A stretch of DNA of 64,000 nucleotides from Candidatus Poribacteria bacterium. GTDB lineage: Bacteria > Poribacteria > WGA-4E > WGA-3G. Location of the stretch: NCBI GenBank assembly GCA_026710795.1, contig JAPOQK010000013.1, positions 17,110 through 81,109 of the forward strand. The letters are read 5' to 3'. The translations under genes and the position numbers were made by a program. How positions within the stretch are numbered: the stretch's first letter is position 1; each line of letters opens with the position of its first letter. This document shows, in pieces, positions 1 to 64,000 of the stretch. The notes beneath the pieces were generated by a model. The model was not told the origin of the DNA and ran no database searches. It worked only from the letters and a program-made list of their open reading frames with translations.

Positions 1-1053
1 TTTACCTGTTACGGTGAGTTCATCAGTGTGGATTAATCCTGCTTCTGCAAGACGTTTTGTTAAGAACTGGATTCCACCTGCCTCATATAGATCGGTAGCA
101 ACAAATTGTCCACCAGGTTTCAGGTCAGCCAAAACCGGTGTTCTCTGGCTTATCTCATGAAAATCTTCAAGGGTCAAAGGGATTTGTGCCTCGTATGCAA
201 TTGCGAGAAGATGTAGAACTCCGTTGGTTGAACCACCGGTGGCAGCAACTGATGTAATTGCATTTTCAAGAGATTTCCGTGTGATGATTTGACTCGGACG
301 ACGATCAGCAGCCAGCATATCCATAACAAGTTGTCCAGCTTTATATGCCTCATCATCCTTTTCTTCCACGGCAGCCGGAACACTACCACTCCCCATCGGT
401 GCTATTCCCAACATTTCAACCGCAGTAGCCATAGTATTAGCAGTAAATTGTCCCCCGCAAGCACCAGGTCCGGGACACCCTTTACTTATCAGATCATCCA
501 ATTCTTCAACAGTGATTGTTCCTTCTGCATGTTGACCGACCGCTTCAAACACGTCTTGAATCGTGACATCACGTCCTTGAAATTTACCCGGCATAATTGA
601 GCCACCATACAGTGTAAGAGATGGTATATCTAACCGCGCTAATGCCATAACAGTGCCTGGTACAGTTTTATCACAACCGCATAATGCAACAACAGCATCA
701 AACATATTTCCAATGGAAACTAACTCAATTGAATCGGCTACTACCTCTCGACTGATAAGCGATGTTTTCATGCCTTCAGTTCCCATTGTAATTCCGTCAG
801 AGATACTGACAGTATTGAATTCGAGAGGTGTACCACCTGAATCTCGAATACCTTGTTTTACCTTTGCAGCCAACCGTCTCAAATGGAAGTTACAAGGTCC
901 AATTTCAATCCAAGTATTTGCAACCCCGATAATTGGTTTGTCAAGATCTTCTGGAGATAATCCTCCATCACCAAACATTAGCATTGTACGTGCAGCGGCT
1001 CGGTCAGGTCCGTCGGTAATTACATGACTTCGGGGTTTGAGTTTATTGGACAT
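1..1053 (-). CDS. ilvD: dihydroxy-acid dehydratase (3' end outside window)
   Basis: Fe-S dehydratase that converts dihydroxy acids to 2-keto acids in isoleucine and valine synthesis. The frame is open to base 1, so 351 residues are seen and about 200 of the family's usual ~560 lie beyond the edge. Cys54 (GPCN), Cys127 (CDKTVPG) and Cys199 ([11 protein letters not shown]) match the family's cluster cysteines. The ATG at 1053 has GGAGG about 12 bases upstream. No other ilv gene is visible, so operon context is unknown. Assignment is secure from long stretches of typical IlvD sequence. Confidence 0.95.
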
Positions 1054-1137
1054 AGTTGTGTGTCCTCCTACAATAAATAGATGCGATAGCCAAAAACAAG
1101 ATGGTAGCAACCATGTTGACCACAAGAAATTATATTT

Positions 1138-1656
1138 CTACATTGTAAATTCATAAACAAGGTCAATGTTAGGAGCGTCTTTGAGACGTAAGATAATGGT
1201 TCCTGCTTCTTGACGGTAAGCTTCCTGATACAGGGTTTTTATTTGTGTCAGATCAAATTGATAATCTTCAGTCGGATATGCTTCACATGTATCACCGTTA
1301 GCATTATGAGAGATATAAATAGGTAACTGCACAGGAAATGATTCAAGAAACGAATTAGAAGCAACTAAAGTGAATTGGTGTGTTTCACATCCTCCGCTGT
1401 AAGATAGGTTGACATTTAATGTATCACCATCAATTGATGCGGAATTTAATGCAAATTCATCAGTTCCAAACCTATCACCAGCATCACCAATGAATACATC
1501 TCCTTCATAAGGTGAGACATCTTGAATAGTGTCATCAACAGAAACAGATGTAAGACCGTCAGGTTCATTATTCAACTGATTATTGAATTGTTGACATCCT
1601 AATATAAATAGAAGAAAAAAATACATAATCAATTTTGCGATGTTGTTATGTTTCAT
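1138..1656 (-). CDS. hypothetical lipoprotein
   Basis: A 172-residue protein that I do not recognise. The N-terminus is a lipoprotein signal: basic start (MKHNN), a hydrophobic stretch, then the lipobox FILGC with Cys21 as the likely lipidated residue. The mature part is acidic and has paired cysteines (GGCETH, GDTCEAY) that could form a disulphide. It lies 26 bases downstream of hppA on the same strand and may be co-transcribed with it. Function unknown; export as a lipoprotein is inferred from the signal only. Confidence 0.75.
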   Translation of the reverse strand: MKHNNIAKLIMYFFLLFILGCQQFNNQLNNEPDGLTSVSVDDTIQDVSPYEGDVFIGDAGDRFGTDEFALNSASIDGDTLNVNLSYSGGCETHQFTLVASNSFLESFPVQLPIYISHNANGDTCEAYPTEDYQFDLTQIKTLYQEAYRQEAGTIILRLKDAPNIDLVYEFTM

Positions 1657-1682
1657 ATTTGTCTACCTTTTGAGGTGATGTA

Positions 1683-4034
1683 TTACTGTATTCCTATCCA
1701 ACTACTAAACACACCGCCATATTTCGCAATAAGACCTGCAAAGACAACTGATACCATAGACATTAATTTTATCAGGATGTTGAGGGAAGGACCGGATGTA
1801 TCTTTGAACGGGTCACCAACGGTATCGCCTACAATAGTAGCTTTGTGCTGTTCAGAGCCTTTTGCACCGTATTCATCCTCGTGCTTACCTTCTTCAATAA
1901 ATTTCTTAGCGTTATCCCATGCTCCACCAGCATTTGCCATCATAATTGCAAGAACAAAACCTGTTGCTAAACCACCCGCAAGTAAACCTAATACACCACC
2001 GACATTAAATATCAAACCTACAGCAACGGGAACAACAATCGCAATAAGTGATGGGTAAATCATTTCCCGTTGTGCACCAGCAGTTGAGATACTGACACAT
2101 CGAGCATAGTCGGGTTTCTCTTCACCTGTCATAATTTTGGGGTTTGCGCTAAATTGACGACGTACCTCTTCCACCATAGCACCCGCTGCTCTCCCTACAG
2201 CCTTCATTGTCAATGCACAAAAATAGAAAGCCATCACAGCACCAATGAATAGTCCGATAAGAACTTGAGGGTTCATCAGTGTAACATTATAATAGTCCAT
2301 AAATTGACTAACTGTTACCTTAACCGTTTCAATGGGGGCAAGTGGTCCTTCACCGTCAATATCCAAAGTATCTATACCAGCTAAGTGGATGAGTCCATAA
2401 CGTATTTCTTCAAGATAGGCTGCCAAAAGAGCGAGTGCTGTCAACGCTGCGGAACCGATTGCAAAACCTTTACCCGTTGCAGCGGTTGTATTACCAAGTG
2501 CATCTAACTGATCAGTGCGTTCTCGTACACTTTCATCAAGATTTGCCATTTCAGCATTGCCACCTGCGTTATCTGCAATTGGTCCATAAGCATCCGTAGC
2601 AAGCGTAATCCCGAGTGTTGCGAGCATACCCACTGCAGCGATACCAACGCCATATAATCCCATCAAAGGATCATTCGCTCCACCAGGTAGATAGTAACTA
2701 ATAGCAACAGCAGTAATTATGGTTAAAACAGGAATTGCAGTTGATTCCATCCCAACAGCAATACCTTCAATTATGACTGTTGCGGGTCCAGTTTGTGCCT
2801 GTTTTGCAATGGCACGGGTTGGTTTATATTCATGAGAGGTGAAGATTTCAGTAACTTTACCAATAATCAATCCTGCGACAAGGCCTGTGACAATCGCACC
2901 CCACACCTGCCACTTGTTTGGTAATTCTAGGTATAGTAAAATGGGGAGTGAAGCGATAGCAATACCGAAGGCACTTCCATTGATTCCAAGATTCAAAGAA
3001 CTCATCAACTGCCTCATTGAAGCCCCTTCTTTTGTCCGCACGAGATAGATACCAATAATGGAAAGAATCACTCCTATACCCGCGATAATCATTGGTGCAG
3101 AAAGGTATTTAAGCTGTAGTGCCATATTATCATGGTCTTTGGCAGCAATTGCAGCGACACCAAGTGCAGCTGTGGCAAGGATTGAACCCGCATAAGATTC
3201 GTATAGATCAGCACCCATTCCAGCAACATCACCAACGTTATCACCAACGTTATCTGCAATTACAGCAGGGTTTCGTGGATCATCTTCTGGTATTCCTGCC
3301 TCAACCTTCCCGACGAGATCCGCACCAACATCTGCTGCTTTGGTATAGATACCTCCGCCGACGCGTGCGAACAATGCTTGCGTTGAAGCTCCCATGCCAA
3401 AACTCAACATGATAACAGTAATCTGGGGAAGAGGGTTAGTTCCAGTAGGAAAAAGTTTATACAGAACAAAAAACCATACGGTAATATCGAGCAGTGCAAA
3501 TCCTACAACGATCAATCCCATCACCGCACCAGCACGAAAGGCTACCTTTAAACCTTCGTCGAGTCCTTTCATCGCAGCACTTGTAGTACGGGCGGAGGCG
3601 TTGGTGGCAGTCTTCATACCCAAAAATCCACAAAGACCTGAGAAGAAACCACCTGTAAGAAAAGCAAATGGGACGACCTGATTTTGCGCTTTCAGAACAA
3701 ACGCCATAAAGATGAAGATGATACAAAGGACAGCAAAAACGATTCCGACTACTTTATACTGTTGCCTAAGATATGCCATTGCACCTTCGCGAACAGATTG
3801 TGCAATTTCACGCATCGTTTCATTTCCCTCGTCCTGTTTCATCACAGAACGATAGAAATGATAAGCAAATACTAAAGCTATAAGTGAACTGATTGGGGCA
3901 ATCCACCATAATGGTGGAATTGCTGGAGGAGGATCTGATTGAGCAAACGCTGTGGTGGCTAAATTCAGAATTGGTAAGTAAATTAAATATATTCTCCAAT
4001 TTAACCACCTACTTTTGCATGTGATTTCACGCAT
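1683..4034 (-). CDS. hppA: membrane-bound ion-pumping pyrophosphatase
   Basis: Integral membrane enzyme that hydrolyses pyrophosphate and pumps H+ or Na+. At 783 residues it is at the long end of the family because of a signal-like N-terminal extension (LNLATTAFAQ). Family motifs are intact: DVGADLVGKVE, DNVGDNVGDVAGMGADLYES, DAYGPIADNAGG and GDTVGDPFKDTSGPSLN. The motif GNTTAATGKGFAIGS carries Ala where K+-independent enzymes have Lys, which predicts a K+-dependent type; whether it moves H+ or Na+ cannot be settled by eye. GAGAGG precedes the ATG at 4034. The start is 22 bases from the stop of folC. Confidence 0.95.
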   Translation of the reverse strand: MREITCKSRWLNWRIYLIYLPILNLATTAFAQSDPPPAIPPLWWIAPISSLIALVFAYHFYRSVMKQDEGNETMREIAQSVREGAMAYLRQQYKVVGIVFAVLCIIFIFMAFVLKAQNQVVPFAFLTGGFFSGLCGFLGMKTATNASARTTSAAMKGLDEGLKVAFRAGAVMGLIVVGFALLDITVWFFVLYKLFPTGTNPLPQITVIMLSFGMGASTQALFARVGGGIYTKAADVGADLVGKVEAGIPEDDPRNPAVIADNVGDNVGDVAGMGADLYESYAGSILATAALGVAAIAAKDHDNMALQLKYLSAPMIIAGIGVILSIIGIYLVRTKEGASMRQLMSSLNLGINGSAFGIAIASLPILLYLELPNKWQVWGAIVTGLVAGLIIGKVTEIFTSHEYKPTRAIAKQAQTGPATVIIEGIAVGMESTAIPVLTIITAVAISYYLPGGANDPLMGLYGVGIAAVGMLATLGITLATDAYGPIADNAGGNAEMANLDESVRERTDQLDALGNTTAATGKGFAIGSAALTALALLAAYLEEIRYGLIHLAGIDTLDIDGEGPLAPIETVKVTVSQFMDYYNVTLMNPQVLIGLFIGAVMAFYFCALTMKAVGRAAGAMVEEVRRQFSANPKIMTGEEKPDYARCVSISTAGAQREMIYPSLIAIVVPVAVGLIFNVGGVLGLLAGGLATGFVLAIMMANAGGAWDNAKKFIEEGKHEDEYGAKGSEQHKATIVGDTVGDPFKDTSGPSLNILIKLMSMVSVVFAGLIAKYGGVFSSWIGIQ

Positions 4035-4055
4035 TAAATACCTCTCTTTTATAAA

Positions 4056-5444
4056 TTATTCGTAATCCCAATTAAAATATTTGAGTGCTTGTCCAACAAG
4101 ATAAAGTGAACCTGAAATGCATATCAAATCATTTGTTGACGCTGACGATATTGCTTTCGTAATGGCATCTTCTGGTGTCGGACATAGTGAAGTCTTATTA
4201 CATATCCCAGACCAAGTATCAAGAATCGTTTTAGCGGGAAAAACACGGGGGTTGTCTGTAACTTGTGTGGTAATCACGAAATCCGCGTTCTGTGAGACTA
4301 TTTCGCCAATTGCTGTCAAATCCTTATCCTTCATAATACTAACGACAAAAATCACTTGATCATAATGAAAATAATCACGGATTGTCCTACATAATGCCTC
4401 CATTGATATTGGGGAATGTGCTCCATCAAGCAAAACAAGCGGAGACGACATAATTCGTTGAATACGTCCATACCACTGCACATTCTCAAATCCTCTATAG
4501 ACACTATCTTTTGAAATGTTAAATCCTTTCTGTTTAAGACATTCAATCCCAGCGAGTGCAGTCATTGCATTTACAAACTGATGGTGTCCTAACAAAGGTG
4601 TCATGAGTTGTTGATAATGTTCTGAGCGTGTCTCCACATCAAATTGTTGTCCAATCGGAACAAAATCTGAATCCCTAACGGTATGTAAAACAGATTCGTC
4701 TTGATTATCTATAGTAAAATCATCTACATCAACTATTGGTGCATTCCGTTCGTTGGCAACTTTGTCTATAACCGCACGTGCTTCTGGATGTTGCGGTGCA
4801 AGTGCAATAGGACACCCCTGTTTAATTATTTCTGCTTTTTCGCTGGCTATCTCCCTATATGTTTTTCCTAATATAGTCGTGTGTTCTAAACCAATAGGTG
4901 TAATGACAGATACTACGGGTGAAACTACATTTGTTGCGTCAAGTCGTCCACCTAAACCCACTTCAATAACTGCAAAATCTGTTTCTTGCTCAGCGAAATA
5001 AATAAATGCAAGCGCGGTGTAAATTTCAAAAAATGAAACATGTCCGAATTCCGATTTTGAAACAGTTTCAATTGCAGGTTTGAGTTTATTAATATAGGAA
5101 GTAATTTCTGATTCTGATATAAGTTTGCCGTCAATCCGACATCTTTCTCTTGGTGTAATGAGATGTGGGGATGTATACAAACCCGTTTTATATCCTGCAT
5201 GTGATAGTACTGATGCGATGACCGCTGCTGTTGACCCTTTACCTTTACTCCCCGCGACATGTATGACTTTTAATTTTTCATGTGGATTTCCAAGCAAGTT
5301 CAATAACAAAGTGATGCGATTGAGATTATAGAACCGTGCTTGACGCGCAAAGTCCACACTTCTTTCATAATCAATGAACTGTTCTATGTAAGCGAGTGTA
5401 GATTTATAGTTTCGAATTTTTGTGTTATTAGTTATATCGCACAA
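4056..5444 (-). CDS. folC: folylpolyglutamate synthase / dihydrofolate synthase
   Basis: Mur-ligase-family enzyme adding glutamate to dihydropteroate or folates in the cytosol. The 462 residues fit the family. The ATP-binding loop GSKGKGSTAAV is near residue 65, followed by TSPHL and RCRIDG; VGLGGRLDATNVV and the C-terminal DGAHSP motif are also present. It is followed closely by hppA on the same strand. A second folate gene, folP, lies far away at 56677. Assignment is clear; only the choice between mono- and bifunctional activity is open. Confidence 0.93.
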   Translation of the reverse strand: MCDITNNTKIRNYKSTLAYIEQFIDYERSVDFARQARFYNLNRITLLLNLLGNPHEKLKVIHVAGSKGKGSTAAVIASVLSHAGYKTGLYTSPHLITPRERCRIDGKLISESEITSYINKLKPAIETVSKSEFGHVSFFEIYTALAFIYFAEQETDFAVIEVGLGGRLDATNVVSPVVSVITPIGLEHTTILGKTYREIASEKAEIIKQGCPIALAPQHPEARAVIDKVANERNAPIVDVDDFTIDNQDESVLHTVRDSDFVPIGQQFDVETRSEHYQQLMTPLLGHHQFVNAMTALAGIECLKQKGFNISKDSVYRGFENVQWYGRIQRIMSSPLVLLDGAHSPISMEALCRTIRDYFHYDQVIFVVSIMKDKDLTAIGEIVSQNADFVITTQVTDNPRVFPAKTILDTWSGICNKTSLCPTPEDAITKAISSASTNDLICISGSLYLVGQALKYFNWDYE

Positions 5445-5509
5445 AGTGTACCTGAATTTAAAATTGTCAATACTAACAACAGGAATTACTTTCTAAATTG
5501 TTCTTTTTG

Positions 5510-5728
5510 TTACACCTTGGAGTCATCGTCCTCACTTCTTAAATATCTAACAACGACCCATAACGATATTAAGAAAACAACAAATCCTAATATATAGATT
5601 ATATTACGAATGGGTTCGTAAAATATGATTTCAGATATTTCAGATGTGAAGTCACCAAAGAAGATTTGTATGAGGAAACCTGCTATTGAGCAATTTACTA
5701 ATAAAAGAATCATTTGTCTTCTTTTCAC
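5510..5728 (-). CDS. small two-helix membrane protein
   Basis: A 72-residue hypothetical protein with two predicted transmembrane segments (about residues 7-24 and 44-62) and an acidic tail ending SEDDDSKV. The start is GTG at 5728, chosen because GGAGG lies about 7 bases upstream. It sits between glyA and folC on the same strand with short gaps, so it is probably in the same transcript. No family recognised. Confidence 0.6.
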   Translation of the reverse strand: MKRRQMILLLVNCSIAGFLIQIFFGDFTSEISEIIFYEPIRNIIYILGFVVFLISLWVVVRYLRSEDDDSKV

Positions 5729-5772
5729 TCAGTTTTCCTCCATTGATAGGTGAAATCAACGTCAACTGCACA

Positions 5773-7026
5773 TTAATTTAGATATTCATAGATTGGGAAT
5801 TGTGAACAGAATTCTGTGACTTTTTCTTTTACCTGTCGTTTGATGGACGTTTTCTGTCTATTTTCAAGAACTTCAGTAATAAAATCGGCAATCTGAATCA
5901 TAGCGTCTTCTTTCATACCGCGTGTAGTAACCATTGGGGTGCCGAGTCGAAGTCCGCTTGTAGTTTTAGGTTTCCTTTTGTCAAAAGGTATAGTATTTTT
6001 ATTTACAATAATTCCCGCATCTTCAAGGTGATCCGCAGCTTGCCTACCACTCAATTTCTCATATTTTGAACTCAAGTCAAGTAACATGAGATGATTCTCA
6101 GTTCCTCCACTCACCAAACGGAAACCGTTCTCAATTAACCTCTCAGCAAGTGCCTTCGCATTCTTTACGATTTGTGATTGATATATTTTAAATTCTGGTT
6201 CTCCTGCTTCCTTGAATGCAACTGCTCTTGCTGCGATAGTATGTAGAAACGGTCCCCCTTGCAAACCGGGAAACACTGCTCGGTCAATCTTAGATGCATA
6301 CTCTTCTTTACACATTATCATAGCTCCACGCGGACCACGTAAGGTCTTGTGTGTCGTAGTTGTAACCACATCACTGTATGGGATAGGGTCAGGATGTACT
6401 CCTCCTGCGATAAGACCTGCAATATGTGCTATATCGGCAAGAAGATATGCTCCAACTGAATCAGCGACATCACGCCATGCTGCAAAATCAAATTGACGTG
6501 GATATGCAGTCGCTCCTACAACAATCAACTTTGGTTGATATTCTGCAGCAAGTTGAGCTACCTGCTCCATGTCAATTAATTCTGTTTCTGCATTCACCCC
6601 ATAAGAAACAACATTGTAATAACGACCTGAAAAATTCACCTTATCCCCGTGGCTCAAATGTCCACCATGACTCAGTGACATCGCAAGGATTGTATCACCC
6701 GGGTCAAGTAGTGCGTGGTATGCTGCCATATTCGCTTGTGTACCTGCATGCGGTTGCACGTTCACATGCTCAGCACCAAACAGAGATTTAGCACGGTCAA
6801 TCGCAAGAGATTCAACGTCATCCATAAATTCACAACCATTATAGTAACGTTCACCGGGGTATCCTTCTGCGTATTTATTGGCTAAGATACTTCCCTGAAT
6901 TTCCATGACAGCGCGACTTGCATAGTTCTCGGATGGAATGAGCATCAGAGAATTCTGTTGACGTGCCAAGTCTTTGGCGGTAATTTCAACGATTTGTGGG
7001 TCAATTTCTACTAATTTTTTATTCAT
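5773..7026 (-). CDS. glyA: serine hydroxymethyltransferase
   Basis: PLP enzyme interconverting serine and glycine with transfer of the one-carbon unit to tetrahydrofolate. Length 417 matches bacterial GlyA. Visible signatures: the N-terminal [18 protein letters not shown], the PLP-lysine motif [13 protein letters not shown], and [13 protein letters not shown] near the C-terminus. The head-to-tail order glyA, small membrane protein, folC puts two one-carbon/folate genes together. It is divergent from the lipoprotein gene at 7198. Confidence 0.96.
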
Positions 7027-7111
7027 AATCTTTCACCGATTGCAACTTGACATCTTAAATATATGGTAAAAATCAAATTCTAACACAAAAATGACACAAA
7101 TTCAAGAAAAG

Positions 7112-7140
7112 TTGACAACTTAGTGTCCACATGATATATT
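7112..7140 (+). promoter_or_regulatory. sigma70-type promoter of the propeller lipoprotein
   Basis: Perfect TTGACA at 7112-7117, a 17-base spacer, and TATATT at 7135-7140. It lies 58 bases upstream of the ATG at 7198 and points into it. Confidence 0.7.
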
Positions 7141-7197
7141 AGTGGTAACGGATTTTCGTTACTTCATACTTTCTACTCATTTCTTAATTATCTTATT

Positions 7198-9408
7198 ATG
7201 TCTCAATTCACACATTTCAGAACCGTTTTCGTCTTTACTATCCTGTTTACATCAATCATGCTTGTTTGGGGTTGTAACTCACAAGATGAAAAACAGAAAT
7301 CTCCTCCGACAGCACAAGATTCCACACCTCCTAAAGTAACCACTCCAGTTAAACCCCCGCGTCCTGAAGATTGGCACATGTTCATGAACGACTTACAATT
7401 TTCGGGAAAGAGTCCTGATAAAGTTCTAAAACCCCCTCTACAGATGTTATGGAAATTCAAAACAGGTGGACCTTTGACAGCATCACCAGTAATCGCAAAC
7501 GGTATTCTGTATATCGGGTCTACTGATGGAAAAATGTATGCATTAGACGCAAAAAAGTGGGATATAAAATGGGTATATAATGCTGGTAGTTCTATCCGTT
7601 TTTCCGCTGTTGTATGGGGTGGTCGTGTATATTTCAATACTCGGAATAACAAATTTTATGCACTTGATGCTGATTCAGGAGAATTGGTATGGGACTATAC
7701 ATCAAAAGGTTGGATGGATTCCCCTCCTGTTGTATTTGAAGGAACTGTTTACACAGGTGCTTATCCATCGCGGATTTATATGTTGGATGCGTTCACCGGT
7801 AAACTCAAGTCGGAACGACAACGCAAAGTCACTATTAATGGTGTTGAATATGGGTGCTCAAATGGAGAGTTTCGACCAGTCTTTCCGCAAGTCAATACGA
7901 ATTTATGGCGTGGTTATACCGAAGCAAGTGAGAGTTTTCCTGTCGCAGCCAATGGTTATGTCTATATTGGGGCGCGAGAGGGTAAGATTCATGCGATCAA
8001 TATTACATCTAAAACAGAGGAGTGGTCATATATGGCTGCTGGACCTGTTGATGCAGCACCTGCGATCTCTGATGGTGTCCTTTATGCAGCATCCACAGAT
8101 GGTTATATTTATGCATTTGGGAATGTAGTTGAAGACGCAACAGTTACTATTGAGGCGCGAAAATACGGTGTCGTCACGCGTGATAATACACCGGTATATA
8201 AAGAAAAAGATGGATCTTCACCGGTATATCTTCTGAATGATGGGACACGATTGCCGTTTGTACAAACTATTAGTAATTGGGTTCAAATAGAATTGCCTAA
8301 CAAAGAGAAAGTATGGTTAGAAGAATTGTCTTTTGGTGATTTTGTTGAAACTGAAGGTGTATTGTTTAACACTAATTACTGTGATACACCTCGGACCATA
8401 CACCTTATCACAGGTGCAGAATATCCCAAATGGAGTCCGGACGGAAAATTTGTTGCAATGCTAAAGAGAACTGATCTGAGTGGAAGTTATTGGAAAGCTA
8501 CCGAATTATGGATTATGGATAAAAATGGTGAACAAGCAAAAAAACTATATTCCGGCCAATTTTACAATCCACATGTCTCTTGGTCTCTGGATAGCCGTTT
8601 ATTAGCTCTTGAGGTAGAAGTTGACGGTGACAAATATATCTCTATAGTAGATTGGGGATTAGGTAATATTAAACGGCTTATTAGAGGAACTGCACCAACA
8701 TGGTCACCATCTGCAAACAAAATAGCATTTAAACGACGAGAAAAAGGGGTTGATTATGTTTTTCGGATAAATAGTGATGGAAGCGGAGGAAGAGAAATCG
8801 CAAAAGTTCAATATAAACAATCCCGGTATGCATACACATATATACATCCACCGTCTTGGTCCGCGGATGGGAATCAGCTTGCCTTTGAGGTGTCGCAAGA
8901 TCATAAAGTTGGAAACGGGACAGTTCCCTATGCTGCTATCCGAATTCAAAATGTGGAAGGTGAACGTATCAAGCAGATTGCAACACAACATCAACGTGTT
9001 CGACAGCTACGTTGGTCACCTGATGGCGCACGATTAGCTTATGTTGTTTCGGGTAGTAATCGACAGGATCCTGTCCTTGACAAACGTCTTCATATTACAG
9101 GTATCAGTGACGATACAATAAAACATCATATTCTTAAGCACACAAGTCCTGCATGGTCACCTACCGGTAACCATTTAGCATATTTAGAACGTGAAGACTG
9201 TGCAGGAATACGATGGAAAATATGGATATTTGATTTGAAGAACGGAAAGAAATATCCCATTGCACGGACTTCTATGAAACTTACATCAATTGTATGGATG
9301 CCGGATGGAAAAAGTTTGTGTCTATGGCATACATCTGATTATCTACAAGATAATGTATACAAACCGGCTGACACAAAAGGATGGATTGTGCCAATTAACA
9401 TATTTTAG
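7198..9408 (+). CDS. lipoprotein with PQQ-type and TolB/PD40-type beta-propellers
   Basis: A 736-residue exported protein. The lipobox MLVWGC makes Cys26 the likely lipid anchor. Residues ~60-320 are PQQ-like blades (ILYIGSTDGKMYALDA, VYIGAREGKIHAIN, VLYAASTDGYIYAFG). Residues ~325-385 resemble an SH3-like module (VVTRDNTPVYKEKDG). From ~400 to the end come WD40/PD40-like repeats (YPKWSPDGKFVAML, LRWSPDGARLAYVV, WSPTGNHLAYL). The likely role is an envelope scaffold or binding protein; no catalytic residues were identified. A good promoter lies upstream, but no clear ribosome site. It converges on the alcohol dehydrogenase gene with a 15-base gap. Confidence 0.85.
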   Translation: MSQFTHFRTVFVFTILFTSIMLVWGCNSQDEKQKSPPTAQDSTPPKVTTPVKPPRPEDWHMFMNDLQFSGKSPDKVLKPPLQMLWKFKTGGPLTASPVIANGILYIGSTDGKMYALDAKKWDIKWVYNAGSSIRFSAVVWGGRVYFNTRNNKFYALDADSGELVWDYTSKGWMDSPPVVFEGTVYTGAYPSRIYMLDAFTGKLKSERQRKVTINGVEYGCSNGEFRPVFPQVNTNLWRGYTEASESFPVAANGYVYIGAREGKIHAINITSKTEEWSYMAAGPVDAAPAISDGVLYAASTDGYIYAFGNVVEDATVTIEARKYGVVTRDNTPVYKEKDGSSPVYLLNDGTRLPFVQTISNWVQIELPNKEKVWLEELSFGDFVETEGVLFNTNYCDTPRTIHLITGAEYPKWSPDGKFVAMLKRTDLSGSYWKATELWIMDKNGEQAKKLYSGQFYNPHVSWSLDSRLLALEVEVDGDKYISIVDWGLGNIKRLIRGTAPTWSPSANKIAFKRREKGVDYVFRINSDGSGGREIAKVQYKQSRYAYTYIHPPSWSADGNQLAFEVSQDHKVGNGTVPYAAIRIQNVEGERIKQIATQHQRVRQLRWSPDGARLAYVVSGSNRQDPVLDKRLHITGISDDTIKHHILKHTSPAWSPTGNHLAYLEREDCAGIRWKIWIFDLKNGKKYPIARTSMKLTSIVWMPDGKSLCLWHTSDYLQDNVYKPADTKGWIVPINIF

Positions 9409-9423
9409 CAATGACTCAGTATT

Positions 9424-10605
9424 TTAAAATGACACCTCAAGCAAATGTAACATATCCTCCTCAGCACACTTTCTCGGATTAAATTTATGACAATGATCAA
9501 GCATTGAATCTGTAGCAAGTTTTGGTATTTTGTCCCTATCTAATCCAGCTTCACCGAGTCCGGAAGGCATATTGAGTTCAATGTTTAATGCACGTATCTC
9601 ATCAATGGCAGCACAAGCAGCCTCACCCTTTGACATCCCATCAACATTTACACCTAAAGCATCAGCAACATCCGCAAACTTATCAATCACATAAGAGAGA
9701 TTAAACTCCATCACATGCGGAAGTAAAATGGCATTCGCAACACCGTGTGGAATAGGTGCATCTGTTGATAACTGATGTGCAATAGAGTGAACCGCACCAA
9801 GTCCTTTCTGAAATGAAAACGCTGCCATACAAGAACCTAATAACATCTCACCTCTCGCTACAACATTCTCTCCATTGTGATATACGGTGCGTATATTTGC
9901 ACCCAGCATTTTCAGAGCTTGCAACGCTATACCTTCTGCGATCGGATGATGTTTTGTCGCAACGTACGCCTCTATTCCGTGTGTGATAGCATCCATACCG
10001 GTTGCAGCCGTCAATGCCTGTGGCATCTTCACAGTTAATACGGGGTCAAGAAGTGCGATGTTTGACATATTGTAACGTGTGATAATCGCACGTTTGCGCA
10101 ATCGGTCTGTCGTTTGTAATGATGTATCCGTTATAATCGCTCCCTGTGATACTTCACTCCCAGTTCCTGCAGTTGTCGGCACACATATCAATGGAGGCAT
10201 ATCATCGCGAATCTTATTTACCCCATCTGAATCTACATAGTAAGGTTCAAGTGGAGGAGCGTGTGTTGTAAGTAAACGAATAGCTTTTGCAGCATCCATC
10301 ACACTACCACCACCAACAGCAATCACAACATCGCAATTTTCTCGCTGATAGGTATCTATACCTTGTTCAATACTTATATCTGTAGGGTTAGGTTCAATGT
10401 CAATATAAGTAGAATAGGGTATATTAGCAGATTCCAATGGTGCCAAAGCTTGACTCAATATTCCCACTTGCTGAACCCCAGCATCGCTAACGACAAGCGG
10501 TTTGTTGCAACCTAATGTGTTAAGATGCTCAGCAAGGTTTTCGATAGAACCCGCACCAAATTCAATTTGCGGAGGTGAGTAATAGTTGATAATATCTTGC
10601 TTCAA
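9424..10605 (-). CDS. iron-containing alcohol dehydrogenase
   Basis: NAD(P)-dependent group III alcohol dehydrogenase of 393 residues. Signatures: GGGSVMDAAKAIRLL for dinucleotide binding, PTTAGTGSEVS, the first metal ligand region GMDAITHGIEAY, and the metal-binding histidines in AVHSIAHQLS and IPHGVANAILLPHVMEFN. Substrate cannot be told from sequence; butanol, lactaldehyde/propanediol and 4-hydroxybutyrate dehydrogenases are alternatives. It is monocistronic, divergent from comEC. Confidence 0.92.
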   Translation of the reverse strand: MKQDIINYYSPPQIEFGAGSIENLAEHLNTLGCNKPLVVSDAGVQQVGILSQALAPLESANIPYSTYIDIEPNPTDISIEQGIDTYQRENCDVVIAVGGGSVMDAAKAIRLLTTHAPPLEPYYVDSDGVNKIRDDMPPLICVPTTAGTGSEVSQGAIITDTSLQTTDRLRKRAIITRYNMSNIALLDPVLTVKMPQALTAATGMDAITHGIEAYVATKHHPIAEGIALQALKMLGANIRTVYHNGENVVARGEMLLGSCMAAFSFQKGLGAVHSIAHQLSTDAPIPHGVANAILLPHVMEFNLSYVIDKFADVADALGVNVDGMSKGEAACAAIDEIRALNIELNMPSGLGEAGLDRDKIPKLATDSMLDHCHKFNPRKCAEEDMLHLLEVSF

Positions 10606-10703
10606 GTTTTGATTCCCTTGTTAATATAATCTGTCTTTACATTAGCATAAAATATAGCACGTTTACCGATATTATTCAACCTGTTTCTCTACATACATAA
10701 ACG

Positions 10704-10732
10704 TTGAAATATTCCAAAACAGTCAATATAAT
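10704..10732 (+). promoter_or_regulatory. promoter of comEC
   Basis: TTGAAA at 10704-10709, a 17-base spacer and perfect TATAAT at 10727-10732, 36 bases before the comEC ATG at 10769. Confidence 0.6.
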
Positions 10733-10768
10733 ACATAATATATCCATCCCTAATCAATAGACACAGTA

Positions 10769-13261
10769 ATGAAACTTAAACCACGACCCGCACTCTATTT
10801 TCTCATTCCATTTCTATTTGGAATCATTATGGGTGAATGGACATCAATTCCTATCCTGTGGTTATGGCTTTTCATATTAGTATGCTTTGTGGGTAGCATC
10901 CTAACAAGAAACAAAACAAGATTCTTGTGTTATCTGTTGATACACATTGCGATTTTTACTTGTGGGATGTTGCGATTTGAAATTGCATCTGTACCGAAAA
11001 TTCCTAACCATTATTTTGACCAACCTGTTAGTTTTAAGGGTGAAACAGTCTATCAGCCGGAACGTGGTAAGGAGTGGGATGCATGTGTTGCTGTGGGACA
11101 GGTTCATCTGCTATCTGATCCAGCCCAAAAAGTATCTGCAAAGTTGTTGATACGATTTGATAAGCTAATGCCACTACGTTACGGTAAACAAATAACGCTA
11201 ACAGGTGATTTACGACAAGCACAAACACAAAGAAATCCTGGCGGGTTCAACTATCGTGCCTATCTTGAAAGACAAAATGTCTCAGGCATATTATATCACC
11301 AAGGTGTGATGAGAATTGGTAAACAATCAGGAATTCCACCACTACGTTGGATGGAGACACTCCGACTCAGGACTGAACAGGTTATAGACGATGCTTATGC
11401 AGGATTGAACACACAGCCTACTAACATATCTGGGTTAGAAACCACTCCTTCAAATGGTACGACATTACATGCGAAATTACTTAAAGGGATTCTGCTTGGA
11501 AAACGCGGAGATGTGCCATCTGAAACATTAGATATTTTTCGTAATAGCGGGACTTTTCATGTGTTAGCAGTGTCAGGTCTGCATGTAGGACTAATCGCTT
11601 TGTTTTGTTATCTTGCATTGTCAGCATTTCGTCGTATACCGTCAAAAGTAGTTTCTCTCCTGACTATTATTGTAGTTCTGATTTATGCCAGTTTAGTAGG
11701 ATTCCGTCCATCCGTTTTCCGGGCATCACTCATGGCAATCTTGTACCTAATTGCAACGATCATAGATCGTGATGCTGATATATACAACCTTCTTGCAGTT
11801 GCAGCTTTAGCATTATTGCTATTGAACCCAATGCAGTTATGGGATGTCGGATTTCAGTTGTCGTTTGTTGCCGTGGTTTCAATTGTATATTTTGTTCCAA
11901 AAATAGAAAAAACACTACAACAATTTTGGAATTCTACTGAATCTACTCATGCGAGTATTCTACATAAATATAAGAACAAAGCACTAAAATGGTTGGTATT
12001 GTCTTATTTAGTGACATTTGCCGCGCAGATCGGCACTACACCACTCATCGCATATCATTTCTATAGAGCATATCCAATTGGTATATTAGTCGGTCCGTTT
12101 GCAGTTGGACTTGTTTCCTTGATTGTTGGTATAGGAATAGTATCAGTCTGTATTGGGTTTATTTGGCTACCACTTGCAAAAATCCTTGCCCTATTCAATC
12201 ATGCACTTTTCTTTATTTTCTTAGAACTAATAAGTTTATTCGGACAGAAATGGAGTGTTATGAAAGTAACTCCCCCAACATTTGGTCTTTTTCTCATCTA
12301 CATTACGTTTTGTATATGCATTACCTATTGGAAATATTTATTTAAGCATTGGCGTATGACAAGTCTGATTGGACTATCAATCCTGACAGTGTGGGTCTGG
12401 GACAGTGCTTACCTTGAGAAAGGTCGTTTATTAGAGGTAACTACGCTTGATGTTGCACAAGGAGATGCAGCCATTATCAAATTTCCAGATAGGAAAATGA
12501 TGTTGATAGATGGAGGAATCCAACAAACATATTTTGATGAAAAGAAACTGAGACAGATAAACTATGATGTAGGTGAACGGATTGTTGAACCTTATTTACT
12601 TGTAAATGGTATACGTGAACTTGATTTAGTCGTACTCTCACATCCTGATCTTGACCACGGTGGTGGACTCGCATATATTCTGAAGAACTTTAAGGTTAAG
12701 CAGCTCATTGGAATTCCGGACATGGAACTTAATTCACCAACACACCAACGATTAAGGAACATTGCTATAACACATAACATTCCTTATGATTTTCCATATA
12801 AAGCTGAAATTGAATTGACACCAACCGCTAAGTTAATGCTCCTACATCCGATAGATTCTGCATCTACCGATCTATTAGATGAGAATAAGAATGATGATTC
12901 GCTGGTATTCAGACTCAGCTACGGGGAAGTAGACATCTTATTCACAGGAGATATTGAAACTAACGGTGAAATCCGTCTAATTGAGTCTCAGCAAGATTTG
13001 AGATCAGAAATTCTGAAGGTGCCACATCACGGCAGCAGAACATCAAGCAGTGCAAAGTTCATAGACTCTGTCCAACCACAGTATGCTATCTATTCACTTG
13101 GCAAAGACAACCGATATAATTTCCCACATGTGGATGTAGTAAAACGGTATCAAGAAAGAAAATGTGTGCAGCTTAGAACTGATAATCTTGGGGCAATTAC
13201 ATTGATAACTGATGGGACGCGCTGTTGGTTTGATTATAACGTGCCACGAGATTATAGGTAG
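10769..13261 (+). CDS. comEC: ComEC/Rec2 competence DNA channel
   Basis: Inner-membrane protein that passes single-stranded DNA into the cell during natural transformation. The 830 residues carry, in order: an N-terminal DUF4131-like region (1-~210), the multi-spanning Competence domain (~225-530, with FHVLAVSGLHVGLIALF), and a C-terminal metallo-beta-lactamase domain (~555-815) with DVAQGDAAIIKFP, LSHPDLDHGGG, FTGDIE and VPHHGSR. The MBL metal motif HxDxDH is intact. This is the full-length architecture. No other competence gene is in the window. Confidence 0.95.
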   Translation: MKLKPRPALYFLIPFLFGIIMGEWTSIPILWLWLFILVCFVGSILTRNKTRFLCYLLIHIAIFTCGMLRFEIASVPKIPNHYFDQPVSFKGETVYQPERGKEWDACVAVGQVHLLSDPAQKVSAKLLIRFDKLMPLRYGKQITLTGDLRQAQTQRNPGGFNYRAYLERQNVSGILYHQGVMRIGKQSGIPPLRWMETLRLRTEQVIDDAYAGLNTQPTNISGLETTPSNGTTLHAKLLKGILLGKRGDVPSETLDIFRNSGTFHVLAVSGLHVGLIALFCYLALSAFRRIPSKVVSLLTIIVVLIYASLVGFRPSVFRASLMAILYLIATIIDRDADIYNLLAVAALALLLLNPMQLWDVGFQLSFVAVVSIVYFVPKIEKTLQQFWNSTESTHASILHKYKNKALKWLVLSYLVTFAAQIGTTPLIAYHFYRAYPIGILVGPFAVGLVSLIVGIGIVSVCIGFIWLPLAKILALFNHALFFIFLELISLFGQKWSVMKVTPPTFGLFLIYITFCICITYWKYLFKHWRMTSLIGLSILTVWVWDSAYLEKGRLLEVTTLDVAQGDAAIIKFPDRKMMLIDGGIQQTYFDEKKLRQINYDVGERIVEPYLLVNGIRELDLVVLSHPDLDHGGGLAYILKNFKVKQLIGIPDMELNSPTHQRLRNIAITHNIPYDFPYKAEIELTPTAKLMLLHPIDSASTDLLDENKNDDSLVFRLSYGEVDILFTGDIETNGEIRLIESQQDLRSEILKVPHHGSRTSSSAKFIDSVQPQYAIYSLGKDNRYNFPHVDVVKRYQERKCVQLRTDNLGAITLITDGTRCWFDYNVPRDYR

Positions 13262-13315
13262 GGAACGCATCAGTTCCCTGCCTTCAATGATAATAGCCAT
13301 TGCTATTTTTTTTGT
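13260..13315 (+). terminator. terminator region after comEC
   Basis: Two consecutive hairpins: AGGGAAC/GTTCCCT (13260-13279, 6-base loop), then AATAGC-CATT-GCTATT (13292-13307) followed directly by a run of T. The second is a typical rho-independent terminator for comEC. It overlaps the 3' end of the opposing gene. Confidence 0.7.
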
Positions 13316-14238
13316 TGCAACTGACGCATTACAGCATCTATGAAATCTACATCCCATGTTCTATTCAGTTCTTGACGAATCCCTACCATGGCTTCCGCAC
13401 GCTTTTCAGGAGGTATTTTTGTAAGTTGAGCGAGGATCCGTGTCGCATATTGGTTGTGCAGTTCTGCCTGTCTGCTCTCATAATACTTGCGAGCATCTTC
13501 GGATGGCAGCCGTTGTGAAAATGCCTCCCTTGTTTCTTTATCTCTATCAGTGAACAAGTCCCGATAATCCTCAATCAGCGTATCGTCCCATTCCGTTACA
13601 ACATCGTTCCATGGGGTGTTATCTGGTGGTTTATTGGGATCGCTAAAGGTATTGACGGGTGTATTAGGAGTGCGTTCAATCAGTGTTGGCTCTTCGGGAT
13701 CATCTTCAAAGTTTTCAGGATTCCTTCGCTTCATTTTCAACAAAAATTCCTCATTCCACTTTTGAAGATCTCTTAACTGCTGTTGATATTTCTGCTTGAG
13801 TTCAAGTGGTGATAAAGCGGGTGTGAGTTTATCTTTTTTTATTTCTTCTCTAACCCGTTTCATCTTTTCATCAAATTCTTTACGTCTAATTTTCCACTCT
13901 TCATCAGATAATTCACTCAGTTCTGCAGTGATCTCATCTGGAGACTTTACCTGCGCTGCATTCGCTTTGTGTACAGGTGTGTTTAAATACTTTTCTAATT
14001 CATCAGGATCACCTGAATAGGTTTCCCAGATAGACTTTATAGACTGACGATACCTATAATTTGCAAGCTCAACATCTGTAATTTTTGGTTTAGTTTCCGG
14101 TATTTCCTCAACCGGAGTTTCTGTGACTTTAGGAGTCTTCCTTATGATTTCATAGTTCTGTTGAAAATAAAAAATACCGATACCGCTTCCAAGTAATATG
14201 AGTATCGCTAAAGCGATGAATGCTCTACTTTTTGCCAT
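13303..14238 (-). CDS. membrane-anchored charged hypothetical protein
   Basis: A 311-residue protein, not recognised. Residues 5-28 form one transmembrane segment with the basic end inside. The rest is very rich in Lys/Arg/Glu, with likely coiled-coil stretches around residues 95-165, a Pro/Thr/Asn-rich linker (~175-205) and a helical C-terminus. This suggests a periplasmic rod or scaffold, but that is inference. GGAGG lies shortly before the ATG. It may once have been downstream of the large fusion gene, from which the MITE-like element now separates it. Confidence 0.65.
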   Translation of the reverse strand: MAKSRAFIALAILILLGSGIGIFYFQQNYEIIRKTPKVTETPVEEIPETKPKITDVELANYRYRQSIKSIWETYSGDPDELEKYLNTPVHKANAAQVKSPDEITAELSELSDEEWKIRRKEFDEKMKRVREEIKKDKLTPALSPLELKQKYQQQLRDLQKWNEEFLLKMKRRNPENFEDDPEEPTLIERTPNTPVNTFSDPNKPPDNTPWNDVVTEWDDTLIEDYRDLFTDRDKETREAFSQRLPSEDARKYYESRQAELHNQYATRILAQLTKIPPEKRAEAMVGIRQELNRTWDVDFIDAVMRQLQQKK

Positions 14239-14280
14239 TGTCGTATTCCTCCATATTTAACCTAAGTTGCTACCTATGTA

Positions 14281-14330
14281 GCACAATCTGTTAGATTGTG
14301 CCTATGGATGCGCAAACTAACAGTTTACGC
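14281..14330. repeat. pair of adjacent short palindromes (REP-like)
   Basis: GCACAATCT-N3-AGATTGTGC at 14281-14301 is a perfect 9-bp inverted repeat. GCGCAAACT-N3-AGTTTACGC at 14310-14330 is a second with one mismatch. They lie 8 bases apart in a gene-free stretch. Confidence 0.6.
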
Positions 14331-14395
14331 TACGATTACTTGCGAAATATGATTATTACCAATTAACATGTCTATGAGAATATCTCAATTGTATT

Positions 14396-14601
14396 TATAT
14401 GAGGGTGGTGCATAAATAACGTTCTACCGAGTCTTCTGTAGGAGCGACCTCCCGGTCGCGACCAAGAAATCAAGAAATCAACGGTATGAATGCCTAAATG
14501 GCGTTCCCCGTGTCGCTCCTACAGAATGTCAGAAGATTATGAAATAAACCGCTTTCTTTTGCATTGTTTGAAAAATAATTATGAACCACCCTCATTATAT
14601 A
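14396..14601. mobile_element. MITE-like element overlapping the 3' end of the fusion gene
   Basis: About 206 bp bounded by near-identical terminal inverted repeats: left TATATGAGGGTGGTGCATAA, right (reverse complement) TATAATGAGGGTGGTTCATA. It has no coding capacity. Inside is a second inverted pair, CTGTAGGAGCGAC and GTCGCTCCTACAG. The right terminus supplies the last six codons (YNEGGS) and stop of the sigma-FtsZ-DnaE gene, which suggests insertion into that gene. The TA-rich ends would fit a Tc1/IS630-like mobiliser, but that is inference. Confidence 0.6.
14436..14524. repeat. modular palindromic repeat, copy 1
   Basis: TGTAGGAGCGACC...GGTCGCGACC, a GTATGAATGCCTAAATGGCG module and closing GTCGCTCCTACAG. 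The same modules recur at 24441-24576, 54479-54508 and 63715-63928. Confidence 0.75.
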
Positions 14602-17600
14602 ACGGTGCTATGTTGATGTCAACATTCAGGAATTCTGAAAGTTTAGCACATTCATCTCTGATCCTGTCAATCTTGTCTGAGTCAGGTGCTTCTCCATTCA
14701 ACTGTGATGCAATAAATTCCTGTGGATAGTGTGTTTTTAAATACGCCATCCTGTAAGATAACAATGAATATGTAACAGAGTGCGATTTTAGGAAAGCATA
14801 TGCTTCTCCATTCAACTGTGATGCAATAAATTCCTGTGGATAGTGTGTTTTTAAATACGCCATCCTGTAAGATAACAATGAATATGTAACAGAGTGCGAT
14901 TTTAGGAAAGCATATTTTCCAACAGTTTTCAGATAGTCAAGTATCTTCTCAGCATCAATTCTGGATATGCCATTTTCTGCTGCACCATCAATAAATTTTG
15001 TCCGTTGTTGATTTATTATATCTACTTTTGTTTTTCCAATTGCTTCTCGGAGGATATCAGCTTCTCCAAACGTATATCCAGCGACATCACATGCAATCTG
15101 CATTATCTGTTCCTGATAAATACATAAACCGAAAGTACTCTTGAGTGCACTTTCAACTGAAGGATGTATATATTCTATCGGTTGTAGACCGTTTTTCCTA
15201 TCAATAAACTGTTGCATCAATCCACTCCGAATGGGACCGGGACGATAGAGTGCTACAATTGCAGAAAATACCTCAAAATTATCTGGTTTGAGTTGTGTAA
15301 CTACTTCATACATACCAGAGGAAGTATCAAGTTGGAATAAACCAACAAGTAAACCCTCACTGATAAGAGAATAGGTTAGTTTATCCTCAAGTGGTATGTC
15401 TTCAAGTGCAATCAGGTGACCATGGTTTTCACGAATCATTTTCAAGCATTCAGCAGTGGTTGTTAGGCTTCTTAGTCCAAGTACATCGAATTTAACTATA
15501 CCCACATTTTCAACAGTTTTTCCTTCAAACTGAGTCGCAACTTCCCCGTGTATATCCTTAAATAATGGTGCATAGTCGGATAGTGATCCTTTTGATATTG
15601 CTATCCCCGAAGCGTGAGTGGAGGCGTGACGTTTCATACCTTCAAGTCCCTTACTAATTTCAATTAAATCACTATATTCACTTTGTTCTGCAAAGGCTTT
15701 AAATTCCGGCACTGTTTCGATTACCTCATCTAATGTAACACTCGGTAATGGTGGTATAAGTTTAGTTAACTTATCAATGTTTTCTTTTGGAACTTCAAGA
15801 GCACGACCTACATCCTTTATTGAAGATTTTGCTCCGAATGATGCAAAAGTAGCAATTTTACCGACAGAATCATGACCATATTTATTAATTAGGTAATTTA
15901 TCATGTCGTCACGAACATTATCAGCAAAGTCAATATCAATGTCTGGTGGATTTAATTTCTCAGGATTTATGAAGCGGTCAAATATACATCCGTGTTCCAT
16001 TGGATTGAAACTGATAATGTCCAGTGCGTAAGAGACAAGACTACTGGCAGCCGAACCGCGTGCAGAACACAAATGTCCCTGTTCTTTTGCATAAGCTACA
16101 TAATCTGCTACAATAAGAAAATAGTCTACATAACCTGCCTGCTTAATTACATTGAGTTCATATTCCAGTTGTTTGTGGATTGGATCGGAAAGATGTCCTC
16201 CTATCTTCTGTTTCAAACCATCATAACACAATTTATCAAAGTAGTTATCTTGTATGAATCCCTCAGGAACATCAAATTTGGGAATCACATTCCTGTCGTA
16301 ATCAAGTATTAGATTACATCTGTTGGCGATTTCCGTAGTGTTGAATATTGTTTCAGGTGGAAATTCTTTGAATGCCTCTTGCATCTCGTCAACATTCTTA
16401 AAGTAGTAATGATTGTTAAATCGCATTCGTTGCGGATCATTGACAGTCTTTTTGGTTTTTATGCATTGAAGGATGTCATGCGTACGTTGATCGGATTCTT
16501 TTAGGTAATGACAATCGTTTGTGCCGACAATATTCAGATTAAATTCATTTGCCAGATCAACCACTATAGGATAAGTAGATAATTCGTTTTCAAGATAGTG
16601 GTTTTGAACTTCCACAAAAAGATTATCCTCACCCATAATATCTTTCAGATATAGAAGATTACGGGTTGCTTCATCCTTTTGGTTAGAACTGATCAATTTC
16701 GGTACCAATCCATTGATGCAACCAGTCAATGCAATTATGCCACTGTGATATTCACGCAGCATTTCCAAGTCAATACTGGGTTTTCTATCAAATCCTTTTG
16801 TATATCCGAGAGATGTCAATTCTAATAGATTCCGGTATCCAACTGCATCTTCTGCTAATAATGTCAAATGAAAGAGTCTATTCGTGTTATCTCCCTTTGT
16901 CTTTTCACTATTTGTTGTTACATTTACCTCACATCCGACTATAGGATTTACCCCTGCTGATTTTGCAGTGTTGTAAAATTCCCATGCACCAAACATGTTA
17001 GCATGGTCTGTGAGTGCGACGGCTGGAGAACTGTTTTCAACTGCCCACTGTATCATATCTGGTATGCGGCAAGTACTGTCTAATAAACTATATTCACTGT
17101 GGTTGTGTAGGTGAACAAATTCTGATGAATTCGAAGGTGAAATGATATTCTCTTGTTCAGGTGAATCTCCACGTTCTGTTTGTGTAGATGGAGAAGATGG
17201 TCCTTTTCTGGATTCCGACCCACTTGCTATTACTGTCACAATTACTTCATCGGTACTTTCTAAGTGATCTTTAACTACCAATCCGAAGATCGGTTGTGCA
17301 ATTGGTGTTTTTTCCACGATAACTCTCATAGTTGCATCTAATTCATACATCGTATAATCTGGTGGAGAAGTAATCTTTACAATCATCCCAACGGAATCAC
17401 TTAGGCTTTTTTCTTCAAGAAGTGGAGAAGTGACAGCATTCTCTGCAGCAATTTTGGCACGGTTTTTTCCACTGCCTTTTCCAATACCCATCAAAAAAGT
17501 TCCTTGATCACGTAAAACCCCTTCCAAATCATCGAATTCCAAGTTAATTTCTCCAGATGCTGTAAGGATATCGGTTATCCCATTCATACCCTGGATCAGT

Positions 17601-18763
17601 ATTTCATCACTTTTTTCAAAGGCATCCTGCATCGGTATATCATCTTCAACTAAATCAAGTATTCGTTGGTTAGGCACCACTATGACCGCATCCGCGCAAG
17701 GTTGAGAATTGTCTTTCAGTGAAATTATACCTTGTTCCGCTTGCGATATCCGATGTTCACCTTCAGACTTAAACGGGGATGTTACAAAACATACAGTTAA
17801 TGCCCCAGTTTCACGTGCCAGTGATGCTAATAGAGGTGCAATAGCTGTTCCTGTTCCTCCACCCATTCCGGCAGTAATCATAATCAACTGAGCATCAGAA
17901 ACTATAGAACGGAGTTGATCTATGTTTTCAGCAGCAGCTTTCTTGCCAAGTTCCAATATGCCATCAGTTCCAGTACCACCCAGTCTATTTCTACCTATTT
18001 GCACGGTTGTTGCACCATGACAGGTACTGAGTGTATCACTATCTGTATCTACACAGTAATATTCAAAATAATTATTTTCATCATCTATCAATTGTGTTAC
18101 AACCTTACATCCTGCTCCACCAACACCTATAATCTTTGATTTCGATTTTATACTATCTGATTGGTCTTTTTCAACTGACATAGTCTTCCCCTTTATAGGT
18201 TCGATTTCAAACTGTTTGCGCAGAAGTTCCCTAATCTCACTAAGTCTTGTCTTTACAGTTCCCAGCGCTAAGTTGAATTCCTCCGCTACCTCTTTGATAC
18301 TAAATAAGTCAAGGTAGTACATTTTTGCGATAGAACGCACACGCTCTGGTAACTGATATACTGCTTCTTTTGCATCAGCTCGGAGTCTTTCATCATGAAA
18401 ACGTTGTTCAGCATCTATATCAATCTGTTTAGCCAAATCCTCATAATCCAATATAATCTCGCTGTTACGATACCGATTAGATGCATAATATCTGTTACAA
18501 GCGGTTACAGCGATACGACGCAACCACGCGCCAAAACTCTCAGCCTTACGTAGTCCGATAATGTTTTGCCAAACTGCCATCCAGATGTCCATCATAATTT
18601 CTTCAGCATCCCGTCTTTGTCTCGAATTATCCATTACTATGTGCCAAATACGTGGACTATATCGTGCGACTAATTCTGTGAATGACGTTTCATCACGACA
18701 TTGGACAAGCCGTACCAATTCTACATCTGTTAGGTTATTAGGACTTTCAAAATTATAGTGCAT
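14579..18763 (-). CDS. ECF sigma factor - FtsZ - DNA polymerase III alpha fusion, C-truncated
   Basis: One uninterrupted 1394-residue frame with three housekeeping modules. Residues 1-~190: ECF sigma factor (region 2 FTELVARYSPRIW, DAEEIMMDIWMAVWQN; region 4 IKEVAEEFNLALGTVKTRLS). Residues ~205-512: FtsZ GTPase (IIGVGGAGCK, tubulin signature AGMGGGTGTAIAP, T7-loop-like INLEFDDLEG with Glu for the first Asp), without the usual C-terminal FtsA/ZipA peptide. A Ser/Pro linker leads to DnaE from ~549: PHP motifs HLHNHSEYS, TDHANMFGAW, GTNDCHYL, then palm PDIDIDF and KFDVLGLRS with all three catalytic Asp. DnaE stops after the fingers, lacking HhH, OB-fold and tau-binding parts. An in-frame 38-residue duplication lies near the end. 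AAGGGGA before Met195 (18181) could start FtsZ-DnaE separately. Confidence 0.85.
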   Translation of the reverse strand: MHYNFESPNNLTDVELVRLVQCRDETSFTELVARYSPRIWHIVMDNSRQRRDAEEIMMDIWMAVWQNIIGLRKAESFGAWLRRIAVTACNRYYASNRYRNSEIILDYEDLAKQIDIDAEQRFHDERLRADAKEAVYQLPERVRSIAKMYYLDLFSIKEVAEEFNLALGTVKTRLSEIRELLRKQFEIEPIKGKTMSVEKDQSDSIKSKSKIIGVGGAGCKVVTQLIDDENNYFEYYCVDTDSDTLSTCHGATTVQIGRNRLGGTGTDGILELGKKAAAENIDQLRSIVSDAQLIMITAGMGGGTGTAIAPLLASLARETGALTVCFVTSPFKSEGEHRISQAEQGIISLKDNSQPCADAVIVVPNQRILDLVEDDIPMQDAFEKSDEILIQGMNGITDILTASGEINLEFDDLEGVLRDQGTFLMGIGKGSGKNRAKIAAENAVTSPLLEEKSLSDSVGMIVKITSPPDYTMYELDATMRVIVEKTPIAQPIFGLVVKDHLESTDEVIVTVIASGSESRKGPSSPSTQTERGDSPEQENIISPSNSSEFVHLHNHSEYSLLDSTCRIPDMIQWAVENSSPAVALTDHANMFGAWEFYNTAKSAGVNPIVGCEVNVTTNSEKTKGDNTNRLFHLTLLAEDAVGYRNLLELTSLGYTKGFDRKPSIDLEMLREYHSGIIALTGCINGLVPKLISSNQKDEATRNLLYLKDIMGEDNLFVEVQNHYLENELSTYPIVVDLANEFNLNIVGTNDCHYLKESDQRTHDILQCIKTKKTVNDPQRMRFNNHYYFKNVDEMQEAFKEFPPETIFNTTEIANRCNLILDYDRNVIPKFDVPEGFIQDNYFDKLCYDGLKQKIGGHLSDPIHKQLEYELNVIKQAGYVDYFLIVADYVAYAKEQGHLCSARGSAASSLVSYALDIISFNPMEHGCIFDRFINPEKLNPPDIDIDFADNVRDDMINYLINKYGHDSVGKIATFASFGAKSSIKDVGRALEVPKENIDKLTKLIPPLPSVTLDEVIETVPEFKAFAEQSEYSDLIEISKGLEGMKRHASTHASGIAISKGSLSDYAPLFKDIHGEVATQFEGKTVENVGIVKFDVLGLRSLTTTAECLKMIRENHGHLIALEDIPLEDKLTYSLISEGLLVGLFQLDTSSGMYEVVTQLKPDNFEVFSAIVALYRPGPIRSGLMQQFIDRKNGLQPIEYIHPSVESALKSTFGLCIYQEQIMQIACDVAGYTFGEADILREAIGKTKVDIINQQRTKFIDGAAENGISRIDAEKILDYLKTVGKYAFLKSHSVTYSLLSYRMAYLKTHYPQEFIASQLNGEAYAFLKSHSVTYSLLSYRMAYLKTHYPQEFIASQLNGEAPDSDKIDRIRDECAKLSEFLNVDINIAPLYNEGGS
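14688..14915. repeat. in-frame 114-bp tandem duplication inside the DnaE part
   Basis: Two consecutive copies of a 114-base unit (14688-14801 and 14802-14915) that look identical. Each encodes 38 residues beginning AYAFLKSHSVTYSLLSYRMA. Other DnaE proteins have this fingers segment once. Confidence 0.9.
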
Positions 18764-19473
18764 ACATAGTTCCCATTTAGAATTTGGTAATAAGAGGGAA
18801 GAATTAGTTAAGTTGGTTTAAAAAAATGAGAAAAAACTTAGTGGTAATCCTGGTGAATTTTAAAAATCATAAGACATTATACATGTAGGGTTGACTCGGG
18901 GATTGCTAAAGGACAGAATACACTTTTGGTATTCTGCATGCTTCATACCGTTGAATTAGCCAATTTGACACTATCGGTAAAGCATTTCTTATGTGATTGC
19001 ATTTGAAAGTAGAAGCATCATATCCGTACCTCATGAGTTATGATTTTTCTCTCATGAAAATGTAACCTTTTGCGCGTCACTGTGACGTTTTGAATCCAGT
19101 CAGGACAAGGAATGTGACGCGAATTTCACTTTTTTTTGGAGCTCCTTTTTTGTTCTATTTCGTTCAACATGTAAGTGTCAATTTAATGATACACCTGTCT
19201 TGGACAATCAACGTACCCATAATAATTGTTGATTTTGCATAAATTACACTTTTGGGTATATGAAGTTTGGGTTTCCGCATCCTCAAGGATCCTCAATATC
19301 TCTTAGATTATCTCAATGTGCGTCTCTATTATAAACATATGTTAATTATATAGAACTATTTTGTGTATGTCAAATAAAAAAATAGAATTTTATATTAGGT
19401 ATATATTGGATTTTATATTTTAGATGTATTGTCGTATTGTTTTAAGACAGGATTGACTAAGATTTACGGAGTA
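18764..19473. other. 710-bp gene-free region
   Basis: No supported gene. It holds a copy of the dispersed repeat (19068-19181) and otherwise very AT-rich sequence towards 19350-19440. It is the 5' flank of the sigma-FtsZ-DnaE gene; I could not pick a convincing -35/-10 pair for that gene. Confidence 0.6.
19068..19181 (+). repeat. dispersed repeat family, copy A
   Basis: Contains the family core CAGTCAGGACAAGGAATGTG, then ACGCGAATTTCACT, a T-run and GCTCC. It is preceded by paired CGTCAC/GTGACG blocks. Related to copies at 24841-24990 (opposite strand) and 51422-51580, but shorter and more diverged at its right end. Confidence 0.8.
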
Positions 19474-20583
19474 TCATTTCCGTGAGGAGACATCGAAACC
19501 TACAGCTGTAACAAGAACAACACCTTTGACAATATCTTGCCATGCAGTACTCATATTGGCTAAGCTCATACCATTTGTAAGACTTGCCATGACGAATGCT
19601 CCTAAAATAGCTCCGAAAACTGTCCCACGACCACCCATCAGACTTGCACCACCGATCACACATGCCGCAATAGCATCTAATTCAAGCAACCTGCCAGCAC
19701 CGGGTCCAGCACTACCAAGACGGGTTGTCATAACAATACCCGCAATTGCCATCAATGCACCCATAATAGCAAATACACGTAATGTAACACTCTGAACATT
19801 AACACCTGATAAGTATGCTGCATCAGTATTGCCACCGACTGCATAAATATACCTGCCAAACCGCGTGTGATTTGATATGAAATGAAATGCGAATGCAAGT
19901 CCAAACAGAATACAGGCTGGTATTGGAATACCTCTATAGGAATTCATCACCACAACAATAGCAACAATGCTGCCACATATTGCCAAGAACTTTAATGCAA
20001 TTGGAAGGATGTTCTTAAATGTCCTTTGTAATTGAGTATGTTTTAGTTGATGGACAAATATATATCCCGTAACACCAATACCTACACACATAAGTACCCA
20101 TCCAAAAACCTGTGGTAGATGTGCTGTACCGATATATTTCAACCAGTTGTCAGGTAGAGCGATGGTTTCTCCTTTTGTTAAGGCTAACATTAAACCGCGA
20201 TACACCAAAAATCCACCGAGTGTTACAATGAATGCCGGAATGCGTTGGTATGCCACAAGAAATCCATGTAATATACCTATAATGATTCCAATACTGATAA
20301 CAATGACAAGTGTCAATGCAATTGGCAAATTCCACCAAACATGTAGAATTGCGGTTATTGCCCCTAACAATCCCGATCCAAAGCCAACTGATAGGTCAAT
20401 GTTTGCCGATATTATGACAAATACCATGCCGATTGAAAGGATAGCAATGACCGCAGCTTGACGAGAAAGGTTAAATAAATTACGATACGAAAGAAACGTG
20501 CCATTAGTGAGTAGTGTGAAGATGATCCAGATACAGACGAGGGCAATTACCATCGCATACATCCGAAGATTCAGATGCTTCAT
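19474..20583 (-). CDS. XylH-like sugar ABC transporter permease
   Basis: Inner-membrane permease of the BPD_transp_2 (RbsC/XylH) family, 369 residues with about ten hydrophobic segments. The N-terminal region (TNGTFLSYRNLFNLSRQ, GMVFVIISANIDLSVG) and the C-terminal AVGFDVSSRK look most like XylH. GLGGASLMGGRGT-like permease motif is present as IGGASLMGGRGTVFGAILG. The partner ATPase and binding protein are not beside it, unlike most such operons. Substrate (xylose or another sugar) is inference. It ends a minus-strand run with TatD, SDR and sugar-acid enzymes. Confidence 0.85.
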   Translation of the reverse strand: MKHLNLRMYAMVIALVCIWIIFTLLTNGTFLSYRNLFNLSRQAAVIAILSIGMVFVIISANIDLSVGFGSGLLGAITAILHVWWNLPIALTLVIVISIGIIIGILHGFLVAYQRIPAFIVTLGGFLVYRGLMLALTKGETIALPDNWLKYIGTAHLPQVFGWVLMCVGIGVTGYIFVHQLKHTQLQRTFKNILPIALKFLAICGSIVAIVVVMNSYRGIPIPACILFGLAFAFHFISNHTRFGRYIYAVGGNTDAAYLSGVNVQSVTLRVFAIMGALMAIAGIVMTTRLGSAGPGAGRLLELDAIAACVIGGASLMGGRGTVFGAILGAFVMASLTNGMSLANMSTAWQDIVKGVVLVTAVGFDVSSRK

Positions 20584-20605
20584 CTATGAGTATACTTTCC
20601 TTCAA

Positions 20606-21370
20606 TTAATCAGTGGCAAACAACGATCTGAAATTATTTGAGGTAATTTCACCAATTGTTTCTATGGATGTATTGCGAAGTTCGGCGATTTTTTCTGCAA
20701 CTGCACGAACATAGGAAGGTTCATTACGTTTACCCCGACGGAATTGCGGAGCCAACCAAGGACAATCAGTCTCTATCAATAACCGATCTGAGGGAACTTT
20801 ACTCGCAACTACTTGCATTTCTTTGGCATTGGGATAGGTAACAATGCCTCCAATTCCGATGTGAAAACCGATTTCTACACTTCTCTGCATGAGTTCAACA
20901 TCACCAGTAAAACAGTGAAGGACACCTTGGATTTGTCCCTGTCGAGATTCTAAAATAGGGAGAATATCCATATACGCGTCTCGGTTATGAACAATAATTG
21001 GCATTTCAAATTCTTCTGCAATATCTAATTGTTTTTCAAAAGCATCTTTTTGTATATCTGGCGGAGAAAGATTGCGATAGTAGTCCAATCCAATCTCCCC
21101 AAGGGCAATCACTTTGGGGTGATTTAACAGTTCACGAAATGTATTCAACACATCTGGTGTCAGTTTCTTTGCATCATGCGGGTGCATACCAACGGTTGCA
21201 AATAGATTTTCATGGTTATCAGCAAGTTCAACCGCCCCAAGACTGGTTTCCAAATCAAAACCTATTATGAGGATTGTCGTTACACCTGCCTCATGTGCAC
21301 GTTCTATAACAGCATCACGATCTTTGTTGAATTGATTTAGTTGAATGTGTGCATGGGAATCGATTAGCAT
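20606..21370 (-). CDS. TatD-family metal-dependent hydrolase/DNase
   Basis: A 254-residue cytosolic TIM-barrel hydrolase. Metal and active-site motifs are intact: DSHAHIQL at the N-terminus, GEIGLDYYR, VHNRDA, HCFTGD and ETDCPWLAP. RGKRNEPSYV is also typical. The family has 3'-5' DNase activity in some members. It sits 23 bases upstream of the permease start and 17 bases downstream of the SDR gene, hence probably co-transcribed, though no functional link is evident. Confidence 0.93.
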   Translation of the reverse strand: MLIDSHAHIQLNQFNKDRDAVIERAHEAGVTTILIIGFDLETSLGAVELADNHENLFATVGMHPHDAKKLTPDVLNTFRELLNHPKVIALGEIGLDYYRNLSPPDIQKDAFEKQLDIAEEFEMPIIVHNRDAYMDILPILESRQGQIQGVLHCFTGDVELMQRSVEIGFHIGIGGIVTYPNAKEMQVVASKVPSDRLLIETDCPWLAPQFRRGKRNEPSYVRAVAEKIAELRNTSIETIGEITSNNFRSLFATD

Positions 21371-21386
21371 TTTATATACTGAAGAA

Positions 21387-22097
21387 CTACATCAAAGGTG
21401 TTCGTATAACAGTTTCAAGGGTATGAGCGCGTGGGGATTGAGAAACAAGAAAGAGAATAAGATCTGCAACATCCTCTGGTTGCGTGAGATTTTCTATCAC
21501 ATCATCTGGATGATTGTCGCGACGCATTTTTGTATCTACAGGACCGGGACAAACAACTGATGCTTTCACACCGTACCGTCTACCTTCGTTATTTGTCGTT
21601 TCTGTAAAACCGATCACAGCAAATTTCGAGGCACAATACGAACCTCCGTTAACATGTCCGTACTTCCCTGATACCGATGATACATTTACAATATGTCCAT
21701 GTTTTTGTTCATACATGTGACTCAATACGGCTTGTGTGCACAGAAATACACCTTTAAGATTAACCGCCATAGTCAAATCCCAATCCTCTTCACGAATCTT
21801 TTCGATCGGGTTGTGTATTGCAACACCAGCATTATTGACGAGGATGTCTACCTTGCCAAATGTCTCAATTGTTTGAGTTACCAATGCCTCAACATCTGAT
21901 TTGTATTGCACATCAGTTTTGACCGCTAATGCGCGTCTACCAAGTTGTTCTATTTCTTTAGCAACGGAGTTAATTTCCGTTTCTGTCCTTGCAGCAAGGA
22001 CAATATCAGCACCTTCTTTTACAAATGCTAATGCTGTTGCACGTCCAATACCACGTCCAGCACCCGTAATTATTGCGATTCGGTTTCCAAGTTTCAC
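21387..22097 (-). CDS. short-chain dehydrogenase/reductase
   Basis: Classical SDR of 236 residues. The NAD(P)-binding motif is TGAGRGIGRA (residues ~11-20), NNAG follows, and the catalytic Ser and YxxxK are in VSSVSGK and GSYCASKF. It resembles FabG/3-ketoacyl reductases, but its neighbours (an enolase-superfamily enzyme and a sugar isomerase-like barrel) favour a sugar or sugar-acid substrate. Slightly shorter than the ~250 usual. Substrate unknown. Confidence 0.88.
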   Translation of the reverse strand: MKLGNRIAIITGAGRGIGRATALAFVKEGADIVLAARTETEINSVAKEIEQLGRRALAVKTDVQYKSDVEALVTQTIETFGKVDILVNNAGVAIHNPIEKIREEDWDLTMAVNLKGVFLCTQAVLSHMYEQKHGHIVNVSSVSGKYGHVNGGSYCASKFAVIGFTETTNNEGRRYGVKASVVCPGPVDTKMRRDNHPDDVIENLTQPEDVADLILFLVSQSPRAHTLETVIRTPLM

Positions 22098-22310
22098 ATT
22101 TTTTCCTCATGGTAGTAGACACACTCCGTGTGCCGTTTGATTATTAATCTTTATTTTGTGTATAGGTACGTGTTAAGCATGCACAACAAACATTAACTTC
22201 CTCAATAATCCAATCCTGAAAATCCTGGTTCAGACAATAAACAAAGATACCACAAAATACTGAATAAATCGTTTCATTTCTATATCTGTGTATTTGATAG
22301 AAGTTAATCA

Positions 22311-23396
22311 CTATGCAACCTGATATTCGGCTAATTTCTCCTTGTCAAATAAGATACCATGACCAGGACGATTCGGGGGAGAAAAGTGACCATCTTTGAG
22401 TGTCAAAGTATCGCTAAGTACAGGATCAAGTGAAGGAATATATTCAACAAAAAGCGAATGAGGCACTGCAGCAGAGAGATGTACATGCAAATCCATCAAA
22501 AAGTGTGGAGATACAGACAATCCGAAGCATTCGGCAGTATGTGCAACCTTCATCCATTCCGATATACCACCGACCCTTACAGCATCTGGTTGTAATATAT
22601 CTGCTGCACCTTGCGCAATGTATTCCTTAAACACATATTTATTGTATATCGTCTCACCGATTGCGATGGGTATAGTAGTTTTCTCACGCAATGTTACATG
22701 ACTATCTACATCATCCGCTTCTATAGGTTCTTCAAACCAAAAAATATCTGCATCTTCAATACGACAAGCGAGTTGAATTGCTTCCCGAGCATTCCACTTC
22801 ATATTCGCATCTATCATAAGATACGGTTCTTGTCCAATGGCATTTCTAACAGCAAAGATACGTGAAACGTCTTCATGTAGACTATCTCTACCGACCTTGA
22901 TCTTGATTCCTTTATATCCCTGTTCCACATATTCCACAGATTGCCTAACAAGCTCATCTTCAGTAAGGTGAAGCCAACCACCATCGGTGTTGTAGACAGG
23001 CACTGACGAACGTGCACCACCGAGTAGTTGATAGAGTGGTAACCCCGCACGCTTTGCCATCAGGTCCCACAAGGCAATATCTACAGCTGCCATTCCTAAA
23101 CCTACAATTCCACCCCTACCAACCCAATGCGTATCCATCCACATACGATTCCAGATCCGATCAATATTCGATGCATCCTCTTCAAGTAGGATAGGGGTCA
23201 AATAGGCATCTATTATCTGCTTAATTGCTTCTCCACCCTTGCCGATAGTATAGGAGAATCCTGTGCCAATTACACCATCTGCATCTTCAATTTCAATGAA
23301 TGGAAACTCCATAGAGACAAATGCTTGAATGGCATCAGTTCGCTGAACTTGTGGTGGTATATCGTACAGCGATGTCCGAACTGATTTTATTTTCAT
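22311..23396 (-). CDS. mandelate racemase / muconate lactonizing family enzyme
   Basis: Enolase-superfamily enzyme of 361 residues, probably a sugar-acid dehydratase or epimerase. The N-terminal capping domain is followed by the barrel with the KxK base (GYKGIKIKVG), metal ligands in MIDANMKWN, WFEEPIEADD and IAIGETIYN, and a His-containing C-terminal strand (VSPHFLMDLHVH). These fit the mandelate racemase subgroup. Its stop-to-start gap to the upstream TIM-barrel gene is 11 bases, so they form an operon. Specific substrate cannot be read. Confidence 0.9.
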   Translation of the reverse strand: MKIKSVRTSLYDIPPQVQRTDAIQAFVSMEFPFIEIEDADGVIGTGFSYTIGKGGEAIKQIIDAYLTPILLEEDASNIDRIWNRMWMDTHWVGRGGIVGLGMAAVDIALWDLMAKRAGLPLYQLLGGARSSVPVYNTDGGWLHLTEDELVRQSVEYVEQGYKGIKIKVGRDSLHEDVSRIFAVRNAIGQEPYLMIDANMKWNAREAIQLACRIEDADIFWFEEPIEADDVDSHVTLREKTTIPIAIGETIYNKYVFKEYIAQGAADILQPDAVRVGGISEWMKVAHTAECFGLSVSPHFLMDLHVHLSAAVPHSLFVEYIPSLDPVLSDTLTLKDGHFSPPNRPGHGILFDKEKLAEYQVA

Positions 23397-23407
23397 TGGA
23401 TTGCCTA

Positions 23408-24277
23408 CTACTTTAATTTATTTATCATTGTCTTCAAATTTTCGACACAGATACGAGAAGCTTCCTCACCTGCTTCAGAGAACGCTTTTCCACCAGGTCT
23501 GTTGAGTAAATCATCATCAATTTTGAGTGTAGGTCTCCAATGTGTTTCAAGACATAAGTGTCCTTCATAGCCATCATCAACAAAAGCCTGTAGCTGACCT
23601 TGCCAATCAATTACACCATCACCCACCGGAACAGATTCCATCTCACCGCTATCAGGATTTGGCGCGGCATCTTTAAGATGTGCATGTATCATAGTCGGTT
23701 TCATTTGATGATAGGCATCAGGATATGGCGTAACTCCATCTTTTGCGTGTGCTTCATTAGCTGGATCCCATATACCACGTATATTAGGTGAGTCGATTTC
23801 TTCAATAAACTTTGCAGTGAGTTTAGCAGTGCTAAGAGATGTCGTAGATTCGTTTTCCATACCAAGAATTATGCCTTCACCATCTATTATTTTGCGCGGT
23901 TCGTCATAAGAAGCAATTATTTCGTCCCATCGTTCAACAGTCTTACCAGTATCCCAGAAAACAAAAGTACGGATTAGATTGGTATTGAAGGCTTTTGCAG
24001 TACGAATACACCCTCTCAGGATATCAAGATGTTCTTTCCGTTCCTCTGCATTATCCATGTCACATTTGAAGAACGGAGAGGCAACACCGATTATCTCAAT
24101 GTCTGTACCATCAAGTAGACGTTTCATTTGGTCTATATCATCATTAGTTAGTTGATGTGGAGGTTTATCCCATACTGAACGAATTTCTATAGAATTGAGT
24201 TTGTATTCACCGACAAAATTGACAACGGTGGCAAAGTCTTGTGATACTTCGTCACCGATAACTCCGATTTTAAACAT
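23408..24277 (-). CDS. sugar phosphate isomerase/epimerase (AP endonuclease 2-type TIM barrel)
   Basis: A 289-residue xylose-isomerase-like TIM barrel. Metal ligand positions are visible as Glu in GMENESTTS, Asp in IWDPANEAH, His in MIHAHLKDA and Glu in LCLETHW. First gene of the minus-strand sugar cluster. Members of this superfamily act as epimerases, isomerases or inosose dehydratases, so the reaction is unassigned. Confidence 0.88.
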   Translation of the reverse strand: MFKIGVIGDEVSQDFATVVNFVGEYKLNSIEIRSVWDKPPHQLTNDDIDQMKRLLDGTDIEIIGVASPFFKCDMDNAEERKEHLDILRGCIRTAKAFNTNLIRTFVFWDTGKTVERWDEIIASYDEPRKIIDGEGIILGMENESTTSLSTAKLTAKFIEEIDSPNIRGIWDPANEAHAKDGVTPYPDAYHQMKPTMIHAHLKDAAPNPDSGEMESVPVGDGVIDWQGQLQAFVDDGYEGHLCLETHWRPTLKIDDDLLNRPGGKAFSEAGEEASRICVENLKTMINKLK

Positions 24278-24440
24278 AGTTGTATGACTCCTTAGTTACT
24301 TTTCAGATATATTAGCATAGATAAAGATAAATGGCAAATTTACAGGATTATTTAGTTATATGATTGCTCTGTTAACGAATGTTACTTAGAGTATATCATG
24401 TAGGTCGGAGCGAGCGATGCAACCTCCGACATCTTACATT

Positions 24441-24576
24441 CTGTAGGAGCGACCCGACGAATACCACACGCGTATTCGGCGTTGATTTGGGGGAATGCCT
24501 AAATGGCATTCATACCGTTGATTTCCCGGTCGCGATATAAGCACCTTTATCGCGACCGGAAGGTCGCTCCTACAAG
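24441..24576. repeat. modular palindromic repeat, copy 2
   Basis: Starts CTGTAGGAGCGACC and ends GGTCGCTCCTACAAG, making a long inverted pair. It encloses GCGTATTCGGCGTTGATTTG, GAATGCCTAAATGGCATTC and TCGCGAT...ATCGCGACCGG palindromes. Same modules as at 14436, 54479 and 63715. Confidence 0.8.
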
Positions 24577-24681
24577 AAAAAAGTCCAGAAAATTTTCCTA
24601 AATTGACACCACTGAATACCAACAGTGCATTCATAGCTAAATATACCAATATATATCCAATAAAACATTTCACTTTTTAAT

Positions 24682-24710
24682 TTGACACCCACAAAAAGAT
24701 ACTATATAAT
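24682..24710 (+). promoter_or_regulatory. perfect consensus sigma70 promoter without an adjacent gene
   Basis: TTGACA (24682-24687), exactly 17 bases, TATAAT (24705-24710). Transcription would begin near 24717 and run into repeat copy B; the next gene is 500 bases away and has its own promoter. Confidence 0.65.
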
Positions 24711-24840
24711 TAACATATGTTTAGAGTTTAGGATTATATCGGTGACACGAGTTGAGATACGTTAGAAGGAAGTATAAACACAAATTCACCTATTGTGTAA
24801 TGTTTGATTTTTGATTCTAAGGGACTGTATATGGGTTTTC

Positions 24841-24990
24841 TAAGTTTCATGTCTTACAAATTATGAAGGTAAGTCAAGGCAAGTAAAAAGACCAAAAAGG
24901 CGCAAAAAAAAAAAGCGAAATTCGCGTCACATTCCTTGTCCTGACTGGATTCTAAACGTCACAGGTGACGTGCAAAACGTCACAATTTAT
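24841..24990 (-). repeat. dispersed repeat family, copy B
   Basis: Reverse orientation. Reads CATGTCTTACAAATTATGAA, GACCAAAAAGGCGC, an A-run, then GAAATTCGCGTCACATTCC, TTGTCCTGACTGGATTC and ACGTGCAAAACGTCAC. It matches the complement of 51422-51580 with scattered changes. Confidence 0.85.
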
Positions 24991-25137
24991 AGCACATACG
25001 GATAAACAATGTAACGGTAAAATAACAGATATAGATTTCGCTTCTCTCTACACAACCTACAAAAGATTATATAGAATTGTGAAAAATATATCCGAAAAAA
25101 CCGAAATCTAAATATCCCTGAACTTGATTACAATAAA

Positions 25138-25166
25138 TTGTATTCAATTTGAAAAAGTGCTATACT
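25138..25166 (+). promoter_or_regulatory. promoter of the sulfatase gene
   Basis: TTGTAT at 25138-25143, 17-base spacer, TATACT at 25161-25166, 52 bases before the ATG; AAGGA precedes the start. Confidence 0.5.
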
Positions 25167-25218
25167 TGTATTTGTAGGTAAACAAATATCATCTGTACAA
25201 GAAAGGACCGGAACCACT

Positions 25219-26703
25219 ATGCCTAAGAAACCAAATATACTCTACCTTATGACAGATCAGCAACGATTTGATACAGTCGGTGCACTCAATAATCCTATTA
25301 TTCAGACCCCAGCACTTAATAGACTTGCGCGTGAAGGCACAAGTTTTACTTCCGCATACTGTCCTTCCCCTGTCTGTGTTGCTTCCCGATGTAGTTTCCT
25401 GCTTGGTCAGTGGCCTCATCAAACAGGTTGCACGACGAATTCAGCGATGCCACAGGAACGTGATTCATTGATGGATATATTGAACGAGGTAGGATATCAG
25501 ACTCACGGTATTGGTAAGATGCACTTTACACCACAAGGACGCAAGATGTGGGGTTTTGAAACCAGAGATTTTTCTGAGGAAGGTGCTGGTCCAGACGACT
25601 TTACACAATCGCTACGGGATAATGGGTATGACCATATAATCGCTCCACATGGTGAACGTAGCGAATACTACTACATTCCACAACCGTCACAACTTCCTGA
25701 ACGATTACACCATACACAGTGGGTAGGTGATAGGACATTAGAATTTCTCACACAACGCGATTCAGATAGACCTTTTTTATGTTGGTCAAGTTTTATTAAA
25801 CCACATCCTCCATTTGAGTCACCTGTGCCTTGGAATAGATTATATCGTACAGTTGAAATGCCACTACCATTTCTACCTCCAGATTATGAAGAACTTCATA
25901 CTTACTGGAACCGGCATCAAAATCGTTACAAATATCGCGATCAAGGTATGGACATGAACCTTCTTAGAACAATGCGAGCTGCTTACTACGCAGCTATCTC
26001 ATTCATTGATTATCAGGTGGGTAGAATACTGGAATATCTTGAAGCAGAAGGTGAACTTGATAATACATTGATTCTTTACACTTCTGATCACGGAGAATTG
26101 CTTGGTGACTATAACTGTTATGGTAAACGGTCATTCCTTGATGCAGCTGCTCGGATTCCGTTATTAGTGCGATATCCAGAACGATTTGAGGCAAACAGTC
26201 AGTGTGATACACCAACCAGTCTTGTTGATGTATTACCAACGAGTCTTGGTGCTGCAGGATTAACACCAGATTCTGATCGATGTGGTACTGATTTGGCTGA
26301 TATTGCACAAGGTAAATCTGACAGAGATGCAATTATTGGACAGTTGGCAAATGAAGGTAGAGGATTATATATGCTATTGACAGATACGTATAAGTATATC
26401 TATTCTGCTGCTGACCAGAAGGAATATCTATTCAGACGTTTGGATGGTAGACTTGATGAACGAAACCTTGCTGGTAATCCTGCCTATGGTCGACCACTTC
26501 GCGAATATCGTGATCGGTTGATTAACTGGTTCAGAGAAGATGGTTATGAACAACCACTTGATGGGAATAGGTGGAAGGAATTCCCAATACAGATTGAATC
26601 GGAAAATCCTGATGCAGGTCAACTTTTTCAAGATGGTCGTTCCTCAAGTGATATGTTACCGTCGGGGTATGAACCGCATATTGATCCTACCAGAGGACGC
26701 TAA
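25219..26703 (+). CDS. sulfatase (formylglycine type)
   Basis: Alkaline-phosphatase-superfamily sulfatase of 494 residues, removing sulfate esters from a carbohydrate or similar substrate. The N-terminal metal motif is MTDQQ (Asp13, Gln14). Cys53 in CVASR fits the formylglycine signature C-x-P/A-x-R. LLGQWPHQTGC and the second metal site TSDHGELLGDY follow. There is no signal peptide, so it may be cytosolic or the substrate may be imported. No sulfatase-maturating enzyme is in the window. Confidence 0.93.
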   Translation: MPKKPNILYLMTDQQRFDTVGALNNPIIQTPALNRLAREGTSFTSAYCPSPVCVASRCSFLLGQWPHQTGCTTNSAMPQERDSLMDILNEVGYQTHGIGKMHFTPQGRKMWGFETRDFSEEGAGPDDFTQSLRDNGYDHIIAPHGERSEYYYIPQPSQLPERLHHTQWVGDRTLEFLTQRDSDRPFLCWSSFIKPHPPFESPVPWNRLYRTVEMPLPFLPPDYEELHTYWNRHQNRYKYRDQGMDMNLLRTMRAAYYAAISFIDYQVGRILEYLEAEGELDNTLILYTSDHGELLGDYNCYGKRSFLDAAARIPLLVRYPERFEANSQCDTPTSLVDVLPTSLGAAGLTPDSDRCGTDLADIAQGKSDRDAIIGQLANEGRGLYMLLTDTYKYIYSAADQKEYLFRRLDGRLDERNLAGNPAYGRPLREYRDRLINWFREDGYEQPLDGNRWKEFPIQIESENPDAGQLFQDGRSSSDMLPSGYEPHIDPTRGR

Positions 26704-26790
26704 TATGTTTATGTCATTTTGTCCTTCAATCCATTTTTACTTTTACATCTATACCTAACATCAATCATATAGTTGTAGCAGAATGTAGTC

Positions 26791-28152
26791 ATGTCAATCC
26801 CTCGTTTTGCAAAGAGTTCATTTTCTAAAGCTGCATGGTATGCATACAATACATATAGAAAAGGTATAAATTTCCGCACGCAACTATCCGAGATTGATGC
26901 ACTAAATAATTCTCCTCGCGATACAATCTTCGCATATCAGCAAAGACGATTGAATCAACTCATTATACATGCCTACCAAACGACACCATTCTATCGTCAA
27001 CACTTAAGTGGATTTGAACCAAGCCAAAACATAAGTAAAGACAACATTGACATCTCAGATATTCTTCCGCTTGAAAAACAGACCATTAGAGAACAATTGG
27101 AAGATTTGTGTTCAGAATCAGTTTCACCGAAACAACGGATTAAGAATGCTACAGGTGGATCAACTGGAACTCCATTGACGTTCTATCAAGATAGGAACTA
27201 TTGGAATCAGCGTAATCTGAGCGTGTATTACTTTGACAGGTGGACGGGATGGGATTTTGGACTATCACAACTTATTATATGGGGAGCACTCGCTGATTTA
27301 GAAGAAACTGGTAATTGGAAACAGAAGTTGAATAACTATTGGCGTAATCAATTTTGGCTAAACGGATTTCAGCTTACAGAATCAGCGATGCACAATACTT
27401 TTCATAAAATGGAGAATATTAAACCGGAAACAATTCTTGCATATCCTTCGTCGTTGTACCAATATGCCAAATTTCTATCAGATAATGAATTAGAACCGAA
27501 ATGTCAATTGAGAGGAATTATATCTTCAGCGGAGATGTTACATCCACATTATAGGACACTTGCTGAGACTGTATTCAATACAAAGGTATACAACAGGTAT
27601 GGTGGACGGGAGGTGGGATTAATCGCTATGGAATGTGCAGAAGGACGGATGCATATCAACTGCAGAGACATATATCTCGAGATTGACAGTGAAGAACCAT
27701 ATAAGACACCTGGGGACATTCTTATTACACAATTAAACAACTATGCGATGCCGTTTATTCGCTACCGAATTGGAGATATTGGTCTATTGTCTGATGAGAT
27801 GTGTCCGTGTGGTAACCAGTTACCTGTTTTAGGTGAACTTCTTGGACGTAGCACTGCAACATTTAGAACTAAAGATGGGGAATTAATTCACGGAGGTTAT
27901 TTTACACAACAGTTCTATGACCTTGTAGGGGTGTCCCAATTTCAATTGATACAGGAATCGTTAGACCAGTGTATCCTAAAACTTGTAAGAAACGAACATT
28001 GGAATGAGGAAACAAGGACTTATATACTACAAATAATCCAGACTGCTTTGGGTTCAGATGTATCGGTACGAGTGGAAGATGTTGATGAGATTGCACTACC
28101 TAAATCGGGTAAACGTGAGTATACAATATCAAAGGTTACAGAGTTCTCGTAG
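26791..28152 (+). CDS. PaaK/CapK-like adenylate-forming ligase
   Basis: A 453-residue AMP-binding-superfamily protein of the phenylacetate-CoA ligase/CapK group. Visible motifs: the phosphate loop NATGGSTGTPLTFYQD, RYGGREVG, ITQLNNYAMPFIRYRIGDIG and the Cys pair CPCGNQLP near residue 340. CapK-like members often lie in cell-surface polysaccharide loci. Its 3' end overlaps by 24 bases the convergent nucleotidyltransferase-DUF89 gene. True substrate unknown. Confidence 0.85.
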   Translation: MSIPRFAKSSFSKAAWYAYNTYRKGINFRTQLSEIDALNNSPRDTIFAYQQRRLNQLIIHAYQTTPFYRQHLSGFEPSQNISKDNIDISDILPLEKQTIREQLEDLCSESVSPKQRIKNATGGSTGTPLTFYQDRNYWNQRNLSVYYFDRWTGWDFGLSQLIIWGALADLEETGNWKQKLNNYWRNQFWLNGFQLTESAMHNTFHKMENIKPETILAYPSSLYQYAKFLSDNELEPKCQLRGIISSAEMLHPHYRTLAETVFNTKVYNRYGGREVGLIAMECAEGRMHINCRDIYLEIDSEEPYKTPGDILITQLNNYAMPFIRYRIGDIGLLSDEMCPCGNQLPVLGELLGRSTATFRTKDGELIHGGYFTQQFYDLVGVSQFQLIQESLDQCILKLVRNEHWNEETRTYILQIIQTALGSDVSVRVEDVDEIALPKSGKREYTISKVTEFS

Positions 28153-30585
28153 TGGTTTGTTCCGATTGGTACCACTTTGCAGATATGCCAATATAAGTCC
28201 GTCAACAGGTAGGTTTTTATCTGCAACAACACCAGTGGTTTTTTCTGCTGTCATTCCTTTTGACAGTAAAAGATAAAATGTATTTTTATGCCAACCGGGT
28301 GTTGTAAAGAAATTACCTTGTCCTTTTGAGATAACAATGTCGGTATCTATGAGTGCATTGATAAATTCTGGTGTAGCTTTATAGAGGTTAGTTCCAATCG
28401 TCTTTGCCCCAGATGACATCAGATTAACGACACCGTCTCGAATCCCTTGCTGGAGTTTGGTGAATTGTGGATAATTTGTTATTTCTTGTAAATCAGCTAA
28501 TGTGACATCATTGCTTGCATTGTCCACTTTGCCAACAATGCATACTTGATGTTCATATTGAATTAGGTCTTGAATCAAGGCAATATCAAAGATAATCTCT
28601 CCATCATTATCTGCAAGCCATAATATTTTTTGCGGTTTGGCATTGATGACTATTTCGGAAAATTGGTTATAACAATCAATAGCGAAAGGTGTTTCTACAG
28701 CTGCACTTAGTGCTTCTGAGAAATAGTCTGGATTTTCATTGACTTTTTGGACAACCCGTGCACTACTATAATCAATAACATTTCCAGCAACAACCAGTTT
28801 CAAGCGCGTTAACCAATTGTCATTCCAAAATTCTGGTATCAGATCAAGTGCTGTTTTTCGTGCTTTTAGTTTATCCTGATGATATGGGTTCGGGTTACCT
28901 GTATGTAGTTCCACCATCTCAAAAATCGTCCCCCACAGTTCTTCAGGTGTGAGATCTTCAATAAGATATTCCCCATTTTCACGTTTCATATCTAAAAGCA
29001 TATTGACTGCATTACATACAACTTGTTGATCTTGTATATTACATGTGGCACGAGGAATCAACTCCGATGCACTATGTGAACTGACATGTTTACGTAGATT
29101 TTCCCAATCTGGTAGTCCTTTCATTTCACCGAATGTATATACTCCTGGTCTGTAATCGGTTGGAACAATTTGATTAAAAAGTGTGTTTGGAACACCTATA
29201 GGAGTCTTTGTATAGGGTACACCTAATCTTTGATTGCTTAAGTTAATCCCTGAAGGTATCACAGTTGCGTGTGCATTAATATTGGTTAACTCAACTGCTT
29301 TACCAACAGTTACACATTCAAACGTACTATTATGGATGCTACTGACAGTTGTGAGACCAGTCACTGGTTCTGCTAACGTCTTAGGTATATCATTTGATTC
29401 AATTGTTGTATCCTTTGCTGATACATTCTTCATACCAACTGAATCCCCTATGCATGTTGTTCCAGTCAATGTAACATTTTCAAGTCTACAATAATCTCCT
29501 ATCTCTACACCTTTTCCAAGATGAATTCTTCCAAGCAGATAACATGCAGTGCCAATTTCAATGTCTTCCGATCCTAAAGTGATTTGTGCTGTAGGATCTA
29601 CGCGTATCCCTTTTTTTACAAGTAATTCTCGTGTCTGAGCAAACAATTTCTCTTCACCTTTCAATACATTTGACCAACGGTTAACACCTGACAGAACTTC
29701 ATTTCTGTAGATAAATGCGTTTGTTTTTAAACCATCTTCATAACAGAGTCGGATAAGATCAACATGGTGAAGTTCATTGTTCCGATTGGAATGTGGTTTC
29801 AATCGATCAATTCGTTCCAATAGGACACTTTTTCGTATGATAGTAATACCTGTATTGGTATATGCCTCACCGTGTTCCAAGCGTTGCGACATTTGTTCTT
29901 TTTCTGGTTCAGTCATATCATACCATTCTTTTGTACCAATTAATTTATCATCTGAATCGAAAAAGAGTCCACCTTTATCCACCACTGTATCAGGTATTTT
30001 ACCACATAATGTGACATCTGCTCCAGAGATGAAATGTGAAAACAGAGTCTGTGCAAAAATTGCTTTTTCTAAGAATGGTTCATCACCGAATGCCACTCCA
30101 ATCCATTCTGCATCTGACTTGCGTAGTTCTGGTATAGCTGCTTGTAATGCACCACCTGTTCCGTTCATTTCTTGTTGGATGCATGGGATAGCATTTGAAC
30201 CTAACACTTGTTCAACCGATGTGCTGTCAATCATACGAGTAGACATCTCTGGGTTAATGACAACGATATCTGGACGGTTTCCGGGTAAATATCGCCGAGA
30301 GTATTGCAACATGTTTTGTGCACCGAACATTATATCTAATGTCTTGCTTAATCGTCCTGTAGGGTCAATTCGTGTTCCCTTTCCTGCTGCGAGGATTACC
30401 CATTGCGGAGTAAGGTAGTTTTCAAGGGAATCTGTGGGGAGTGAAGATAAGAAGGTTTGTATGGTTCCTGTGTTGATATCCATATCCGCAGTTACATCTT
30501 CTAATTTACAACTGATTAGTTTTTCAAGTATGGATATAACATTTTCTGGTAGGTGCGCCTTGTCAGCGTGCGCATCGCTTTTCAT
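28129..30585 (-). CDS. GlmU-like nucleotidyltransferase fused to a DUF89 phosphatase
   Basis: An 818-residue two-enzyme fusion. After ~60 leader residues the nucleotidyltransferase signature ILAAGKGTRIDPTGRLSKTL appears, giving a sugar-nucleotide transferase fold to ~310. A left-handed beta-helix follows (~335-455; IGTACYLLGRIHLGKGVEIG). Residues ~495-805 match DUF89/damage-control phosphatase: CNAVNMLLDM, VAGNVIDYS, WLADNDGEIIFD and VISKGQGNF, with the family's Asn/Asp residues present. The likely role is making a sugar nucleotide and removing a phosphorylated by-product in one polypeptide; that coupling is inference. Confidence 0.82.
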   Translation of the reverse strand: MKSDAHADKAHLPENVISILEKLISCKLEDVTADMDINTGTIQTFLSSLPTDSLENYLTPQWVILAAGKGTRIDPTGRLSKTLDIMFGAQNMLQYSRRYLPGNRPDIVVINPEMSTRMIDSTSVEQVLGSNAIPCIQQEMNGTGGALQAAIPELRKSDAEWIGVAFGDEPFLEKAIFAQTLFSHFISGADVTLCGKIPDTVVDKGGLFFDSDDKLIGTKEWYDMTEPEKEQMSQRLEHGEAYTNTGITIIRKSVLLERIDRLKPHSNRNNELHHVDLIRLCYEDGLKTNAFIYRNEVLSGVNRWSNVLKGEEKLFAQTRELLVKKGIRVDPTAQITLGSEDIEIGTACYLLGRIHLGKGVEIGDYCRLENVTLTGTTCIGDSVGMKNVSAKDTTIESNDIPKTLAEPVTGLTTVSSIHNSTFECVTVGKAVELTNINAHATVIPSGINLSNQRLGVPYTKTPIGVPNTLFNQIVPTDYRPGVYTFGEMKGLPDWENLRKHVSSHSASELIPRATCNIQDQQVVCNAVNMLLDMKRENGEYLIEDLTPEELWGTIFEMVELHTGNPNPYHQDKLKARKTALDLIPEFWNDNWLTRLKLVVAGNVIDYSSARVVQKVNENPDYFSEALSAAVETPFAIDCYNQFSEIVINAKPQKILWLADNDGEIIFDIALIQDLIQYEHQVCIVGKVDNASNDVTLADLQEITNYPQFTKLQQGIRDGVVNLMSSGAKTIGTNLYKATPEFINALIDTDIVISKGQGNFFTTPGWHKNTFYLLLSKGMTAEKTTGVVADKNLPVDGLILAYLQSGTNRNKPLRELCNL

Positions 30586-30667
30586 TTAATAAGGATCTCC
30601 TAAATCTACCATTCCGTTTATTGTAATGTATATCTGGTTATTAATGGTAGATTGATTATACGAATCA

Positions 30668-31069
30668 TCAATAGACACACCTTAATGCACCAAGGATCTC
30701 ATTAAGTGCATTAGTATCAGACAAGAGACATGCACCATCATCTTTAGAATCACCATCAGAATTAGCGTTATAGACAACAAGTCCATCACCACACAGAAAC
30801 ATTGTGGCAGTACCATCTTCTGTATACCATTTCAGACTTAGGCTTCCATGATTAGTCGAATTGATGACTGGAATGGGTATATCATAGTTGTAAAGTATTT
30901 CCAAAAGAAATAGCGCGTCATTATATGCTGATTCTGGTGCCAATTGTATTCTTGACTCTAATGGTATTGTATGTTCCGAGTGTTTTTGTAATTCAACTAA
31001 TTCGCACCGCATGCTGTTACGAAAGGTGTTCTCACTTATGGAATGACTGTTATGTTGTAGTTGCGTCAT
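30668..31069 (-). CDS. hypothetical protein
   Basis: A 133-residue cytosolic protein that I do not recognise. The C-terminal half has a patterned stretch (HGSLSLKWYTEDGT, CGDGLVVYNANSDG) that looks like a small beta-sheet domain. Acidic overall. AGGAGAAGAAA precedes the ATG. It sits between the LamG gene and the GlmU-DUF89 gene on the same strand. No function is proposed. Confidence 0.65.
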   Translation of the reverse strand: MTQLQHNSHSISENTFRNSMRCELVELQKHSEHTIPLESRIQLAPESAYNDALFLLEILYNYDIPIPVINSTNHGSLSLKWYTEDGTATMFLCGDGLVVYNANSDGDSKDDGACLLSDTNALNEILGALRCVY

Positions 31070-31100
31070 TTTCTTCTCCTATTTTGATATTATGTATTTA

Positions 31101-31123
31101 GTGAGAAGATAATATCTTCTCAC
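31101..31123 (-). terminator. stem-loop after the LamG gene
   Basis: Perfect 10-bp inverted repeat GTGAGAAGAT-N3-ATCTTCTCAC, 22 bases past the stop of the LamG gene. The following bases are AT-rich but without a clean T-run, so it may be a weak terminator or an RNA-stabilising hairpin. Confidence 0.5.
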
Positions 31124-31144
31124 TTATCTATTTTAATGACACCT

Positions 31145-31963
31145 TCATTGTAATTTTTGCTTTAGATTACCCCAAGTAGTAGTTAACTTTCCAACGGGTT
31201 CAACAGGAAGGACTCCTGTTGCCAATTCAGCAATTTCATTTTCTGTGAGTACTCTGTCATAGATGCGAACTTCATCAATGAGGCCAACCCAAGAAGTGCC
31301 GTTATTGTCCTTTGCCCCTTTTCCCACCATAAATTTAGTGGCACCTGATATTGAACCTTCTTTAGCGTCATCATTATGAATTGGATCATCATCAAGTTCA
31401 GCATTAACGTATAGAGCAAGTTTCATACCACTTTTCCAAGTGAACACGAGGTGCTGCCACTCAGTGGTCTGCACATCACTCTTACCTTCATACGCTTGAC
31501 CACCACCTGTTGTTGAGATAGCACCTTTGACAAGATTAGTGCCACCTGCAGTTGCCCAACTTGCAGCATCGTAACGTAATCCAAATATATTGTCTCCACC
31601 GTCTGGGTCTCTACCAAAGACAATGCCTCTGTCATTTGGAACTGTATCGGCTTTTACCCAAACTGAAATTGAAAAGGCTTCAAGTCCATTGATATAATCT
31701 CCGCCGTTTTCGTCAACAACAGAACCTTCGGCACCATCAAATCTTGCTGCCCCGTCAATTTTACCTTCGTTCGGTGCCCATGCGGCACTACCTAAAAGTT
31801 CACCATCGTTGTTGTTTTTACTATTATCTGAAGCTGTTTTTCCATTGGCTTCATCAAATGGATAGTAGACGATTAACCCATTTTGCAGAGTCGCTAAAGC
31901 ATTAGAACAAAATGATACTGCGATGATAAGGATCAGTAGTGTTAGTGTAAGTTGGTTACGCAT
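31145..31963 (-). CDS. secreted LamG-domain protein with KLTT C-terminal motif
   Basis: A 272-residue exported protein. Residues 1-24 are a Sec signal peptide ending CSNALA. Residues ~28-245 form a LamG/concanavalin A-like jelly roll (VYYPFDEANGKTASDNSKNN, FSISVWVKADTVPNDRG, LIDEVRIYDRVLTENEI), usually carbohydrate-binding. After GVLPVEPVG it ends KLTTTWGNLKQKLQ, a tail shared with three other exported proteins here. AGGAGG lies before the ATG. Likely extracellular or cell-surface glycan binding. Confidence 0.88.
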   Translation of the reverse strand: MRNQLTLTLLILIIAVSFCSNALATLQNGLIVYYPFDEANGKTASDNSKNNNDGELLGSAAWAPNEGKIDGAARFDGAEGSVVDENGGDYINGLEAFSISVWVKADTVPNDRGIVFGRDPDGGDNIFGLRYDAASWATAGGTNLVKGAISTTGGGQAYEGKSDVQTTEWQHLVFTWKSGMKLALYVNAELDDDPIHNDDAKEGSISGATKFMVGKGAKDNNGTSWVGLIDEVRIYDRVLTENEIAELATGVLPVEPVGKLTTTWGNLKQKLQ

Positions 31964-32183
31964 TTTAGATTCCTCCTTAGGTTATGGTTAAGGAAATGGT
32001 ATGGTTATTAGTCAAAATTGATTTCTGTACTAGTCTCCAATATTATTGTTTAAAATTATCTCCTTTCTCAATATGGACATATAATATTTGTGTTATAGAA
32101 TAATATTAGTATGTTATCATTTTGTAATTTGTATATCAATCTAATTGTTGTAATATGCGTTATTTACTATACATACTTGTATT

Positions 32184-35100
32184 TTAGATGAACCATGGAG
32201 TCTTTTCTAATACTTCATGAAGTTCAAATTTTTCGTTACGTTCAATAAATGCTGATGCAAATCGTGCAATGTCACGTGCGTATTTTATAGTGATAGGAGT
32301 GCCACAAAATGAACGTGTTGATGCCCAATTCAACTTTGTCAGAGAGATCAATTGCTTAGCGATAATTTTTAGATCAGGAGGATTTGAAGGATCGTAAGGT
32401 TCAGTCCATACATTAACTTCAAGAGGATGAGGGGTGCCAAGTGCCTTATGGTAAGTATTATAACCAGTAGTTGATAAATAGAATTGGTTAGGCCAACCAA
32501 TCACATATTTACCGCGTTGTAAACTTCCATCTGTCTGTGGAGATGGATCATAAAATCGAACGATGTGCTTACTGTTTATCCATACAAACGTGTACTTTCC
32601 ATTTGGGCGTACAGATTTTGCGGCTTCTAAAATTGCATCTCTGTCTTCAGCTGAAAACTTTGCTGAATAATGAAAATGTATTGACGGCGATTCTCGAAGA
32701 TCGAGTTGTTCCAGCGTTGATCGCACGAGATCCTTGTAAAATTCGTGTCTTTCTTCGTAATTAAATGGTTTGGTGTTTCCTTGGTAAAATTTCCAGAGTC
32801 CATAATCACTGAACACATTGGCAAATGCCATGTGTCTATCTATTTTCCTATCAGGATGTTGGGTATATGATAAACCAACAAAGAAATCAGCATCCGGTAA
32901 GGCTCCAGGTAGGACCCAAGGAACTACTCCGCATTTCGCAGTAATATTGAGTGCAAGATTGTAATCTTTCCAATCAGCGTTGTTGAGTGTAGGCGTGTCT
33001 ACCATTTGGACAGGTATTCCCTTAGCAAGCAAAAATTCTTTGATCGTATAGTACGGTGAATTTAGGTCAGTTATTGGGAACCGATCTTCTGGGACGTAAA
33101 CAAGAAAGAGACGGTTTAAACCTTCGTTTCCTACCCATTTTGGATTTTCATGCAATAATCGTTTACATTCAATTTCATATTCTTCTATAGGAATTGGTAT
33201 TATATTTGGATAAGTTAGTTTTGTCTTAAAAGTCCATTCAACACCACGATATTTATATTTTCCGTGTTTAAGTCTATCAATAAGCTGCTGCATTCCTCCA
33301 CGGAAATCTGGAGTACAAATCGGGATTAACTCAATATCTTTTATATCTGGATGGTAAGAACTATATTTTGTTAATCCATCTAATATATTGGTATCAACTT
33401 GGCTATTATAAAATCGAACTGGTGGTTCATCGGATTCATGAAACACAGTGAGAGGTTCAATATCTTGTGAGGAACCGCCGGATGGTGGTATTTTTAGAGT
33501 GACTGGGACCTTTGATAACTTAAGAGTCAAGTTGTTGACTTTAACCGGAAATACCTCATCGGCAAGTTGCTGTACAATTTTGAGAGTTTTTTCGGAGCGA
33601 GTTTTTGCCGCATTTCTCTGCGAAAGCAACGCGTATTGGTTAATTTTTTCGTCTAAATTATGAGTTACATTTCGCTCTTTCAAAATCTGCTTAATTTCAA
33701 CTTTTCTTAAGGATGGAATTACTTTATTATTCGGTAAATCTACTTCAGTTTTAAGATCAAAGAGTACTAACTTAGTCATTTCCGAGTCAATCTCCAAAAT
33801 CTTTCCTTGCCTCCATTCTCCCGAATATTCGGCTGTAGCACGTTTGCCTATTATTTTATCAGGACTCATAAACCTGAGTAATCTGTCGACTTTCTCAACA
33901 CTTTTCAACTCAACTTTGTAATCAAGACACAAATAGAGATTTTGAGCATATTCTCGAACCTGAAAAACATAAGCAGGATATATCCTTGCTATTTCTTCAA
34001 CTTTCTGAGACAGAAGAAAAGTGTTGCCTTTGCGATGAGCTACAATCCTTCCAAAAGCTAAATCGTCAATGAACCATCCGTGATTTGAAAGTGCATCTTT
34101 AATCGCAGTGAGAACGTTTTTACGAAGTTCCCTGAATTCTTTCCGTGGTGATTGAGCACTTGACTGTTCAATAAGTGGAAAAAGATTAGTATATTCTTGT
34201 GTTTCTGTGACTGTTTTTAGAGTGGATTTTTCTAACCGTTCATCGAATTTACTGTAAAGTGTGACGGTGGTGTATTGATCTGTTTTGTAGTGTGGAGAGG
34301 GTAACCGAAGTTTCTCCATCTCATTATACATCTGTGTAGTTCCCTCACTTAATGATCGTACAAATGCTGATCCTTGTTCATCTTTCATCACACGCATCCA
34401 TTCAACGATTTTCGGGTTACGGGGCACAGATTTAAGCGGAATATCTCCAAGGTTGAAACTATCTGGAACATGTTGGGGAATACTGCCGGGATTTGTAACA
34501 ATCAGACTGTCCCTGTAAACAACACATTGAATGGGTGTGGTAACACCATAATCCCTATGAATAATGGCATTTACGAGAGCTTCATCTACTGTAATGAATG
34601 GAAATTCAGGTTCATCAATAAAACCTCCATCTTGCTTCCGTTTTGACAAAGTCCGAAAAAGAGCAGAATCTTTTAAAAAGGTGCGAAGATCACGGATGAT
34701 GTTTGGTAGAGGACCATCAAAGTCTTTATCTAGAGTCATTCCTCCTCGGTTTTTCAAATCCTTTGCAGTGGAATCATATCGTAACAACCTTACAAATGCA
34801 TTAGCAAAACGTTTACGTGGATTAGAAGCGAAAAATAGGTAACCAGCATTGGTAAAGGCATACTTGCCATTTTCGTCTAATATGATAACACCTTCATTTT
34901 CTAGAATATTTTCTGTACTATGATTATATAATGCTCCTTTTCTTTTTTGGATTTCATTCCTAAACTCTTCAACAACCCCTTCATCGAGTTCTTCATGATT
35001 GTAAGGACAACAGTATGACAGTTCAAAATCAACTATCTTTTTCTCACGTTTAAGCATGTCCCTGTCAAGTTGAGTTAACTGGAAATTTTGTGAACCATCT

Positions 35101-35519
35101 CTTCGCCAACCTTCTGGAAAATTACCAAATGTTTCGCATATTGCCTTTTCTGACCATAAAGTATATAGTAGATATAATTGGTTTCCACAATCATCTATAT
35201 CTACTAATTTTGGCCAAGTTGTATGGCATATTAAAGCATCTCTAATTTTCAGGATATCTTTCATTACTTTCTCTTCTACATGCTGTATCCCTTTGATTTT
35301 GCCCTCATCAGCTATTCCAAGAATTAAAAGACCTCCTTGCCTGTTAGTGTTTGCAAATGCAGAGATAGTTTTTTTAATGGTTTCTCTCAATTTATTAATT
35401 TTCTTAACAGATTCTGTACAGACTTCCTTCCTTTCAAAATACTGACCTTCAAAACCTATAGACTTCAGAAAATCAATGTGTTGTAAAGGATTATCAAAGA
35501 CATCTTTAGGAGTTGGCAT
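32184..35519 (-). CDS. AlbA_2/Schlafen-HATPase module fused to inactive-site Argonaute
   Basis: A 1111-residue fusion. I chose the ATG at 35519 because AAGGA lies 7 bases upstream; the frame also opens at 35570. Residues ~20-150: AlbA_2/Schlafen-like domain (YFERKE, NRQGGLLILGIADEG). Residues ~230-430: RecG-like/HATPase_c_4 part (TVDEALVNAIIHRDYG). From ~470 a long-Argonaute-like body: MID (TIKEFLLAKGIPVQMVDTP, NITAKCGVVPW, ~822-870), then PIWI (DADFFVGLSYTQ; SIHFHYSAKFSAED; LGTPHPLEVNVW; STRSFCGTPITIKYARDIA). Where slicing enzymes have GxD and HxDG, this has GLS and HYSA, so the PIWI is predicted not to cut. The likely role is guide-directed defence with the AlbA/ATPase part as effector, an inference. 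It stands alone between AT-rich spacers. Confidence 0.85.
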   Translation of the reverse strand: MPTPKDVFDNPLQHIDFLKSIGFEGQYFERKEVCTESVKKINKLRETIKKTISAFANTNRQGGLLILGIADEGKIKGIQHVEEKVMKDILKIRDALICHTTWPKLVDIDDCGNQLYLLYTLWSEKAICETFGNFPEGWRRDGSQNFQLTQLDRDMLKREKKIVDFELSYCCPYNHEELDEGVVEEFRNEIQKRKGALYNHSTENILENEGVIILDENGKYAFTNAGYLFFASNPRKRFANAFVRLLRYDSTAKDLKNRGGMTLDKDFDGPLPNIIRDLRTFLKDSALFRTLSKRKQDGGFIDEPEFPFITVDEALVNAIIHRDYGVTTPIQCVVYRDSLIVTNPGSIPQHVPDSFNLGDIPLKSVPRNPKIVEWMRVMKDEQGSAFVRSLSEGTTQMYNEMEKLRLPSPHYKTDQYTTVTLYSKFDERLEKSTLKTVTETQEYTNLFPLIEQSSAQSPRKEFRELRKNVLTAIKDALSNHGWFIDDLAFGRIVAHRKGNTFLLSQKVEEIARIYPAYVFQVREYAQNLYLCLDYKVELKSVEKVDRLLRFMSPDKIIGKRATAEYSGEWRQGKILEIDSEMTKLVLFDLKTEVDLPNNKVIPSLRKVEIKQILKERNVTHNLDEKINQYALLSQRNAAKTRSEKTLKIVQQLADEVFPVKVNNLTLKLSKVPVTLKIPPSGGSSQDIEPLTVFHESDEPPVRFYNSQVDTNILDGLTKYSSYHPDIKDIELIPICTPDFRGGMQQLIDRLKHGKYKYRGVEWTFKTKLTYPNIIPIPIEEYEIECKRLLHENPKWVGNEGLNRLFLVYVPEDRFPITDLNSPYYTIKEFLLAKGIPVQMVDTPTLNNADWKDYNLALNITAKCGVVPWVLPGALPDADFFVGLSYTQHPDRKIDRHMAFANVFSDYGLWKFYQGNTKPFNYEERHEFYKDLVRSTLEQLDLRESPSIHFHYSAKFSAEDRDAILEAAKSVRPNGKYTFVWINSKHIVRFYDPSPQTDGSLQRGKYVIGWPNQFYLSTTGYNTYHKALGTPHPLEVNVWTEPYDPSNPPDLKIIAKQLISLTKLNWASTRSFCGTPITIKYARDIARFASAFIERNEKFELHEVLEKTPWFI

Positions 35520-35845
35520 TTTAGTATCCTTATGGTAACGCATTATATGAAAACTATAAACATTCAGCACTTGGTTATTTTACCACAAACTGTATGGAGA
35601 TGCAAGTGTTATGATTAGCGTATTGTTATATAACACTTACATTATTGTATTGTATTAAATTACTGTAATTTCAGTTTTTACGTGTAAATATTGTCGTGAA
35701 AAGATTAAACAAAGATTGGATTAAAATAGGTATGTCTTTTATATGAAGTATATTCCGATTTTCTCATGAGAGCCAAAGGGAAAACTGAGTGTGGGGATAT
35801 AGAAATCGGCGGGGACAAAAACCCGCCACAATTTATCAAAGCAAC
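35520..35845. other. 326-bp upstream region of the Argonaute fusion
   Basis: No gene. It contains an inverted repeat AAGTGTTAT (35604-35612) and ATAACACTT (35640-35648) 85-130 bases before the Argonaute start, a possible operator or hairpin. The rest is AT-rich and featureless to me. Confidence 0.4.
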
Positions 35846-36601
35846 CTAAACATTACAAACATCATAAGCGTGCTGCATTGCATCGAATGCATCACCTTTT
35901 GGACTAAACTCATGACCAACATACAGATCATAGTCTGTATTTGCAATAGCACGCATAACAGCAGGATAATATATTTCCTGTTCATCATCAAGATCTCTGC
36001 GACCGGGGTTTCCTGCAGTGTGGAAATGTCCGATATATTCAATGTAATCCGTGATGTTACGGATGAGGTCACCTTCCATAATCTGCATGTGGTAGATGTC
36101 GTGAAGTAGCAGTGCCCGAGGTGAATCCACACCTTTACATACCTCAACACCCCACTCAGTTTTATCGCATTGATAATCAGGATGGTTGACTTTGCTGTTG
36201 AGAAGTTCAATACACAAATTTACGCCTTTCTCTTCAGCAGCTTTTGTAACTCGGGACATACCGGCTATTGTGTTGTCGCGACCTTCTTCATCCGATCTAC
36301 CTTCACGATTACCAGAAAAACAGATTAGACCGGGTATATCGTTTTCCGCTGCGATGTCAATATTTTTGAGAATCTCATCTTCAATCCTGTCATGGTTATC
36401 AGGATTATTCAAACCAGATGGAAGTGAAGAATGTCCTACGATGATTGCAACCCGCATCCCGTGGTCACGGACAACAGGCCAGAGATCAGCAGGTAACATT
36501 TCAACTGATTTATAGCCTATCTCTGCGGCTTTTTTTATAACGTCCTCCGGCTCTCTGTCACGCCGGAAACCACCAAAACAGATGGATTGATTAATTGGCA
36601 T
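35846..36601 (-). CDS. hydroxypyruvate isomerase-like TIM barrel
   Basis: A 251-residue sugar isomerase of the Hyi type. Residues characteristic of the family: CIELLNSKVNHPDYQCD, LLLHDIYHMQIMEGDLI and IGHFHTAGNPGRRDLD, with the last metal Glu in VGHEFSP. It may interconvert hydroxypyruvate and tartronate semialdehyde or act on a related ketose. It is followed upstream by a Gfo/Idh/MocA gene on the same strand, a common pairing in sugar catabolism. Confidence 0.88.
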   Translation of the reverse strand: MPINQSICFGGFRRDREPEDVIKKAAEIGYKSVEMLPADLWPVVRDHGMRVAIIVGHSSLPSGLNNPDNHDRIEDEILKNIDIAAENDIPGLICFSGNREGRSDEEGRDNTIAGMSRVTKAAEEKGVNLCIELLNSKVNHPDYQCDKTEWGVEVCKGVDSPRALLLHDIYHMQIMEGDLIRNITDYIEYIGHFHTAGNPGRRDLDDEQEIYYPAVMRAIANTDYDLYVGHEFSPKGDAFDAMQHAYDVCNV

Positions 36602-36690
36602 AATATTTCTCTCTCAAAATATAATAGTTTATATGATACAAAATTTCCAAGTTTAAATGTAATATGTCCACTTTGTGTGCTTACAAGGCT

Positions 36691-37656
36691 TTATAGGTCA
36701 ACAGCTTTACCTGTTACAAACGAAGTGCTTGCAGCGAGCATAATACGAAGTGTCTGCAGGGCATCACTATAGGGTGATAGTATTTTTGAGTCATCACCAC
36801 TTTTGACAGCATCAATAAAGACACGATCTCGATCTTGTCCACCAGCCCCAGAAAGGGGTTCAGTTTCTCCTTTACGATTAGCGTTGTTCGGACCACCGAC
36901 GGTAACTACGAGACCACGTGTGAAGACTTCAAGATGTACACGACCAAAACCTTCTAATGCACAGGCAGAAACGATATTTGCAACAGCACCGTTTTCGAAT
37001 TCAATGTTTACCATAGTGATATCGTCAACGTCGTAGTTTTCAACATGTGTCATACTGCCACTATTTGCAACACCGTGTACTGTTTTACCATCACTACCAA
37101 CCAGAAACCGACATAGATCGAAAATGTGTGTCGTCTGTTCGACGTGTTGTCCACCAGATTGGGCACGGACTCGCCACCATGGTGTTCCAGGCATTCCGCC
37201 CATCCAATAACCGAGCGCACCGAGAATTTGAGGTTGTTCCTCAAGCATCTTCTTAGCGTTCTGTGCATTTCCACCGTAACGCCAGTGATAACCTACACTT
37301 GTAATAACACCGGTCTCTTTGATATAATCATTTATTATTACAGCGGGTTCCAATTCAGAATGAATCGGTTTCTCAATGAACATTGCGATTCCTTTTTCAC
37401 AAGCGATTCGCTCCTGTTCACCGTGAGCAAACGGTGGTGTGCAAATGTAAACTGCGTCCAAATCCTCTTTATCATACATGACACGAAAGTCAGAATAAGC
37501 ATTTCCACCAAATTCTTCGGCACGTGCTTTTGCACGGTCTTCTGAGATATCGCACATTGCACAGAATTCAACATCTTCAAAGTTGTCTTTCAGGTTGCGC
37601 ATATGAGCACCTGCCATACCACCTGTGCCTATAAAACCGAGTTTTACTTTGTCCAT
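36691..37656 (-). CDS. Gfo/Idh/MocA family oxidoreductase
   Basis: NAD(P)-dependent sugar oxidoreductase of 321 residues. The Rossmann motif is GFIGTGGMAGAHM at residues 7-19 and the conserved EKP is in FIEKPIHSE near residue 95. SVGYHWRYGGN and WWRVRAQSGGQHVEQTTH are family-like. It likely oxidises a cyclitol or sugar together with the adjacent isomerase-like gene. Substrate unknown. GGAGAAGG precedes the start. Confidence 0.9.
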   Translation of the reverse strand: MDKVKLGFIGTGGMAGAHMRNLKDNFEDVEFCAMCDISEDRAKARAEEFGGNAYSDFRVMYDKEDLDAVYICTPPFAHGEQERIACEKGIAMFIEKPIHSELEPAVIINDYIKETGVITSVGYHWRYGGNAQNAKKMLEEQPQILGALGYWMGGMPGTPWWRVRAQSGGQHVEQTTHIFDLCRFLVGSDGKTVHGVANSGSMTHVENYDVDDITMVNIEFENGAVANIVSACALEGFGRVHLEVFTRGLVVTVGGPNNANRKGETEPLSGAGGQDRDRVFIDAVKSGDDSKILSPYSDALQTLRIMLAASTSFVTGKAVDL

Positions 37657-37737
37657 ACCTTCTCCTTAAAATGAGTAAATTGCGGAAAAATACAATATTT
37701 TCTTATATACGAATAGTCTAACAAAAACGAACATTTA

Positions 37738-37766
37738 TTGCAAGCAATATAAAAACCTGCTATAAT
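37738..37766 (+). promoter_or_regulatory. promoter of the TIM-barrel gene
   Basis: TTGCAA at 37738-37743, 17-base spacer, perfect TATAAT at 37761-37766, 47 bases before the ATG at 37814. Confidence 0.65.
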
Positions 37767-37813
37767 TCCTAACTGCATGCTGTTATATTTTTTATTAGAA
37801 GAGGAGTGAGAAG

Positions 37814-38605
37814 ATGGGTTTTAAATTTGGATATAGTACTTTACGTTGGCAACAACCGGATTTTGAAGAACTGTTAGTTCAACTAAAAAAAGCGGGTTGG
37901 GACGGTTGGGAGATGCGACAATCCTTAGAGTGGACCGGTACACCACGACGTATTAGAAGAATATGTGAGAATGTTGACTTGCCTGTTGCTGCAGTCACAG
38001 CTCGTGGACTACCAATTGATCAAAATTATGAACAGATGGAACTGAATAAACGCCGTATAGACTTCGCAGCAGAGGTTGGAGCGGATTGTTTCATGTTCAT
38101 GGGAGCAGGAAAACCAAAAGACCGACCAGTAAATAACGATGATCTCACGAAACTTGCTGATGTTTCCGAAGAATGGGCAGAATATGCATCAAGGTACGGA
38201 TTAGATGTCTGTTATCATATCCACACCAATACAACAGTAGATTCTATTGAGGATTGGGCGAAGTATATGAGTCTGTTACGTAAATGTAAACTGTGCATAG
38301 ACGTTTCACATTCTGCACTTTGGGGATTTGATCCTATAGAATCAATTCGTAGATATAAGGATATCCTTGTCTATGTCCATCTTCAAGATTATTCTGGTTA
38401 CACAGGTGGAGATGACAGCAATTTTGATGTAGATTGGGTTGATGTTGGTGGTGGAGATGCGATGGATTTCCCAGGTATTATGTCCACTTTAGATGAACTT
38501 GGTTATGACAGGTGGATTACTGCTTGTCCAGGGATGGTTGAAGACCGAACGGATGAAGAGCGTATGACAGAAAATCGTGAGTATCTACGGCAATTGGGAT
38601 ATTAG
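37814..38605 (+). CDS. sugar phosphate isomerase/epimerase TIM barrel
   Basis: A 263-residue AP endonuclease 2-type barrel, a distant relative of the genes at 23408 and 35846. Likely metal residues occur in CYHIHTNTTVDS, LCIDVSHSALWG and VYVHLQDYS. The sequence resembles inosose dehydratase/IolE-like proteins in general layout, but I would not assign the reaction. GAGGAG precedes the ATG. The MutL-family gene follows after 52 bases and may be co-transcribed. Confidence 0.85.
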   Translation: MGFKFGYSTLRWQQPDFEELLVQLKKAGWDGWEMRQSLEWTGTPRRIRRICENVDLPVAAVTARGLPIDQNYEQMELNKRRIDFAAEVGADCFMFMGAGKPKDRPVNNDDLTKLADVSEEWAEYASRYGLDVCYHIHTNTTVDSIEDWAKYMSLLRKCKLCIDVSHSALWGFDPIESIRRYKDILVYVHLQDYSGYTGGDDSNFDVDWVDVGGGDAMDFPGIMSTLDELGYDRWITACPGMVEDRTDEERMTENREYLRQLGY

Positions 38606-38657
38606 AAGAAATTGGGGATTCAATCCCTTTAAATACATTCAATAGGAGACTAAGTAT

Positions 38658-40475
38658 ATGAATGAACCTGGGGGTGAACTCCGTTCAATTCTTGCCACGG
38701 ATTGTGGTAGCACTACAACAAAAGCAATTCTCATTGAAAAACGTGGTGATGAATACCAACTTATTGTCCGTGGCGAAGCACCAACTACTGTTGAAGCCCC
38801 AGTGGAGGATGTTACTGCAGGTGTAATAAATGCGATTACTGAAGTTGAGGAACTTGCAGGTCGAAAGCTTCTTGATAATGGAGTCATCATAAAACCGCAA
38901 AATGGAGATGAAGGTGTTGACATCTATATTTCAACAAGTAGTGCTGGTGGTGGATTACAGATGATGGTGGCAGGGGTTGTACGTAACCTAACAGCGGAAA
39001 GTGCAGAACGTGCAGCATTGGGTGCGGGTGCTATAGTTATGGATGTCATCGCATCAAATGACAAACGGCTCCCACATGAGAAAATTGAACGGATTCGACA
39101 GTTACGTCCCGATATGCTCCTTCTCTCAGGTGGAGTTGATGGCGGTACTACCTCCCATGTGGTGGAATTAGCGGAAATTATCGCTGCTGCACGTCCACAA
39201 CCACGGCTTGGAATTGCTTATGAACTTCCACTTATTTTTGCTGGTAACAAAGATGCAAGAGAACTAATAAAGGAACGTTTGGAAGATATGATGTCTCTTG
39301 AAATAGTGGATAATTTGCGTCCTGTGTTAGAACGTGAAGATTTAATGCCAACCAGACATAAAATTCAGGACCAGTTTCTTGAACATGTTATGGCTCATGC
39401 CCCCGGATATAAGAAGCTAATTGAATGGACAGATGCACCGATAATGCCCACCCCTGGTGCGGTTGGTGAAATCATCCAAACCGTTTCGGATCAGCAAGAT
39501 ATACAGGTTGTAGGTGTTGATATCGGTGGTGCAACAACTGATGTGTTTTCTGTCTTCAAAAATCGTGATACAGAGGCAATTTTTAACCGAACAGTAAGTG
39601 CTAACCTTGGTATGAGTTATAGTGTATCAAATGTACTTGCTGAAGCAGGAATTGAGAATGTAATGCGATGGGTTCCTGTTGATATTGAGGTCGGAGATCT
39701 ACGAAATCGTGTTAAAAATAAGATGATACGTCCTACTACGATTCCCCAAACATTACAAGAATTGGTATTGGAGCAAGCGATTGCCCGTGAAGCACTTAGA
39801 TTAGCGTTTGAACAACATAAGCAGCTTGCAGTTGAATTGCGTGGTGTACAACAGCAAAGGACAATCTCAGAGGCATTTCAACAAGAAGAGAGTGGACAAT
39901 CGCTTGTCAATATGATTTCATTAGACCTGATAGTTGGAAGTGGAGGTGTTTTATCCCATGCACCGCGAAGACAGCAGTCAATGCTTATGATGATTGACGC
40001 ATTTCAACCTGAAGGCATAACACATCTTGCAGTTGATAGTATCTTTATGATGCCTCAACTTGGTGTTCTGGCACAAGTTAATACTGAAGCAGCCACTCAT
40101 GTCTTTGAACGAGATTGTCTAATACATCTTGGAACTTGTGTCGCACCTATTGGTGTTGCGAAGGAAGGAGATAGTTGTATCTCGGTTGAAATCCACATTG
40201 AAGATAAACAGACAATCAAGGAAGATATTCCGTATGGCGAACTCCGACACTATCCACTTGGACTCGGAGAAAAAGCATCTGTAAAGGTCCTTCCAACACG
40301 TAAGTTTGACGTTGGAACTGGTCGTGGAACTCACATAGAAACTGAAGTAACGGGTGGGGTCGTCGGATTGGTTATTGATACCCGTGGCAGACCACTTGCA
40401 ATACCAACAGATTCAACCCAACGTGTGACTAAATTAACCGAATGGCAAAACGCACTGGATACATATCCAAATTAA
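38658..40475 (+). CDS. MutL/GlmL-family actin-like ATPase (B12 mutase accessory type)
   Basis: A 605-residue protein of the glutamate mutase MutL family. The ASKHA-type phosphate loop ATDCGSTTTKAILIEK is near residue 13; STSSAGGGLQMMVAG, LLSGGVDGGTT, GVDIGGATTDVFSV and SGGVLSHAPRR are also family-like. These proteins accompany cobalamin-dependent mutases and may act as reactivating chaperones. No mutase gene is nearby, so its partner must be elsewhere or the role differs. GGAG lies upstream of the ATG. Confidence 0.88.
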   Translation: MNEPGGELRSILATDCGSTTTKAILIEKRGDEYQLIVRGEAPTTVEAPVEDVTAGVINAITEVEELAGRKLLDNGVIIKPQNGDEGVDIYISTSSAGGGLQMMVAGVVRNLTAESAERAALGAGAIVMDVIASNDKRLPHEKIERIRQLRPDMLLLSGGVDGGTTSHVVELAEIIAAARPQPRLGIAYELPLIFAGNKDARELIKERLEDMMSLEIVDNLRPVLEREDLMPTRHKIQDQFLEHVMAHAPGYKKLIEWTDAPIMPTPGAVGEIIQTVSDQQDIQVVGVDIGGATTDVFSVFKNRDTEAIFNRTVSANLGMSYSVSNVLAEAGIENVMRWVPVDIEVGDLRNRVKNKMIRPTTIPQTLQELVLEQAIAREALRLAFEQHKQLAVELRGVQQQRTISEAFQQEESGQSLVNMISLDLIVGSGGVLSHAPRRQQSMLMMIDAFQPEGITHLAVDSIFMMPQLGVLAQVNTEAATHVFERDCLIHLGTCVAPIGVAKEGDSCISVEIHIEDKQTIKEDIPYGELRHYPLGLGEKASVKVLPTRKFDVGTGRGTHIETEVTGGVVGLVIDTRGRPLAIPTDSTQRVTKLTEWQNALDTYPN

Positions 40476-40516
40476 TGGATCTACGTATTCTTGATAATTC
40501 TTGAATTCTGTTCTGT

Positions 40517-41362
40517 ATGGACAAAATAATGAAACATATTAGTAAACACTATTTGTCAACATTGCTTATTATTACTTTTTCTCTTTCAATTTTAGGTAAA
40601 TCTTTTGGTCAAGTGGAAGTCAACATAAAAGGTGGACCTCTTGGTGAATTGGAAGTGATGAAAGTACCAGCAGATGGCACGCAACTTAACGAAGATCATT
40701 CAGGTGCTGCGACTTGGATTCGCAATTGGTACGGTCTTGATGGTAATTATGAAAATAACGGAGGCTTCAACACTTCAGCTCCTATTGACCTAATCGCAAA
40801 AGGAACTAACCAAAGGTTGTTTCAAGAAACACTTTCAACAGTAAATGGTCTGATGAAGACCCAGAGAATTGAGATGGAATGGTCACAAAACAATGGTGGT
40901 GCTCGCAACTGGACTGTATACGAAGTTGATCCGGGTAATCAAAACAATATAGTGCGTAATGGTGTGAATACTAATTTTGATACTTATGGAATACTTGTTA
41001 TCAGAGCATCTGCTACAATGCAAACTGTAATGTCCCCTGCACATGATGACTATGCCCAAATTTGGATTAACGGAGAAAAATGGTACAATAATTCACGTTG
41101 GACTGGTGGTCCTCAACAGGTTGATTACAATGTTGAGGTAGAGTTAAAAAAAGGGGCAAATGTTCTTCTATATCGCGTCGGTCAGAGTGGTGGAGCTGCA
41201 TATATGAATCTTCATTTTGATGCAAAAACTCACCAGTCAGTAAAAATATATCCCTTTAATTCCAATGACCAAAAGAGTTTCTTCAATGAAATCAATAGTT
41301 TTCTCAATGTTGAGGTAGGTAGAAAACTAACAACTATTTGGGCAAATATAAAAATGAAATAG
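40517..41362 (+). CDS. exported protein with KLTT C-terminal motif, paralogue 1
   Basis: A 281-residue exported protein. The signal peptide covers about residues 1-32 (TFSLSILGKSFGQ). The body is a beta-rich domain with SPAHDDYAQIWINGEKWYNN and ELKKGANVLLYRVGQ, recalling PA14/carbohydrate-binding jelly rolls. It ends RKLTTIWANIKMK. It is about half identical to the next gene, so the pair arose by tandem duplication. A terminator follows. Ligand unknown. Confidence 0.8.
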   Translation: MDKIMKHISKHYLSTLLIITFSLSILGKSFGQVEVNIKGGPLGELEVMKVPADGTQLNEDHSGAATWIRNWYGLDGNYENNGGFNTSAPIDLIAKGTNQRLFQETLSTVNGLMKTQRIEMEWSQNNGGARNWTVYEVDPGNQNNIVRNGVNTNFDTYGILVIRASATMQTVMSPAHDDYAQIWINGEKWYNNSRWTGGPQQVDYNVEVELKKGANVLLYRVGQSGGAAYMNLHFDAKTHQSVKIYPFNSNDQKSFFNEINSFLNVEVGRKLTTIWANIKMK

Positions 41363-41393
41363 TCTTTATATCTACATAATTATGACATACTGA

Positions 41394-41444
41394 TATGCCT
41401 TTAATTGAATAAAATACATTATTCAATTTAAAGGCATTTTTTTC
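41394..41444 (+). terminator. rho-independent terminator
   Basis: Long stem ATGCCTTTAAATTGAATA-type arms (41394-41410 pairing with 41418-41437) followed by TTTTTTTC; closes transcription of the first paralogue. Confidence 0.85.
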
Positions 41445-41473
41445 TTGACAATATTATAATATTCTTTTACTAT
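41445..41473 (+). promoter_or_regulatory. possible promoter of paralogue 2
   Basis: Perfect TTGACA at 41445-41450 directly after the terminator, with a 17-base spacer to a weak TACTAT at 41468-41473; the gene starts at 41598. Confidence 0.4.
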
Positions 41474-41597
41474 ATTGAATTTGAAGTCAAAGGCAAGGAT
41501 TATATAATTTATTGTGATAACAAATTATAAGTTGTTATCAATTATTTAAACATTACTGATTATTTAGATCATATATCTTTTGGAGGAAAATACTATA

Positions 41598-42422
41598 ATG
41601 AAAATACGTTATCTTTTACTGCTTGTATTACTTGCATTACCTATTTATTTATCCACTTCAAACCTTGTTTTTGCGCAAGGTAAAGTTAATGTTGAAGGTG
41701 GTCCAATTCCAGAAGCAGAATGGATGGTTAAGGTTGCTGGAGCTGAATTAAGCGAAGACCATTCTGGTGTAGATACATGGATCACTAAGTGGTATGGACT
41801 TGATGCTAACTACATTAACAATGGTGGGTTTGGAGTGAGTGCACCAAATGACCTAATTGAGATAGGAACTGACGGTAAATTAACTCAGTTGTCCTTATCA
41901 ACTGTAGTTGGATTGAATAAAACCAAAACAGTCGATGTGAATTGGCCAGACAATGGTGGTGCACGTGAGTGGACAGTCTTTGAAATAGATCCTGCGGATC
42001 CACACAACATGAATAGAGGTGGCCCCGCAGATAACTATGACTTGTATGCGATATGTGTGATTGATGCACCTAAAAATATGAAATCCGTTATGTCTCCTGC
42101 TCATGATGATCATGCGCAAATCTGGATCAATGGTGAAAAATGGTATAACAATCCAACTTGGACAGGGGCTGCACAACAAGTTGACTTCAATATTGAAGTT
42201 GATCTGAAAAAAGGGGCAAATGTTGTACTGTTCCGGTGTGGAGAAGGTGGAGGACACGGATACCTTAATCTACATTTTGACGATGATACACACGATGCAG
42301 TAGATATTTATCCTGATAAGTCGGATGACCAAGATAGCTTCCTAAAAGAAATAGCGGGTGTTTTACCAGTTGAACCCAGAGAGAAGTTAACTACCATTTG
42401 GGCAGATATAAAACGGAAATAG
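41598..42422 (+). CDS. exported protein with KLTT C-terminal motif, paralogue 2
   Basis: A 274-residue exported protein; the ATG at 41598 is chosen because GGAGG lies 11 bases upstream (the frame also opens at a TTG at 41580). Signal peptide MKIRYLLLLVLLALP...LVFAQ. The body matches its upstream neighbour, including SPAHDDHAQIWINGEKWYNN and DLKKGANVVLFRCGE. It ends GVLPVEPREKLTTIWADIKRK-like; the spacer GVLPVEP is also in the LamG protein at 31145. Own promoter and terminator, so separately transcribed. Confidence 0.82.
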   Translation: MKIRYLLLLVLLALPIYLSTSNLVFAQGKVNVEGGPIPEAEWMVKVAGAELSEDHSGVDTWITKWYGLDANYINNGGFGVSAPNDLIEIGTDGKLTQLSLSTVVGLNKTKTVDVNWPDNGGAREWTVFEIDPADPHNMNRGGPADNYDLYAICVIDAPKNMKSVMSPAHDDHAQIWINGEKWYNNPTWTGAAQQVDFNIEVDLKKGANVVLFRCGEGGGHGYLNLHFDDDTHDAVDIYPDKSDDQDSFLKEIAGVLPVEPREKLTTIWADIKRK

Positions 42423-42474
42423 TAGACATATAATACAAGAACAATTATAGAAGTGTTAATTACACCCATAATTT

Positions 42475-42510
42475 AATGGTGGATGGTAACTATCATCCAC
42501 CATTTTCTTG
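42475..42510 (+). terminator. rho-independent terminator of paralogue 2
   Basis: Perfect 11-bp stem AATGGTGGATG / CATCCACCATT with an 8-base loop, followed by TTCTTG. Confidence 0.75.
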
Positions 42511-42572
42511 ATGTATCCAACTACAACTTACTATTTCTTGCAATCCAGAACATCATAAAGTATAATTTCAGT

Positions 42573-43196
42573 ATGTGGAATAAGATCATATTTTACACTC
42601 TTTCCATTATTTTTTTCCCTTTTCTTGTTGCGTGGTTTGGAAATTGGAGACATATGATGAATAGTGGTAATGAGGCATATTGGAAACAGAATTATGATGT
42701 TGCAACAGATGCATTTCATCAAGTAACATTAGATAAACCCAATTATTCAACTGCATTTTATAACTTGGGGACCGCCCTCTATAAAAATGGTAGATATCAA
42801 CAAGCTGCTTCAGCATTTCAAAATGCAATTTTGAATTCAAATGTTCCAAATGAGGCTGCTGTCTATTATAACTTGGGAAATGTACAGTTTCAGTTGCGTG
42901 ATTTAAAGGCTGCCATTGAATCATATAAACACTCACTCCGATTGAATCCAAATGACGTTGATGCAAAACATAATCTTGCTTTAGCTCTTGAATTGCTAAA
43001 TTCACAAGAACAAAACATAACACAAAATATGGAAGGGACTCAGAAACAAGAGACTGAAAATGGTAGACCACAACAACTTTCAAATACTGAAACACAGCAA
43101 TTACTTGAACAGTTAGGCAATAAAGAAAGTATTAAACGAGAAAAGATACTCAAACAAAAACTCAACACTGGATATAGGCGTGAAAAAGATTGGTAA
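42573..43196 (+). CDS. batC: TPR protein of the BatC type
   Basis: A 207-residue protein anchored by one N-terminal transmembrane segment (start taken at 42573, Met-Trp-Asn-Lys; the frame is open further upstream to 42483). Residues ~30-150 are three tetratricopeptide repeats (AFYNLGTALYKNGRYQQAASAF, AVYYNLGNVQFQLRDLKAAI) and the C-terminus is Gln-rich, ending LKQKLNTGYRREKDW as in Bat/TPR proteins. It overlaps batD by 17 bases, so the two are co-translated. The role in the Bat aerotolerance or moxR-type complex is inferred from the neighbour. Confidence 0.75.
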   Translation: MWNKIIFYTLSIIFFPFLVAWFGNWRHMMNSGNEAYWKQNYDVATDAFHQVTLDKPNYSTAFYNLGTALYKNGRYQQAASAFQNAILNSNVPNEAAVYYNLGNVQFQLRDLKAAIESYKHSLRLNPNDVDAKHNLALALELLNSQEQNITQNMEGTQKQETENGRPQQLSNTETQQLLEQLGNKESIKREKILKQKLNTGYRREKDW

Positions 43197-44835
43197 TATA
43201 CAGTCTCCTCTGCTAAAGATTATATTATGTATTATTACCTTTAGCGTATTGTTGATTCTATTCAAATTAGAAGCGTATAGTAATGAGGTCAAAGTTGCAG
43301 CAGTAATCACACCACGACATATACAATTGAACGAAAAGGCTATATTAGAACTGACTATATCTGGTAATACACTGATCAATAATATTGGTGCCCCTAAATT
43401 CAATTTTTTGCCTGATTTTCTCACCGTCCCACTTCAAACTAATACTACTCCTCGTTTGGTTGAAGACAAAATTGCCGTTACAATGGCATGGGTTTATGAG
43501 CTTATACCACAAAAAATCGGTGAGATCGTTTTGTCAGATATAAGTTTTACCTATCAAGGAGTTCCCTATATAGCAAATCCTGGTAAAATTGTAGTCGGTG
43601 CAGCAGACACATATCACCATCCCTCTTCAGGTGGAATTCATAAAGTTGATGCAACTGTCAGTAATAAGAATCCATACGTAAATGAAGCGATAGAATATCG
43701 TTTTCGATACCTATATACAACTGTCCTACCTACTGAAGCATCAACAACAACATCACTTCCTAAATTCCAAGATTTTGTTGTTGATGAATTACTAAGCGAA
43801 AAAACATCAACTGTAAAATTAAACGGTGATACATTCTATGTTCAAGAATCTATAATCCGTATATATCCTCAGAATACAGGGAAGATACTTATACAACCTT
43901 CCGAATTAGAGTTACCGATTAAAGGTAGACCAAAGATATTAAAAACAGATCCGATTCCACTCAATGTTGAACCAATACCAGAATTAGGACGACCTCCACA
44001 CTTCAATGGTGCTGTGGGTGAATATAGTATCACAGCACAAGTTGACAGGATGAAACTTGAAGTCCGAAAAGCCCTTACACTAACACTAAATATTTCGGGA
44101 ACAGGTAATTTCAAGACTGTTAATCCTCCAAAATTGTCATCATTAAATGGATTCAGAGTTGATCCTCCAAATCAGGTAAAAACCGATACATCCGATAGTT
44201 CGATTTACACTTATGTGATTATTCCATTAAGAGCTGGTATCTTACAAATTCCAGCATTACAATATGCATACTTTAATCCACACACGAAAGACTTTCATAC
44301 AACCAATACAACTCCTATCCCTATCACTGTACTACCCAATCACACTGATGTTGAGGAAATTGACTCAGATACTATACCTTGGTTGGTGTGGTTAATACTT
44401 ATCTCCTTGCTTGCTTTATTGGTAATGGGAGGATACCTACTGTATAGCTTGAAATTCAAGTCACATAACGGAAATCCTCCACAAAATGCTGCTACTCGTC
44501 TTGATCAAGGAAATCCAATATTAGAGCGATTGGCTTCATTGGAGAATGTTACAGGAACTGCATCATTGGGGGAGGAAATATCAAAATTAATCAATCAATA
44601 TCTCTGTGATTTACAAAATGAACCTTACCGAAAACTAAACACAACGGAAATTCAGGGAATTTGTCAACATTATAGTATTTCATTACAAATCGTTGATGAT
44701 ATTATAGACATTCTTAAAAAGTGTGATCATCTTAGATTTGCGCCTGTCCCACTTTCAGGTGAAGAAAGAAATGCATTAATTACCCGAACTGCGTCTGTAA
44801 TACAACACATAGATGAATCTATGTCTACACGATGA
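43180..44835 (+). CDS. batD: BatD-like membrane protein
   Basis: A 551-residue BatD-family protein. There is an N-terminal signal or anchor (residues ~12-32), a large periplasmic beta-rich region with the typical opening AAVITPRHIQLNEKAILELT and later YSITAQVDRMKLEVRKALTL, then a transmembrane segment (~403-426) and a cytosolic tail. BatD usually accompanies MoxR ATPase and VWA proteins BatA/BatB, none of which is here. Likely forms a complex with the overlapping TPR gene. Confidence 0.83.
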   Translation: MKKIGNIQSPLLKIILCIITFSVLLILFKLEAYSNEVKVAAVITPRHIQLNEKAILELTISGNTLINNIGAPKFNFLPDFLTVPLQTNTTPRLVEDKIAVTMAWVYELIPQKIGEIVLSDISFTYQGVPYIANPGKIVVGAADTYHHPSSGGIHKVDATVSNKNPYVNEAIEYRFRYLYTTVLPTEASTTTSLPKFQDFVVDELLSEKTSTVKLNGDTFYVQESIIRIYPQNTGKILIQPSELELPIKGRPKILKTDPIPLNVEPIPELGRPPHFNGAVGEYSITAQVDRMKLEVRKALTLTLNISGTGNFKTVNPPKLSSLNGFRVDPPNQVKTDTSDSSIYTYVIIPLRAGILQIPALQYAYFNPHTKDFHTTNTTPIPITVLPNHTDVEEIDSDTIPWLVWLILISLLALLVMGGYLLYSLKFKSHNGNPPQNAATRLDQGNPILERLASLENVTGTASLGEEISKLINQYLCDLQNEPYRKLNTTEIQGICQHYSISLQIVDDIIDILKKCDHLRFAPVPLSGEERNALITRTASVIQHIDESMSTR

Positions 44836-44881
44836 AATAAGTTATAGTATTCTACATACATAACTATAAGGATAAACAAAT

Positions 44882-45397
44882 ATGATAGACTTGTTTTGGT
44901 TATTTATCCGTTGGATACATGTCCTTGCTGCTGTAATCTGGATTGGTGGTAACTTGATATTAGCAATGGTCATTGTTCCATATTTTAGAAAGAACTTGCC
45001 ACCTGTTCAACGAATAAAGTTGTTGACCCATATCGGAAAACGGTTTGAACCGATTGTTTGGGGTTGTGTGATAATCCTTTTGTTTACAGGAATTGCAAAT
45101 ATATTCGAGGCAATAGACTTCTCTGCTTCTTTAGAATCGGAAGTAGTTTCTAATTTTATGAGGACGCTATTCATCAAACTAATGCTCTTTATTGCTTTGG
45201 TTGTTCTGACGGGTTTGCACAGTTTTGTGTACGGACCAAAATTGGCATCTGCAATTGAGACTTTAGACGAGACAATGGATGACTTACCAAATGACATAAA
45301 GCCTTTCGTAAAAAAAATATCTATAGTGTCAAGTATGATGGGTGTAGTTTCGCTTCTTATTTTGCTTGCTGCCGTTGCTTTGCGTATGGGAATATGA
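44882..45397 (+). CDS. CopD-like four-helix membrane protein
   Basis: A 171-residue membrane protein with four hydrophobic segments (~8-30, ~55-75, ~93-115, ~147-168). WIHVLAAVIWIGGNL, a conserved His/Trp first helix, matches the CopD/DUF2269-like group, whose roles include copper handling or unknown membrane functions. TAAGGA lies before the ATG at 44882. It is 46 bases after batD and could be in its operon. Confidence 0.7.
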   Translation: MIDLFWLFIRWIHVLAAVIWIGGNLILAMVIVPYFRKNLPPVQRIKLLTHIGKRFEPIVWGCVIILLFTGIANIFEAIDFSASLESEVVSNFMRTLFIKLMLFIALVVLTGLHSFVYGPKLASAIETLDETMDDLPNDIKPFVKKISIVSSMMGVVSLLILLAAVALRMGI

Positions 45398-45705
45398 TAT
45401 TACCAAGATATCGGGTATGCTATCTACACAATACACTTATTCAAGGTAATCTGGTTGGATAATTGATAAATCACCTAAACAAAAAATGATAACTTACAGA
45501 ACAAATCACATAGTAATCTGTCTAAAAAACTACTACTACAAGATACGCTAAGCTGTTATTTATATTTTTCTATCTAATACATGTGATGATTGATTTGACA
45601 GAATATGATTTGTCTGTTATTTTAGTATATATCATAAAGACTATAATGAAGTTGATTTATAACATCATGAAAATATATGATAATATAAATCATAGGAGTA
45701 ATCTA

Positions 45706-46392
45706 ATGTATATTCGTTTCCTACTATTAAACATAATTCTCGCAAGTTTAATTGTTTTGGCTGGTTGTCATATTTTACTAACTGAACAGGAATGGAGTGA
45801 GAATTACGCTCTACTTGATGGAACTCAGTCTACAAATCCAGAAATGATTGATGGAAATTATAATACTATAGGTGAAACGAGAAGTTCTACTACTGGACCT
45901 GGTAGGCTTTACGGTTCAAGTAATGCGACAGAAGTTATTGTAACATTACCTGAGAAGAGAATGGTCCGACGTATTGTTGTACATTCGGAAAATATCAAGA
46001 AATTCGCAATCTATGCAGATAAGGGTAGAACTTTGCATTCTGAAACAGATTGGCAATTATTGGAAGAGGTAAAAATGGTTAAATCAAATCCTATTGAAAT
46101 CCCATTATTACAGACATATCCAATTGACAGTATACGTTTGGTAGTTTTGGACACATTTGACGGTGCTTCACTGAACCGTAGAGCAAAAGCAGAATTTATG
46201 GCTGAAGCTGATGAATATGATAGGAATCCAGAAAATAGGAACAATCGTAACAGGAATCGACAGTTTAATATGAGGAGATATCCAGCAAAAATCAGTGAAA
46301 TTGAGTTTTTTGGATACAAATCTGCTACTAAAACTACAGCCATAAAATCAGATCCAAAGCAGGATGTTGAACTTGATGAAATATTGGAATAA
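45706..46392 (+). CDS. lipoprotein with discoidin-like domain
   Basis: A 228-residue lipoprotein. The start at 45706 is chosen for AGGAG upstream and because it opens directly into the signal MYIRFLLLN...LIVLAGC (Cys21 lipidated); an open frame runs further up to 45583. Residues ~35-170 resemble a coagulation factor 5/8 type C (discoidin) fold (NPEMIDGNYNTIGETRSS, VIVTLPEKRMVRRIVVHSEN). The tail is Asn/Arg-rich. Likely an envelope protein binding sugars; ligand unknown. Confidence 0.68.
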   Translation: MYIRFLLLNIILASLIVLAGCHILLTEQEWSENYALLDGTQSTNPEMIDGNYNTIGETRSSTTGPGRLYGSSNATEVIVTLPEKRMVRRIVVHSENIKKFAIYADKGRTLHSETDWQLLEEVKMVKSNPIEIPLLQTYPIDSIRLVVLDTFDGASLNRRAKAEFMAEADEYDRNPENRNNRNRNRQFNMRRYPAKISEIEFFGYKSATKTTAIKSDPKQDVELDEILE

Positions 46393-46659
46393 TTCCGTCT
46401 ATCTGTTATCGCAAGAACTTTTCCAAGATACTATGAACGCTCAGGATTGGCTCGTAGATGAATGTGCCACGGCAAACTGGTCTAACCCAAGCACAGTGGT
46501 AAATGGTTCTCAATGAAGCGTAACCTACACCGTTAAACCCTTGTAATAGGCGTGTACATATAATGGATCACCACTACATTCCACACTAAAGTGACAAGGT
46601 CTTGTGATGAAGTGATTATAACGGTGATACCCCATCGCTGATCTATGAACCAATTGTAA
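46393..46659. other. 267-bp spacer without recognised content
   Basis: Convergent spacer, slightly richer in GC than its surroundings around 46430-46560. No recognised gene, tRNA or repeat. Confidence 0.4.
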
Positions 46660-47604
46660 TTATTCCGATGGGTCATAAGGTTTGCCTAATGCAAGTGGTG
46701 CCTCAGCGCGTCCGACGAAACCTGCCAATACTGCTAAACATAGGACAAATGGTAACATCAAAAACCATTGATATTGAATTCCTAATCCAGTTGCTTGAAA
46801 CCGATTGTCCAATGCAAAACCAAGACCGAAAAGCAATGCTGCCCCAAAGACTTTTGTCGGATGCCATTTTCCAAAAATAACGATTGCAAGTGCAATAAAA
46901 CCACGACCTGCAGTCATTTCGGGTATGAAATATGGCACATCAGCAAGTGATAGATATCCTCCTCCTAGACCTGCCATAGTTCCCGCAAACAAAATACACA
47001 AGGTACGTAGGAGTGAGACATTTGATCCGACTGTTGCAATTGCTTTAGGATGTTCACCACATGCGCGTATTCTTAAACCTTGTTGTGTATGGTAAAGGAA
47101 GAAATATATACAAGGTACAAGTATCACTGCCAGAAAGACGATTATATTATGTGAAAATAGTGCCTGACCGAGTAATGGAATCTGAGAGAGAATTGGTATA
47201 TCGAATTCTTTGAAATTGGTGACACTTTGTGGACTACCAGTTTCCCCGAACAATCGTCTGTATATCACCTCTGTTAAACCCAATGCAAATAGTGTGATAG
47301 CAGTTCCGATGACAACTTGGTCACCCCGTAAATTGATTGCAAAATAGGCAAATATTGCTGCTGTTGCAAGACCACTAATACCTGCAAACAACAGTCCAAT
47401 CCAAGGTGCGACAAATGGTAATCCTGATGCATAAAATGATCCCATCATTCCAAACAAAGCACCAATTAGCATCATACCTTCAATGCCGATATTAATAATA
47501 CCTGCCCGTTGTGAAACAACCTCTCCCAAGGCAGCGATTAATAATGGTGTTGCTCCACGTATCGTGGCTGCGATAATATCTTCAAGAAACTCAACAAAGT
47601 TCAC
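46660..47604 (-). CDS. ABC transporter permease, BMP/nucleoside type (second permease)
   Basis: A 314-residue BPD_transp_2-family inner-membrane permease with about eight helices. Typical features: LGEVVSQRAGIINIGIEGMM, LRGDQVVIGTAITLFALG and RIRACGEHPKAI. It pairs with the next upstream permease in the order ATPase, permease, permease that is seen in purine nucleoside/BmpA-type importers. The gap to its neighbour is 35 bases. Substrate, nucleoside or simple sugar, cannot be fixed. Confidence 0.88.
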   Translation of the reverse strand: MNFVEFLEDIIAATIRGATPLLIAALGEVVSQRAGIINIGIEGMMLIGALFGMMGSFYASGLPFVAPWIGLLFAGISGLATAAIFAYFAINLRGDQVVIGTAITLFALGLTEVIYRRLFGETGSPQSVTNFKEFDIPILSQIPLLGQALFSHNIIVFLAVILVPCIYFFLYHTQQGLRIRACGEHPKAIATVGSNVSLLRTLCILFAGTMAGLGGGYLSLADVPYFIPEMTAGRGFIALAIVIFGKWHPTKVFGAALLFGLGFALDNRFQATGLGIQYQWFLMLPFVLCLAVLAGFVGRAEAPLALGKPYDPSE

Positions 47605-47639
47605 TTTTTATATAATTCCAATATGATGTTAAACCGTAA

Positions 47640-48746
47640 TTAATTTGTTTGATGGTGTTTTTGTAACAATGACAACGAGCCAAAACCGATTACAAAAAGC
47701 AGTATGGTTGCTTGCATCATCCAAGTCACTTGTTTGGATATTCCTACCTCTGCTTCCATGGCAAATGCTCCCTTTGAAAGTGCCCCAAATAACAGCGCAG
47801 TAGCAATTGTCAACAATGGGTGCAACTTTGCTAATAGGGCAACTGCGATTGCCGTGTAACCATATCCTGGAGAAAAATTTTCTGTAAGTCGAGGAGTGAG
47901 AGCCATCAATTCGATTGCCCCACCGAGTGCGGCGAGTGCTCCGCTAAGGATAAAGACTCGGATTGTATTGTATGCGACAGAAAAACCTGCTGCTTTTGCA
48001 GCATCTGCTCCTTCACCGACAGCACGGAGTTGATAACCAAAGGTAGTCCGAAATAAGACAAAAGTCAAGATGATAGCCAATACCACCGCGATACCGATTC
48101 CAGGATGCACTCTGTGAGATTCAAATAGTCTCGGAAGCGTAACCCATTGTGCAATAGGATCGCTTTGTGGTCCAGTTCTTGATGCTTCTTGAAGCGGTCC
48201 TCCATCTATCATTAGACTAACAAAGTGAATAGCAATATAGTTTAACATGATTGTGCTGATAACTTCATTCACGCCTCGTGCCACTTTTAGTACTGCTGGA
48301 ATAATTCCCCATAATCCTCCCGCGAGAACAGCGAGTAAAAGACAAATTGGTATGGAAATCCAAGTAGACTGTGGCAGTAAAGTTGCTATTTTTGTGCCAA
48401 AAAAGGTCGCTACCAGAGCACCCATCAAAAACTGTCCTTCAGCACCTATATTCCAAATGCCACATCGAAATGCAATTGCAACTGATAGTCCTGTCATTAA
48501 ATATGGAGTGCTTTTTACCAAAGTTTCTCCAATAGCTCTTGGAGAACCGAATGACCCTTCAAAAGCGGCTACATAAGCTTGAAAAGGGTTGTAACCGCAT
48601 AATAATATGATGATTCCATTTACGAAAAACGCTCCACATAAAATGAGTGAGGGGGTCACGATCCATTGAAAAAATCGTGGAGATTTTTCCATTATACTAA
48701 GATAATAGTGTTTTGCTTTAAGGTATGAATCAGGAAAATTAGGCAT
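47640..48746 (-). CDS. ABC transporter permease, BMP/nucleoside type (first permease)
   Basis: A 368-residue BPD_transp_2 permease. TPYLMTGLSVAIAFRCGIWN and IGAEGQFLMGALVATFFG are the family's early signature, ARGVNEVISTIMLNYIAIHF follows, and YQLRAVGEGADAAKAAGF is the cytosolic EAA-like region. It overlaps the ATPase gene by 8 bases, so translation is coupled. Confidence 0.9.
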   Translation of the reverse strand: MPNFPDSYLKAKHYYLSIMEKSPRFFQWIVTPSLILCGAFFVNGIIILLCGYNPFQAYVAAFEGSFGSPRAIGETLVKSTPYLMTGLSVAIAFRCGIWNIGAEGQFLMGALVATFFGTKIATLLPQSTWISIPICLLLAVLAGGLWGIIPAVLKVARGVNEVISTIMLNYIAIHFVSLMIDGGPLQEASRTGPQSDPIAQWVTLPRLFESHRVHPGIGIAVVLAIILTFVLFRTTFGYQLRAVGEGADAAKAAGFSVAYNTIRVFILSGALAALGGAIELMALTPRLTENFSPGYGYTAIAVALLAKLHPLLTIATALLFGALSKGAFAMEAEVGISKQVTWMMQATILLFVIGFGSLSLLQKHHQTN

Positions 48747-50331
48747 TCGTATCTGTTTCTCCAGTCATCAATAGTCCCAATGCTGCAATATCGTCTCGGT
48801 GTGAAGTAGCTTCAAGTAGTTTTCCTCTGGACATAACATATAGTCGATCACTCATCTTGAGTACTTCATCCAATTCCGTTGAAATCAAGAGAACAGATTT
48901 GTTTTTTTTCCGTTGAGTGAGCATATTTTTGTGTACATATTGTGCAGCACTAATGTCTAATCCGCGTGTAGGATTCACTGCAACGAGTAGATCCGGTTGT
49001 GGAGAGATTTCTCTTGCCAGTACTATTTTTTGCTGATTTCCACCGGATAAAGCAGCTGCAGGAATACTTGCATTTGGAGGACGTATGTCGTAATTATCAA
49101 TCAATTTCTTAGCAGTTTTGAACTTTGATGTCTGATCAATCACGGTCCATTTTGAGATATTATCTAAATGTGGTACATTCAAAAGGAGATTCTCTGCGAT
49201 TGAGAAGGATGTGATAATGCCCATTGTGCGTCTATCTTCCGGTATGTATCCGACACTACATTGTCGTATATTTCTTGTGCCGATTGGTTGATTACCTAAT
49301 ATCTCTACCTTTCCCGATAGGATTGGTCGCAATCCCATTATAGCTTCAGCCAATTCACGTTGTCCATTTCCATCAACCCCTGCAATTCCAACAATTTCAC
49401 CACGAAATGTTTTCAAATTGAGATCTTTTACAGTAATTTCGTCTCTGTTCCCTCGTATTGTTAGGTTAGATATATTAAGTACAATGTCATTTGTAATTAT
49501 GTTCTGATTACGTTCAATTTCTGTTACTTCTTCTCCGATCATCTCTCTTGCAAGTTCACGCGTTGAGAGTTCACCAGTAATACCGTTGTAGACTTTCTTT
49601 CCATGTCTTAATACCGTAATCCTATCACTGATTTCTAATACTTCTTTCATTTTATGACTGATAAATAGAATGGATCTATTATCATCTTTTAGTTTACGTA
49701 AAATATTAAAAAAGCCAGTGACCTCATGTGGACTCAGAACTGCTGTCGGTTCATCAAGGATCAGAATACGTGCATCCACTGCAAGAGCTTTCAGTATTTC
49801 AACCCGTTGTTTTAATCCTACAGATAGAGAACGGACAAGTGCGGTTGGGTCGACAGTTAAACCGTATTGCTGGGAAAGGGACTCGGTAATCTGGATTGCT
49901 TCGTCTGTTTTATAGCGAAACTTGCTCAGTTTCGGTTTGTTGCTGTTTCCTTTATGAGAAGGATTAATTTCACCACGAGGATGTGTCTTACCGACCCTTG
50001 AACTGAATTTCGCGACGGTTAAGGCTATATTTTCAGCAACGGTAAGGTTTTCTACAAGCATAAAGTGTTGATGCACCATACCAACACCATTTGCTATCGC
50101 ATCGCGCGGGGATCTAAATTGTTTTTGAATTCCAGATATATGGATACTCCCATCGGTAGGTTGGTAGAGACCGTAGATGAGATTCATTAGGGTGGATTTT
50201 CCCGCGCCATTTTCCCCTAAAATGGCATGGATTTCACCAGCATGTAGTTCAAAATTGACATTGTCAACTGCTATAAGATTACCGAATCTTTTGGTAATAT
50301 TTTTAAGTTCAAGTATACTTTCTGTATCCAT
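48739..50331 (-). CDS. ABC transporter ATPase, two-domain sugar/nucleoside type
   Basis: A 530-residue RbsA/NupO-like protein with two ATPase domains. The first is complete: GENGAGKSTLMNLIYGL, LSVGLKQRVEILKAL and ILILDEPTAVLSP. The second has the usual degenerate Walker A (GVDGNGQRELAEAI) plus LSGGNQQKIVLAREI. A ~35-residue polar insertion follows the Q-loop region (around residues 107-141, RVGKTHPRGEINPSHKG). Its start is adjacent to the DUF6807 gene's stop and it overlaps the permease. The periplasmic binding protein is absent. Confidence 0.92.
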   Translation of the reverse strand: MDTESILELKNITKRFGNLIAVDNVNFELHAGEIHAILGENGAGKSTLMNLIYGLYQPTDGSIHISGIQKQFRSPRDAIANGVGMVHQHFMLVENLTVAENIALTVAKFSSRVGKTHPRGEINPSHKGNSNKPKLSKFRYKTDEAIQITESLSQQYGLTVDPTALVRSLSVGLKQRVEILKALAVDARILILDEPTAVLSPHEVTGFFNILRKLKDDNRSILFISHKMKEVLEISDRITVLRHGKKVYNGITGELSTRELAREMIGEEVTEIERNQNIITNDIVLNISNLTIRGNRDEITVKDLNLKTFRGEIVGIAGVDGNGQRELAEAIMGLRPILSGKVEILGNQPIGTRNIRQCSVGYIPEDRRTMGIITSFSIAENLLLNVPHLDNISKWTVIDQTSKFKTAKKLIDNYDIRPPNASIPAAALSGGNQQKIVLAREISPQPDLLVAVNPTRGLDISAAQYVHKNMLTQRKKNKSVLLISTELDEVLKMSDRLYVMSRGKLLEATSHRDDIAALGLLMTGETDTNA

Positions 50332-51183
50332 CTATACCTTACACCAGTCATTGGACCTTTGTGCTGTTAATTCACCATCGTAAGCAACATATCTGAGTGA
50401 AATCTTCCATGATCCATTTTCTTGCGTGGAAACAGGACCAGTCTGTGTAGGGTTATATAGAGCCATACCGTAATCCCGAATAAACCACGGACCACGAATT
50501 CCATCTTCAAGTATTGTCATAAAAACTCCATAATGCCCATGCCCAGTTAATTGGTTTTGGTATGCCACAAAATCGGAGAAATTATCGTCTATTGCATCTA
50601 CTTTTCCTCTACGATTGTTGTCCCCAATAACAATTCCACCCATGACTGGCAATAGTCTTGGTTCTACACGCATACCGATGCTTCCGTACTTTGTTTGTGG
50701 ATATTCAACGGTTCCATAACATGCAATTTTCTCGCTTGTCATATCGCAAACTGTGGCATCAGCAAGCGTGTATAGATTTACAGTACGAATTTCGTTAAGT
50801 AATGGTTCTTCTTCATCATCACGCCAAATTACATTCTGTACAAACTTTATTCCATCTGTATGCGTAGTGATTTCGATCTCTTTCTGTGTTTCCATACGAC
50901 CTAATTTCTCAAAGAGTCTATCTGTAAAGGATCGGCGTGGTGGTGCACCCCAAAACCAGGCTTCACGGTCTCCAACATGTATTGGAGCTTGTCCCACAAA
51001 AATCCCGTTATGGAACGGATGATCAAAAGCGAATTCTTGTATCACTGTATGTCCAGCAGGCGTATAGAATGGAAAGACAAAGGGACGATAGAAATTAGTT
51101 CCAATACCACCAAGACAACGATTTGTATCGGTATCAACAACTAAATGCGTTCTTGAATTAACTATTACTTCATAATTACTCAT
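50332..51183 (-). CDS. DUF6807 (PmoA-family) protein
   Basis: A 283-residue beta-rich protein of the group often labelled PmoA family, now DUF6807. The conserved FDHPFHNGIFVGQ and FWGAPPR near the N-terminus and TGHGHYGVFM and GPWFIRDYGMALYNP near the C-terminus support this. Despite the label it has no likeness to methane monooxygenase. It is the first gene of the ABC transporter operon, its stop codon directly touching the ATPase start, suggesting it handles the imported compound. Confidence 0.82.
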   Translation of the reverse strand: MSNYEVIVNSRTHLVVDTDTNRCLGGIGTNFYRPFVFPFYTPAGHTVIQEFAFDHPFHNGIFVGQAPIHVGDREAWFWGAPPRRSFTDRLFEKLGRMETQKEIEITTHTDGIKFVQNVIWRDDEEEPLLNEIRTVNLYTLADATVCDMTSEKIACYGTVEYPQTKYGSIGMRVEPRLLPVMGGIVIGDNNRRGKVDAIDDNFSDFVAYQNQLTGHGHYGVFMTILEDGIRGPWFIRDYGMALYNPTQTGPVSTQENGSWKISLRYVAYDGELTAQRSNDWCKV

Positions 51184-52093
51184 TATTTCACCAAATATAG
51201 ATATTTATGTAATCTTATCAATTTTCTCAATTATAACCGACTATATTGTAAAAGTATATTGTATCAATCCAGAGATGTCAACTTCAAATTTATGTATATA
51301 GGTTCATGATTATTTATTACAGATTTTAAAATTACTTGATAGTTTTAACTCGTAGATCGGGTATAGAGAAGCGAAACATAGATCTATCAGTTTAGTTTTA
51401 CCTTGTCTATCAGTATGTGTTTAAATTGTGACGTTTTGCACGTCATAAGTGACGTTAAGAATTCAGTCAGGACAAGGAAAGTGACGCGAATTTCACATTT
51501 TTTTTTGCTCCTTTTTGGTCTTTTTCTTGTCTTGACCTACCTTCGTAATTTGTAAGACATGGAACCATGAAACTCAGAAAACTTGGTATGGAATGTCCAT
51601 ATACAGCTATACAGACTGGTTGGTTCATAGTCTGTAGATTGGAGTAAGAAAAATCACCTACTGCATATAAGTTTTCATTAGGTTTCCAATGTCGGAGGTG
51701 GCTACGTTTGCTCAGGCTTACGAATCTGGTTACGTTAGGTTTGTATGCAATTGTTACGTTTTTCATAGTGATAGTATTATAACACGGGATTGGACCTGAT
51801 GGAAGGTTATCTAGGGTTTGGAACAATATGTTTCATGTATGTTTCACATAGTTTTCGGTTTTCAGTGGTCAGTTTTTTGTCTGAACCAGGATTTACAAGA
51901 TTATATGATTTTCAGGATAAGATGCCGCTCCTACAACTCAAAATGTCCTGTTAATTCTAAAGTTCACTATAAATAGCCATGACTACACAACATTTGCGTT
52001 GACAAATCTATCAACAATTTGTTACAATTATTGATTGAGATAATACAACAAATACAACAAATCAAAATACATAACCTTGAGGTAAAAGAAACC
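51184..52093. other. 910-bp gene-free region
   Basis: Contains dispersed repeat copy C (51422-51580) and a TCTGAACCAGGATTTACAAG motif near 51882 that also occurs, reverse-complemented in part, near 22216 and 63914. An open frame on the minus strand (51467-51766 from its best ATG) runs into the repeat and is probably not a gene. Confidence 0.55.
51422..51580 (+). repeat. dispersed repeat family, copy C
   Basis: Begins with the inverted GTGACGTTTTGCACGTC block, then CAGTCAGGACAAGGAAAGTG, ACGCGAATTTCAC, a T-run, TTTTTGGTCTTTTTC, and ends near ACATGGAACCATGAAAC. The complement of copy B over ~150 bases. Confidence 0.85.
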
Positions 52094-53137
52094 ATGTATA
52101 AACTTGTTTCGGTTATTGTGGCAATCCAATTTATCTTTATCTCTTTGGGTTTTGCCCAAGAGAGCTGAGGTGCTTGAAGTAACCCAACCATCCCACAAGG
52201 TGGTGGAAGTGAAGTTAGTTTAACTTCAGAGCAAAATAAATTTCAGTTATTGTTTGGCACCCGAGGATTCAATGCGCAAGGTAGACACCATGAGAGAAAA
52301 GGAATATCTCTTGATGGAGAAGTCATACAGGTATCGCAACACAGGCATGAAGTAGAGTTGAACGTTGTTCGGTTTGATTTCGGATTAAAATATCAACTCA
52401 GTCAAGAGTTACGCTTAGAAGTGACTCAACCTTACGAGATAAGAAGTCAAGTAGCAAAGATTCCAGATATAGAATCGTTTGAGGATCCTGATGAGCGCGC
52501 TATGATATTGCGGAATCAGGATATCCATCATCGGAATGCGACCTATAGGGGAATATCAGATACAGATCTTTTGTTAGGTTATTCTATGCATGGACTCGTT
52601 GGACAGAACGATATGCTCACTGCGAAATTCGGGACTACGATTCCAACTGGTAAAACCGAAGATGATCCGTGGATTCTTGGTGATATGGGGAAGGAACATT
52701 TACATATCCAATTTGGTACTGGCACATTCAATCCGATTGGTGATCTTCGGTACAGTTTTCCTGTCTATGGAGGATTGAGGGCAAATGCAAGTATTCGCGG
52801 TAAGTTTCCATTCTATGAAAATAGTAAATCATATCGTGGATCTTGGGATGTAACTTATACAGGTGGGTTGAATTATCGCTTGACCAATTGGCTTTCACTT
52901 CAGACAAGTTATTTGGGTCTCTATCAATCTTATGCCTATTGGGCAGGAGAGAAGGACATCAATACGGGATTACGTTTTAGTATGGTATCGTTTGGAACCA
53001 CTTATGCCACTCCGTATAATGTGCCACTTACAGTGATGTTGATGTTGCCGTTACAACAGGAAACACTTTATGATAAAGACAGTGATGCCTTTGAATTGAG
53101 TGCGTTGGTATCTGTAACAGCATTATACTCCTTTTAA
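52094..53137 (+). CDS. exported beta-barrel; two in-frame UGA, candidate selenoprotein
   Basis: Read through two UGA codons, this is a 347-residue protein. MYKLVSVIVAIQFIFISLGF then AQES is a clear signal peptide; codons 25 (52166) and 28 (52175) are UGA, giving S-U-G-A-U-S, after which the frame runs unbroken to TAA at 53137. The remainder (from ~45) alternates hydrophobic and polar residues and ends in Phe (TALYSF), like an outer-membrane barrel. GAGG precedes the ATG by about 11 bases. Both UGA lie one base from Cys codons, which would give CGAC. Selenocysteine insertion is inferred; a pseudogene with two nonsense codons is the alternative. Confidence 0.65.
52188..52206 (+). promoter_or_regulatory. 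SECIS-like hairpin after the second UGA
   Basis: Stem CCA-(UC bulge)-CCAC, loop AAG, GUGG-UGG. The bulged U (52191) is base 17 counted from the U of the second UGA, the same spacing as U17 of the E. coli fdhF SECIS. The loop is shorter than in fdhF. Confidence 0.4.
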
Positions 53138-53207
53138 AATCCATTCTGGCTATGTTTTTGCATCATAATTGGTTAGCTTAATTTCGTTATTCTACATTAA
53201 AAAACAC

Positions 53208-53243
53208 AGCCGTCACACATAGAAATAAAAGAGTGTGACGGCT
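53208..53243 (-). terminator. terminator between convergent genes
   Basis: Perfect 11-bp stem AGCCGTCACAC / GTGTGACGGCT. On the minus strand it is followed by GTGTTTTTTAA, so it ends the CBM-protein transcript; it may also act weakly on the plus strand. Confidence 0.8.
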
Positions 53244-53265
53244 ATAATTTATTAATATCTCTTCA

Positions 53266-53931
53266 TTAGAATCGGTCTGTCTTTACAGATGCCCATTGTG
53301 TTGTCAATTTTTGTTTTGCATCAACCGAGAAAGGTTCATCACGTGTCAGATCGTCTTCCGGTTCACCTTCAAAGAAACGGAAGTTATCAATCCAAAAATC
53401 AATATCAGATTCAGCAATTGCAATAGACACCCACATAAGTCTGTTCACAGTTTGTGAGGCAGTAAATGTGAGAGAATATTCTTCCCATTCAGGACCTTTT
53501 ATAGTGAAGTCTCCTCCTTGAAGGAAGTCCCATGGATCCTGTTGTATTTGAACATTAAACTGTGCTGGTCTGGCTTTTTCAGAACGTGCCCAAAAGATGA
53601 TCGTATATTTCTTATCCGCTCTCATAGATACATCTTTTTGTTTAATCTTGGCATGCCATCCTGTTCCAGTTGCTATATGACCAACGATCTTGAGTGATTG
53701 GTTTCCATGTTGTGGATTATCCTTATCAATTTCCATTGTATATAACCCACCACGATCACAACAAGCACCATCTTCTAATTCCCATGCTGCCAAACCATCT
53801 TCAAAGCTATGGTTTTCAAGTAATAATTCGCCTATTTCCCATTTTCCTAATTCCTGTGGAGTACGGGCAAAAGTATTAAACACTGCCATAACAGTTATAA
53901 GGAAAATGGCTATAAAAATAATCCTATTCAT
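53266..53931 (-). CDS. exported CBM4/9-like protein with KLTT C-terminal motif
   Basis: A 221-residue exported protein. The ATG at 53931 is chosen for AAGGAG upstream and because it opens into the signal MNRIIFIAIFLITVM...TFA. Residues ~35-190 resemble a carbohydrate-binding module 4/9 jelly roll (LLLENHSFEDGLAAWELEDG, KKYTIIFWARSEKA, DFWIDNFRFFEG). It ends DAKQKLTTQWASVKTDRF, the shared tail with a four-residue extension. Likely secreted glycan binding; terminator directly downstream. Confidence 0.82.
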   Translation of the reverse strand: MNRIIFIAIFLITVMAVFNTFARTPQELGKWEIGELLLENHSFEDGLAAWELEDGACCDRGGLYTMEIDKDNPQHGNQSLKIVGHIATGTGWHAKIKQKDVSMRADKKYTIIFWARSEKARPAQFNVQIQQDPWDFLQGGDFTIKGPEWEEYSLTFTASQTVNRLMWVSIAIAESDIDFWIDNFRFFEGEPEDDLTRDEPFSVDAKQKLTTQWASVKTDRF

Positions 53932-53974
53932 GTAAATTACTCCTTTGTACGTCTTATTGTATGTACCTTTTTGA

Positions 53975-54343
53975 TTAGTTATCATTCCGCATTAGAGATT
54001 CAATCTCAGATAGTATTTCCAACACCGCTGCTTGGTCAACTTGTTCTGCTATACCGTTATAACCTGCAGTGTTTATCATCTCTACGAGGTTTTCTCCAAG
54101 CTGTTCAATCGTCCATGCAATTGAATCCGGTACTTCTGTTTTATCAAGGTTTCGATGATCATTCTTTCCAGAAGGATCGTAATGATAGTGCGGGTTTTTT
54201 CTAAAGCAGTCGAAACGTAGTAACTGGATGTTTTTGCCATCAGTTTCTCCGAAAACGCGCACGGATGGACCACCATCCTCACCGAAATTACGGTTGTCTA
54301 CGTGGAATTCAACCCCGCCAACGTGGAATACTTTCTCTTCCAT
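53975..54343 (-). CDS. hypothetical protein
   Basis: A 122-residue acidic cytosolic protein, not recognised. It has a central GGPSVRVFGETDG and an aromatic/His cluster RKNPHYHYDPSGKN that could bind a metal or ligand. The C-terminal third looks helical. It is 43 bases upstream of the CBM gene on the same strand. GGAG lies before its ATG. No function proposed. Confidence 0.7.
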   Translation of the reverse strand: MEEKVFHVGGVEFHVDNRNFGEDGGPSVRVFGETDGKNIQLLRFDCFRKNPHYHYDPSGKNDHRNLDKTEVPDSIAWTIEQLGENLVEMINTAGYNGIAEQVDQAAVLEILSEIESLMRNDN

Positions 54344-54478
54344 TATTTACTCCAATGATATTATAGATTTAGGTAATTATACACACAATCTTTAGTACAT
54401 GTCAACTGCAAATAGGATGCATAGGGATGCGAAAGATGTATTGACTAAATCGGGCATTCTAAGTCCGATTATCTTCTT

Positions 54479-54508
54479 GTAGGGGCGACCCGGGGAACGC
54501 CTACAAAA
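54479..54508. repeat. modular palindromic repeat, short copy 3
   Basis: TGTAGGGGCGACCCGGGGAA then CGCCTACAAAAG: a collapsed version of the GTAGGAGCGACC ... CTAC module. Confidence 0.55.
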
Positions 54509-54587
54509 GAAAACCTATAATAATAGATAGAAAGAACTTAGAAATTAATCTTTGAATAGGACTATAACAGGTTTTTTTCAAATTCAG

Positions 54588-54616
54588 TTGATATTAAGCG
54601 AAATGTGTGTTATAAT
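54588..54616 (+). promoter_or_regulatory. candidate ftsH promoter
   Basis: TTGATA at 54588-54593, 17-base spacer, perfect TATAAT at 54611-54616, leaving a leader of about 160 bases before ftsH. Confidence 0.55.
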
Positions 54617-54784
54617 GTGTTAAGAATTATAATATACATATTACTATAACAGACATTGAACAAGCAAGTTGTTACTAACCTTGTTTGAATATACTCTTAT
54701 GAGTCCTTTTCTATGGATGCGTGTCATATACTACAGCATCAAAACAAATCCATATATTTTTTATAGAAAACGAGGCGATTGGTC

Positions 54785-56680
54785 GTGAACAAAAACACAA
54801 AAAACATGCTCGTGTGGTTTATTTTAGGATTGGTCGTTGTAGTTGCTATTTACCAAATTATGAATAGAAGCGACCATGTCTACGAGATGGCAACATCCGA
54901 TTTCCATTACTACATAACATTGGAATCAAGTCCTTTTGAAGGATACCTACTTATTGATGATGAGTCGGTTGAAGGTAAGTTTCTTGATGGTTACGTGCCA
55001 AGAATAAAGGAAGAACAGACATCTGAAAATGTGATGTTCCCAGAAACATGGAGTGGTGAATTTAAAACCCGTCGGGACACAAGTGAAGATTATGATTTGC
55101 TGGATAAATTGGATAAAGGAAGCATACGCTATAGAATAAAACCGAGATCAAATTTTCCTGACTGGCTACTTGTTTTCGGAACAACAGTTGTCCCCTTATT
55201 AATTTTTTTGGGATTGATGATTTTCCTTTCTCGACAGATGCAAGGGAGTGGAAACCGTGCCCTTTCTTTCGGAAAAAGTAAGGCAAAACTTCATACCGAA
55301 ACCGAAAAACCTGTCACCTTTGAAGATGTCGCAGGAGCTGATGAAGCAAAAGAAGCACTTGAAGAAGTTATCCATTTTCTTAAAGCCCCTAAAAAATATG
55401 AACGTCTCGGTGGCACAATACCTAAAGGGGTATTGTTAGTCGGTCCTCCTGGAACTGGGAAAACGATGTTGGCAAAAGCTGTCGCAGGTGAAGCAGATGT
55501 CCCATTTTTTAGTATCAGTGGTTCCGATTTTGTTGAGATGTTTGTTGGTGTCGGTGCTTCAAGAGTCCGAGACCTATTTGAAACAGGTAAGAAGAATGCT
55601 CCTTGCATTATTTTTATTGATGAACTTGATGCCGTTGGACGACATCGGGGAGCGGGTATCGGTGGTGGTCACGACGAGAGAGAACAGACCCTAAATGCCC
55701 TGCTTGTTCAGATGCAAGGATTTGAGGAATCCGAAACTGTAATTATGATTGCAGCGACAAACCGTCCGGATGTTTTGGATCCAGCACTGTTACGACCCGG
55801 AAGATTTGATCGTCAGGTCATAGTTGATTTACCAGATGTACGGGGTAGAAAAGCTATTCTTGGTGTCCATACAAAAGAACCTTTTAAAATGGGCGACGAT
55901 GTCAACTTAGAAATATTAGCGAAAGCGACGCCAGGCTTTTCGGGTGCTGACCTGAAAAATATGGCAAACGAAGCCGCACTGCTCGCAGCAAGGGAAGACA
56001 AAGAACATATCGATATGGCATGCTTTGATGAAGCAAAAGATCGTGTCATGATGGGACCTGAACGTAGAAGTCTTGTCATTAGTGATGAAGAAAGGCGCGT
56101 TACTGCTTATCATGAGGCTGGACATGCACTTATATCGCACTTTGTCCCCGAAAGTGATCCAAACTATAAATGTACAATTGTTCCGAGAGGTAGAGCACTC
56201 GGAGTAACCGCACTTCTCCCAACTGAAGAACGTCATAATCCAAATAGAAAAAAACTCATTGCAGATATCATCGTATTTTTGGGTGGACGTGTCGCAGAAG
56301 AGATTATATTTAGTGAACAGACGACTGGGGCACAAAGTGATTTTGAACGAGCAACACGTCTTGCACGCCTTATGGTCACACAATGGGGCATGAGTCCATT
56401 AGGACCGTTGACATACGGTAGAAGAGACGAACAGGTTTTCCTCGGTAAAGAATTGGCTGTACACCAAGACTACAGTGAAGAGACTGCTATCGCAATTGAT
56501 AAAGCAGTCAATGACATTGTGATGGAATGTTACGAAAAGGCAAAAGATATAATTGAGACTAACCTTGATGGTTTGAAAATGCTTGCAGATGCCTTGTTAG
56601 AACATGAAACACTTATAACCGATGAAATTGAAGCTATTCTCGGTCCCCGACCACAGTTGCCTGCGAAATCCCTTACATGA
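54785..56680 (+). CDS. ftsH: ATP-dependent zinc metalloprotease FtsH
   Basis: Membrane AAA+ protease of 631 residues. The GTG at 54785 is preferred: GAGG is 9 bases upstream, while the alternative TTG at 54779 is too close. Two N-terminal transmembrane helices (~9-23 and ~128-147) flank a periplasmic domain. AAA features are [29 protein letters not shown] and the SRH region [19 protein letters not shown]. The protease zinc site is HEAGH with the third ligand Asp in [11 protein letters not shown]. It overlaps folP by four bases (ATGA). Confidence 0.97.
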
Positions 56681-57504
56681 ACTGTAGAGGTAAACAACTC
56701 AATTATGGTGAATACACCCATATCATGGGAGTATTGAATGTCACTCCCGATTCATTTTCGGATGGAGGAGCATACGTAAACCTTGAAACTGCTGTTTCAC
56801 ATGCGAAAACCATGGTAGCATACGGTGCCACTATTATAGACATAGGTGGAGAGTCCTCTCGCCCCGGAGCAGAACCCGTTCCAGCAAAGATAGAATTAGA
56901 TCGTGTATTACCAGTTATTGACGCACTCGTTTCAGAACATTTGGATACAGTAATCTCCATTGATACAGTAAAAGCAGTCGTTGCGCAACAAGCACTTGAA
57001 GCAGGGGCACATATTATCAATGATATTACCGCATTGCGAGGAGATGCTGCGATGGCACATGTTGCAGCAGAAATGGAAGCAGGTGTAATTTTGATGCACA
57101 TGAAGGGAACACCTCGTACCATGCAACATAAACCACAGTATCAAGACGTTGTAAAAGAAATATATGCAGAATTAGAGAATTGGATTAGCAGCGCGGAACA
57201 CAAAGGTATTGACTCGGATAGAATAATTATTGACCCTGGAATTGGATTTGGTAAAACTATAGAACAGAATCTTCACATTTTAAAACACCTTGACGAATTC
57301 AAACGTCTAAACAAGCCTTTATTAATTGGCACATCACGTAAATCCTTTATAGGCAGTTTGTTAGATCTACCTGTAACAGAACGGGTTGAAGGCACTCTGT
57401 CAACAGTATGCTGGTCAATCACACATGGCGTTGATATTGTCCGTGTTCATGATGTAAAATCCACTTCTCGCGCAGCACGTATAACAGATGCTTTATATCG
57501 CTAA
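56677..57504 (+). CDS. folP: dihydropteroate synthase
   Basis: Condenses p-aminobenzoate with the pterin pyrophosphate in folate synthesis. A 275-residue TIM barrel with the signature [15 protein letters not shown], then [24 protein letters not shown] and [10 protein letters not shown]. The ATGA overlap with ftsH indicates translational coupling; ftsH-folP adjacency is a known bacterial arrangement. acpS follows after 23 bases. Confidence 0.96.
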
Positions 57505-57527
57505 AGGGAACTGACTTACAAAATTCG

Positions 57528-57920
57528 ATGCACCAACAGAAGATACAAGGGATCGGTATAGACATTATTGAGATAGACCGTATTAGACAACTTTCTCAAC
57601 GCTGGGGAAGTAAGTTTGAACAGCGCGTCTATACACAACAAGAACTAAAATATTGTGGAAAAACAGCAACACGTTACGGGAGACTTGCCGCACGGTTCGC
57701 TGCGAAGGAAGCAACACTGAAAGCACTTGGCACTGGTTTAACGGTTGGAATGTATTGGCAGGATGTAGAAATTTGTGCTGAAATTTCTGGTAAACCATCT
57801 CTCGTGCTACACGGAAAAGTTAAGCAATACGCCTCGGAACTCGGGGTGATTAGTTCCTTTGTCAGTCTTTCACATGCTGAGGATTATGCTATCGCACAAG
57901 TAACACTATGTTCCACATAG
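57528..57920 (+). CDS. acpS: holo-[acyl-carrier-protein] synthase
   Basis: Transfers 4'-phosphopantetheine from CoA to acyl carrier protein. A 130-residue protein with the N-terminal GIGIDIIEIDRIRQL (metal Asp) and the signature RFAAKEATLKALGTG (metal Glu). SLSHAEDYAIAQV is the C-terminal strand. Probably the last gene of the ftsH-folP-acpS operon. Confidence 0.95.
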   Translation: MHQQKIQGIGIDIIEIDRIRQLSQRWGSKFEQRVYTQQELKYCGKTATRYGRLAARFAAKEATLKALGTGLTVGMYWQDVEICAEISGKPSLVLHGKVKQYASELGVISSFVSLSHAEDYAIAQVTLCST

Positions 57921-57982
57921 GATACTGCCACACTCCTACATAAACACAAACACAACACCCCAAATACATTTAGAATATCTAT

Positions 57983-58010
57983 TTGATTATCACTTTCATT
58001 GAAATACAAT
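57983..58010 (+). promoter_or_regulatory. candidate promoter of the PorV-like gene
   Basis: TTGATT, 16-base spacer, TACAAT at 58005-58010, 31 bases before the ATG at 58041. Confidence 0.4.
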
Positions 58011-58040
58011 TGCATACACTTGTCTTGGAGTAAATAAAAA

Positions 58041-59189
58041 ATGAATAGAAAAGTGAATCATCATTTCAAATGGACTTTTCCCATTCCATGTAAAAGTATA
58101 ATGTTGTTTCTTGGAATAATACATCTAATTATCTGTTTAACCATATCAACAGCCGCAGAGACACATACAACATCAGATGCAGACCGGTTTCTCAAACAAT
58201 TACATGGTGCTGATCATCGTGGAATGGGAGGTAGTTTTGCTGGTGTCACTGATGGTGCCAATGCGCTCGGTAACAACCCCGCAGGAATTATTTCTACAGA
58301 TGGTGATCGGTTTGTAATACACATGACCCGTTTACCACGGTCTATTGCTATTCTTTCAAAACAGAATTTTGATAAAGACTACGAGGATTTTAGTCGTTTT
58401 GAACAACAGGCTTCTGGGATTGAAACACTCAATTGGGTATTTCCAATAGGAAAGTTTGGAACGATTGGTACCGCATTATCCATAGCACATGAAGGTAGTT
58501 TTCGACGTGTAAATCATGAAGGAAAAGCTCTCAACAATTTTCCTGAAAATAATCTTGCTTTTGGTTTCGGGTACGGTATCAGTTTTTTCAGAAACACATC
58601 AGTTGGATTTGATGCAAAGTGGTTACGTTCTAAGATGACCGATACAATTGGTAAAGAACATATTGGTCGTGGTTATGCATACAATTTTGGACTTATACAA
58701 CAATTTGGTAAGACTATACAAACTGGTGTTGTCATCCGAAATTTAAGCAATGGATTGTCGTTCGTAGATCCCATCATTCCAAATAAAATAAACCGTGAAG
58801 TTATTGCCGGTTTTGCATATCAACGGGATTTTTCAAAAACTATGATACGTCTCGGTTTGGATGTGCATCCACCATTTACCGATGGAATCCAGACAAACTT
58901 TGGTATTGAAATATGGTACAACAAACGTATAGGTGGTAGAATCGGGTACCTCAGGGATACCGAAAAACGTTATGCTTCCGTTTATCTATTGGAAGATACG
59001 GATTTTGAAATGGAAGAACGAATTTGGAAAGCGGAAGGTCTCTGTTTAGGAATGGGTGTACAGTTTGGAAACATTACATTTAATGCTGCCTACACACCAC
59101 AGTTTACCCCAACTGTGGATGTAGATGAACGAATACACATTGTTCAGGGCACTTCAGTCTACACTTTTTCAATTGGACAAGAATTTTAG
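58041..59189 (+). CDS. PorV/UPF0164-like outer-membrane beta-barrel
   Basis: A 382-residue protein with an N-terminal signal or anchor (~18-40, LGIIHLIICLTISTAAET). The opening RGMGGSFAGVTDGANALGNN, then PAG, is characteristic of PorV/UPF0164-type and FadL-like barrels. Repeated amphipathic strands follow, and it ends TFSIGQEF with C-terminal Phe. Function, secretion-system component or porin, is undetermined. TTGGAG lies shortly before the start. Confidence 0.8.
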   Translation: MNRKVNHHFKWTFPIPCKSIMLFLGIIHLIICLTISTAAETHTTSDADRFLKQLHGADHRGMGGSFAGVTDGANALGNNPAGIISTDGDRFVIHMTRLPRSIAILSKQNFDKDYEDFSRFEQQASGIETLNWVFPIGKFGTIGTALSIAHEGSFRRVNHEGKALNNFPENNLAFGFGYGISFFRNTSVGFDAKWLRSKMTDTIGKEHIGRGYAYNFGLIQQFGKTIQTGVVIRNLSNGLSFVDPIIPNKINREVIAGFAYQRDFSKTMIRLGLDVHPPFTDGIQTNFGIEIWYNKRIGGRIGYLRDTEKRYASVYLLEDTDFEMEERIWKAEGLCLGMGVQFGNITFNAAYTPQFTPTVDVDERIHIVQGTSVYTFSIGQEF

Positions 59190-59313
59190 ACGTTTAGGAT
59201 GTATTGATATTGATATTGATTCTTGAACGTATATTAAAATAACGAACTCAATTGATGACATATAGGTCATTTACAAGTATAGTATAGAATCACGTCAGAT
59301 ATTAACGTAAATT

Positions 59314-59916
59314 ATGTCAGGAGAATACCAGACCATAAGTGGAATCGCGTCTGCTAAACATGTAGTGAAGAAATCTCGGTTTTATGGCGAGGCAACTGCA
59401 ATACAAAACCGTGACGAGGCTAAAACCTTTGTAGCTGATATAGAAGGTCGTATACGTCAAGCAACCCATTACTGTTATGCTTATAGTCTCGGTCAAGGTG
59501 ATGCTAAAATGGAATATGTTACTGATGCGGGTGAACCGAAAAATTCCGCTGGTCCTCCCATTCTTGCTGCGATTCACGCAACTGGATTATCGAATACAAT
59601 TATTGTTGTCGCAAGATATTATGGGGGAATAAACCTTGGAATCGGTGGTCTGATTCGAGCTTATGGCTCATGTGCACGATTAAGTCTCGAAAACGCTAAC
59701 ATCGTAAATCTGAATTACTATCAAGACTTAAATATAAAGACATCTTATAATCACATAGGAACAGTTGTCACCTTATGTAAACGTTTAGGTGGTCAAATAA
59801 TTAACATCGAATATGACCCTAATCCGAATATCGCTATTCGGATTAAACAAACAGAATTAGAAACTTTTCAAGAACGAATTCAAAACATTGGAACTACATC
59901 AACAAGTTTAAAGTGA
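59314..59916 (+). CDS. YigZ/Impact-family protein (UPF0029)
   Basis: A 200-residue protein with the Impact N-terminal domain (~5-115). Signatures are KKSRFYGEATAIQNRDEA, ATHYCYAYSLG, DAGEPKNSAGPPILAAI and VVARYYGGINLGIGGLIRAY. The C-terminal ~70 residues are the DUF1949-like part. Possibly RNA- or ribosome-related regulation; exact role unknown even for E. coli YigZ. No strong ribosome site. The GcvH-like gene follows after 26 bases. Confidence 0.92.
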   Translation: MSGEYQTISGIASAKHVVKKSRFYGEATAIQNRDEAKTFVADIEGRIRQATHYCYAYSLGQGDAKMEYVTDAGEPKNSAGPPILAAIHATGLSNTIIVVARYYGGINLGIGGLIRAYGSCARLSLENANIVNLNYYQDLNIKTSYNHIGTVVTLCKRLGGQIINIEYDPNPNIAIRIKQTELETFQERIQNIGTTSTSLK

Positions 59917-59942
59917 GTTTATAATTTTCGGAGGAATACACT

Positions 59943-60374
59943 TTGAGCACAGTGAAATATACAACTACACATGAATGGATTGAAGTTGATGACACAGAAG
60001 GAACTATTGGGATAACAGAACGCGCACAACACATATACGGAGAGATTATCTATATAGACATCTCTCCTGAACAAGAATGTGAACAGGGTGAAATTATTGG
60101 TAGGATAGAAACCGAAACCGGTGGAAACTTTTACCTGTATGCCCCAGTTGCTGGTGAAATATACGAAGTAAACCCAGCCTTAGAGGACAGTATAGAAGTC
60201 GTTAATAGTATACCTGAAGGAGACGGTTGGATCTGCAAGATATATATAGATAATCCAAACGAGCTTGGGTCGTTATTGACACTTGAGGACTATGAAGATT
60301 ACGAGGAAGATGAACTTGATGAAGGAGAGTATTTACCTGAAACCGACTTTTATGAAGATATAGATGATTATTGA
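59943..60374 (+). CDS. GcvH-like protein lacking the lipoyl lysine
   Basis: A 143-residue H-protein homologue. The start is TTG with GGAGG 8 bases upstream. The fold is recognisable from YTTTHEWIEVDD, IGITERAQHIYGEIIYIDI and YAPVAGEIYEVN. In glycine cleavage H protein the lipoylated Lys lies six residues before this Tyr in SVKAASDIY; here the loop reads RIETETGGNFYLYAP and has no Lys, so it cannot carry lipoate. A ~30-residue Asp/Glu/Tyr-rich tail is added. No gcvT or gcvP is nearby. The function is therefore not that of a standard H protein. Confidence 0.82.
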   Translation: MSTVKYTTTHEWIEVDDTEGTIGITERAQHIYGEIIYIDISPEQECEQGEIIGRIETETGGNFYLYAPVAGEIYEVNPALEDSIEVVNSIPEGDGWICKIYIDNPNELGSLLTLEDYEDYEEDELDEGEYLPETDFYEDIDDY

Positions 60375-61300
60375 TCACTATTGGAGGTAATAAAAATTCG
60401 TCGTAAAAGACGAAGTTTAGGAACAGGAATTACTGCTTCTACATTATAACCCAAATCATTTAGCGGTTGACTTAGGTCTCTGATATCTATATAACCGGCT
60501 TTCGGGGCACAGGTTCTTAGATTGGAAAGTATCTCTGTTGTTGCGACAGTATCTTTAACAAGACTAATACCGTAGGGTAAATCTGTAGCAACAGCATCGA
60601 ATCTTCCGCTAATTTCTCTGGCATCTTTTAATTCAACATCCGCCTTTAACTTGTAATGCTGTAAGTTCTTTGTTGTAGCACCAATCATGCGTGGATTGTT
60701 ATCATAACCGGTTGCACAAATTCCATAATGAGCAGCCGACATCACAATCGTACCGGTGCCACAACAAGGGTCAAGTAGGTGTTCACCGGGAGAAGCAACA
60801 AGATTGACCAATGCAAGTGCTAACCTTGACGGAAGTGAACTTGATGTTACATAGGGTCGTTGATTGAAGGCGTTCCATATTCCATCGGATTCTGACAGTA
60901 GACGACCAAACCATATTTTTTCGGAGGTAATAATTGTCATAAAAACAACCCGCGGAGAGGACAAATTCGGTTTACCACCGATAACACTTCCGATCTGCCG
61001 TGCCAACACCATTGAGTCAAGACTTAAACTTCTCGGTTTTTTTACAACTGATACCCGGAAGCCATCCGCATATAACTCCGCTGAACGGATGTTTGCACAG
61101 AGTTCTTTGACACTTGCGGCTTCAAAAAGTATTTCGGTACAACTTTTTAGGTAAGCACCACGACGAGTATCAACGCATGTATTGGAAATCGTAATTCCGT
61201 GTTCATCTGGGGCAGAACCCGTCAATGCTATAGATTCTGCTGAGGCAAGTTCGTTTAGTTGAAATGGAATTGCAACAAGGTATATATATTGTTGTGTCAT
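60368..61300 (-). CDS. TRM11/THUMP-type RNA guanine methyltransferase
   Basis: A 310-residue SAM-dependent methyltransferase. The SAM motif LDPCCGTGTIVMSAAHYG and the catalytic ATDLPYG (a DPPY-like motif) are those of the Trm11/TrmG10 N2-guanine family. The N-terminal ~150 residues take the place of a THUMP-like RNA-binding part. Its 3' end overlaps the convergent GcvH-like gene by 7 bases. The target is probably tRNA, by family. Confidence 0.83.
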   Translation of the reverse strand: MTQQYIYLVAIPFQLNELASAESIALTGSAPDEHGITISNTCVDTRRGAYLKSCTEILFEAASVKELCANIRSAELYADGFRVSVVKKPRSLSLDSMVLARQIGSVIGGKPNLSSPRVVFMTIITSEKIWFGRLLSESDGIWNAFNQRPYVTSSSLPSRLALALVNLVASPGEHLLDPCCGTGTIVMSAAHYGICATGYDNNPRMIGATTKNLQHYKLKADVELKDAREISGRFDAVATDLPYGISLVKDTVATTEILSNLRTCAPKAGYIDIRDLSQPLNDLGYNVEAVIPVPKLRLLRRIFITSNSDQ

Positions 61301-61354
61301 CTGCTTAATCTAAAGAAATAAATGGAAGGTGCGGTTCCATAACTACAAGATGTG

Positions 61355-61383
61355 TTGCTATATACTATAAGATTCACTATAAT
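61355..61383 (+). promoter_or_regulatory. candidate mqnD promoter
   Basis: TTGCTA at 61355-61360, 17-base spacer, perfect TATAAT at 61378-61383, 44 bases before the ATG at 61427. Confidence 0.55.
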
Positions 61384-61426
61384 ACCACATACAAACGGAA
61401 AAGACAATGTATGAAAGGATACAGGA

Positions 61427-62263
61427 ATGTCAGAAACAGAGAAAATTAGGATCGGACACAGTCCAGATTCAGATGATGCGTTCATGTTCTATGCACTCGC
61501 TAAAGATGTAATTAAGACTGAACCTTATGAAATAGTCCATGTTATAGAAGACATTGAATCTCTAAATAAAAGGGCATTGAATGCAGAACTTGAAGTAACT
61601 GCAATTTCAGTTCACGCATACGCCTATGTTGCAAAAGATTACGCACTTATGCCTTGCGGGGCAAGCATTGGGGATAATTACGGACCTCTCGTCGTATCTA
61701 AAGAACCAATAGATGACATAACGGGTAAACGTATCGCAATTCCCGGTGAAATGACTACCGCATACCTAACTATGAAGCTTTACAACGCAGACGTTGAAAC
61801 AGAAACATACCAATTTGATCAGATAATTGAGGCAGTGCAGAACGGTAAAGTTGATGCAGGACTCATCATCCACGAAGGACAACTCACTTATGCGCATGAA
61901 GGACTTCACAAAATCATTGATTTAGGAGAATGGTGGTATGAAGTTACTGGATTGCCATTGCCTCTCGGAGCAAATGTAATAAGACGAAACCTTGGTACTG
62001 AGAAAATACGGGATATTACATCACTACTCAAACAGAGTATACAGTATTCACTTGACCACCGTGAACTTGGTCTTGAATATGCAATGACTTACGCACGCGA
62101 TATGGAAACGGACCTTGCTGACAAATTCGTTGGGATGTATGTGAATGACTATACGTTAGATTATGGAGATAACGGAAGAACGGCAGTACAGGAACTGCTC
62201 AATCGGGGACATGAAGCGGGAGTAATCGCACATAAAGTAGATGCTGATTTTGTCGATATTTAA
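61427..62263 (+). CDS. mqnD: 1,4-dihydroxy-6-naphthoate synthase (futalosine pathway)
   Basis: A 278-residue MqnD-family protein, related in fold to periplasmic binding proteins but without a signal peptide. It opens IGHSPDSDDAFMFYALA, has ALMPCGASIGDNYGPLVVS, and VDAGLIIHEGQLTY with the key His region, then GLPLPLGANVIRR. It makes dihydroxynaphthoate in futalosine-type menaquinone synthesis; a sugar-sulfonate-type binding-protein relative is a lesser alternative. Other mqn genes are not in view. Confidence 0.82.
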   Translation: MSETEKIRIGHSPDSDDAFMFYALAKDVIKTEPYEIVHVIEDIESLNKRALNAELEVTAISVHAYAYVAKDYALMPCGASIGDNYGPLVVSKEPIDDITGKRIAIPGEMTTAYLTMKLYNADVETETYQFDQIIEAVQNGKVDAGLIIHEGQLTYAHEGLHKIIDLGEWWYEVTGLPLPLGANVIRRNLGTEKIRDITSLLKQSIQYSLDHRELGLEYAMTYARDMETDLADKFVGMYVNDYTLDYGDNGRTAVQELLNRGHEAGVIAHKVDADFVDI

Positions 62264-62317
62264 AAGGCAAGTTTTATTCGGACGAAATGAATCAATTCAA
62301 CACACTAAGGTCCTGCT

Positions 62318-62548
62318 ATGGACACCAAACGCCGTAGATGTTTTCAGTTAGAAGACCAAGAAGGGAATATACTTGCATCAGGTATTATCTATGATGAGGG
62401 TAATGTGCAGGTATTGTGGCGAGTAGATTGCGGTTACACAGCAGAACAGTATTCATCTCTCAATCCTATTTTAGATCTTATGCCAGGGATCGTGCTACTT
62501 CGCTTAACTGACACAGATACTAACGAAGCCTGCGATCAGCCAACTTGA
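62318..62548 (+). CDS. small hypothetical protein
   Basis: A 76-residue protein. The N-terminus is basic (MDTKRRRCF), followed by a short beta-rich pattern (LEDQEGNILASGIIYDEGNV, VLWRVDCGYTAEQYSS). It starts 54 bases after mqnD and overlaps the convergent propeller gene by 29 bases. Not recognised; likely real because its composition resembles its neighbours. Confidence 0.5.
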   Translation: MDTKRRRCFQLEDQEGNILASGIIYDEGNVQVLWRVDCGYTAEQYSSLNPILDLMPGIVLLRLTDTDTNEACDQPT

Positions 62549-63392
62549 TTATTTCACCATTTTCTTGTGCAATATACATATAACCGAGACCATCTAATGT
62601 CACGCCTTCCTGATCATCCCCAGGCAAGAGATAATGATGGGTTAAATTACCATCACGTTTGAGTTCAACCAGTAGGTTTGTTGTATCACTAATCAACACC
62701 AGAGAATCGCTTTGAGTATCATAGGCAAGTCCAGATATATCTATGAAATTCATCTTATGGTAACGGACAATAGTTCCTTCCGCTTTTTCTGCAACTGAAC
62801 TGTTTAAGGGCACCTCCACCTCACATACTATAGAAGGCTCATCATTTGGTTTGAGACTAAAAGTTTGATTACCTATCCAGAAAGTCCCACCCTCCACATG
62901 TAAAGGGTCTGGAACAAATGCAATCGCTTCCACTCCCATTCCACCCTTTTCCAATAGTGTTTTCCCATCAAATGTACGGTTGATTTTAAACTCTCTACTT
63001 ATAATGAGTGTTTCAGGACTAATTTCCAAAATCGTTTCATCACCCTCAACAACAGCATATAGCCAACCTGTTACAGGATTAGTCGTAATACCCTCAAGGT
63101 CCCGACCTTGGAGATCCTTATTTTTTATACTCACACCGTCTGAGGTGATTTCATGCAGAATTCCTCCGTCATCTACAACAAACAGAGTTTTTCTCAATGG
63201 GTGATAAGTTATACCGGAAGGTTCAGCAATAGACGCTTTGCTAATATTCCCTATCCAAGTATAAGGTAGTTCAATTGGTCTTAATGCTGCCCTCTTATCA
63301 CGCTCTGACTCCTCCATTCTCATAAGAAAATAGAATATTAATGCGCTTATTGCCAAAAAACTTAATAAGACTATTGTCTTGTAATATCGCAC
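62520..63392 (-). CDS. SdiA-regulated/YjiK-like beta-propeller, membrane anchored
   Basis: A 290-residue protein with one N-terminal transmembrane or signal segment (~6-24), then a propeller with blades such as PSGITYHPLRKTLFVVDDGG, DLEGITTNPVTGWLYAVVEG, ISGLAYDTQSDSLVLISDTT and QEGVTLDGLGYMYIAQENG. This matches the SdiA-regulated domain. Likely periplasmic with calcium- or ligand-binding blades; the biochemical function is unknown. Confidence 0.82.
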   Translation of the reverse strand: MRYYKTIVLLSFLAISALIFYFLMRMEESERDKRAALRPIELPYTWIGNISKASIAEPSGITYHPLRKTLFVVDDGGILHEITSDGVSIKNKDLQGRDLEGITTNPVTGWLYAVVEGDETILEISPETLIISREFKINRTFDGKTLLEKGGMGVEAIAFVPDPLHVEGGTFWIGNQTFSLKPNDEPSIVCEVEVPLNSSVAEKAEGTIVRYHKMNFIDISGLAYDTQSDSLVLISDTTNLLVELKRDGNLTHHYLLPGDDQEGVTLDGLGYMYIAQENGEIIKLADRRLR

Positions 63393-64000
63393 TGTACATC
63401 CTCAGACTTATCTTAGAAGATCTGTCAAAATTGATGTCTCGTATTCAATCGTGTTAAGATGTCATTTCAATAACAGACATCTGCTGCTCATAGAAAACTA
63501 ACATATTATTATTGACTTGTCAAGTGCAAAATTTCCTTCCCAACCCCAACAATACGTGTTATTATACTACCACTATGAAAAATAAAAAACCCATAGGTGT
63601 CAACTGACAGGGTTATTTATAGTGAAATTTAGAATTAATGGGACATATTGAGATGTCCGAGGGAACTCCGATTCCCGACTACCAGTCAACCCACCAAAAA
63701 CCCTCTTCTCTTATCCCGGGAAATGCCTTAATGGCATTCATACCCGCCGAATACCATACGGGGAATGCCTTAATGGCATTCATACCGTTGATTTGGCGTA
63801 TTCGGCGTTGATTTGGGGGAACGCCAACAGGCGTTCATACCGTTGATTTCTTGATTTGTAAATCCTATAATCCCGGGGAATGCCTTAATGGCATTCATAC
63901 CGTTGATTTGGTAAATCCTGGTTCAGATATTTCCCTCTTCCTTCAGCGTCCTCTGCGCCTTCAGCGATTCAGACAATCCCACAATTCTGACAACTAAAAA
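63393..64000. other. 608-bp gene-free window end
   Basis: From 63715 dominated by palindromic modules; before that AT-rich sequence without a supported gene. The last ~70 bases (CTTCAGCGTCCTCTGCGCCT and neighbours) are non-coding to me. Confidence 0.55.
63715..63928. repeat. modular palindromic repeat cluster, copy 4
   Basis: Three near-identical GGAATGCCTTAATGGCATTC units, each followed by ATACC and mostly GTTGATTT, one GGAACGCCAACAGGCGTTC variant, the GCGTATTCGGCGTTGATTTG module and an AATCCTGGTTCAGAT end. Confidence 0.85.

Follow-up and report, generated by a model that had tools for sequence, protein, structure and literature searches.

ECF sigma factors with regulatory C-terminal extensions are well established: the accessible parts of two articles (PMC8999054, PMC8103513) describe SnoaL-like extensions in ECF41 and ECF42, and WD40-like repeats in ECF57. 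Term searches of the two articles returned zero mentions of FtsZ, tubulin or DNA polymerase for PMC8999054 and zero mentions of FtsZ or tubulin for PMC8103513. The protein considered here is encoded in a 64,000 nucleotide stretch of Candidatus Poribacteria DNA, which is analysed as a whole and referred to below as the window. It resembles the extended ECF sigma factors in that a C-terminal extension comes after sigma regions 2 and 4, and it recalls ECF57 in that two paralogs of its sigma part, encoded in the same genome, carry WD40 repeats. It differs from ECF41, ECF42 and ECF57 in that the extensions found here are paralogs of core machinery (FtsZ, DnaE, DnaN, PurC) and are accompanied by a conserved start at the junction.

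Genes with a nested start that give two proteins are also known, among them those of CheA, SctQ and IF2. A further case is the archaeal Cas11b, two proteins being made from one gene through an additional start inside its reading frame (accessible part of PMC11899642). The window gene shares with such genes an internal Shine–Dalgarno (SD) sequence and an in-frame start codon, its second product being predicted; in contrast to them, the arrangement recurs here in dozens of paralogous fusions, at the point where sigma joins partners that are unrelated to one another.

As for the partners themselves, the fused FtsZ resembles FtsZ as defined by TIGR00065 in having both domains, the fold, most of the GTP-binding residues and the T7 loop Asp412. 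However, it scores below the TIGR00065 equivalog cut-off (274.5 versus 295.2 bits), lacks the C-terminal tail and is fused on both sides. The fused DnaE has the PHP, polymerase and finger domains and the catalytic residues of a DnaE1-type DNA polymerase III alpha subunit, but is without the last ∼370 residues. According to the initial annotation, no described protein is known to join modules of transcription initiation, cell division and replication. Among the leading matches in the open-access literature we likewise found none, and no paper describing a sigma–FtsZ–DnaE fusion. The accessible parts of PMC7203096, which names Poribacteria, and of PMC12879404, which names both Poribacteria and FtsZ, make no mention of a fusion, and the six poribacterial proteins reported in the accessible part of a metaproteome study (PMC6081418) all have putative oxidoreductase activity.

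The gene and its immediate upstream region contain the following features, with residue numbers referring to the window protein.

14579..18763, minus strand: sigma–FtsZ–DnaE fusion open reading frame, 1394 codons with no stop inside
18473..18673, minus strand: Sigma70_r2 (sigma-70 region 2), residues 31–97 (Pfam)
18224..18367, minus strand: Sigma70_r4_2 (sigma-70 region 4), residues 133–180 (Pfam)
17648..18136, minus strand: tubulin/FtsZ GTPase domain, residues 210–372 (Pfam, with structure model and Foldseek)
17219..17503, minus strand: FtsZ_C domain, residues 421–515 (Pfam)
17123..17212, minus strand: Ser/Pro-rich linker, residues 518–547 (predicted disordered by the model)
16598..17113, minus strand: PHP domain of DnaE, residues 551–722 (Pfam)
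15476..16243, minus strand: DNA_pol3_alpha (palm/thumb region), residues 841–1096 (Pfam)
14969..15466, minus strand: DnaE finger domain, residues 1100–1265 (Pfam)
14687..14915, minus strand: exact 114-bp tandem duplication in the DnaE part (sequence comparison)
18188..18194, minus strand: internal SD-like AAAGGGG (SD-energy analysis)
18179..18181, minus strand: codon 195 (ATG), at which a sigma-free FtsZ–DnaE is predicted to start (Met in 113 of 113 fusions)
18792..18822, minus strand: promoter-like element TTTAAACC-N17-CCTCTT, 28 nt before the start codon

All the Pfam domains score above their curated cut-offs, and their order agrees with the earlier description of a single uninterrupted 1394-codon frame running from ECF sigma regions 2 and 4 through FtsZ to a DnaE PHP–palm–fingers module. 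The sigma part has regions 2 and 4 without a region 3 domain (Pfam) and scores 73.4 bits against the TIGR02937 cut-off of 42.9. The FtsZ signature reads GGGTGTA, as had been reported, both FtsZ Pfam domains are above cut-off, and the T7 loop (NLEFDD, residues 406–413) lies directly before FtsZ_C. The Ser/Pro linker noted ahead of the DnaE module corresponds to residues 518–547. The claim that the DnaE module retains PDIDIDF and KFDVLGL holds for the motifs, both of which are present, but the module is a truncated core and not a whole replicase. In phmmer searches the DnaE part aligned with solved DnaE structures and the FtsZ part with solved FtsZ. An AlphaFold2 model of residues 1–547, built with 41 sequences, had a mean pLDDT of 77.7 and a pTM of 0.58; both modules are mostly folded in it, with a weak stretch at 96–125 and with pLDDT below 50 at the junction (188–205) and the linker (518–547). 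Foldseek matched the FtsZ part to FtsZ structures with target TM-scores of 0.81–0.95 among the 50 matches listed. No RNA families at gathering threshold and no tRNAs were found in the window.

The three-part reading frame is real, genuine and conserved. It is uninterrupted in 29 of the 84 genomes of the phylum that were searched, two of them single-contig (G081, G082), and all 29 fall in two genera of one family. Elsewhere it is broken, into two frames in G053 and by a TGA in G062, or is interrupted by contig ends (G010, G056). A large protein search gave 7933 clusters above threshold, of which the best 120 were considered; 112 of these 120, all of 1300–1760 aa, have the three modules by precomputed Pfam annotation, and the eight shorter clusters were excluded from the counts. 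A few of the fusion clusters carry the public names 'DNA polymerase III subunit alpha' or 'cell division protein FtsZ', and the named relatives of the window protein are Candidatus Poribacteria. Since the same module order is found in 29 of 84 genomes, two of them in one contig, and in 112 of the best 120 clusters, neither misassembly nor chance can have produced the fusion. The one observation on the side of an assembly artefact or pseudogene is the exact 114-bp duplication: among 113 fusions the motif of the repeated unit occurs twice in the window protein alone, and only once in P0002, which is 94% identical. As it is seen in the window copy only, the duplication is confined to this one assembly and may be an artefact. 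For the family as a whole, the 29 genomes, the conserved locus and the dN/dS values indicating purifying selection rule such an origin out, and we consider it vanishingly improbable.

The fusion is found alongside ordinary copies of its parts. The window's genome (4.70 Mb in 114 contigs) encodes separate full-length DnaE at C20 (1178 aa) and C79 (1160 aa), and a separate FtsZ at C60 (442 aa). The search for separate genes and the search for the fusion in relatives, both proposed in the initial annotation, thus each gave a positive answer. It had also been proposed that intact separate genes at this locus in close relatives would speak against the fusion; in the loci seen there are none, since the relatives carry either the fusion or its sigma–FtsZ form at the same place. 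The permease-family gene 5′ of the window gene recurs in that position in 10 of 11 full three-part loci and in eight of eight sigma–FtsZ loci, the exception (G003) having another neighbourhood in the stretch examined. Genes for TatD, an SDR, a dehydratase-like and an isomerase-like protein are further upstream genes common to these loci.

Within this locus the architecture has changed repeatedly. The tree requires at least three changes of the sigma–FtsZ label between sigma–FtsZ–DnaE and sigma–FtsZ. By eye, the last ∼40 residues of the sigma–FtsZ proteins resemble a decayed PHP start, so that three losses of DnaE are the simpler direction and the simplest account of these changes; a tblastn search for DnaE remnants 3′ of the sigma–FtsZ genes gave weak matches only (best E 0.11). 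One genome (G011) has a 1104-aa sigma–DnaE without FtsZ, which joins the window clade in the DnaE tree (99/96) on a long branch, and whose sigma part is unplaced in the sigma–FtsZ tree. At least three changes to or from sigma–FtsZ, together with one gene lacking FtsZ, mean that neither the DnaE nor the FtsZ module is indispensable. A second locus type, forming a single clade, joins the sigma part to the GTPase half of FtsZ only (∼400 aa). In the DnaE tree, 24 free DnaE sequences lie on one side of a branch (92/97) and the fused DnaE sequences lie opposite.

Over ten genome pairs, dN/dS was 0.04–0.12 for the sigma module, 0.13–0.37 for FtsZ, 0.05–0.17 for PHP and 0.09–0.21 for the polymerase, with 0.08–1.31 for the linker; these ratios show purifying selection on the sigma, FtsZ, PHP and polymerase modules. 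The three catalytic aspartates of the polymerase are kept in nearly all of 113 fusions (D943 in 108, D945 in 113, D1093 in 112), and the PHP metal-ligand positions that were checked are kept in 106–113. Positions 299–306 of the FtsZ signature are retained in 108–113 of the 113 fusions and the T7 Asp412 in 111, whilst the G1-loop Gly216 is Asp in 78 and Asn407 of the T7 loop survives in 84. Departures in the window copy itself are G307A and D409E. Of 146 columns invariant among 15 free FtsZ sequences, 73 are kept at ≥90% in the fused FtsZ; by the same criterion, 295 of 393 invariant DnaE columns are kept in the fused copies. The C-terminal conserved peptide of FtsZ, found in 15 of 16 free FtsZ sequences, is present in none of the 113 fused ones. 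When the fused DnaE is aligned with the free 1178-aa DnaE of its genome, the match ends at residue 804 of the latter, ∼370 residues short; these missing residues comprise the clamp-binding, OB and tau-binding parts, and Pfam gave no match to an OB domain in the window protein. The window DnaE copy is also without HHH_6, which is found in longer relatives. These comparisons show that the parts coupling FtsZ and DnaE to the host machines have been lost from the fusion. Between G000 and G014 the fused FtsZ copies are 65.8% identical and the free copies 97.8%, and between G000 and each of G001, G002 and G004 the fused DnaE copies are 69.1–71.3% identical and the free ones 87.1–87.9%; the faster divergence of the fused FtsZ, which we count in favour of the switch reading given below, also fits relaxed constraint.

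These features bear on one possible role, in which the protein would integrate the normal cell cycle: its FtsZ would co-assemble with the native Z-ring and its DnaE core with primer–template DNA, and whether the sigma domain is held or let go would depend on how far normal division and replication have progressed, not on attack. Most GTP-site residues and the T7 Asp are retained by the FtsZ part and the catalytic aspartates by the DnaE part, as such a role would favour, and an independent link between replisome and FtsZ exists as an FtsZ–DnaN fusion in two genomes of genus g3 (693 aa in G019; the G021 copy is cut by the contig), in which we looked for a junction start and found no clear one. 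Yet the tail that tethers FtsZ is absent, the DnaE lacks its clamp- and tau-binding parts, FtsZ is reduced to its GTPase half in one variant, and a partner such as PurC does not fit. We regard this integrator role as unlikely, if still worth weighing.

The suggestion that a ribosome-binding-like site before Met195 could give a separate FtsZ–DnaE is strongly backed by conservation, the product itself being a prediction. In the window gene, Met195 is preceded by AAAGGGGAAGACT, and the 16S tail GGATCACCTCCTT, which contains CCTCC, was found in this genome and in 40 of 57 genomes of the family. Codon 195 is Met in all 113 fusions, with variable codons on either side. Averaged over 29 loci, the SD energy at this codon is −8.5 kcal; synonymous shuffles give −5.0 and the other in-frame ATGs −1.6. 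The first start of the fusion gene has a mean of −4.4 kcal (28 loci). The codon-195 ATG has the strongest SD of all ATGs in 24 of the 29 sigma–FtsZ–DnaE loci, and the junction ATG is the strongest in eight of eight sigma–FtsZ loci and in all 12 of the half-FtsZ form. Beyond these, the window's genome has 13 other ECF loci (L008–L020), two of which are short sigma factors without an extension and one of which has GTG at the junction; in nine of the ten tested, no ATG has a stronger SD than the one at the junction. In a survey of 63 distinct sigma fusions, the junction start reached −7 kcal or stronger in 61 and its SD exceeded every control window in 54, the codon being ATG in 60 and GTG in three; as the sequences are related, these junction counts are not independent. 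At synonymous sites, the stretch around codons 190–196 ranks with the least variable windows in the 21 g2 loci, and the trend is weaker in eight g1 loci (rank 40 of 1355).

A strong SD at the junction might be a mere by-product of the encoded amino acids. Synonymous shuffles do preserve part of it but not all (−5.0 of the −8.5 kcal mean for sigma–FtsZ–DnaE), and this excess partly counters the by-product explanation. On the other side, the median per-gene shuffle fraction for sigma–FtsZ–DnaE is only 0.11. In three genes of the subfamily, sigma–DnaE and the two sigma–WD40 genes of the window's genome, the mean junction SD has no excess over shuffles (−7.0 versus −7.1). The sigma–DnaN genes provide a different kind of evidence. 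In all 13 that were checked, the Met of DnaN coincides exactly with an ATG that has an SD-like site (−6.4 to −11.1 kcal) before it; the five that belong to the window's sigma subfamily have AAGGAGG at the DnaN start, and two of them are without the old codon-195 start. The GTG replacements and the relocation of the start in sigma–DnaN argue for the start itself. At C55 in the window's genome the sigma part has gone, save for a few residues and a stop, leaving AAAGGG, an ATG and an open half FtsZ.

A strong internal start of this kind, a promoter-like element upstream, intact active sites and the retention of the FtsZ half at C55 after deletion of sigma would all suit a self-regulated supply gene. 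The sigma domain would then be a cis-made activator of its own gene, and the sigma-free FtsZ–DnaE the working stress form of the two enzymes. Against this, the frame has stayed joined in 29 genomes where a stop would do, with breaks only in G053 and G062, and a truncated DnaE or half an FtsZ would be a poor replacement for the real enzyme. We therefore think it quite unlikely that supply is what the gene is for.

ECF sigma factors recognise a two-part promoter, frequently that of their own gene. The putative promoter upstream of the window gene, TTTAAACC, 17 nt and CCTCTT, emerges from an alignment of 16 upstream regions, with fixed spacing. It has 100 exact matches in 57 genomes, compared with six for the reversed pattern, and 63 of the 100 lie ≤250 nt upstream of genes of the window's sigma subfamily. 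All 28 three-part genes among the matches listed have it upstream, 16 of these having defined the pattern, and it is exact upstream of 62 of the 150 subfamily genes among the matches listed. The window's genome has two exact elements, before the window gene and before a sigma–WD40 gene, and of its four one-mismatch sites the one examined precedes the second sigma–WD40 gene; in this genome the exact element precedes sigma fusions only, and no transporter. We inspected 40 loci picked from the 100 matches, mainly ones not already linked to a sigma gene, so the shares among them are not genome-wide estimates. The first gene is a subfamily sigma fusion in 13, another ECF fusion in three, MacB-like in six, ABC-2 in four, WD40 in four, sulfatase in three (where the element looks intragenic) and something else in three, with none in four. 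The MacB-like or ABC-2 transporter genes thus follow the element in 10 of the 40 loci, 11–358 nt away, the MacB-like cases at 161–358 nt from the chosen start. Three of the transporters and one of the WD40 genes had their family confirmed by Pfam; the others were assigned by N-terminal similarity.

The sigma subfamily appears to be obligately fused. Among the matches listed, 148 of its 150 genes lie in frames of ≥269 aa, one of the remaining two reaching a contig end, and 47 of the 148 have frames of WD40 size, judged by length alone. Partners confirmed by Pfam are FtsZ–DnaE, FtsZ, half FtsZ, DnaE, DnaN, SAICAR synthetase (PurC) and WD40. DnaN is fused to two different sigma families and must therefore have been joined at least twice. 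PADLOC models of anti-phage defence systems assigned no family to the window protein (P0001) and gave one weak match to sigma–DnaN (E 0.00055).

So many long frames, 47 of them WD40-sized by length, together with the dispensability of DnaE and FtsZ, could mean that the subfamily simply needs some C-terminal steric brake, and that FtsZ–DnaE was recruited by accident with no specific link to division or replication. Catalytic residues conserved down to ∼51% identity and dN/dS of 0.05–0.21 in the DnaE part are, however, more than a brake would need, and we find accidental recycling of domains doubtful, indeed very unlikely.

The best fit to the kept active sites, the lost coupling parts, the repeated captures, the shared element and the nested start is a sigma switch with an onboard sensor or decoy. 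We tentatively favour this reading, as a real possibility that falls short of probable: the fusion would work as a sigma switch whose FtsZ–DnaE copy detects when division and replication fail or come under attack. The sigma domain may read the promoter-like element upstream of its own gene. Sister sigma fusions have this element before them too, as do ABC-transporter genes in some relatives, so the switch could be self-amplifying. The weaker first start would give little sigma–FtsZ–DnaE, the alarm form, while the stronger internal start would give more free FtsZ–DnaE as a co-assembling partner or decoy. A ligand, inhibitor or partner acting on the FtsZ or DnaE copy would then alter the availability of the tethered sigma. 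The sigma chassis would take a range of target modules interchangeably (FtsZ, DnaE, DnaN, PurC, WD40), FtsZ–DnaE being one choice among them. In a broader form, which we consider conceivable though on the unlikely side, the whole subfamily would be a modular alarm: obligately fused ECF sigma factors with exchangeable copies of core targets (FtsZ, DnaE, DnaN, PurC), each nested gene giving a sigma-tethered sentinel and a sigma-free decoy, under a shared self-amplifying promoter that is turned on when the real targets are attacked. Integrated-decoy guards would then have an analogue in bacteria.

The fusion is old and widely conserved in its family. Its sigma half is of a known kind; what is new is that one sigma chassis has captured core-machinery paralogs again and again, with a conserved internal start that moves to whichever partner is fused. 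If the cell-cycle role were correct, the protein would connect the machines of division and replication physically and directly with RNA polymerase. If the guard reading is true, bacteria own sentinels made from copies of their own vulnerable targets.

Long C-terminal extensions continue the frame in 11 of the 13 other ECF sigma loci examined in the window's own genome (L008-L020), and in 10 of these 11 an SD of -10 kcal or lower lies ahead of an ATG or GTG directly after region 4, the exception being L008, with an SD of -8.3 kcal. Fusions with other partners comprise:

L116 4345-6078, and L175-L186: sigma-DnaN (sliding clamp) fusions (n = 13)
L247 2560-4047 (genome G069): sigma-SAICAR synthetase (PurC) fusion, its sigma from the window gene's subfamily
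L162 6926-9007 (genome G019), and L135 (genome G021): DnaN-FtsZ fusion without sigma

The promoter-like element lies upstream of the sigma-PurC gene. Side-by-side dnaN paralogs, two or three per genome, were also seen (L187, G000:C73; L188, G001:C60).

The DnaE part of the window protein contains a repeat close to its end:

window 14687-14915, minus strand: exact tandem duplication of 114 bp (38 aa, twice)

Because the motif of this unit is single-copy in a 94%-identical relative, the duplication would be either a very recent event or an assembly artefact. Protein cluster P0068 and locus L152 (genome G072) carry the three-part fusion plus an additional ∼320 aa at the C-terminus, within which, for P0068, none of its Pfam matches fall. 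DnaE frames of Aquificota and others (L073-L075, L077, L079-L081) reach 2210 aa, and the window protein aligns to them only in separate pieces, which suggests inteins or large insertions.

Throughout the 13 sigma-DnaN fusions, the start signal coincides exactly with the first codon of DnaN, and two distinct sigma families serve as partner. The bearers of the DnaN-FtsZ fusion belong to the third genus of the family.
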